The notes under the pieces: generated by a model
The model's database searches: none
Seen by the model: the letters and a program-made list of their open reading frames with translations, nothing else
What the model was told of the DNA's origin: nothing
Translations under genes and position numbers: made by a program
Shown here: in pieces, positions 1 to 27,130 of the stretch
How the letters are laid out: every line of letters starts with the position of its first letter
Position numbering within the stretch: the first letter of the stretch is position 1
Virus record (IMG/VR): IMGVR_UViG_3300033145_001662
Location: 1 to 27,130 of that record
DNA length: 27,130 nt
Direction: 5' to 3' (one strand)
From: a virus

Positions 1-20
1 TACACCGCGCAAGGCAAAGC

Positions 21-54
21 GGGATTAGGCGGGATTAGGCGGGAAGGGGCGGGA
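21..54. repeat. four GGGA repeats at exact 10-base period
   Basis: GGGA preceded by GC recurs at 21, 31, 41 and 51. The first two units are identical (GGGATTAGGC) and the others diverge after GGGA. One-turn spacing would place all copies on one DNA face. The array lies in the non-coding left margin beyond the last early gene, so it may be a transposase or accessory-protein site; that role is inference. Confidence 0.5.
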
Positions 55-144
55 CAACAAGGGGTTAGGATTGATTTGAGAGGCGATTTTCAAAGTGGCA
101 CGAACGGTGGAAGAACGGCCCAAACACGAGACTTGCGCGGGTGA

Positions 145-185
145 TTGCCGCAATTTTGCCGCGCGTTTTGCCGCAGAATTGCCGC
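145..185. promoter_or_regulatory. four phased TTGCCGC sites, candidate left-end binding array
   Basis: TTGCCGC occurs perfectly at 145-151, 156-162, 168-174 and 179-185, with start-to-start spacings of 11, 12 and 11 bases, about one helical turn. The array ends just before the stop codon of the last leftward gene (187-189). Mu-type transposases bind several sites at each end, so this is a candidate end-binding region. No match to known Mu L-sites can be claimed. Confidence 0.4.
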
Positions 186-186
186 G

Positions 187-660
187 CTATTCGTCGCGGC
201 GATCCGGCGGGGGTAGCAGCGGGCAGGTCACGGGCAGGTCGTAAGGACCCGGCTCTCGCGGCGGATCGGGCCAGAGGCTGTCCCACTGCTCCCGACGATA
301 CTGCAGGGCCAGCACAACGCCCCGGATGTAACGATCTCGCTCGGCCCTGGCGAAGGCCCAGCGGGCACGGAACTGCCGCTCCTGGTCGTCCTGGCGGAGG
401 CTGGCGATATAGATATCGTGCTCGCGAAGGTTCTCGCGGTAGAGGCGGTCGGCTTCCGTATTGAACAGGCGGGCGGCACGCTCGTGGAGGGCGCCCGGGG
501 CGGCGGCGCTACGATCGGGCGCTGCCGCCGGCCGTGCCTGCGGCGTGCAGGCGGCGTGCTGAGGCGCGGCAGAATGGATGCGGAGACCGAGGGTAACGCC
601 GGCCGCAATGAGGCCGGCCAGGCAACCCGCTGCGATTATGGATATTCTGGCGGTGGTCAT
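187..660 (-). CDS. unknown small protein with N-terminal membrane anchor or signal
   Basis: The product has 157 residues. Residues 1-27 (MTTARISIIAAGCLAGLIAA...) form a short basic start and a hydrophobic segment. A low-complexity Ala/Pro stretch follows (about 30-55), then a charged, probably helical region rich in Arg, Glu, Asp and Tyr (56-128) and a Pro-rich tail. It starts inside the stop of the PEP-CTERM gene by an ATGA overlap, so the two are probably translated together. It is the last gene of the leftward operon. I do not recognise a family. The plan of membrane anchor plus charged periplasmic helix resembles spanin-type lysis proteins, but nothing proves that role. Confidence 0.6.
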   Translation of the reverse strand: MTTARISIIAAGCLAGLIAAGVTLGLRIHSAAPQHAACTPQARPAAAPDRSAAAPGALHERAARLFNTEADRLYRENLREHDIYIASLRQDDQERQFRARWAFARAERDRYIRGVVLALQYRREQWDSLWPDPPREPGPYDLPVTCPLLPPPDRRDE

Positions 661-1289
661 TTCCTTCGCTTCATCAGACAGACAGCGCCGAGTAAGGTTA
701 GTACCACGGTCGCCGGCTCAGGGATGGTCTGCGGCGTCGGGTCGGAGTCGTAAAGGGTTGTAGTCAACTCCGTGCTGGTGAGATCGCCTTCGGCCGTGGA
801 GAAAATCTCAATGTCGCCGCCCAGCCAGCCGATAAGCTTGACCGCCACGTCCCAGACCATCCCGGCCGGGACGGTGTCGAACAGCTCATACTCGTCGCCG
901 CTGTTGGGGGCACCCGGGGTCGGGTCAACATCGAAATAGGGCGCCCACTGCTGTGTGGGCGGGTAAAAGACGATCCCCTGTGTGTAGGCCGCTCCATCGC
1001 CGCGAATTCGCTTCTCGGCCGCCGCGCCATACCAGGGGTTTTCAGTGTTGGTCCAGGCCCAGCCGCCGATGCCGCCGAGTGTACCGGAGTGGATTTCGAT
1101 CTTGAACCGGACGTTTGTCAGGGCCGTCGCGGAGGCGGAGTTGTCGATAATCGGTCGGACGGCCTTGTAGCCGTCGAACGATATGCCGTTGCGGTCCTGG
1201 TTGGCGGCGTCCATCTCGACCGTAGCGGCCGAGGCGGCGGATGCCAGCAGACAAACGATTGTCGTTGCGATCGCGGATACCTTACGCAT
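657..1289 (-). CDS. PEP-CTERM sorting-domain protein
   Basis: The product has 210 residues. ATG at 1289 is preferred over the upstream in-frame start because AAAGGGAAG lies just before it and a clear signal peptide follows (MRKVSAIATT, hydrophobic core, cleavage near ASAA). The C-terminus has the PEP-CTERM layout: PEP motif (IPEPAT), hydrophobic helix, then MKRRK. In known systems an exosortase recognises this tail and sends the protein to the cell surface. The middle is Gly/Asp/Thr-rich and probably beta-structured, with no enzymatic motif seen. No exosortase gene is in the window, so the host would supply it. A PEP-CTERM gene overlapping its neighbour by ATGA in a phage early operon is unusual and suggests cargo acting on the cell surface. 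Confidence 0.85.
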   Translation of the reverse strand: MRKVSAIATTIVCLLASAASAATVEMDAANQDRNGISFDGYKAVRPIIDNSASATALTNVRFKIEIHSGTLGGIGGWAWTNTENPWYGAAAEKRIRGDGAAYTQGIVFYPPTQQWAPYFDVDPTPGAPNSGDEYELFDTVPAGMVWDVAVKLIGWLGGDIEIFSTAEGDLTSTELTTTLYDSDPTPQTIPEPATVVLTLLGAVCLMKRRK

Positions 1290-1369
1290 GTTCTTCCCTT
1301 TCAGTTGTCGCCCCGATGTGGAGGGGCATATTGTACCGCGCATCCGTGCAATTACCTATCGTCCTTTTG
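1290..1369 (-). promoter_or_regulatory. gap before PEP-CTERM gene with hairpin and -10-like box
   Basis: This 80-base gap is the largest in the left part of the early operon. On the minus strand it holds TACAAT (1330-1335), one base from the sigma-70 -10 consensus, but only a poor -35 (TAGGTA at 1353-1358). Just downstream is a hairpin with stem GCCCC/GGGGC and an 8-base loop. It may be a separate weak promoter for the PEP-CTERM pair or a leader structure. Confidence 0.25.
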
Positions 1370-1789
1370 TCAAGCCGTTTCCGGTTTCGGATCCAGCCAG
1401 CCGCCGATAACCTTAATCGGCAGGTTGATGCCGTAACACTTCGCCAGTCCGGCACAAAAGTAGCGGTAGCCCCGAAAGCCTACCATCGGCTGGGGGCGTA
1501 TCCACCGCCACGAGTGGGCGGGCATAAACACGTAGAAGCCCGGCTCGTACCATCGCCCCGTCGTGTCGCACTGCATTCGGCGAGGGATGTTCGCTGCCCG
1601 TGAGACCACGGCGTAGCCCCTCAGGTAGCCGTCCTCGACATACCAGACACGCTCGCCGATGTTGATGCTCGGCGATTGATCGAGCCGGAACCGGCGGAAA
1701 TAATTGCCGCCGCCGGCGTCGATACATTCCTCGGCCTCGCGTGCAGCCTCTGTCATCCGCGTTTTCGGTGTAGTTACGCAGATATCCAT
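1370..1789 (-). CDS. unknown phage protein, possibly ASCH/PUA-like
   Basis: The product has 139 residues, with ATG at 1789 seven bases after the preceding gene. The N-terminal third contains TEAAREAEECIDAGGG; a beta-rich middle contains INIGERVWYVEDGYLRGYAV, followed by GFYVFMPAHSWRWIRP. The GERVWYV...GYLRGYAVV pattern, a strand-turn-strand followed by aromatic residues, recalls ASCH/PUA-like small RNA- or nucleotide-binding folds found in phage accessory genes. That resemblance is by eye only and no catalytic residue can be named. Dense spacing makes co-transcription with the early operon likely. Confidence 0.65.
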   Translation of the reverse strand: MDICVTTPKTRMTEAAREAEECIDAGGGNYFRRFRLDQSPSINIGERVWYVEDGYLRGYAVVSRAANIPRRMQCDTTGRWYEPGFYVFMPAHSWRWIRPQPMVGFRGYRYFCAGLAKCYGINLPIKVIGGWLDPKPETA

Positions 1790-1796
1790 GGTTATT

Positions 1797-2471
1797 TCAC
1801 CCGGCCTTCCTTGCCGGCAGGCCGAGGATCAGGCCCTTGGCCCGTTCCATCAGTGCTATCAATTCGCCCTGGAGCTTTTGTGGCATGAGCAGGTCGGCGT
1901 GTTTCTCGCCGGCTGCGGCCAATGCCTCGCGGCCGGCTTCCGTGCGGGACAGCTCCGTCATGAACGCATCCATGATGTCGGCTACGGTGGTGCCCTCAGA
2001 CGCCACCAGCGCCGCCAGGTCGTCGGCGCCCTCACCGGGGCGGTGCTCGGCGAAATCGAGCGCCATCTGCACCGCAGCCATTGCCGTGCCCTCGCGCTTG
2101 AGCAGCGAGCCGATGTAAAACCAGCAGCGGCCCATGCGCCTGGCCGTATTGATTACCTGACGAATCTTGGCCGGAGACAGTGCCGGTCCCCAGAAATAGC
2201 CCGCGCCGGGGATGCCGATAATCTCGTGCCGGTGGTCCTTGACACGCGCCCAGGCGACCACCTCACGCAACTGACGAGTACTGGCCAGGTGCATGTCCTC
2301 GGCGAGCCGCTTGCCGCCGATGCCCTTCGGCCCGGCGGCCTCGATTCGCCCGCAGATTTCTTTGGCCAGGACAGGGACCGGCTTTCGGGCCGCCACCGGC
2401 GGCGGGGTGACCGGCTCGGCGGTCCGGTCATCGTCGAACAGCTCGTTTTCCACATTTCCCATATTTTCCAT
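1797..2471 (-). CDS. unknown early protein with winged-helix-like segment
   Basis: The product has 224 residues; ATG at 2471 follows the previous stop by two bases, with GGGTG upstream. Residues 1-35 are acidic then Pro-rich and probably disordered. Residues about 36-95 (KEICGRIEAAGPKGIGGKRL, then STRQLREVVAWAR and GIPGAGYFWG) look like a winged helix: helix, turn, recognition helix and beta wing. The rest is helical. The C-terminal LGLPARKAG is encoded by a short palindrome-like sequence (GCCTTCCTTGCCGGCAGGC, 1803-1821) similar to the dispersed repeats seen elsewhere. It could take part in replication or DNA binding; family not recognised. Confidence 0.7.
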   Translation of the reverse strand: MENMGNVENELFDDDRTAEPVTPPPVAARKPVPVLAKEICGRIEAAGPKGIGGKRLAEDMHLASTRQLREVVAWARVKDHRHEIIGIPGAGYFWGPALSPAKIRQVINTARRMGRCWFYIGSLLKREGTAMAAVQMALDFAEHRPGEGADDLAALVASEGTTVADIMDAFMTELSRTEAGREALAAAGEKHADLLMPQKLQGELIALMERAKGLILGLPARKAG

Positions 2472-2473
2472 AG

Positions 2474-2869
2474 CTACACCCTTTTGCCTATTCTGAGCGT
2501 GACAGGCACGGCCTTGAGCAGGCCGACGCCGCTGGCCGCGAAACCTTCGTTGGTGTTAAGGCTGCCGGCGATCTCCGCCGCCAGGGACTCGGTCGGGTAG
2601 ATGATGATGTTCCGCCGAAAGCCGTAGTGCGGCGACATGCTGTCGGAGTAGACGATGATCCAGCCGTCGTCGCCCGAGCCGATCACGAGCGAAGCGCCCG
2701 CCAGGTGCAGGGGCAGAAGCCCGGCGGCGACAGGTGAACCGGACGCGGCCAGGGACCTGGCGGCATCAGCCCCGTCCACGCGCCGCTCATAAACCTTCAT
2801 CGCCTGCCGATGCCCGAGAAGCATCGGCTTGTCGTGCTTGTCTGTGATGATGTAGCCGCCGATTGTCAT
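2474..2869 (-). CDS. unknown early phage protein
   Basis: The product has 131 residues. ATG at 2869 is chosen because AGAGGA sits six bases before it; an upstream GTG at 2887 in the same frame would overlap the methyltransferase stop. The protein begins MTIGGYIITDKHDKPMLLG, has a variable middle with Ala-rich stretches, and contains GDDGWIIVYSDSMSPHYGFR followed by IIIYPTESLAAEIAGSL. No membrane segment or known motif is apparent. Its place next to the methyltransferase suggests an accessory role, but no function can be given. Confidence 0.65.
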   Translation of the reverse strand: MTIGGYIITDKHDKPMLLGHRQAMKVYERRVDGADAARSLAASGSPVAAGLLPLHLAGASLVIGSGDDGWIIVYSDSMSPHYGFRRNIIIYPTESLAAEIAGSLNTNEGFAASGVGLLKAVPVTLRIGKRV

Positions 2870-2886
2870 GCGTTTTCCTCTCGCCA

Positions 2887-3777
2887 CTAGCGAACGATGC
2901 CGGCTAAAATCATCCTGGCCGTGTCAATCTGTACCGCCCGCCCGATCTGCGTGCCCACATCTGTGGGCGAGCCAAAAAAGAGATAATCTTCCGGGAACCC
3001 CTGCAAGATTGCGGCTTCCTGCCATTCGAGTTGCCGTGCTCCGCCGGGCAGACGATCGTCGATGACCAGAAACTCAGGATCATGCCGCGACGTGAGGACA
3101 CAGATCGTTGGCGACTTGGCGTCGATCGCGGCGGCATAAGCTTTGTTAACAGCGAAGCTGTTGCTGGTAACGAGTTTCCGCCCGTGCGAACGTCGCCCGA
3201 TGCGGTATGGACCAGGCCGCAGCCGATCCCGCATAACGAGCGTCGAGCGAGGCATCACCAGCGGGCCGACGCCCTCGGGGCGGGGGAAATTGCCGACATA
3301 AATCCGTTTGCGTCGCTGGGCAGAAAAATCTGCTGCGTCAAGCTCAATCCACGGCGTGCCTGGTGGCAGTTCGCGGGTTAATTGTTTAACATCCTCCATA
3401 CACCACCATGTAGGCTGCGCCCGCTCAATAAGCGCCAGCACCGCCCGGAGCGTCCGGCGCTCAGCCTCCATCTCGTGCGAGCCAGGGGCGTTGCCTACGT
3501 TGCGGCGGACACTGAGCCACTCGCACGGGATGCCGCCCAGCATCAGGTCCACGCCCTGCTGCTGGTAGAGCTGTAATAGTTGTGCCTGCACCTCCTCGTC
3601 GCGCAGATCAGTATGGATAACCTGTGTCGAAGGATGATTGAGCTGGTAAGTTTTACACGCCGGCTCCCAGCAGTCATATGCAGCGACAATCTCAATCGGC
3701 AGGCCACGGGCCGCGCACGCCCATCCGCCCGCCCCAGCACACAGATCAATTGCCCTGATTGTTCGGCCCTTACTCAA
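2887..3777 (-). CDS. cytosine-C5 DNA methyltransferase, phage orphan
   Basis: The product has 296 residues. The start appears to be TTG at 3777, supported by GGAGG eight bases upstream and by overlap with the stop of the previous gene. Motif I is DLCAGAGG (11-18, SAM binding), motif IV is GGIPCEWLS (81-89, catalytic Cys85), motif VI is MEDV (127-130, Glu128), motif VIII is QRRKRIYVGN (154-163), and motif X is a divergent QIGRAVQ (277-283). The target-recognition region is between about 165 and 250. It transfers methyl groups from SAM to cytosine C5. No restriction endonuclease is adjacent, so protection of phage DNA against host restriction is the likely role. Target site not predictable here. 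Confidence 0.9.
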   Translation of the reverse strand: MSKGRTIRAIDLCAGAGGWACAARGLPIEIVAAYDCWEPACKTYQLNHPSTQVIHTDLRDEEVQAQLLQLYQQQGVDLMLGGIPCEWLSVRRNVGNAPGSHEMEAERRTLRAVLALIERAQPTWWCMEDVKQLTRELPPGTPWIELDAADFSAQRRKRIYVGNFPRPEGVGPLVMPRSTLVMRDRLRPGPYRIGRRSHGRKLVTSNSFAVNKAYAAAIDAKSPTICVLTSRHDPEFLVIDDRLPGGARQLEWQEAAILQGFPEDYLFFGSPTDVGTQIGRAVQIDTARMILAGIVR

Positions 3778-4316
3778 AACGGAACCTCCACAGGTTCAGG
3801 TAAATCAGCGCGGGCCGTAGCATCGCTGCCGGAGACCGTCCCTGGACCCTGCAGTCGCTGCGCACCGGCCCGCGCCTTGCTGCCATCGTCTTCTCTCGAT
3901 AATATCGCCTTGAGTGCCTCGATAAGCCTTCTCAGCCAGTACGCGGGCGCATCCGCCACGCGAGCGTAACGGCCCGAGGTCAGGTGGTTCGATGCCACGA
4001 ACGTATCAAGCCGCTGAGCCGTCCAGCCGAGCCGCTCGCGGAGCTGCGATACCTTATAGAGCAGCGTGTCGGTGGGTGATGCCTTGTCGGACTCCGCCCG
4101 CCAGTAGCCGGGGTCGGAATTGATGAGCTGCCCCTCGCAGGCGTCCTCGTAGAATGCCATTACGGCGATAAAGCCCTGCCGCGTCCACGTGCGATCGGCG
4201 GCGGAATACGTCCCGCCGATATTGAGCTGGATCGAGTGCCGCATGGCGTCGGATTTGTAGCCGGCCTGGCGGGCCGCCCAGTGCAACGACCTGATTTGTT
4301 TAGGGCTGAGTTTCAT
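3774..4316 (-). CDS. GemA/Mu gp16-like (DUF1018-like) protein
   Basis: The product has 180 residues, starting at ATG 4316 inside the end of the preceding gene. It begins LSPKQIRSLHWAARQAGYKS, then has TRQGFIAVMAFYEDACEG and LRERLGWTAQRLDTFVASNH. This order of short helices, with the LGW segment, resembles the GemA/gp16 family of Mu-like phages, whose members lie downstream of A and B and are linked to early-gene and host-gene modulation. The C-terminal 40 residues are low complexity (Ala, Arg, Pro, Gly) and probably disordered. The family call is by pattern and position only. A possible alternative is an unrelated helical DNA-binding protein. Confidence 0.55.
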   Translation of the reverse strand: MKLSPKQIRSLHWAARQAGYKSDAMRHSIQLNIGGTYSAADRTWTRQGFIAVMAFYEDACEGQLINSDPGYWRAESDKASPTDTLLYKVSQLRERLGWTAQRLDTFVASNHLTSGRYARVADAPAYWLRRLIEALKAILSREDDGSKARAGAQRLQGPGTVSGSDATARADLPEPVEVPF

Positions 4317-4611
4317 GGTTTAGCCGCTGAGGTATCAGAGTGGTTTTTCCGGCATGAAAAGCTTCCAGAATTCGAGTTGCTTCATCGCGGTCTTTGGCAA
4401 CAAGAAGCCATCGCCCATCTTCCATAATGACAGTTCCGGGAATTTTCCCGTGTCCGCAGCAGCTCGCCACAGTAGGGATATTCACCGCGTTCAAAGCCGC
4501 GACCAGGTCGGCAATGCACAGGTCTATTCCTTGCAGGCGGCCTTTGATCGGCATCGGCACCTGATGCTCGTTACTGGCGCACTTACAGCACTTTCTTGGG
4601 CGTTTCAGCAT
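4300..4611 (-). CDS. small Cys-rich phage protein (SCCGHG family)
   Basis: The product has 103 residues from ATG 4611, which overlaps the upstream stop by one base (TGATG). It contains CCKCASNE near the start, then IDLCIADLVAALN and TVASCCGHGKIPG, followed by a beta hairpin (VIMEDGRWLLVAKD). The pattern of a helix with CIADLVAALN, SCCGHG and a following GTVxMEDGR strand is one I recognise from many phage hypothetical proteins of unknown function. Cysteines and His could bind a metal. The last residues are encoded by a fragment of repeat family D (4321-4344). Confidence 0.75.
   Translation of the reverse strand: MLKRPRKCCKCASNEHQVPMPIKGRLQGIDLCIADLVAALNAVNIPTVASCCGHGKIPGTVIMEDGRWLLVAKDRDEATRILEAFHAGKTTLIPQRLNHETQP
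4321..4344. repeat. family D repeat fragment
   Basis: GCCGCTGAGG and following bases match one arm of the D family seen fully at 17313-17400 and 24242-24322. It lies in the 3' end of one gene and directly upstream of the GemA-like start, where no clear Shine-Dalgarno is visible. Confidence 0.4.
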
Positions 4612-4781
4612 CACTCTGTCCTTTGTGATCTCCGTGGTGAAAGTCCCGCAGTCACCTCGGTTCTGAAGTGTCGGTTTTTACTATACCGCAAGCGGTAGAT
4701 GTGCCTGGGACACAGGCCCAGGCTCTTTGCTGGCCCGTCGCAGCCCGGCACGTTGCATGTTTTGACTTCCTTGTCTGCCAT
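4611..4781 (-). CDS. 56-residue zinc-finger-like microprotein
   Basis: ATG at 4781 and TGA at 4611-4613 give 56 residues beginning MADKEVKTCNVPGCDGPAKS, followed by LGLCPRHIYRLRY. The CxxxxC...CxxH spacing followed by a basic helix is the zinc-knuckle pattern common in small phage proteins and in the N-terminal part of HNH endonucleases. No HNH catalytic residues follow, so it is probably a stand-alone binding module. AAAAGAA lies upstream as a weak ribosome site. Translation is coupled to the next gene through TGATG. Its C-terminal residues are encoded by a repeat-like sequence (4619-4643). Confidence 0.75.
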   Translation of the reverse strand: MADKEVKTCNVPGCDGPAKSLGLCPRHIYRLRYSKNRHFRTEVTAGLSPRRSQRTE

Positions 4782-4812
4782 TTCTTTTCTCCTATGCCAC
4801 CGCCGCTGGCGG

Positions 4813-5358
4813 TCACGCTGTCATAACCTGCCTGCCCAACTGGCGCTGGCCATGTAGGCAGGGATGCTCGACCGTCTCGTCGACGGCCTCGGCGGCCTTG
4901 GCGGACGATGCGCCGAGGATCTGCTCGAATGTGCAGGTGTTGCACTTGGGGCATTTTTCGGGCGGGTCATTCACGGGCGAGACGGCGGCTGTGGTACATT
5001 CCACGGCCGGGACGGCCGTGCCACCTGGCGACCAGCCGCAGCCGGAGCACATCCAGCCGAGCAGCCTGCGGGCCGTCGCCCTGCGGACCTCATCCTCTAC
5101 CATGTCGGGCGTCTGAATATCTCGGAGCCGCCTCCGGCGGCGATGACCGGCTGAGATGCGAGCAGGCCGCGTTGCCAGGTTTCGCCTGGCGATCTTCCGC
5201 CACGCGCCTTCGGGCAGATGAACCTCGACGCGGCTGCGGAACTTGTCGTAGTTGCAGCGGAACTCAGCGCAGAGGTCGGTGATTGTCGCGCCGTTTGCCA
5301 GCCGCCACGCTGCCATCTGCGCCTGGGCGGGATCGGTGATGTCTTTACGCTTGCTCAT
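4813..5358 (-). CDS. HTH-like protein with zinc ribbon split by a repeat insertion
   Basis: The product has 181 residues and overlaps the upstream gene by ATGA. Residues 12-60 (AQMAAWRLANGATITDLCAE and following) look like a helix-turn-helix. The CxxC pairs Cys104/Cys107 (CSGC) and Cys136/Cys139 (CPKC) form a probable zinc ribbon. The loop between them includes GGTAVPAVE, the translation of repeat family E at 4999-5026. The C-terminal end (about 166-180) is encoded by a palindromic H-type repeat at 4828-4862. Two repeats in one small gene leave the reading frame intact. A role in transcription or DNA binding is plausible but unproven. Confidence 0.7.
   Translation of the reverse strand: MSKRKDITDPAQAQMAAWRLANGATITDLCAEFRCNYDKFRSRVEVHLPEGAWRKIARRNLATRPARISAGHRRRRRLRDIQTPDMVEDEVRRATARRLLGWMCSGCGWSPGGTAVPAVECTTAAVSPVNDPPEKCPKCNTCTFEQILGASSAKAAEAVDETVEHPCLHGQRQLGRQVMTA
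4828..4862. repeat. family H palindromic repeat in a gene 3' end
   Basis: Arms CCTGCCTGCCC and GTAGGCAGG flank a 15-base centre. Related arms (CCTGCCTACC/GGTAGGCAGG type) occur at 13483-13509 and 22363-22389. It is read in frame in the zinc-ribbon gene. Confidence 0.6.
4999..5026. repeat. family E hairpin repeat inside a gene
   Basis: CACGGCCG GGA CGGCCGTG, an 8-bp stem with a short loop followed by CCACC, lies inside the zinc-ribbon gene. Close relatives are at 7190-7213, 10453-10480 and 13472-13521. Confidence 0.75.
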
Positions 5359-5966
5359 ATCACGCCTCCGGCTTTGCTTGCCTTGCGGCGGTGAGTCATT
5401 TCCGCCCGCAATGCCTCGATGGTGATCTTGAATCGCCGAGATATTTTCAGTGCCCCCTCATAACCATATTTTCCGATTGGACGGTTTTTGTAGGCACAGG
5501 CGGTCAAGGACTGGCCATCATCTGAAAAACTGGTCACTGTTACGACGAGCCCAGCCCAATGAAACCTAAAGCCCATCGCTAGTCTGCCAGTTTTCGGGAC
5601 ATGAAAATGCCCATTACTATAAGCACAGTCCGAACCCTCAATCCGGTCCACGATGAACGGTGGTCGGCGTTTCCATGCCTCAAAACTCTGCGCGGCCGAA
5701 CTATTGCCGTAGATCAGAGCCTCGCGATAGAACCATTCGCCGACCATGTTCCCGCCGTCATTCCGCAGCCAGTAGCCGCTCCCAAGCCGTTCGGCTAACA
5801 TTGCAAAGTCAACGCGATTGAACCGCAGGCCGCCTTGGATGGCCGTATGAAGTGAACTTCTCATTGCGTGGTTAATGCGGTCCCAGGAATGCCCCGTGTC
5901 AGCACAACTAAAATCATAAACAAGCTCCATCAGCCGAAAGGCCGCTGACCGTTTTTTTATGCTCAT
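5355..5966 (-). CDS. unknown early phage protein, 203 residues
   Basis: ATG at 5966 overlaps the upstream gene end by ATGA, and the product's stop overlaps the next gene in the same way, so translation is probably coupled. The sequence begins MSIKKRSAAFRLMELVYDFS. It has an aromatic-rich middle (GSGYWLRNDGGNMVGEWFYR, SFEAWKRRPPFIVDR) and a beta-rich stretch (HFHVPKTGRLAMGFRFHWAG, then VTVTSFSDDGQSL). The C-terminus is basic and helical (KISRRFKITIEALRAEMTHR). No membrane segment and no known catalytic motif is seen. Codon and base use match its neighbours, so it appears resident rather than recently gained. Confidence 0.7.
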   Translation of the reverse strand: MSIKKRSAAFRLMELVYDFSCADTGHSWDRINHAMRSSLHTAIQGGLRFNRVDFAMLAERLGSGYWLRNDGGNMVGEWFYREALIYGNSSAAQSFEAWKRRPPFIVDRIEGSDCAYSNGHFHVPKTGRLAMGFRFHWAGLVVTVTSFSDDGQSLTACAYKNRPIGKYGYEGALKISRRFKITIEALRAEMTHRRKASKAGGVI

Positions 5967-6745
5967 CGTGCACCTCTATGCCCGCCAGCGGCGGGCAAAT
6001 TCGACATTCGAGATTCGACATTCGACATTCCGCAATCGAAGACAATCACTTCGACGTTTGTCTTGCGCCCCCACTCGAGCGCCGCCTGGTGGTCGGCGTG
6101 ATAAACGTCGATGCTGTTTCCGGTGATGACGCGGCCGGTGTCGAGGACCGGGACGGGCCGGTTGTCTGCGTAGCCGTCGACAATGACGACGCTGCCGAGC
6201 GGGATGACTGCCGGGTCGGCGGCGACGAAAAACGGGACTACGCGATCGACGCGGGCGCCGCTGTAAGTGGCGTTGCGGTATTCGCCGGCCACGAAAACGC
6301 TGTTAACTCCGCAGCAGATTTCACACGGGCAATAGGCCGTGACAACCATGCGCATTACATGCGCATGGGAATTCCGAAATCCGAAATCCGAAATCCGAAT
6401 TTCCTTGGCCGGGACACGGTCTTGGCAGCGGGCCTGGTCGGTGACGTTTGCGGACCGGCTAGAGCCGCTTGCGTCGGGGATGACAGGCCCGCCGTAGCTT
6501 TCACTGTTGCGGGCAGGCCCGCTGCCGTTGACCGCGAGTGCCTCAGCCTCAACCTGAGCCGAAGCCTCGGCTACCTCTGGAAGGAGGTGGATTGAATCGC
6601 GGAGCTTGAAAGACGCGATCAAATACCCGGCGATGCCGCCGAGCGAGAAGATCGTCAGCATGGCGAAGGTCCGCCAGAATCGCGAATCGTGAATCGCGAA
6701 TCGCAAATCGTCAAGCTGCTCGGCTTGTTCACGCGCGTTGTACAT
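5963..6745 (-). CDS. membrane-anchored 3D-domain protein, putative phage lysin
   Basis: The product has 260 residues. A single transmembrane segment (about 26-46) is followed by a low-complexity linker (50-125) and a 3D/double-psi beta-barrel domain (about 132-237). The three signature aspartates are visible: VAADP (Asp177), LDTG (Asp202) and IDVY (Asp213). The domain opens with MVVTAYCPCEICCG. The 3D family is related to MltA-type lytic transglycosylases, so peptidoglycan cleavage at the inner membrane during lysis is the likely role. Three repeat families are read in frame outside the domain: B near residue 15, A near 116-124, and C plus H at the C-terminus. A cortex-type or host-derived wall enzyme is an alternative. 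Confidence 0.8.
   Translation of the reverse strand: MYNAREQAEQLDDLRFAIHDSRFWRTFAMLTIFSLGGIAGYLIASFKLRDSIHLLPEVAEASAQVEAEALAVNGSGPARNSESYGGPVIPDASGSSRSANVTDQARCQDRVPAKEIRISDFGFRNSHAHVMRMVVTAYCPCEICCGVNSVFVAGEYRNATYSGARVDRVVPFFVAADPAVIPLGSVVIVDGYADNRPVPVLDTGRVITGNSIDVYHADHQAALEWGRKTNVEVIVFDCGMSNVESRMSNLPAAGGHRGAR
5979..5997. repeat. 8-bp hairpin, GC-rich (family H-like)
   Basis: TGCCCGCC AGC GGCGGGCA is a perfect 8-bp stem with a 3-base loop, directly joined to the family C array at 5999-6038 and translated at the C-terminus of the 3D protein. Confidence 0.7.
5999..6038. repeat. family C tandem repeat
   Basis: The sequence is built from TTCGACA/TTCGAGA-like units (complement of AATGTCGAATGTCGAATG). 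It encodes the end of the 3D protein. Other copies are at 14205-14236, 17127-17163 and 23305-23389. Confidence 0.75.
6371..6402. repeat. family A tandem repeat (8-base unit)
   Basis: Units of CCGAAATC repeat about three and a half times. It encodes residues EIRISDFGFRN between the membrane anchor and the 3D domain of the lysin-like protein. Confidence 0.8.
6677..6711. repeat. family B tandem repeat
   Basis: GAATCGCGAATCG-type units encode residues LRFAIHDSRFW just before the transmembrane segment of the 3D protein. Related arrays are at 11177-11203, 15586-15609, 22642-22676 and (degenerate) 25635-25660. Confidence 0.8.
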
Positions 6746-6746
6746 G

Positions 6747-7025
6747 TCAGTTTGGGTTCGGTTTGAGGAGGTTTTGGATTATCGCGCATCGAATTTTGCA
6801 GGCGATCTGCCGTTCCGTTTCGGCCTGCAGCTTAAGCATGACGGCCGGCGAGACGACAGGTACGGGCTTGCCGTTGAGGGAAACGTTGATCAATGTCAGC
6901 CCGCGTGCCGGCTTGCCTGTGATCGGCGCGCAGCGGCTGTCACGCCAGGCCGCCCCGAGCAGCGAAAAGAACCGCCGCAGGCGTTTGAGACCTTTGACTC
7001 TCTGAGCTGTTTGTGGGCAATCCAT
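6747..7025 (-). CDS. unknown small early protein, 92 residues
   Basis: ATG at 7025 has GAGGA upstream, overlapping the stop region of the 36-residue membrane peptide, so the two are probably coupled. The N-terminal half is basic (KGLKRLRRFFSLLGAAWRDS). The second half has GLTLINVSLNGKPVPVVSP followed by a helix (MLKLQAETERQIACKIRCAI). No membrane segment or known motif is obvious. It sits between a membrane peptide and the 3D protein, so a part in lysis is possible by position only. Confidence 0.6.
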   Translation of the reverse strand: MDCPQTAQRVKGLKRLRRFFSLLGAAWRDSRCAPITGKPARGLTLINVSLNGKPVPVVSPAVMLKLQAETERQIACKIRCAIIQNLLKPNPN

Positions 7026-7035
7026 TATGTTGTCC

Positions 7036-7143
7036 TCAGCAAAACGGCGTCGCCATTCGCCGGTTGAACCACCATCCCAGCAGGCAGACCGCGCAAGCTC
7101 CTGCGATCCAACCCGCTGCGAACGTGAGTATGTAAGTCGTCAT
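7036..7143 (-). CDS. 35-residue single-pass membrane peptide
   Basis: ATG at 7143 and TGA at 7036-7038 give 35 residues starting MTTYILTFAAGWIAGACAVC, then LLGWWFNRRMATPFC. A hydrophobic helix (about 4-26) ends at Arg-Arg, placing the C-terminus in the cytoplasm by the positive-inside rule. The downstream gene's ribosome site overlaps its stop. It has the size and layout of small phage membrane effectors such as holin-like or exclusion peptides. The ribosome site is weak (GAG followed by an A-run). Being so short, it may be missed by automatic annotation. Confidence 0.55.
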   Translation of the reverse strand: MTTYILTFAAGWIAGACAVCLLGWWFNRRMATPFC

Positions 7144-7156
7144 TTTTTTTCTCGTA

Positions 7157-7179
7157 GTACAGGCGTCCCCGCCTGTGTT
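7157..7179. repeat. family F hairpin repeat
   Basis: ACAGGCG TCCC CGCCTGT is a 7-bp stem with a 4-base loop. A near copy lies at 20489-20506 downstream of the capsid gene. It sits in the gap after the MuB-like gene, next to a family E copy. Confidence 0.75.
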
Positions 7180-7189
7180 CTTTTCTTCT

Positions 7190-7213
7190 CACGGCCGAGA
7201 CGGCCGTGCCACC
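7190..7213. repeat. family E hairpin repeat
   Basis: CACGGCCG AGA CGGCCGTG followed by CCACC. It is almost identical to the copy at 4999-5026 and lies just past the MuB stop codon in the leftward transcript. Confidence 0.75.
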
Positions 7214-7217
7214 AAGC

Positions 7218-8300
7218 CTATGCCACCGAAACCTTTGCGAACGGGATGCTTTCGCCCTTGCCGTGGTCGATCTTGTGCTTCGCGCCGCTGAGCGGAGCTA
7301 TCCAGTCGAGCTGGGTAACGGAGAAGTCCGCCACCAGGCCCTGGCGGGCTGCGTAGTAGTGCAGGTTTTCGATACGGGACGTAACATCCCGCAGCGCATC
7401 ACCGGAGCGGGCGAGGTCGACCAGGTACTTGAGCGAACGGCCGGTGAGTTTGCCCCTGTGGCCGAGCGACTTTAGACGGGCCTCGGCTACGAGCTGCACG
7501 TCGGCGGCGTGAATTTCGTCGTTCGCCGTGCGTTTGAACTGGGCCTTCGATCGGCTGCGGAGCTGCTCGTTGCCGCCTGCTATGGACTCGGCCCGGCGGG
7601 CGTACAGAAAGCCGTCCATCCTCGCCAGCGTGTCGGCCAGGACGATTGCCGGGCGGGCGGCGGGGTCGTCGTGGAGGTTGCGGAGCATGTTAATGGCGGA
7701 CGGCCGCAGCGTGGTCGCCTCGTCGATGATGACGAGGAACGAAACGCCCTTGCCCAGCATGTACGTCGCCGCCAGCTTGTCGCGGACGGCGTCGTACAAC
7801 TCGGCTCGGGACCGCTTGTGGGTGGTGATTGAGAACCGCTTTGCTATCGCCGCGACCAGGTCGCGAGGAGATACGCACGCCTCGCCGGCCTGAATATACA
7901 TGCACTGGGCGGGTCCGCGCTTTAGGGCGATTTCCTGCAGGGCGGAGGTTTTGCCCCAGCCGGACGGCGTCTTGACGATGCCTATCGACGGGGCGTCGGT
8001 GGCGAGGTCGCAGACGGCCATTATCTGCCGGGCGATACTCGTCGGCGCGAACAGCGAAGACGACGGCGCGAATGCCGCCTTGTCGGCGTAGCTAAGGAGG
8101 AAGCTGGCGATCCGCCGGAGGAACTTATCCGGCGATGAGCCGTAACTGCGGCCGAGCACCTTGGAAAACGTCGCACGCTTCATGCCGACGGCACGCGCGA
8201 ATTTTTCCTTGCTCAGCCCGTCGACCGTGGCCAGCAGCTCCTTGGCCTGGGCGATGATTTTGGCCTGTTGCTTCGCCGTGAGTTTTCCGTCGGCTGACAT
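7218..8300 (-). CDS. MuB-type AAA+ ATPase, transposition target-DNA activator
   Basis: The product has 360 residues from ATG 8300 (AAGGAAG upstream). An in-frame ATG at 8390 also has AGGAG and would overlap the transposase gene; both are possible. Residues 26-62 form a helix-turn-helix (LSKEKFARAVGMKRATFSKV). The ATPase domain has a Walker A at about 107-119 (TPSGWGKT) and a Walker B at 188-195 (FLVIIDEA). In Mu, B binds DNA with ATP, picks the target and stimulates transposase A. Domain order (N-terminal HTH, then AAA ATPase) and position directly after the transposase agree. Hairpin 8351-8368 lies between the two genes. Confidence 0.92.
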   Translation of the reverse strand: MSADGKLTAKQQAKIIAQAKELLATVDGLSKEKFARAVGMKRATFSKVLGRSYGSSPDKFLRRIASFLLSYADKAAFAPSSSLFAPTSIARQIMAVCDLATDAPSIGIVKTPSGWGKTSALQEIALKRGPAQCMYIQAGEACVSPRDLVAAIAKRFSITTHKRSRAELYDAVRDKLAATYMLGKGVSFLVIIDEATTLRPSAINMLRNLHDDPAARPAIVLADTLARMDGFLYARRAESIAGGNEQLRSRSKAQFKRTANDEIHAADVQLVAEARLKSLGHRGKLTGRSLKYLVDLARSGDALRDVTSRIENLHYYAARQGLVADFSVTQLDWIAPLSGAKHKIDHGKGESIPFAKVSVA

Positions 8301-8350
8301 AATGGTCTTCCTTGACAGGTTGATGTTTTGAGGTGCGAGATACTCAATCG

Positions 8351-8368
8351 GCCCCCCATTAGGGGGGC
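8351..8368. repeat. micro-hairpin at the transposase-ATPase junction
   Basis: GCCCCCC ATTA GGGGGGC, a 7-bp stem with a 4-base loop, overlaps the transposase stop region (8359) and lies between two candidate MuB starts (8390 and 8300). It could influence which start is used. Other hairpins with TTA/TCA-type loops occur across the window. Confidence 0.6.
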
Positions 8369-10503
8369 TTTCTGCTGCTATCTGGGTCATGGACGGTCTC
8401 CTCTTGGGTCTGTGATGCGAGATGTTCGAGGGGGTCAACCGGGTGCTGCCTTTCGACCGGGTCCGTGCCTGTCGCGGCGACCTCGCTGAAAAACGCCGCT
8501 GCGGATTGATCCTGCTTTCGCCGCGTTGCCTTATGCTCGCGGCCGGCCTGTGCGGCGCGGTCGAGCTCGCCGTTGCCGACGAGTTTTAGGCGGGGTGCGG
8601 CGGGCTGCTTTATTGATTTCGGATCGTCGAGCATGCCGAGCGCCTGACCCGCGCGCCGCTGCATGTCCAGCATCAGGAGCGTTGCGCCCTTACGCAGCTC
8701 GTGGACGCGAGCATTGGTCTCGCGGCGGAAGCGGTTCTGTGCGGCAAGCTCGTCGGCGAGATCGTCCCCGCCTTCGAGCGGGTGGATACTGTTTTTCGGC
8801 GTGGCGATGCAAAGAAAATGGTCGGTGGTCGCGTCGAATATCGAGACCTTGGACGGGTCGCCGACGGCGTAGCGGTAGGCGATGTGCTTGGAGATATCGC
8901 GACCGCTGGCGCCACGGCGTCGCTCAAACTCCGGACCGTCGCTGATATACCAGTTCTGGAACGCGGCGACAAAGACGCCGTTGGCCTCGATGCGGACTCG
9001 CTTGCCGCGAGTAAGCAGCATGGCCAGTGTCTCGCTTGCGGGAGTGACCGGCTGGTAGTGCGGGTCGCGAAGCTCCACGAACGCGCGCAGCGGGCTTTTG
9101 CCCGCCGCCGCCGTTGCGGGCGATGGTTTGCGCAGCGAGTAGTCTTCCTCGATGTACCGCCGGAACGCCTCGCGGACGAAGGCCAGGTCGAAGTCGGCCT
9201 TGACTTCATCGGCGTTCGGAAGCTCCTTGATCTGCTCGGGGCGGTTGTCCGGTGAGTTGCCGCAGTAGGTCGGGAAGGTTTTATCGAACGGCACGACGCA
9301 AGCGCGGAACCACGGCTCTATAGGCTTGGCCTTGGCGTTGTAAGGCCGGGCCCAGTGGACGGTAACGCCGAGGGATTCCATGAGCGGGACTGTCCGCCGC
9401 TCGTCGAAAAGCTTCTGCCGCGACTTGCGGTTGCGGCCGCCGGCGACCTCGTGGGCGCGGAAGTCCTTGCCGTTGTCGAGTATGGCGTGCTGGGGCACGC
9501 CGTACTTTTCCACGGCCTGAATGAAGGCAGACGCCACGCGGTGGGCGTTGGGCGCGCCGAATGCGATTATCCAGCCGACCGGCTGCCAGCTCCTCGCGTC
9601 CAGGAAGGCGGTGAGCCACGGCCGCTGGTATGTGACGACTTCGGTCTCGCGGCCGTCGATGTTTTTGACCTGCCGGCGCGGGACGAAGAAGTCCAGCAGC
9701 CGGTGATCGGCTATCCAGCAGTTCATCGCCGGGACCAGCGACCAGTCGCGCTTGACGTACGGGACGCAGCGGTCGCGAAACTTTTTAGGGTCGCGCCCGG
9801 CGGCGAGGAGTTTGCAGTCGACTCGCTTTTTGATCCAGTTCTGCACGGTTCGCAGGCGGGGCAGCCGCCAGCCCTGCTCGACGGCGACGGCTCTGGCGAG
9901 TGAATGTATATATGGTATCGACGGTCGCTGCTCTTTGAGGTACAGACCGAGGATGTACTCCTGGGCCTCCGCGCTGAAACGGGCTTGGAGCGGCTCGCGC
10001 GGGCCGCCGCGACGGTCGATAAGGCCCGCGACGCCGCTTTTGCGATATGCCGCCAGCCAGCGCTGGAGCGCACGCTTCGAGGTGCGGGCGTCGGTGTGGT
10101 GCAGGTTCCACGTCTCGATCCAGCGCGCGGCGAACTCCGTCTTGCTCATGGAGGCGGGCTTGTGGGCCAGGCCGCCGAGATAACTCTTAATCAGCTCGTA
10201 CCGGGCGTATGCCCGCCCACGCTGCGATTCCGTCAGTGAAGCGAACTCGCTGCCGGAGGGCACGGGACCCGGCTGCGTGTCGCCTGCGGCGATTCGCAGT
10301 GCCGGCTCGCTTGCCGGGTCTATCCACCAGCCGTGCCCGCCGGCAGAGATCGCTTGAAGCTGGCCGTGCTGGCAGCGGTGGCGAACCCCGCGCTCGCCGA
10401 TGCCGAGGATCGCGGCGGCGTCGGCTACGGAAAACCAGCCTTGCGGAGGCTTGGTGGCACGGGCGTCCTCGCCCGTGGAATTGATTAGCTTAGGCTGCGC
10501 CAT
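8359..10503 (-). CDS. MuA-type DDE transposase
   Basis: The product has 714 residues from ATG 10503 (GGAGG upstream); a longer in-frame extension would translate repeat A and overlap the previous gene, so it is rejected. Residues 21-65 form the Mu-type winged HTH (GWFSVADAAAILGIGERGVR). Further DNA-binding helices follow (about 95-225). The catalytic triad is ADHR Asp266, LDNG Asp343 and KPIEPWF Glu396; spacings of 77 and 53 are close to those of MuA (Asp269, Asp336, Glu392). The C-terminal region (620-714) is charged and low complexity, where MuA contacts MuB and ClpX. Residues 9-17 are encoded by repeat E. It integrates and replicates the phage by transposition. Confidence 0.96.
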   Translation of the reverse strand: MAQPKLINSTGEDARATKPPQGWFSVADAAAILGIGERGVRHRCQHGQLQAISAGGHGWWIDPASEPALRIAAGDTQPGPVPSGSEFASLTESQRGRAYARYELIKSYLGGLAHKPASMSKTEFAARWIETWNLHHTDARTSKRALQRWLAAYRKSGVAGLIDRRGGPREPLQARFSAEAQEYILGLYLKEQRPSIPYIHSLARAVAVEQGWRLPRLRTVQNWIKKRVDCKLLAAGRDPKKFRDRCVPYVKRDWSLVPAMNCWIADHRLLDFFVPRRQVKNIDGRETEVVTYQRPWLTAFLDARSWQPVGWIIAFGAPNAHRVASAFIQAVEKYGVPQHAILDNGKDFRAHEVAGGRNRKSRQKLFDERRTVPLMESLGVTVHWARPYNAKAKPIEPWFRACVVPFDKTFPTYCGNSPDNRPEQIKELPNADEVKADFDLAFVREAFRRYIEEDYSLRKPSPATAAAGKSPLRAFVELRDPHYQPVTPASETLAMLLTRGKRVRIEANGVFVAAFQNWYISDGPEFERRRGASGRDISKHIAYRYAVGDPSKVSIFDATTDHFLCIATPKNSIHPLEGGDDLADELAAQNRFRRETNARVHELRKGATLLMLDMQRRAGQALGMLDDPKSIKQPAAPRLKLVGNGELDRAAQAGREHKATRRKQDQSAAAFFSEVAATGTDPVERQHPVDPLEHLASQTQEETVHDPDSSRKPP
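10453..10480. repeat. family E hairpin in the transposase N-terminus
   Basis: GGTGGCACGGGCG TCCT CGCCCGTGGAA has an 8-bp stem. It is read in frame as STGEDARAT, residues 9-17 of the transposase, before the HTH domain. Confidence 0.75.
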
Positions 10504-10834
10504 TGCCGCCTCCGTGATAGGTGCGCTGCGATGTGCCCTGGCCGAGTTTGACCAGTGGGTGTTCATTTCGGATTTCGGATTTCGGATTTCGGATCTTCCG
10601 GGTGTGCCTTTCGCCGTAGGTCCGGACGTGGTACTTTGTGATGACGCCGCTGTATGGGTCAACGCTGACGACGGCGGAGAAGTTGCGGCCGGCGCCGAGG
10701 ATTAACTGGCCGCGAACGTTCTCGATCGTGAGGTTACCGGCCTCGATCTTCTCGCCGTCGGCGAGCGCGGCGGACACGGCGTGCAATTCCACCGTGCCGA
10801 TTCGTCCCTTAGGGACGAGTTGCGATTTATTCAT
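10490..10834 (-). CDS. unknown protein upstream of the transposase
   Basis: The product has 114 residues. ATG at 10834 overlaps the regulator gene by ATGA, and its stop (10490) lies 14 bases inside the transposase gene. Residues 10-75 look beta-rich (GRIGTVELHAVSAALADGEK, IEAGNLTIENVRGQLILGAG, FSAVVSVDPYSGVITKYHVR). Residues about 80-90 (RKIRNPKSEIRNE) come from the repeat A array, and residues 6-11 from a micro-hairpin at 10802-10818. Mu-like phages often have a small gene between ner and A, but I cannot assign a family. Confidence 0.65.
   Translation of the reverse strand: MNKSQLVPKGRIGTVELHAVSAALADGEKIEAGNLTIENVRGQLILGAGRNFSAVVSVDPYSGVITKYHVRTYGERHTRKIRNPKSEIRNEHPLVKLGQGTSQRTYHGGGNGAA
10565..10595. 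repeat. family A tandem repeat
   Basis: Four units of TTTCGGAT (8-base period) lie in the C-terminal part of the small gene upstream of the transposase and are read in frame. Confidence 0.8.
10802..10818. repeat. micro-hairpin in a coding region
   Basis: TCGTCCC TTA GGGACGA is a perfect 7-bp stem with loop TTA, near the start of the gene at 10490-10834. Confidence 0.65.
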
Positions 10835-11220
10835 CCGGCTTTCCTTTCAGGTCGGCCCGGCCGCGCCTCGGTCGGTCGCCGCTTTTTATGGTGCTGAGTC
10901 AATGCCCGCCCCTCAGGGGCGGCAAAGCGCCCGCAGCCACGGCCGGGGCCGGGGGTTTGTCCGGTTGTCAACCACTCGACGCTGTAACCGTGCTTGGTAA
11001 TCCAGCGACAGAGTGCGACGAGAAAATCTATAGGGAGGGTTTTAGCTTGGCCGAGTAAGAGTCGGCTGAGGAACGCAGGACAATAGCCTCCGAGATGAGC
11101 CACTAGATCGCCCTGCTTGACGTTTGAATGGGCAAGCACTAGACGCAACCGCCTCGCAAAATCTTCAATGAGCAGTGATTCGCGATTCGCGATTTGCGAT
11201 TCTTCTGTCGTCTGACTCAT
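10831..11220 (-). CDS. HTH regulator, second early gene, paralogue of the divergent repressor
   Basis: The product has 129 residues and overlaps the Cro/Ner-like gene by ATGA. Residues about 20-90 form an HTH domain: FARRLRLVLAHSNVKQGDLV, then SRLLLGQAKTLPIDFLVAL and GYSVEWLTTG. The same framework (F..R.R.VLA...V.Q..L, SRL..G...T...D.LV.L, G.S..WL..G) appears in the divergent product of 11596-12102, so the two are paralogues. Residues 9-15 (QIANRES) are translated from repeat B at 11177-11203. The C-terminus is basic and low complexity and includes a micro-hairpin. It may bind the same operator region. Confidence 0.8.
   Translation of the reverse strand: MSQTTEESQIANRESLLIEDFARRLRLVLAHSNVKQGDLVAHLGGYCPAFLSRLLLGQAKTLPIDFLVALCRWITKHGYSVEWLTTGQTPGPGRGCGRFAAPEGRALTQHHKKRRPTEARPGRPERKAG
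10906..10922. repeat. micro-hairpin in a coding region
   Basis: CCGCCCC TCA GGGGCGG, a perfect 7-bp stem with loop TCA, is read in the low-complexity C-terminus of the HTH regulator. Confidence 0.65.
11177..11203. repeat. family B tandem repeat
   Basis: GATTCGCGATTCGCGATTTGCGATT encodes residues QIANRES in the N-terminus of the HTH regulator. Confidence 0.8.
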
Positions 11221-11516
11221 CCTGCGATCCTTTCAGCCGCAGCGAGTGGTCCCCAGAAGTCGTTGAAGGAAATGTTGATGCCGGTGACTTTGCGGAAAGA
11301 TTTGAAAATCTTTTGCTGCGTCCTGTAGTTTGCGACGCGGCCGATGAGGTAATTACTGAGGCTGCTCTGAGAGACGCCGGCGGCGGCTGCCAGGTCGCCG
11401 AGCTTGAGGCCGGCGGAAATAATCCGGGCCTTGACAAAAGCCGCATTTGGCGGTAAGATTCTCGCCGTAGCTTCGGAAGGATTGTTTGACGTTTTAGGCA
11501 TTGACTCGGCTTTCAC
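11217..11516 (-). CDS. Cro/Ner-like HTH protein, first early gene
   Basis: The product has 99 residues from GTG 11516 (AGGA six bases upstream); ATG at 11501 is an alternative. Residues about 28-80 contain a helix-turn-helix (SAGLKLGDLAAAAGVSQSSL, then SNYLIGRVANYRTQQKIFKS). It is the first gene after the leftward promoter, directly opposite a repressor-like gene, the position of ner in Mu or cro in lambda. Proteins in that place usually limit early transcription and block repressor synthesis. Binding sites probably lie in 11517-11595. Family-level identity is not certain but the HTH call is strong. Confidence 0.8.
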   Translation of the reverse strand: MKAESMPKTSNNPSEATARILPPNAAFVKARIISAGLKLGDLAAAAGVSQSSLSNYLIGRVANYRTQQKIFKSFRKVTGINISFNDFWGPLAAAERIAG

Positions 11517-11522
11517 AAGGAT

Positions 11523-11564
11523 TCCTATATTTGTATATTATTCCTTCGGTAGGACGGCAGTCAA
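11523..11564 (-). promoter_or_regulatory. leftward early promoter and operator candidate
   Basis: On the minus strand TTGACT (11559-11564) and TAATAT (11535-11540) are separated by 18 bases, a good sigma-70-type match. Transcription would start near 11528, leaving a very short leader with AGGA (11523-11526) before the GTG at 11516. The A+T-rich core between two regulator genes and the ATTCCT/AGGA-like half sites (11518-11526 and 11540-11547) make it the likely operator. No equally good promoter is seen for the rightward gene. Confidence 0.6.
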
Positions 11565-11595
11565 GTCTTTAATCAGGTTTTTCTAAAAAAAGTTT

Positions 11596-12102
11596 ATGGC
11601 CGATGGTAAGAGAGTCCGTGTGCGAAACCCCGCTCTTGTGGAGGGCTTCTGTGGGCGATTCCGGCAGGTGCTGGCGGCCACCGGTGTAAGGCAGCGGCAG
11701 CTTGCGAGCCAGATGGGAGATGTTTCACCGCAGGTTATCAGCCGACTGGTCAGCGGCGAGTCGCAGACAATCGCGCTCGATCTGCTCGTGCAGCTTATTG
11801 GCTGGGTGGACAATAAAGGCATATCGCCGCAATGGTTACTTTTGGGCTTCGGCGCAATGAAAAAGGCTGATATTCCCAGGGAGCCGCCTGTAGTCGACGC
11901 CATGAACCGGCTGACGGAAACCCGCATGATTATCGAGCTGGCCAGGCGAGCGGGCATTGATTTGAGCGACGTAATCGACGATTCTGTGGTAGCGAGCTAT
12001 GCCCCAGGGCAGGGGATACTGACGGTGCCGATGCGGGATGTGCTGGCGAGGCTTGACGAACAGATCGGTAAGTCGCCAAGAGAAAAAAAGGTGAGGAAAT
12101 GA
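11596..12102 (+). CDS. repressor-like HTH protein
   Basis: The product has 168 residues. The HTH region spans about 18-85 (FRQVLAATGVRQRQLASQMG, VSPQVISRLVSGESQTIALD, then LIGWVDNKGISPQWLLLG). The C-terminal half is helical and charged (MNRLTETRMIIELARRAGID, MRDVLARLDEQIG) and may mediate oligomer formation. It is transcribed away from the early operon across a shared control region, as expected for a lysogeny repressor. It is paralogous to the early product of 10831-11220. ATG at 11596 has no clear Shine-Dalgarno (an A-run precedes it), suggesting weak or leaderless translation. It could alternatively be an activator of late genes. Confidence 0.8.
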   Translation: MADGKRVRVRNPALVEGFCGRFRQVLAATGVRQRQLASQMGDVSPQVISRLVSGESQTIALDLLVQLIGWVDNKGISPQWLLLGFGAMKKADIPREPPVVDAMNRLTETRMIIELARRAGIDLSDVIDDSVVASYAPGQGILTVPMRDVLARLDEQIGKSPREKKVRK

Positions 12103-12551
12103 TTACTTGTCCTCGATGTAAAAAGAAAATTCGCGGCGGTGGCCTACTTCAGGGCCGACCGCAGCAGGGGGAAAAGGTTAAGTGCCCATCGTGCGGTTAC
12201 ATGATTGAGGTGCCGGAAGAAACTCCTCCCCCCGCTTCCGAGGAATCCTGCGAAGAAGATATGATCGGCGTGGACCTTCGCAAGTGGTGGAAAAACTTCA
12301 GGTGGATTGCCCTGCCGATAACGGCCGGAGGCATGGCTGCCATGTTGTTGGGGGCGGTCATATCGCTGGTCGCCGGGCTTAGCTTGATATCTACGGAGGC
12401 GGAGTACTCCTCATCACTCGGGGGGCGAATAGTCAACCTTCCAATAATTCTGGGGGCGATCAAGGCCGGCTTCTTTCTCGTCGCCGGCATGATCCTATTC
12501 GCTGCCGGCCTTTTGTGCCGGGGGCGATGGCGGGACAAGGCGAATACGTAG
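12099..12551 (+). CDS. zinc-ribbon protein with two membrane segments
   Basis: The product has 150 residues. It overlaps the repressor gene by ATGA and has GTGAGG upstream, so it is probably expressed with it during lysogeny. Residues 1-36 are a zinc ribbon (CPRC at 4-7 and CPSC at 29-32). An acidic Pro-rich linker (37-56) is followed by two predicted membrane helices (about 70-98 and 113-141) and a short basic tail. A zinc ribbon joined to membrane helices is common in bacterial proteins of unknown function. Linked to a repressor, it might act in superinfection exclusion or membrane sensing. This role is inference. Confidence 0.75.
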   Translation: MITCPRCKKKIRGGGLLQGRPQQGEKVKCPSCGYMIEVPEETPPPASEESCEEDMIGVDLRKWWKNFRWIALPITAGGMAAMLLGAVISLVAGLSLISTEAEYSSSLGGRIVNLPIILGAIKAGFFLVAGMILFAAGLLCRGRWRDKANT

Positions 12552-12677
12552 CGAAGGAAGATTTTCCTAGTTTTGACTTGACTTTCCCACTCCACCTGTC
12601 CGACACTGATAACAGCACTTCGTAAATGCGCTATTGATGCGCGGGAATTGGACGGAGCCTGTAAATGGGAAAACGAT
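12552..12677. other. intergenic gap between the repressor unit and late genes
   Basis: This gap is 126 bases. It contains two adjacent TTGACT hexamers (12573-12578 and 12579-12584) and TGATAA (12607-12612), but their spacing is not that of a sigma-70 promoter. A late promoter needing a phage activator could lie here, since the late genes begin next. No terminator with a T-run is visible. Confidence 0.35.
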
Positions 12678-13115
12678 ATGGATATTCCCTGCCTTGGGGC
12701 CATTGAGATCGGCTGGCAGTATGCCGCCGCAGTTTTGACGGTCTGGGTAGTAACACAGATCGGCGGCTGCGTGGTAACTTCCTGGATAACCCTCAAACTG
12801 CTCAAGCAGCAGACCGGCGATTTGTCAGAGGGGTTCAAGACCCTATCAGCAACTGTCGCCAACCAACAGACACAAATCAACCAGCTTGCCCTTGATCGAC
12901 AGAAGTGCCGCACCGAGGCTGCCGAGCGTTTCGCGACCAAGGCCGAGTTCGTCCAGCTCATGCGCAGCAGCAACGAATCCGACCGGCGGGTCGTCAATAA
13001 ACTCGATGAGATGCGCAACGATGTAGGCGAGAAAATAGGCAAGGTCCATAAACGAGTCGACGATATCGCAGAGGATTTCCATCGGTTCCAGGGCGAGATG
13101 AAGGGGAAGGGTTAA
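12678..13115 (+). CDS. DUF2730-like membrane-anchored coiled-coil protein
   Basis: The product has 145 residues from ATG 12678 (GGGA upstream). A membrane helix (about 10-38, containing AAAVLTVWVVTQIGG) is followed by long helical, coiled-coil-like sequence (TLSATVANQQTQINQLALDR, KLDEMRNDVGEKIGKVHKRV). In Mu-like phages a small membrane plus coiled-coil gene (DUF2730 family) stands just upstream of a winged-helix gene and the DUF3486 gene, as here. The function in that family is not settled; it may relate to lysis or an early head-assembly step. The family call rests on architecture and synteny. Confidence 0.65.
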   Translation: MDIPCLGAIEIGWQYAAAVLTVWVVTQIGGCVVTSWITLKLLKQQTGDLSEGFKTLSATVANQQTQINQLALDRQKCRTEAAERFATKAEFVQLMRSSNESDRRVVNKLDEMRNDVGEKIGKVHKRVDDIAEDFHRFQGEMKGKG

Positions 13116-13118
13116 AAC

Positions 13119-13451
13119 ATGGACAAAGCGACATTCAGACATCAGTCACTCATGGAAGATATCCTGCTGACATTGCAGGCGATCTGGACAGCCAATCCGG
13201 GAATAGGTTTGCAGGCTGGACAACTCTACGAAGGCCTCGCCGCCGGCAGCGAAGTACCGCCCAGCGACGAAGAATCGCGAGCGGCGGTGGCCGACCTGAT
13301 CGAGCGGGGCCTGGCCGAGAGCGTGCCGTCAAAGATGCCGTCCGAAGTGCCGCAGAAGTGCTACCGGATCACGGCGAGGGGGCGGGACTTCGCATCGCAC
13401 AGATTCCCGTGGAATTACCTCGACGCCTTCGCGCCGAGAAATATTTCGTAG
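13119..13451 (+). CDS. small winged-helix protein, VpaChn25_0724-like
   Basis: The product has 110 residues from ATG 13119 with AGGGGAAGGG upstream. The sequence reads as a winged helix: helices MEDILLTLQAIWTANPGIGL and AGQLYEGLAAG, a recognition helix (SRAAVADLIERGLAES) and a wing ending KCYRITARGRDFA. Mu-like phages carry a small winged-helix protein of this size just before DUF3486, often annotated VpaChn25_0724 family. Its role is unknown; DNA binding linked to packaging or late regulation is possible. Repeats fill the following gap (13452-13521). Confidence 0.65.
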   Translation: MDKATFRHQSLMEDILLTLQAIWTANPGIGLQAGQLYEGLAAGSEVPPSDEESRAAVADLIERGLAESVPSKMPSEVPQKCYRITARGRDFASHRFPWNYLDAFAPRNIS

Positions 13452-13465
13452 CACCCGTACGGGTG
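13452..13465. repeat. 14-base perfect palindrome
   Basis: CACCCGTACGGGTG lies one base after the stop codon of the winged-helix gene. It belongs to the group of short GC palindromes seen across the window and has no T-run, so it is a poor intrinsic terminator. Confidence 0.65.
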
Positions 13466-13471
13466 GAAAGA

Positions 13472-13521
13472 CACGGGCGAGACCTGCCTGCTTACCGCAG
13501 GTAGGCAGGCGCCCGTGCCAC
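13472..13521. repeat. family E hairpin interrupted by a family H hairpin
   Basis: The outer arms CACGGGCG (13472-13479) and CGCCCGTG (13510-13517), followed by CCAC, match family E. Between them lies a family H element at 13483-13509 (CCTGCC...GGTAGGCAGG). Uninterrupted E copies (for example 7190-7213) have only a 3-4 base loop at this point, so this looks like insertion of one repeat into another. Confidence 0.7.
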
Positions 13522-13529
13522 TAAAAAAA

Positions 13530-14198
13530 ATGCCAAGACGAGTGACACATTCAAAAGCATACGACGAGCTGGCGGTATACGCCGGCGTCCGGTGCGGCAT
13601 GAAAAAGCCCACTCCGCAGGCGGTGGCTAATCGCGACGACTCGCGAGAGCTGCGCGACCGGCTCTGGCTGGAGTACGAGCGGATGCACCGCGACGGCCAG
13701 ACGTACCAGCTCGACCGCGACATTATGCCGTTCTGCAAAGCGCACGGCGTAAAGGCAAGCAAGTCGTCGGTCAATCGCGACGGGCTGCGCGTCCGCGAGG
13801 GAATTAAAGCGGTGAAGCTCCGGGCGGAGCTGGCGTCGGCCGTGATGGACGCCGCCGGCAACAGCGGCGAGGACGTGTTCAAGGCCGGTCGGCTGCTGGC
13901 CGGGCAGATGATTTTCGAGGCGCTTAACGGCATGTCGATCGTGGCGCTGGAGGACCTGTCGGCCGACCCCATAAAGCTGCTGCGGATGATAGACACGCTC
14001 GGGGCGCTGTCTCGCGTAGAGGCCGATGCCGAGCGGACAGGCGTCGAGGCGGAGATGACGAAGGCCAAGCTGGCGGAGTATCACAAGTCGGCAAAACAGG
14101 AAGTCGACAGGGCCGCAAAGGCAGCCGGCGGCAAGGGGCTGACGCGGCAGGACGTCTACAAAATCCTCGACTCGGTTATGAAAGGCCAGGCGGCGTAA
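13530..14198 (+). CDS. DUF3486 (Mu gp27-like) small terminase subunit candidate
   Basis: The product has 222 residues from ATG 13530; the upstream in-frame alternative would translate repeat sequence and is rejected. It is basic at the N-terminus (MPRRVTHSKAYDEL), contains LEYERMHRDGQTYQLDRDIM, and then an HTH-like stretch (FCKAHGVKASKSSVNRDGLR), a long helical middle (ASAVMDAAGNSGEDVFKAGR) and a charged coiled C-terminus. Length, composition and place directly before a Mu gp28-like large terminase fit DUF3486, thought to be the DNA-recognition subunit for packaging. AAAAAAA precedes the ATG, giving no strong Shine-Dalgarno. Confidence 0.78.
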   Translation: MPRRVTHSKAYDELAVYAGVRCGMKKPTPQAVANRDDSRELRDRLWLEYERMHRDGQTYQLDRDIMPFCKAHGVKASKSSVNRDGLRVREGIKAVKLRAELASAVMDAAGNSGEDVFKAGRLLAGQMIFEALNGMSIVALEDLSADPIKLLRMIDTLGALSRVEADAERTGVEAEMTKAKLAEYHKSAKQEVDRAAKAAGGKGLTRQDVYKILDSVMKGQAA

Positions 14199-14204
14199 AG
14201 AACA

Positions 14205-14236
14205 AATGCCGAATGTCGAATGTCAAATGTCGAATG
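14205..14236. repeat. family C tandem repeat at the large-terminase start
   Basis: AATGCCGAATGTCGAATGTC and following units supply two in-frame ATG codons (14206 and 14227). The N-terminal residues NVECQMSN are repeat-derived. Confidence 0.75.
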
Positions 14237-15579
14237 AGATACTAACTCGCCGGAAGTCGAAGGCTGGTCGGATTCTGCTGCCGTATCAGGAGGCGTGGCG
14301 GCGCGATACCAGCCCGCTCAAGCTGTGGGAAAAATCGCGACGCATCGGCGCGACCTACGCAGAAGCAAATGACGTGGTCTTCACCCGCCTTGCGGGCCGG
14401 AAGGTGGACTACTGGTTCACCTCGGCCGATGAGTCGGCGGCGTATGAGTTCGCCGAGTATAACCGCTTCTGGCTGTCCGTCGCAGACGCGGTGGCGGACA
14501 GCTTCACGGAGGATATCGAGGACCCGGTAACCGGCAAGACAGCCAGGGCGTTCTGCGTGCGATTCCCAAACGGCGCGCGCATGACGGCGATGACCTCCAA
14601 TCCGCGACGGTTCCGCTCCAAGGGCGGCGACGTGGGACTCGACGAATACGCGTACCACGATCAGCCGGGGGCGATGTACGACGCGGCGGAGGCCTGCACG
14701 ATGTGGGGCGACTGGCTGCGGATACTCTCCACGCATAACGGCGAGGGGTCGCTGTTCAATAAGTTCGCCCAGATGGCCCGCCGCCACGCGAGCGGCGAGG
14801 CGAAGGCCGACGATATACCGTTCTCGCTCCATCGCGTGACGCTGCCGGAGGCGGTCGCGCAGGGGCTCGTCGAGCGGATAAACGAGGTCAAGGGCACGAA
14901 ATTCACACGCGAGGAGTTCCTGAAGCTCAGGCGAAGCCGATGCCGCAACGAGGATCAGTGGAACCAGGAGTACATGGCGATTCCGTCGACCGACTCGACC
15001 GCCTGGCTGCCGTACGAACTTGTCGAAGGTTGCGAGGATGATAACGCCGGTCGGGCGGCATTGGCCGGCGACGGACAGAGGTATATCGGCATGGACGTCG
15101 GCGAGACGAAGGACCTGACTACTATCTGGACGCTGGAGCGCGTCGGCGATGTGCTGTGGACGCGAGAGCTTGTCGTCTTCACCGATGAGCCGCTCTCGGT
15201 CAAACAGGATGCGCTTATCGCCCGGATCAACCACCCGCGAGTTGTGCGGGCGTGCATAGACGGTACCGGAGTCGGCGCGCAGATCGCACAGGCGGCGGCG
15301 AAGACCGGCAAGGGCGAAGCGGTCAAGTTTTCGCTGCCGGTAAAAGATGAGCTTGCCAGTCCCTTACGGGGACTGTTCGAGGATAAACGAATTCGCATAC
15401 CCCCCGGCGCCGAGATTCGCGAGGACCTCCACGCGGTCAGGATGACGCGGACGGCAAGCGGAAACGTCCGCTTCGATGCGGAGCGGTCCGAGGCGGGCCA
15501 CGCCGACAGGTTCTGGGCGCTTGCCCTCGCATGCCATGCGGCAAAGACCGCCGTGCGCGGCCACATGTGGGTGGCGTGA
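14206..15579 (+). CDS. large terminase subunit, Mu gp28-like
   Basis: The product has 457 residues. The family-like part begins at LLPYQEAW (24-31). The start may be ATG 14206 or 14227; both lie in repeat C. The ATPase has a degenerate Walker A, SRRIGAT (44-50), typical of Mu gp28, Walker B VGLDEYA (143-149, Asp146 and Glu147) and a coupling motif LSTHNG. The nuclease is RNase H-like, with Asp297 (GMDVGE), Asp352 (IDGTG) and Asp434 (HADRFW). It cuts and pumps DNA through the portal. Mu-type terminases package by headful from integrated copies, which agrees with the transposase. A micro-hairpin lies in frame at 15357-15375. Confidence 0.93.
   Translation: MPNVECQMSNEILTRRKSKAGRILLPYQEAWRRDTSPLKLWEKSRRIGATYAEANDVVFTRLAGRKVDYWFTSADESAAYEFAEYNRFWLSVADAVADSFTEDIEDPVTGKTARAFCVRFPNGARMTAMTSNPRRFRSKGGDVGLDEYAYHDQPGAMYDAAEACTMWGDWLRILSTHNGEGSLFNKFAQMARRHASGEAKADDIPFSLHRVTLPEAVAQGLVERINEVKGTKFTREEFLKLRRSRCRNEDQWNQEYMAIPSTDSTAWLPYELVEGCEDDNAGRAALAGDGQRYIGMDVGETKDLTTIWTLERVGDVLWTRELVVFTDEPLSVKQDALIARINHPRVVRACIDGTGVGAQIAQAAAKTGKGEAVKFSLPVKDELASPLRGLFEDKRIRIPPGAEIREDLHAVRMTRTASGNVRFDAERSEAGHADRFWALALACHAAKTAVRGHMWVA
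15357..15375. repeat. micro-hairpin inside the terminase gene
   Basis: CAGTCCC TTACG GGGACTG, a 7-bp stem, is read as part of LASPLRGLF, between the second and third nuclease aspartates. Confidence 0.6.
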
Positions 15580-15585
15580 TTCTAA

Positions 15586-15609
15586 CTCGCGAATCGCGAA
15601 TCGCGATTA
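15586..15609. repeat. family B tandem repeat between terminase and portal
   Basis: CTCGCGAATCGCGAATCGCG-type units fill almost all of the 37-base gap. The portal start lies eight bases further on. Confidence 0.8.
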
Positions 15610-15616
15610 AAAAACT

Positions 15617-18196
15617 ATGTCAGGGACGACCAAAGAAATTCGAGATCCGAGATCCGAGATTCGAGATTCGTGCGCTGCGGCGCTGGCCGAGATGGCCGGC
15701 GTGCCGGCGTCGGCGGCGGCAGACATGGCAGCGGCGGCGAAAGACCTCACGCTCGGCCAGTACGCCAGGCTGTGGGAAGCGGGCATGGAAGGCTCGCTCA
15801 GCGCCGGCGGGCTAAACGAGCCTATGCGGCCCTACCAGCAGTCGCAGTGGGTGTACAAGTGCGTCAAGGCCCTGTACACCACCGGCGCGGGAATACCCCT
15901 GCGGCTCTCAACCGAAACGGACGGGCTGAAGTACCACGCCAAGAGCTACCGCGCTGCAATTCGCCGCAGCAGGAAACACTCACTGCGCCCGATGCCCGGC
16001 TGCAAGAGCGTTTGCGTGGGTGGTGTGGGTGGCGTCGGCAAGGCGGCAGACGGCGAGCTGGTGGAGGCCGGCGAGGCGTGGGAGCTGCTGAACCGCCCCA
16101 ACAGCTACCAGGACTGGCCGCAGTTTTTCTCGGCCCTGATCGGGTACTTCTATGCGCGCGGCAAGGTTGCACTGGTGATGACGGACATGGTCGGCAACTC
16201 ACCCGGCGAGATGCACGTTATCGACGGCAAGCACATCAAGCCGGTATGGGCACGGGATGACAATGACATGCCCGTTCTCCTGGGCTATAAGTACCGCGCG
16301 CCAAAGAGCGGCAAGGAAATCCCACTCTCCACGGATGAGGTCAAGTACTGGGCGCTCTGGGACGACAGCGACGATCCGCTGGGCGGGATGGCGCCGAGCT
16401 TGCCGGGCAGGCTGGCGATTGCCACCGATTACAACGCATCACTGTTCAACGCGTCGGCACTTTCCAACGGCTGCGATATCGGCATCCACGTCGACTTCCC
16501 GCAGGCGCTCACGCCGGAGCAGCAGGAGCAGTACCGAACCACGCTCCGCCAGAGACACCAGGGTGCGGCCAGGGCTGCGAGGCCGCTTATCACTGAGGGC
16601 GGGGCGAAGGTGTCCGAGCTCAGCGGCGCGGCAAAGGATATGGCATGGGACAAACTCAAGGGGATGACGCGGATCGAGATATGTGCGCTCTATGACGTGC
16701 CTCCGGTCGTTGCCGGATGGGTCGAGGCCGCCGGAGACAGCTCGGCCTATACCGAGAATGCCCTTAAGCAATTTTACCAGCAGGCGATTTTCCCGATGCT
16801 GGACTTCTTCGCTCCGGCACTGCAGGAGCTTGTATCACGATTCGACGTAAGGCTTGTGCTGTGGTTTGATGTTGAAGATCAGCCGGTAGTCCAGAAGATG
16901 CGACTGAGCCGTATCGAGTCCGGCGATAAGCTCGTCAAGTGGGGCGTGCCGGTCGAGGATATAAACGATCTGCTCGACCTCGGCCTGCCGGACCGCCCGC
17001 AGCATAGGGTAGGCTTTATTCCCGTCGGCATGCAGCCGGTGGCGGATGCGATGACGCCGCTGCCGCCGCTGGATGAGGGGGCGAGCGCGGATGACAGCGA
17101 TGAGCTGGACCAAACCGCCGAACAGCGGAATGTCGAATGTCGAATGCCGAATGTCGAATTGAATGCGGTTGAAAAGGCCGCCGCCGAGCGAATATGGCGT
17201 GCCTGGCACGCCAGTTTCACGCCGCTTTCCAAGCGGCTGGCCAGGCTGCTCATTACCAACTACTCCGCCCAGGAGCGGTGGATCGTCAAGCTTCTTAAGG
17301 ACAAACTGCCTGCCGCTGAGGACGCCAAGGACTCAGAGGGTGTTGTCGTTAAAAGCAATAAAACAACCTCAGCGTCCCCTGAGACCTCTGCGGCTATCAA
17401 GAGCGAGACCATCATCGCGGAGATTCTGGTCGACGTGTTCGACAACGCCGAGGAGCTTCGGAAATTCCGCGCTCGCCTCGCCCCCGGAGTCGGCGACGCC
17501 TACGAACTGGGCGTCCGCCAGGCGGCATCCGAGGCCGGCCTGACGGGCGATGCGGCAAAAACACTCGTCGACAACGTGACCGGCGGCAGCCACGTTCGCG
17601 CGGCGATGCAGAGCGATACGATAACCATCGCCGCAAAGACCAACGCGTTTACGCGGCAGCATCTTCGCAAGTCCCTGGTCGACGGGCTCGGCAATAATGA
17701 GTCCATCAACGAGCTGGCAGACCGCGTGCAGACGTTCATGGGCAACCGTCGAAAATCGGCACTTGTCCAGGCTCGCAACGCCGTGGGCCAGTCGCTCTCA
17801 CGGGCCAGGCACACCGGCCACGTCGCCGCCGGTATGACGCACAAGAGCTGGATATATTCGCGAGGCCCCGGCGATCGCCGCGAGGCGCACATCGCCGCCG
17901 AGGCGACGTACGCAAAGAAGCCTATTCCCATGTCGCAGCCGTTTGTAATCAACGGCGCCCACCTGATGTACCCGCGAGACACGGCCGGGCCGCCGGGCGA
18001 GATCATCAACTGCGCGTGCCTTAAACTCGCGATGCGAGTAAATCCGAAATCCGAAATCACAAATCCGAAATTCGCCGACCTCGCGCAGCCGCTGCTGGCG
18101 CGGGGATTCGTGACGTACGCGGGGATGCTCGCCCAGAGGGCGAATGAACAATTACCAATGCCTAATGACCAAACCAGGGAAAAAGACAATGCCTAA
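15617..18196 (+). CDS. portal protein fused to MuF-like head morphogenesis domain
   Basis: The product has 859 residues. Residues about 45-490 match HK97-type portal architecture (NRPNSYQDWPQFFSALIGYF, LKGMTRIEICALYDVPPVVA, TENALKQFYQQAIFPMLDFF); portals form the dodecameric ring at the packaging vertex. Residues about 600-805 match the SPP1 gp7/MuF family (RRKSALVQARNAVGQSLSRA, ending GEIINCACLKL). Repeats are translated at residues 7-18 (EIRDPRSEIRDS), 504-515 (NVECRMPNVE), 565-595 and 808-819 (NPKSEITNPK). The joint between the two functional parts is thus occupied by repeats C and D. Most phages encode these as two genes. Real start uncertain because the N-terminus is repeat-derived. Confidence 0.9.
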   Translation: MSGTTKEIRDPRSEIRDSCAAALAEMAGVPASAAADMAAAAKDLTLGQYARLWEAGMEGSLSAGGLNEPMRPYQQSQWVYKCVKALYTTGAGIPLRLSTETDGLKYHAKSYRAAIRRSRKHSLRPMPGCKSVCVGGVGGVGKAADGELVEAGEAWELLNRPNSYQDWPQFFSALIGYFYARGKVALVMTDMVGNSPGEMHVIDGKHIKPVWARDDNDMPVLLGYKYRAPKSGKEIPLSTDEVKYWALWDDSDDPLGGMAPSLPGRLAIATDYNASLFNASALSNGCDIGIHVDFPQALTPEQQEQYRTTLRQRHQGAARAARPLITEGGAKVSELSGAAKDMAWDKLKGMTRIEICALYDVPPVVAGWVEAAGDSSAYTENALKQFYQQAIFPMLDFFAPALQELVSRFDVRLVLWFDVEDQPVVQKMRLSRIESGDKLVKWGVPVEDINDLLDLGLPDRPQHRVGFIPVGMQPVADAMTPLPPLDEGASADDSDELDQTAEQRNVECRMPNVELNAVEKAAAERIWRAWHASFTPLSKRLARLLITNYSAQERWIVKLLKDKLPAAEDAKDSEGVVVKSNKTTSASPETSAAIKSETIIAEILVDVFDNAEELRKFRARLAPGVGDAYELGVRQAASEAGLTGDAAKTLVDNVTGGSHVRAAMQSDTITIAAKTNAFTRQHLRKSLVDGLGNNESINELADRVQTFMGNRRKSALVQARNAVGQSLSRARHTGHVAAGMTHKSWIYSRGPGDRREAHIAAEATYAKKPIPMSQPFVINGAHLMYPRDTAGPPGEIINCACLKLAMRVNPKSEITNPKFADLAQPLLARGFVTYAGMLAQRANEQLPMPNDQTREKDNA
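15637..15682. repeat. A/B-type tandem repeat in portal N-terminus
   Basis: Units of GAGATCCGAGATCCGA, then GATTCGAGATTCG, are read as residues EIRDPRSEIRDS before the portal domain begins. Confidence 0.75.
17127..17163. repeat. family C repeat at the portal-MuF junction
   Basis: GGAATGTCGAATGTCGAATG and following units are read in frame as QRNVECRMPNVELN, between portal and MuF-like parts. Confidence 0.8.
17313..17400. repeat. family D long imperfect inverted repeat, in frame
   Basis: Left arm GCCGCTGAGGACGCCAAGGA and right arm CCCTGAGACCTCTGCGGC flank an A/T-rich centre containing AAAACAACCTC. It is read in frame (AAEDAKDSEGVV...SETSAA type) in the fused portal protein. Relatives are at 18870-18903, 22341-22402 and 24242-24322. 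Confidence 0.75.
18041..18073. repeat. family A repeat near portal-MuF C-terminus
   Basis: AATCCGAAATCCGAAATC and following units, read as NPKSEITNPKF, lie just after the conserved INCACLKLA end of the MuF-like domain. Confidence 0.8.
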
Positions 18197-19115
18197 AGAA
18201 AATACAAAAACCATCGGAATTGAAAAAGGCACCGTCGATCGCGACAGCGACGAGGCACAGGGACGATTCATCAAGGCCTACTCCAAAGGGGTTGACCTTG
18301 CGACAAGGACCATCGACGGCATTGCCAGCACTATCAGCCTGGACCGCGACGAGGAGATTATTCTGCCTTCGGCGTTTGAAAAAACCATTCCTCTGTTCCT
18401 GGCCGGAAGCGCGCCGATGGTTAATGCGCATCAGCATCGCGGCCCGGAGGCCACACAGGTCGGCTGGATCATGGAGATGCGCATTGCCGGGCAGAAAATT
18501 CCGTTTAAGGGCCGGTTCGTGAACGACACCGAAGGACCGGCCGAGCGGTTCTGGCGGCTCGCCAGCGATCCCAAGGGCAAGGGGATTCAATTCTCGATCG
18601 GTTTCATGCCGGTCCGCTGGATTTACGGCTCGGTGGCCGACATCGTCCGGGAGTTTCCGGAGCTTAAGAAGATACTCACGGAGCTGAAGCCGGAAGATCG
18701 CCTGCGGGTGTATACGGAGATCGAACTGCTGGAAGTGTCGTGCGTACCTGTCGGCTCCAACCGTGATGCGACGCAACTGCTGGCCGCCAAAGCAGCCTCG
18801 GAAAACGGCGAAAGGGCACTCGACGAATTCGAGTCCGCAGTGGCGCAGAAGGTGGTTGAAAAACTGGGCGCCTCAGAGACCTCCGCGACCTCTGCGGCTG
18901 AAATCAAAACTCGTCAATCCGAAATTCTCGACAAGCTCAGCGAGCTTGCCGAAGCGATAGAGCTGTCGTCTGACACGCTCGGCCAGGTTCCTCCGGGTGA
19001 TTTAGGGACGCCCCCACCGGAAGGCCGCAAAAACGAACTTGGTCGGCCCGGCGACAGCCCAGGGGCGAAACTCAGGGATGCAGCCGAAGGGCTGCTCAAG
19101 ACGTGCACCGACTAA
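18189..19115 (+). CDS. HK97-type prohead protease (peptidase S78)
   Basis: The product has 308 residues from ATG 18189, overlapping the portal gene by 8 bases; the upstream ATG (18144) would lie deeper in the portal and encode repeat-like sequence. The protease core holds the signature His in VNAHQHR (His81 or His83) and Ser136 in FSIGF. The sequence IDGIASTISLDRDEEIILPS and FKGRFVNDTEGPAERFW fit the family. It cleaves the delta domain of the capsid protein in the prohead. The C-terminal 100 residues are variable and include a D-type repeat at 18870-18903. ATGs in the next gene follow 20 bases on. Confidence 0.9.
   Translation: MPKENTKTIGIEKGTVDRDSDEAQGRFIKAYSKGVDLATRTIDGIASTISLDRDEEIILPSAFEKTIPLFLAGSAPMVNAHQHRGPEATQVGWIMEMRIAGQKIPFKGRFVNDTEGPAERFWRLASDPKGKGIQFSIGFMPVRWIYGSVADIVREFPELKKILTELKPEDRLRVYTEIELLEVSCVPVGSNRDATQLLAAKAASENGERALDEFESAVAQKVVEKLGASETSATSAAEIKTRQSEILDKLSELAEAIELSSDTLGQVPPGDLGTPPPEGRKNELGRPGDSPGAKLRDAAEGLLKTCTD
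18870..18903. repeat. family D repeat arm inside protease gene
   Basis: GCCTCAGAGACCTCCGCGAC then CTCTGCGGCTGAA; it encodes ASETSATSAAE in the disordered C-terminal region. Confidence 0.7.
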
Positions 19116-19134
19116 CATCTAAGGAGAATTTGAG

Positions 19135-20481
19135 ATGGAAAAACTATTCAAAATTTTCGGCGCCATCACGGCGCTGCTTGCCGTTCCGGTCGAAGATCGC
19201 GACGAGAAGGCAATCCGCGAGACGCTGAAAGGCGCCGCCGATTTCTTCGAGAGCGACGAAGCCAAGGAGCTTTCCGCCGACAACGACGTCGCCGGCATGA
19301 AGGCGACGGTGGACCAGCTCAAGGCCGACAGCGAAAAGGCCGCAGAGGAGCTGCGGAAGATTCAGAAGATGGGGCTGACGCTCAAGCAGGGTCGCGTCGA
19401 GGTGCCGAACTACAACGAGGTAATGGCACTGCGTCGCGTCGGCAACGTGTTTCGCTACGTGGACCAGGCCGAGGCGTTTGGCGCTATGACGGCACGGGCG
19501 ATATTCGGCAAGAGCCCCCGCTACGAGGAGATCGTCAGTGAGCGGGCAAGGAGCATGGCCGACGAGATAGTCAAGGACCTCGACCCAGACGTAACCGGCA
19601 GCGGAGCGGAGCTGGTCAGTAACATCTACATGGCCGACCTGATAGCACACCTCGAAGCCGTGGGCGTGCTTTATAATATGTGCGATCGCGTGCCGCTCCA
19701 GACCATCGGGCAGACTATCTACCCGAAGCTGACCGGCGAGCTGACCGCCTATCCGACGAGTGCAGCGGCGAAGATCGCAGAGAGCGCCCCGACATTCGGC
19801 ACGGTCACCCTTACGCCGGTCAAATGGGGCGTGCTCACCCCGGTACCCAACGAGTTCTTCCGCAACCCGACGCTGCTCGACCAGCTCGGCCAGCGGCTGG
19901 CGATGCTCATAACACGGGCAATTGCATACGCCGCCGACAACGCGCTGGTCAACGGCGACGGAACGTCCGACTACGGCGGAATTACCGGCCTGCTGCAGGA
20001 TGCGAGCCTGACCGCCGTGACGGCTGCAGCGCACACCTCGCTGGCTGCGTACGACGCCAATGACTGCGGCAAGGTCATCGCGGGCTGCGCCAAGGATTAC
20101 GTGACCGATCCGTACTGGATGTTCTCCCTGTCCGCACAGCGGACGCTGCGGAATATCCGCCAGGTCGACGCCTCCGGCAACGCCACCGGTCAGCCGCTGT
20201 TTCAGCGAGGCGGCAACGGCGAGCCCAACACGATCGACGGATACCCCTACACAACCTGCCAGCGGTTCCCGGCGGCTGCGGCCGCCACGGCGGCGGTCAA
20301 GTGGGGCGCGTTCGGCGACCTGAGGCTGTCGCACTATTTCGGCATGCTGGGCGGCATCCAGATCGACCAGTCCGAGCACGTCCGCTTCGAGCATGACATG
20401 ACGGTCATCAGAGGTATCGCGATGATGGACTGCAAGGTTAAGGACGCCGACGCGACCATAATCGCAAAGACGCATGCGTAG
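19135..20481 (+). CDS. HK97-fold major capsid protein
   Basis: The product has 448 residues, ATG 19135 with AAGGAG upstream. Residues 1-130 are helical and charged (delta/scaffold domain, probably removed by the S78 protease encoded just before). The core contains LIAHLEAVGVLYNMCDRVPL, TPVKWGVLTPVPNEFFRNPT and NALVNGDGTSDYGGITGLLQ, the typical linker-P-domain pattern of the HK97 major capsid protein. C-terminal strands hold the A domain (WGAFGDLRLSHYFGMLGGIQ, then EHVRFEHDMTVIRGIAMMDC). It forms the icosahedral shell. HK97-type capsid beside Mu-type terminase and transposase marks a mosaic phage. Confidence 0.95.
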   Translation: MEKLFKIFGAITALLAVPVEDRDEKAIRETLKGAADFFESDEAKELSADNDVAGMKATVDQLKADSEKAAEELRKIQKMGLTLKQGRVEVPNYNEVMALRRVGNVFRYVDQAEAFGAMTARAIFGKSPRYEEIVSERARSMADEIVKDLDPDVTGSGAELVSNIYMADLIAHLEAVGVLYNMCDRVPLQTIGQTIYPKLTGELTAYPTSAAAKIAESAPTFGTVTLTPVKWGVLTPVPNEFFRNPTLLDQLGQRLAMLITRAIAYAADNALVNGDGTSDYGGITGLLQDASLTAVTAAAHTSLAAYDANDCGKVIAGCAKDYVTDPYWMFSLSAQRTLRNIRQVDASGNATGQPLFQRGGNGEPNTIDGYPYTTCQRFPAAAAATAAVKWGAFGDLRLSHYFGMLGGIQIDQSEHVRFEHDMTVIRGIAMMDCKVKDADATIIAKTHA

Positions 20482-20483
20482 TT

Positions 20484-20509
20484 GGTAGCACAGGCGTCCC
20501 GCCTGTGAA
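20484..20509. repeat. family F hairpin downstream of capsid gene
   Basis: GGTAGCACAGGCG TCC CGCCTGTGAAG has an 8-bp stem around a 3-base loop, directly after the capsid stop. It closely matches 7157-7179. Confidence 0.75.
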
Positions 20510-20554
20510 GGCAGTAGAGATCAGGAAGCAGTGGACAGTAATGGTGAATTGTGG

Positions 20555-20582
20555 CCTTCGCCCGCCAAAGGGCGGGCGAAGG
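20555..20582. repeat. 12-bp perfect hairpin between capsid and decoration genes
   Basis: CCTTCGCCCGCC AAAG GGCGGGCGAAGG is the longest perfect hairpin noticed in the window. It has no T-run on either side, so it may act as an mRNA processing or stability element rather than a terminator. Confidence 0.7.
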
Positions 20583-20620
20583 CTGAGCGACAAGTAAAGC
20601 GTACACAAGGAGAAAACGCT

Positions 20621-21889
20621 ATGAACAAAAAGAGTATTCAGACAATCAGCATATTCGCCCTGGCCCTGCTGGTCATGGCGGCGACGATCTGGACCGGCCT
20701 GCAGCCGGTGCAGACTGCACATGCCGCAACACCGGTGACCGGAGCGACAAACGCCAAGGCCGGCTCCGGCGGCGTTACCAAGGGGCTGTTCGTCAAGCTG
20801 GAATCTGCCGGGACGATCGTTACGGCGACGGCGGTGAGTGACAGCGTAGTCGGCGTGTGCGAGCTGACGGCGTCGGCTAACGCTCTGACAAAGTACGCAC
20901 CTGCCGCTACGCGGACAACAGTCACCTCCGGCGAGAATATCGCCGTGGGCGACCTGCTGACCGCAGGCGCCGGCGGCAAGGCGTTCGTCCTCGACACCGA
21001 CGACGCCTCCACACAGCGCATAGCGGCGATGGCACTCACGGCCGCCAGCGGAGCGGATGAGGATGTGACGGTTATCGTCCTGTCATCCGCAGCCGAGCAG
21101 CGGCTGGCACTGGCGACGCTCGCCGTCGGCGGCGGTTACGGCTCGACCGGTGTGAGCATAAGCGACGCCGGCGTCATACAGGCCGACGACGATATCACCT
21201 CTGACGGCGCGATCACCGGCGGCAGCCTGACTGACGGCACCGTCACATTCACGGCAGGTGCGGCGACCGGCACGCTGGATATCTCCGGCGCCACGGTTAC
21301 CTACCGGGCAATCGCCAACGCGGACGTTGCCGCCGATGCCGCGATAGCGCGCAGCAAATTGGCCGAGGAGGCACTGGCCGTCTACGGCATCCCGTTTACC
21401 GCATTGCGAAACGCCTCGGCGGTCGCGCTCGTTGCGGCGGCGGAGGACAATGAGTTCGGCCTGACCTCCGCCGGCTTCGGTACAGGAACGCTGGTTATCG
21501 ACGGCGATCCGGCCAGCGCGGAGTCTGAGACATCGACGCTGATGTTCGAGTTCATCCTGCCGCCGGAGTACGTGGCGGCGGGCGATGTCAACCTGGTGAT
21601 CACCGCCAGGGAGTCTGTCGGCACCGCGACCGTCGCCACGACCTATTCGTGCGAGGCGTACGAATCGGACGGCGAGGCCGGCGCGGGCAGCGATCTCGCC
21701 GGCTCGCCGGATGTGACCGACATCACCAATAATTGGCAGACGTCCACCACGGCGATCACCGCCGCCGGCCTGGTGGCCGGCGATCGGCTGATCGTGTTCG
21801 TCCGCCTCGTGACGGATGACACAGGCGGCACAGTCGGTACAGTCGCTCAGATCGGCAAGGTGGAGCTGCACATCGACATCAAGGGCTAG
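20621..21889 (+). CDS. head decoration/fibre protein with apparent signal peptide
   Basis: The product has 422 residues from ATG 20621 (AAGGAGA upstream). Residues 1-36 look like a Sec signal peptide (MNKKSIQTISIFALALLVMA then a hydrophobic stretch and QTAHA/A cleavage site). Residues 36-160 resemble DUF2190-like capsid decoration domains (GLFVKLESAGTIVTATAVSD, GENIAVGDLLTAGAGGKAFV). A Gly/Thr/Asp-rich beta region (170-290, with DDITSDGAITGGSLTDGTVT) and a beta-sandwich-like C-terminal domain (290-422) suggest a head fibre. Position directly after the capsid gene fits. A secretion signal on a capsid protein is unexpected; alternatively the hydrophobic segment anchors it to the membrane or is buried on capsid binding. 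Confidence 0.75.
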   Translation: MNKKSIQTISIFALALLVMAATIWTGLQPVQTAHAATPVTGATNAKAGSGGVTKGLFVKLESAGTIVTATAVSDSVVGVCELTASANALTKYAPAATRTTVTSGENIAVGDLLTAGAGGKAFVLDTDDASTQRIAAMALTAASGADEDVTVIVLSSAAEQRLALATLAVGGGYGSTGVSISDAGVIQADDDITSDGAITGGSLTDGTVTFTAGAATGTLDISGATVTYRAIANADVAADAAIARSKLAEEALAVYGIPFTALRNASAVALVAAAEDNEFGLTSAGFGTGTLVIDGDPASAESETSTLMFEFILPPEYVAAGDVNLVITARESVGTATVATTYSCEAYESDGEAGAGSDLAGSPDVTDITNNWQTSTTAITAAGLVAGDRLIVFVRLVTDDTGGTVGTVAQIGKVELHIDIKG

Positions 21890-21913
21890 CCCGAACACAG
21901 ATAACACCGAACT

Positions 21914-21928
21914 CACCCCTTAGGGGTG
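21914..21928. repeat. micro-hairpin upstream of Pro-rich gene
   Basis: CACCCC TTA GGGGTG (with an extra T within the central bases), 6-bp stem. It sits 15 bases before an ATG, at the ribosome binding position, and could affect initiation. Confidence 0.6.
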
Positions 21929-21943
21929 TGAAAGGATTTGATT

Positions 21944-22243
21944 ATGGTGAAGAAGGACAACAAACCAAAGGGCGACAAGCCCGATCCCCCGGCACCACCG
22001 CCGCCTGACGACAAGAAGCCGGCCGGCAGCGATCTGGTGGTTGCAGTTGTCACGCACACCATCGGGTTCTGGGGCATCGTGGTTCGCCCGGTGATCGACG
22101 ACACCGCCCGTAATCAGCCGCCGGTGATCAAGCCGGTCAGGGCGGTTATCCCCCGCAGCGAGGCTGTCGCCGCAGGCTTCGCGATTGTCGGCAAGGTGCC
22201 GGCCGGAGCGAAGATCGGCGAGATAATCAAAAACAAGGAATGA
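21944..22243 (+). CDS. unknown Pro/Lys-rich virion-region protein
   Basis: The product has 99 residues from ATG 21944 (AAAGGA upstream). Residues 1-28 are highly charged and Pro-rich (KPKGDKPDPPAPPPPDDKKP), followed by a more regular part with HTIGFWGIVVRPVI and VGKVPAGAKIGEIIKNKE. No membrane segment is certain. It lies between the decoration and connector genes, so it may be a minor head protein. Family not recognised. Confidence 0.6.
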   Translation: MVKKDNKPKGDKPDPPAPPPPDDKKPAGSDLVVAVVTHTIGFWGIVVRPVIDDTARNQPPVIKPVRAVIPRSEAVAAGFAIVGKVPAGAKIGEIIKNKE

Positions 22244-22271
22244 GCGTTGCTCCTTTCCTTTCAGGCTGTGC

Positions 22272-22284
22272 GTCCCCAAGGGAC
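22272..22284. repeat. micro-hairpin in intergenic region
   Basis: GTCCC CAA GGGAC, 5-bp stem; it resembles the TTA-loop micro-hairpins and immediately precedes a larger hairpin at 22290-22316. Confidence 0.5.
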
Positions 22285-22289
22285 CACGG

Positions 22290-22316
22290 CCGCCGCGCCC
22301 CGTGAGGACGCGGCGG
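22290..22316 (+). terminator. GC-rich hairpin, weak terminator candidate
   Basis: CCGCCGCG ... CGCGGCGG is an 8-bp stem with an 11-base loop after the Pro-rich gene. Only TTGTGATTG follows, not a T-run, so intrinsic termination is doubtful. Confidence 0.25.
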
Positions 22317-22340
22317 TTGTGATTGCTAAAAATAACAAAA

Positions 22341-22402
22341 CAGCCTCTGAGTCCTCAGCGATCTGCCTACCAGCCGCTAGGCAGGCAGGCCTCTGCGGCT
22401 AA
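22341..22402. repeat. family D repeat interrupted by a family H hairpin
   Basis: D arms GCCTCTGAGTCCTCAGCGA (22342-22360) and CCTCTGCGGCTAA (22390-22402) flank an H element (22363-22389, CTGCCTACC...TAGGCAGGCAGG). D copies elsewhere lack this element here. It is the second nested case in the window. Confidence 0.7.
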
Positions 22403-22418
22403 CAGACAGGAGCATGAC

Positions 22419-22640
22419 ATGGTAACGGTAAAAGTGAAGGCACTGAAGGAAGTCAAAGACAACGGCGTACTGCATCAGCCGGGAGAGGTGTTCGACATGG
22501 AAATCTCACTGGTCAAGCCGCACAAGGCTGCAGGGCAAATTGCCCTTGCGGAAAATCCGAAATCCGAAACCCGAAATCCGAAAGCTAAACAACAGCGGAC
22601 GCCGCGCGACAAGCAGCAGCGAAGCGGCGAGAACAAATAG
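22419..22640 (+). CDS. small phage structural-region protein (VKALKEVKDNG...)
   Basis: The product has 73 residues from ATG 22419 (ACAGGAG upstream). The first 45 residues (MVTVKVKALKEVKDNGVLHQ then PGEVFDME) are a beta-rich unit seen in many phages next to head-tail connector genes, of unknown role. Residues about 46-55 (ENPKSETRNPK) are encoded by repeat A at 22553-22583. The rest is a basic low-complexity tail (QQRTPRDKQQRSGENK). The tail is therefore probably a repeat-derived extension. Confidence 0.7.
   Translation: MVTVKVKALKEVKDNGVLHQPGEVFDMEISLVKPHKAAGQIALAENPKSETRNPKAKQQRTPRDKQQRSGENK
22553..22583. repeat. family A repeat in small gene C-terminus
   Basis: AAAATCCGAAATCCGAAACC and further units, adjacent to the palindrome AGGGCAAATTGCCCT (22542-22556). 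Confidence 0.75.
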
Positions 22641-22641
22641 T

Positions 22642-22676
22642 TGATTCGCGATTCGCGATTCGCGACTTGCGATTCT
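22642..22676. repeat. family B tandem repeat before connector gene
   Basis: TGATTCGCGATTCGCGATTC and further units fill the 46-base gap; the connector ribosome site (TGGAG, 22676-22680) immediately follows. Confidence 0.8.
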
Positions 22677-22686
22677 GGAGTTCGCT

Positions 22687-23304
22687 ATGAGCCTTTGCAC
22701 GCTGGCACAAGTTAAGACGCACCTGACGATCGCCACGTTGGACACCGACCACGATGCGGTGCTGAACCAGCTCATCGGCCAGGTATCCGCGCGCCTCGCC
22801 CGCGAGGCCGGGCGAATCGCCGCCGGTGCGCCGTGCCTGGAAAAGACATCACTGATCCATTATTACTTCTCGCCGTCCAGCCGCGAGCACATACTGCAGC
22901 TTCCCGCCTACCCGGTGGTATCCATCAGCGAGATCAAAGAGGCGATGTACGGCGCCCACGCCGACGCCACCGCGCTGGTGGAAAACGAGAGCTACCAGGT
23001 GCGCTCGGATATCGGCCACCTGATACGCATCGGCTTCTGGCTGTCGGGAATAAACACCGTCAAGGTGACATACATCGGCGGCTACACGGCAGCGGGCGAA
23101 ACGCCCGGCGACGGCGAGACTGCGCTGCCCGATGACATCGTCGAGGCGGCGGTAATCCAGACTGCCTTCTGGCATAAGCGGCGGCTGGAGCACGGCGTGA
23201 CTTCCGCCGGCTTCCAGGGCGGCCAGTACACAGGCTACGCCAAGGATGAGCTGCTGCCGGAAGTGAAGCAGATCATGAGGAGCTATCGGACGATGGGCGC
23301 GTAG
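22687..23304 (+). CDS. head-tail connector protein (gp6-like)
   Basis: The product has 205 residues from ATG 22687 (TGGAG upstream). It begins SLCTLAQVKTHLTIATLDTD, then has AVLNQLIGQVSARLAREAGR, a central beta region (LPAYPVVSISEIKEAMYGAH), and VKVTYIGGYTA...LPDDIVEAAVIQTAFWHKRR. This order (N-terminal DxxLxxLI helices, beta insertion, IGGYxxxxxLPDDIxxA) is the gp6/gp15-like connector pattern. It forms a ring below the portal and joins head to tail. Length is somewhat above small connectors. Confidence 0.85.
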   Translation: MSLCTLAQVKTHLTIATLDTDHDAVLNQLIGQVSARLAREAGRIAAGAPCLEKTSLIHYYFSPSSREHILQLPAYPVVSISEIKEAMYGAHADATALVENESYQVRSDIGHLIRIGFWLSGINTVKVTYIGGYTAAGETPGDGETALPDDIVEAAVIQTAFWHKRRLEHGVTSAGFQGGQYTGYAKDELLPEVKQIMRSYRTMGA

Positions 23305-23389
23305 CGGAATGTCGAATTGCTAATGACGAATGACGAATGGCGAATGGCGAATGGCGAATGGCGAATGGCGAATGGCGAATGGCGAATGA
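23305..23389. repeat. family C array with eight heptamers
   Basis: After two or three degenerate AATGTCGAATT/AATGACG units, CGAATGG repeats seven times without error (23334-23382), then CGAATGA. With a 7-base unit every frame is crossed. The next gene's true start (23416) lies after the array. Copy number is expected to vary between isolates. Confidence 0.85.
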
Positions 23390-23415
23390 AAAACTCAGAA
23401 CACAGAGGTGCAGAG

Positions 23416-23598
23416 ATGATAAGTAATCCAGTGAAAATTGCACAGCAGCTTATGTGGGGCGAGTTTCGACGAGAGACATCGAGGGAGGTGCTTCTTGTTT
23501 TAATCAGGACTGGCCAGTGGCCGATGACCGCATGTCAGGAGACGGCAGAGAGGGCCGTCGCTTACGCCGATGAACTCATCGCAGCGCTTAAGAAATAA
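23416..23598 (+). CDS. small unknown phage protein, 60 residues
   Basis: ATG 23416 has GAGGTG upstream; the in-frame extension would translate the heptamer array as EWRMANG repeats and is rejected. The product (MISNPVKIAQQLMWGEFRRE, then TSREVLLVLIRTGQWPMTAC) is mostly helical with no recognised motif, ending AVAYADELIAALKK. It lies between connector and tail-completion genes, so a minor head-tail role is possible. Confidence 0.6.
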   Translation: MISNPVKIAQQLMWGEFRRETSREVLLVLIRTGQWPMTACQETAERAVAYADELIAALKK

Positions 23599-23600
23599 AT

Positions 23601-23631
23601 CCGAGTAATCAGTGTAATTCGTGGACTAATG
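23601..23631. repeat. family G repeat supplying a start codon
   Basis: CCGAGTAATCAGTGTAATTC then GTGGACTAATG; the last three bases are the ATG of the tail-completion gene. A near copy stands before the tape measure (25661-25699). Confidence 0.75.
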
Positions 23632-24234
23632 ATCGTGAGCATAAACATCCCGGCGGAGACGCGGCGAAAGATAGGCCGCGACTCTCAGCTCGCCGCACGT
23701 GCGGAGGAAGTATTCGCACGCGCGGTCCTGGCGGGCGCACAGACCGGTGCGGAGCGCACGAGCGAGCTGCTGCAGACCAACCGGCTGCCGGTCAAGACGC
23801 GGCGAGGCGGCGCGGGACTGGCAGGATCGATAACAGCCAAACCCCTCGGCGGCATCGGTCGGCGGGCCGGCTTCGGCGTGTTCAGCGACTCGCCCGCCGC
23901 CAGGTACGCGGCGATCCTCGAGCGCGGCGGCGTGATTCGCCCGAAAACAGCGCGTGCACTGGCCGTGCCGGTATCGGATGAGGCACGCCGACATACCAGC
24001 CCCCGCGATATGGACGGGCTGACGCTTATCCCCCGCCAGGGCAAGCCGTCGCTGCTTGTCGAAAAACTTTCCTCTCGCGGCGGGCGGCGGGCGCAGTGGC
24101 GAATTCACTGGGTGCTGCTCAAGAGCGTGACGATGCCCGCGTTCGCCTGGCTGACTGCGGCGGCGGATATGGTCAAGGGCGACGTGCGAGACAGCGTTAA
24201 GGGCGAGATCAGAGAGTTTGCAAAACAATGGTAA
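23629..24234 (+). CDS. tail completion / minor tail protein (gp10- or gpG-like)
   Basis: The product has 201 residues. ATG at 23629 ends repeat G and lacks a clear Shine-Dalgarno; no better start is near. It contains FGVFSDSPAARYAAILERGG, then IRPKTARALAVPVSDEARRH. The pattern aYAAiLErGG.IRPK.A.ALAvP is typical of HK97 gp10-like or Mu gpG (virion morphogenesis) proteins, which bind near the neck. A helical segment MPAFAWLTAAADMVKGD lies near the C-terminus. A tail completion role in joining head and tail is likely. Confidence 0.75.
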   Translation: MIVSINIPAETRRKIGRDSQLAARAEEVFARAVLAGAQTGAERTSELLQTNRLPVKTRRGGAGLAGSITAKPLGGIGRRAGFGVFSDSPAARYAAILERGGVIRPKTARALAVPVSDEARRHTSPRDMDGLTLIPRQGKPSLLVEKLSSRGGRRAQWRIHWVLLKSVTMPAFAWLTAAADMVKGDVRDSVKGEIREFAKQW

Positions 24235-24241
24235 TTTCGAT

Positions 24242-24322
24242 AGCCGCAGAGGACGCAGAGGACGCAGAGGTTTGATTGTTTCTAAAAACAACCTCAAAAA
24301 CCTCGGCGACCTCAGCGGCAAA
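24242..24322. repeat. family D repeat, long imperfect hairpin
   Basis: Left arm GCCGCAGAGGACGCAGAGGA and right arm ACCTCGGCGACCTCAGCGGC pair imperfectly around GATTGTTTCTAAAAACAACC. It fills the gap before the tail-terminator gene. Confidence 0.75.
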
Positions 24323-24333
24323 GGACTGTCGCT

Positions 24334-24756
24334 GTGGCAAATAAAATCGATAACGCGGCGGATGTGATAGTAACGCGGCTGAACTCCGTCCACGGGCCGG
24401 AAGGCACGGCTCCGATTTTCAAGAAGCTCGTCGAGCGCAAGATAATCCTCGCCCACAGGGTTTCGTCCCGCCCGGTGATGGGCATCGTCGTCGACGATTT
24501 CTGGCGCGAGGGCACGACGTGGATCGTCAACCTGCTGCTGATGCTCGCCGACGATGACGACCTGTTCGCCACCGTTGCGAAGATAGACGCCACGCTCGAG
24601 GCGCTGGCGGCCGAGAACGGCACGCTGCCGGCAAACATGGACAGGCCCAAATGGCAGGCGTGGCACGACATGACGACACACGCAGGCTCGCCGAAAAAGA
24701 TCGGCGCGGTGGGAAGCCTCAGACTGCGAGTACAGGAACCCCTTTTAATCACGTGA
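24334..24756 (+). CDS. tail terminator-like protein
   Basis: The product has 140 residues with a GTG start at 24334 (AAGGA at 24321-24325 is the only nearby ribosome-site match). It begins MANKIDNAADVIVTRLNSVH, contains LVERKIILAHRVSSRPVMGI and TTWIVNLLLMLADDDDLFAT, and ends VGSLRLRVQEPLLIT. Size and place (after the gp10/gpG-like gene, before the tail tube) fit a tail terminator that caps the tube. The sequence match is by context only. Confidence 0.6.
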   Translation: MANKIDNAADVIVTRLNSVHGPEGTAPIFKKLVERKIILAHRVSSRPVMGIVVDDFWREGTTWIVNLLLMLADDDDLFATVAKIDATLEALAAENGTLPANMDRPKWQAWHDMTTHAGSPKKIGAVGSLRLRVQEPLLIT

Positions 24757-24774
24757 TAACGTAAGGAGCCAGTT

Positions 24775-25629
24775 ATGGCAGGCGAAAAAATCTACGCATT
24801 GCGGTACGCCAAGCACCCCACGGTGGCGATCGCCGGGGCCACGCACGCGCTAATCGCCCCGAGCACAATCTCCAAGGCCGACCAGGGTGCCGCCGGCACG
24901 ACGGGCAGGGCCGGCACGATGGTGACGGACAAACGGGTCGACGTCGAGGTCCACGCGATAGAGACCATCTACACGCTGACCGATATCTCTCACGGCGCGG
25001 CGAACCTGTCCTACGGCCTCTTCGCCAGGCTGACGCCCCGGACGGTATTCAAGGTCGACCAGGGCCCGGCCGGCTCGCCGGGTCCGGCCGATGCGCTGGT
25101 TACGCACAGCGAGCTGGCGTGTGAGATCTACGGCCAGGACTTCACCGAGCTGCTGGCGCTTATCGGGGCGGCCAAGGCCACGCTGACGCTGAGCGTGGCC
25201 GGCGTCGCCGGGGCCGCCCAGTCGGTGGCGGTGACCAACGTCTACTTCGACGAGATCATCGGCCAGGTGGAACTCCCCGCCAAGGATGCCGGCGGCACAA
25301 TCGCCGCGTTCGGCATTCGCGGCCAGTGCGCCTTCGGCGACGCCGAGACGTTTGCCGACGTGATCGCCGCCACGCCGACCAACTACGAAGCCATACTGGC
25401 CAAGATCGGCGCGACGGCAGCTAACCTGGTTCTCGGCATCGAGGGCGCAGCCGGTGCCAATGAGAAGATCACGGTCAAGAACGTGTACTTCCATTCGCCC
25501 GTAGGCTCGCTGGAGATCCCCGCCAAGGATGTGGCCGGCAACCTGCAGCCGTTCGGCATTCGCGGTATCGGCCTGTGGGGCGCTGAGGACACGTACCCGC
25601 TGATGGTACTCGCTGCGGCGGATGTGTAA
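24775..25629 (+). CDS. tail tube protein with internal duplication
   Basis: The product has 284 residues from ATG 24775 (AAGGAG upstream). Residues about 118-188 and 200-269 are a visible duplication: both have NVYF, then LPAKDAGG or IPAKDVAG, and then FGIRG. Shorter echoes occur at 36-51 and 95-110 (KADQGAAG/KVDQGPAG). The repeated unit (KATLTLSVAGVAGAAQSVAV, VTNVYFDEIIGQVELPAKDA) recalls beta-sandwich tail proteins. Major tail proteins form hexameric rings; the duplicated form could give a pseudo-hexamer or a tube with an extra outward domain. Abundance and position before the tape measure support the call. Confidence 0.75.
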   Translation: MAGEKIYALRYAKHPTVAIAGATHALIAPSTISKADQGAAGTTGRAGTMVTDKRVDVEVHAIETIYTLTDISHGAANLSYGLFARLTPRTVFKVDQGPAGSPGPADALVTHSELACEIYGQDFTELLALIGAAKATLTLSVAGVAGAAQSVAVTNVYFDEIIGQVELPAKDAGGTIAAFGIRGQCAFGDAETFADVIAATPTNYEAILAKIGATAANLVLGIEGAAGANEKITVKNVYFHSPVGSLEIPAKDVAGNLQPFGIRGIGLWGAEDTYPLMVLAAADV

Positions 25630-25634
25630 TTTTG

Positions 25635-25660
25635 AAAGTCGCGATTTGCGAGTCGAATGA
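25635..25660. repeat. degenerate family B repeat
   Basis: AAAGTCGCGATTTGCGAGTC lies just after the tail-tube stop and is joined to repeat G. Confidence 0.6.
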
Positions 25661-25699
25661 GAGTAATTCTGTGTAATCAGTGTAATCAGTGGACTGATG
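25661..25699. repeat. family G repeat supplying the tape-measure start codon
   Basis: GAGTAATTCTGTGTAATCAG then TGTAATCAGTGGACTGATG ends with the tape-measure ATG. The GTGTAATCAGTGTAAT... GTGGACT(A/G)ATG pattern matches 23601-23631. Confidence 0.75.
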
Positions 25700-27130
25700 G
25701 CTGACGAAATCAAAATCCCGGTAACCCTGCCCGGCGGCAAGCAGGCGTCGATGACGCTGCGCCAAATCGCCGCCGCGCAGAAACAGGTCGGCGACGCCGG
25801 CCAACAGGCCGGAGCGAAGGCCGAGGGCGGGTACGACAAGGCGGAGCGGAAGCTGAAGCGATATGAGCAGGCGCTGCGAAGGGCACGCTACGAACAGAAC
25901 CGATCCGGCAAGGTCACCGACCAGCAGCGACGAAGAATTACCCGCCTGTCCGCCGTGACGGACGGCTATCGCCGCCGCCTGAGCCAGGCAAGGGGCGTTA
26001 CGGCCGATTCCGCCTCCGCCACATCGAAGCTGGGCGAGAAGGTCAGGTCTCTCGCTGCTGCGTACCTGGGCATGCGCACCGCACTCCAGATAATGAACCA
26101 CCTCCGCCAGGAGACGGAGGCAAACTCCGAGGCGACGCAAACGTACCTGCGCGCCTTGCGGGCCGTGCTGGCGCTGTCGGCGCTGGAAGGAGAGCGGAAG
26201 GAAACGAAGGCTTTCGTCAGGGAAGCGGCCAAAGAGAGCGGAACTCCGATCGACGAAACCGCAGCCGCGTACTACACGCTCATGGGCGGCACCGCAGGTA
26301 TGTCGAAGGAGCGGCGGGAAAGCCTGTTCAGACAATCGCTGCTGATGAAAAAGACGGACCCGAGCGCGAATCTCGAATCGCTCGTTAACCTGTTCAGCAC
26401 GCTGGCTTCCCAGAACGCGGCAATGTCGCCGGTGCAAATCGGCAACCTCGTGTCCAAGACGATTGAGCAGGCAAAGAGCACGCCCGAAGAAATGGCGCAG
26501 TACCTGCCGGATGTGCTTTCTGCGGCTACGGCCGGCGGGGTCGGGCCGGGCGAGGCATCCGCGATGTTCGCGTTCTCCACCCGCAAGGGCGGCGGCGTGG
26601 CAAAGAGCGGCCAGGCCGTCAAGAGCGCCCTGCTCGGTCTGCTCGCGCCGTCGCCGGAAGTCGAGAAGCAGCTTGTCGATTACGGCTTCCCGGCAGGCGC
26701 CGACCTGATGACGCGCGTATTCTGGCTTGCAGAAAACGCGCGTGCGCTTCCGCCGGAGCTGCAGGCCGCACTTGGTGGGCGACGGGGCATACAGGCCGTC
26801 AGCGCGATAGCGACGTCGCCCGAGGAGTTCCGTCGCGAGATACAGACCATAAGAGGGGCCGTTGCCCAACCCGGCAGCCTGCTCAAAAAACGCATGCAGG
26901 CCATGTACGGCGAGGAGCCGGGCCAGCGATATATCGATCAGATCGACCAGCTCGAGGTGATGATCGAGCAGGATAAGGCGAAGGATGAGGAGGCGTATCT
27001 CGACGCGGCGGAGAAGCTGTTCGAGATGATACAGCGCAAGGCCGGGACGTCCTCGATAATGCGAGAATATAGACTCTGGATGTTCCGACGATTTCGCGAC
27101 CTCGGACTTGAGCCCATCCGGGGAGAAGAC
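25697..27130 (+). CDS. tail tape-measure protein, 3' end outside window
   Basis: The frame from ATG 25697 stays open to the window edge (478 codons). The N-terminus is helical and charged (AAQKQVGDAGQQAGAKAEGG, ERKLKRYEQALRRARYEQNR). A TP901-like core follows (SKLGEKVRSLAAAYLGMRTA, AAKESGTPIDETAAAYYTLM, VNLFSTLASQNAAMSPVQIG, LPDVLSAATAGGVGPGEASA). This matches the usual tape measure, which sets tail length and is ejected into the cell. Its ATG is the last codon of a family G repeat, with no clear Shine-Dalgarno. No gene of size and position fitting a tail-assembly chaperone lies between tube and tape measure. Confidence 0.85.
   Translation, partial: MADEIKIPVTLPGGKQASMTLRQIAAAQKQVGDAGQQAGAKAEGGYDKAERKLKRYEQALRRARYEQNRSGKVTDQQRRRITRLSAVTDGYRRRLSQARGVTADSASATSKLGEKVRSLAAAYLGMRTALQIMNHLRQETEANSEATQTYLRALRAVLALSALEGERKETKAFVREAAKESGTPIDETAAAYYTLMGGTAGMSKERRESLFRQSLLMKKTDPSANLESLVNLFSTLASQNAAMSPVQIGNLVSKTIEQAKSTPEEMAQYLPDVLSAATAGGVGPGEASAMFAFSTRKGGGVAKSGQAVKSALLGLLAPSPEVEKQLVDYGFPAGADLMTRVFWLAENARALPPELQAALGGRRGIQAVSAIATSPEEFRREIQTIRGAVAQPGSLLKKRMQAMYGEEPGQRYIDQIDQLEVMIEQDKAKDEEAYLDAAEKLFEMIQRKAGTSSIMREYRLWMFRRFRDLGLEPIRGED

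Follow-up and report, generated by a model that had tools for sequence, protein, structure and literature searches.

The nesting of REPs within palindromes is already published, with examples reported in a study of GTAG-tagged REPs (A. variabilis GTAG-15, T. roseum GTAG-23 and H. neapolitanus CGTC-1; Di Nocera et al., 2013; PMC3733652), as is the insertion of IS elements into REPs. IS1397, IS621, ISKpn1, ISPsy8 and ISPpu9 all enter REPs at a fixed point; ISPsy8 does so at the symmetry axis of the hairpin and leaves a 3 bp duplication (PMC1525189).

Here we describe a short palindrome, H, in the loop of a hairpin repeat, E, in phage DNA. The window, by which we mean the whole stretch of DNA analysed, is a complete 27,130-base IMG/VR record (IMGVR_UViG_3300033145_001662). 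E, and a second family, K, found in a related genome, resemble the GTAG-tagged REPs (PMC3733652) in being short, dispersed hairpins with a GTRG tag at one end and often in inverted pairs. In contrast to the nested REPs of that study, the insert here is free of GTAG and CGTC tags, and the REP serves as target rather than insert. As with IS elements in REPs (PMC1525189), a mobile unit appears to enter a REP at a fixed point, but H measures ∼20 bp, has no coding content and leaves no duplication behind. The Rickettsia palindromic elements (RPE; named in PMC3733652) are likewise small palindromes dispersed by insertion; we set H apart from them by description, in that RPEs often lie in frame within genes whereas H was seen here mainly in other repeats. 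What looks new is a tagless palindrome of ∼20 bp, with several exact empty sites, without a known mobiliser and in a phage setting.

Results

A palindrome nested in a REP

Read from its tag, E consists of GTGG (or GTAG) followed by CACGGGCG-TCT-CGCCCGTG. A scan for E found five empty copies in the window, all with loops of 3–4 nt; three had been listed in a first-pass annotation of this DNA and two, with hairpins at 7158–7177 and 20489–20507, are additional:

5002–5024 (hairpin 5002–5020), minus strand: empty E, GTGG tag, loop TCC
7190–7212 (hairpin 7190–7208), minus strand: empty E, GTGG tag, loop TCT
10454–10477 (hairpin 10458–10477), plus strand: empty E, GTGG tag, loop TCCT
7154–7177 (hairpin 7158–7177), plus strand: empty E variant, GTAG tag, TACAGGCG-TCCC-CGCCTGTG
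20485–20507 (hairpin 20489–20507), plus strand: empty E variant, GTAG tag, CACAGGCG-TCC-CGCCTGTG

REPs are imperfect palindromes of 20–40 bp, and E spans 23–24 bp with its tag and has an 8-bp stem. An unpaired GTAG-like tag, GTGG or GTAG, stands at one end of every window copy; this result is partly one of construction because the scan demanded a GTRG-like tetranucleotide, yet both forms occur. Copies are many and dispersed, numbering tens in several planctomycete genomes, and include inverted pairs (L022 3804/3832, L070 7233/7263, L089 3005/3033). E matches the GTAG REP superfamily in layout, with a GTRG tag ahead of an 8-bp stem and a 3–4 nt loop, and we regard it as a REP; the REP-like character proposed for these repeats is borne out for E.

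The block at 13472–13521 reads CACGGGCG-AGA-CCTGCCTGCTTACCGCAGGTAGGCAGG-CGCCCGTG-CCAC and is composed as follows:

13472–13479, minus strand: E arm CACGGGCG (sequence and E scan)
13480–13482, minus strand: E loop AGA, TCT on the tagged strand, left of H (sequence and E scan)
13483–13509, no strand assigned: H1, a 27-nt palindrome in the E loop (fold and scan; junction as in the filled E copies of the related genome G001, below)
13510–13517, minus strand: E arm CGCCCGTG (sequence and E scan)
13518–13521, minus strand: REP tag, CCAC here and GTGG on the minus strand (E scan)

The 27-nt palindrome sits between GAGA and CGCCC in an intact E hairpin (13472–13517), whose 8-bp arms pair perfectly, and by itself folds into an 11-bp stem. 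Calculated with RNA parameters, the folding energies are −17.1 kcal/mol for the H1 insert alone, −34.1 kcal/mol for the whole of E(H) and −14.2 kcal/mol for one empty E. The hairpin within a hairpin reported at first pass is therefore confirmed. A set of 200 first-order Markov sequences contained no empty E and no E carrying a long insert, and a chance origin of E and E(H) in the window is negligible.

H had also been reported inside a second repeat, D:

22341–22361, no strand assigned: D, left part (sequence)
22362–22389, no strand assigned: H2, a 28-nt H-like palindrome inserted in D (fold and scan)
22390–22402, no strand assigned: D, right part (sequence)
18880–18898, no strand assigned: D copy without H, CCTCCGCGACCTCTGCGGC, the empty counterpart of 22341–22402 (sequence scan)

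This nest is present, and the filled and empty forms differ approximately by H alone; D itself is a short tandem-type repeat (CCTCTGCGG/CCGCAGAGG) and not a hairpin. The two nests, taken at first pass as independent events, need not represent two insertions in this phage. A third H-like arm pair, CCTGCCTGCC..GTAGGCAGG, with ∼17 extra bases mid-way, lies at 4827–4862. Tandem repeats of 7-mers such as GAATGTC and AATCCGA are scattered over the window (5997–6033, 6369–6403, 10565–10598, 14197–14236, 17125–17160, 22539–22586 and 23307–23395); similar repeats often host H in other genomes.

H is a dispersed 20-nt element

The consensus of H, CCTGCCTRCCGGYAGGCAGG, is 20 nt long; H1 (27 nt) and H2 (28 nt) are diverged and longer. 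Its 18-base core occurred 70 times in G001, 43 times in G023, 31 times in G026 and 13 times in G005, and was absent from 131 of 150 relatives, while a control with the reversed pattern matched in three genomes only. The full 20-mer was present in 42 viral stretches. Two subtypes, of 20 nt and of 21 nt (GGCAAGG), occur in G001, and the majority of the H copies sampled in G026 belong to one composite family. There, H was seen within a larger repeat (L120 3004, L123 9118, L126 8157, L128 14464) with a variable inner stretch, laid out as CATGGCGAC-ACGCG-variable-GCGGG-H-TCGCCATG.

H is a near-perfect palindrome without GTAG or CGTC, its flank fixed only as a purine at −1, and empty and filled pairs in E, K, D and a tRNA gene show no target-site duplication of the kind left by MITEs. 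Because it has neither the tag of the one nor the duplication of the other, we place H in neither the REP nor the MITE family. PAGRQ-like peptides are common in MAG proteins and may offer a lead; literature searches with H itself or with the peptide it would encode, PAGRQ, returned nothing relevant.

If H had been made in place by replication errors, for example by template switching in a quasi-palindrome, and were immobile, the length and divergence of the window copies and the other palindromic extensions borne by some G001 loops would be accounted for. The same 20-nt sequence, however, turns up far more often than chance would allow, in contexts and genomes that are unrelated, and one consensus at unrelated sites argues against an origin in place as the main process, which we consider very unlikely.

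Empty and filled sites coexist

The window is a phage record, and related DNA was used to compare empty and filled sites. When the genome collection was scanned for H next to an E arm, only one MAG matched, Planctomycetales CSMAG_1105 (G001). A 461-kb sample of this MAG held 19 empty and 23 filled E copies, a count that leaves out one automatic match (L105 11586, a false positive) and in which the filled share is biased upward because the sample was picked partly for its H content. In nearly all of the filled copies H lies between GGGCG and TCT or TCC, the same junction as in the window. G016, G130, G036 and G007 contain tens of empty E and no consensus H, and H is also found where E is nearly absent, for example in G023. 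Had every E copy contained H, the nest would have been read at first pass as ancestral structure; the 19 empty copies in G001 and the E-rich genomes without consensus H show that this is not so. Since G001 has E both with and without H, we regard the nesting as a real insertion and not as old structure. Scans of viral contigs for the nested pattern gave no match; looser matches outside G001, among those listed, were chance or paired repeats.

Other targets behave in the same way. The second REP family of G001, K, has the empty loop CGAACGCAGTGAG and the filled form CGAACG-H-CAGTGAG, with the junction CGAACG^CAGTGAG, and two further G001 repeats, F3 and F4, occur in both empty and filled forms, the match being approximate. 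A viral tRNA-Met gene (L186) carries H in its variable loop at 2284–2303 and is recognized by ARAGORN whether H is present or the flanks are joined; in L196 (515–534) H lies in the D-loop of a partial tRNA gene. For two viral H sites, same-locus patterns retrieved filled contigs only and no empty match. The occurrence of E, K and the two other G001 repeats in empty and filled states, together with H in the tRNA-Met loop, leads us to treat H as an inserted element. K loops in G001 exist in three states, a simple 13-nt loop, an H-filled loop and a palindromic extension of ∼28 nt (e.g. GAGGTTGAGGCCATTTGGCCTCGACCTC), as seen at L091 10732, L100, L098 3666 and others.

Palindromes are well known to be deleted during replication, and E(H) might in principle be an original long hairpin, with the empty E copies arising from it when slippage, or a deletion spanning the palindrome, removed H. 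Such an ancestral nest does not sit well with the abundance of empty E where consensus H is absent, with H in a tRNA gene that in its standard form lacks it, or with H in K, F3, F4 and tandem repeats; it is already disfavoured, and we find it scarcely tenable.

Junction rule and loop preference

Junctions of exact H copies are purine^pyrimidine at 46 of 67 independent loci, as against ∼17 expected (P = 7e-14), and those of the window, GA^CG and GA^(T)CC, fit; no target duplication is visible at H sites. More H sites conform to a purine^pyrimidine junction without duplication than to loop targeting.

The first-pass annotation had proposed that H insertion is aimed at loops or hairpins. In G001, an outer stem (score 8 or more) encloses 36 of the 76 H copies, compared with 3.2% of random positions, and 4 of 15 when counted by flank family (P = 0.001). 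The bias is real, with E, K and F3 all filled in the loop, although part of it may stem from copying of the composite, and the loop share is inflated because copies of E or K broken in the stem escape recognition. The tRNA variable-loop and D-loop cases also favour loop targeting. Against it, D is no hairpin, H was inside hairpins at only 1 of 16 sites in G023, no more commonly than random positions, and at 1 of 39 independent loci in viral contigs, which is background. These background rates indicate that a loop location is a trait of some genomes and repeat families and not a rule of H. A swap-partner permutation of H flanks was confounded by repeat families. Insertion stands, since empty and filled states coexist in G001, while targeting to loops or hairpins does not stand as proposed: it is partly supported, by enrichment in G001 and not in G023 or viral contigs, and insertion aimed specifically at hairpin loops we think rather unlikely.

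One event or many

Each of the two H subtypes, of 20 nt and 21 nt, was found in combination with either E arm type (GGCG or GCCG) and with TCT as well as TCC loops. Because the subtypes combine in this way, a single founder without recombination is insufficient; the diversity of E(H) requires either that H entered the same step more than once or that gene conversion took place between the copies.

A single insertion of H may have made a longer REP, E(H), of which the composite alone was then copied by REP transposition or gene conversion, so that H would have no affinity for loops and the shared junction would reflect descent. The single junction in nearly all filled E, the near confinement of the 21-nt subtype in G001 to E, and the lack of hairpin bias in G023 and at viral loci would all follow. 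Recombination or repeated mutation is then required to unlink the H subtypes from E arm and loop type, however, and H has inserted separately in K, F3 and F4. We consider copying of the composite alone possible, though not probable.

The phage locus in relatives

Pfam matches in the window include a Mu transposase DNA-binding domain, an AAA ATPase, Gp27, terminase, portal and capsid; it is a Mu-like phage of planctomycete type. A gp27 query found no relatives in viral contigs and one distant match in 397 genomes of the class; terminase and capsid queries retrieved phage relatives better. In the nearest of these (L214, terminase 77% identical) the upstream gene abuts gp27, and because no intergenic DNA precedes gp27, both E and H are absent at the locus. 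L215 and L212 have 7-mer tandem repeats before gp27 instead of E(H). At the position of D(H), upstream of a DUF7210 gene, L259 has a different hairpin, and the matching region of L263 and of L265 contains inverted 7-mer arrays. The gene junctions that hold E(H) and D(H) gather different small repeats in different relatives. Repeats at or near these junctions (L259 8180–8470, L263 8700–8960, L265 7300–7570, L215 430–680 and L212 2150–2430) include another nested hairpin, CACGGCCG..CGGCCGTG. The relatives show gain or loss of the whole of E(H) at the window locus, and not the order E then H; an allele with E alone was not found there.

Candidate movers

The window has no Y1_Tnp match even at an E-value of 1, in line with the earlier statement that a trans-acting RAYT/TnpA-REP enzyme is absent from it. 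RAYT/TnpA-REP systems (PMC2817692, PMC8266576) are the obvious candidate movers of E and K, and one of the two Y1_Tnp matches in G001 lies beside K, not E. This gene (L098 3852–4487, minus strand, contig C305) has a K REP pair on its 3′ side and H copies upstream. Unlike a RAYT, its product is a LexA–Y1 fusion (PF01726 and PF01797) with HVR where HUH is expected. Y1 counts do not track H counts (70 H and two Y1 in G001; no H and 14 Y1 in G016) and lend no support to a RAYT as a candidate mover of H. Judged by sequence, E and K look like REPs.

Discussion

The block is a composite, with empty and filled states in one genome, a common insertion point and precise empty sites elsewhere, including a tRNA gene. 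We favour, at a probability of roughly 0.6, the reading that E is a REP, that H is a separate palindrome inserted in its loop by joining of single-stranded DNA, that E(H) later multiplied, and that the repeats came from the host. H would be a separate palindromic repeat put into the E loop at GGGCG^TCT with no visible target duplication. The missing duplication and the loop cases suggest that it travels as single-stranded DNA, which a putative strand-transfer enzyme would join to an unpaired purine^pyrimidine step, often where a hairpin on the lagging strand exposes its loop. Copies of E(H) may then have multiplied by repeated insertion at that step, together with REP-type copying or gene conversion. 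The phage probably acquired its E/H repeats from a planctomycete host.

More tentatively, H could exemplify a mobile palindrome that is both minimal (∼20 bp) and tagless. A putative enzyme acting on single-stranded DNA would join it repeatedly, with no target duplication, to unpaired purine^pyrimidine steps in REP loops, tRNA loops and tandem-repeat junctions, and the palindrome would move between bacteria and phages; we hold this wider proposal to be possible at best.

Exact empty and filled H sites in several targets, among them a REP loop and a tRNA variable loop, make the insertion rule directly readable and allow the mover to be sought. The case of H bears on how REPs and other tiny palindromes spread, and a phage that carries nested REP-type repeats is a possible route for them between hosts.
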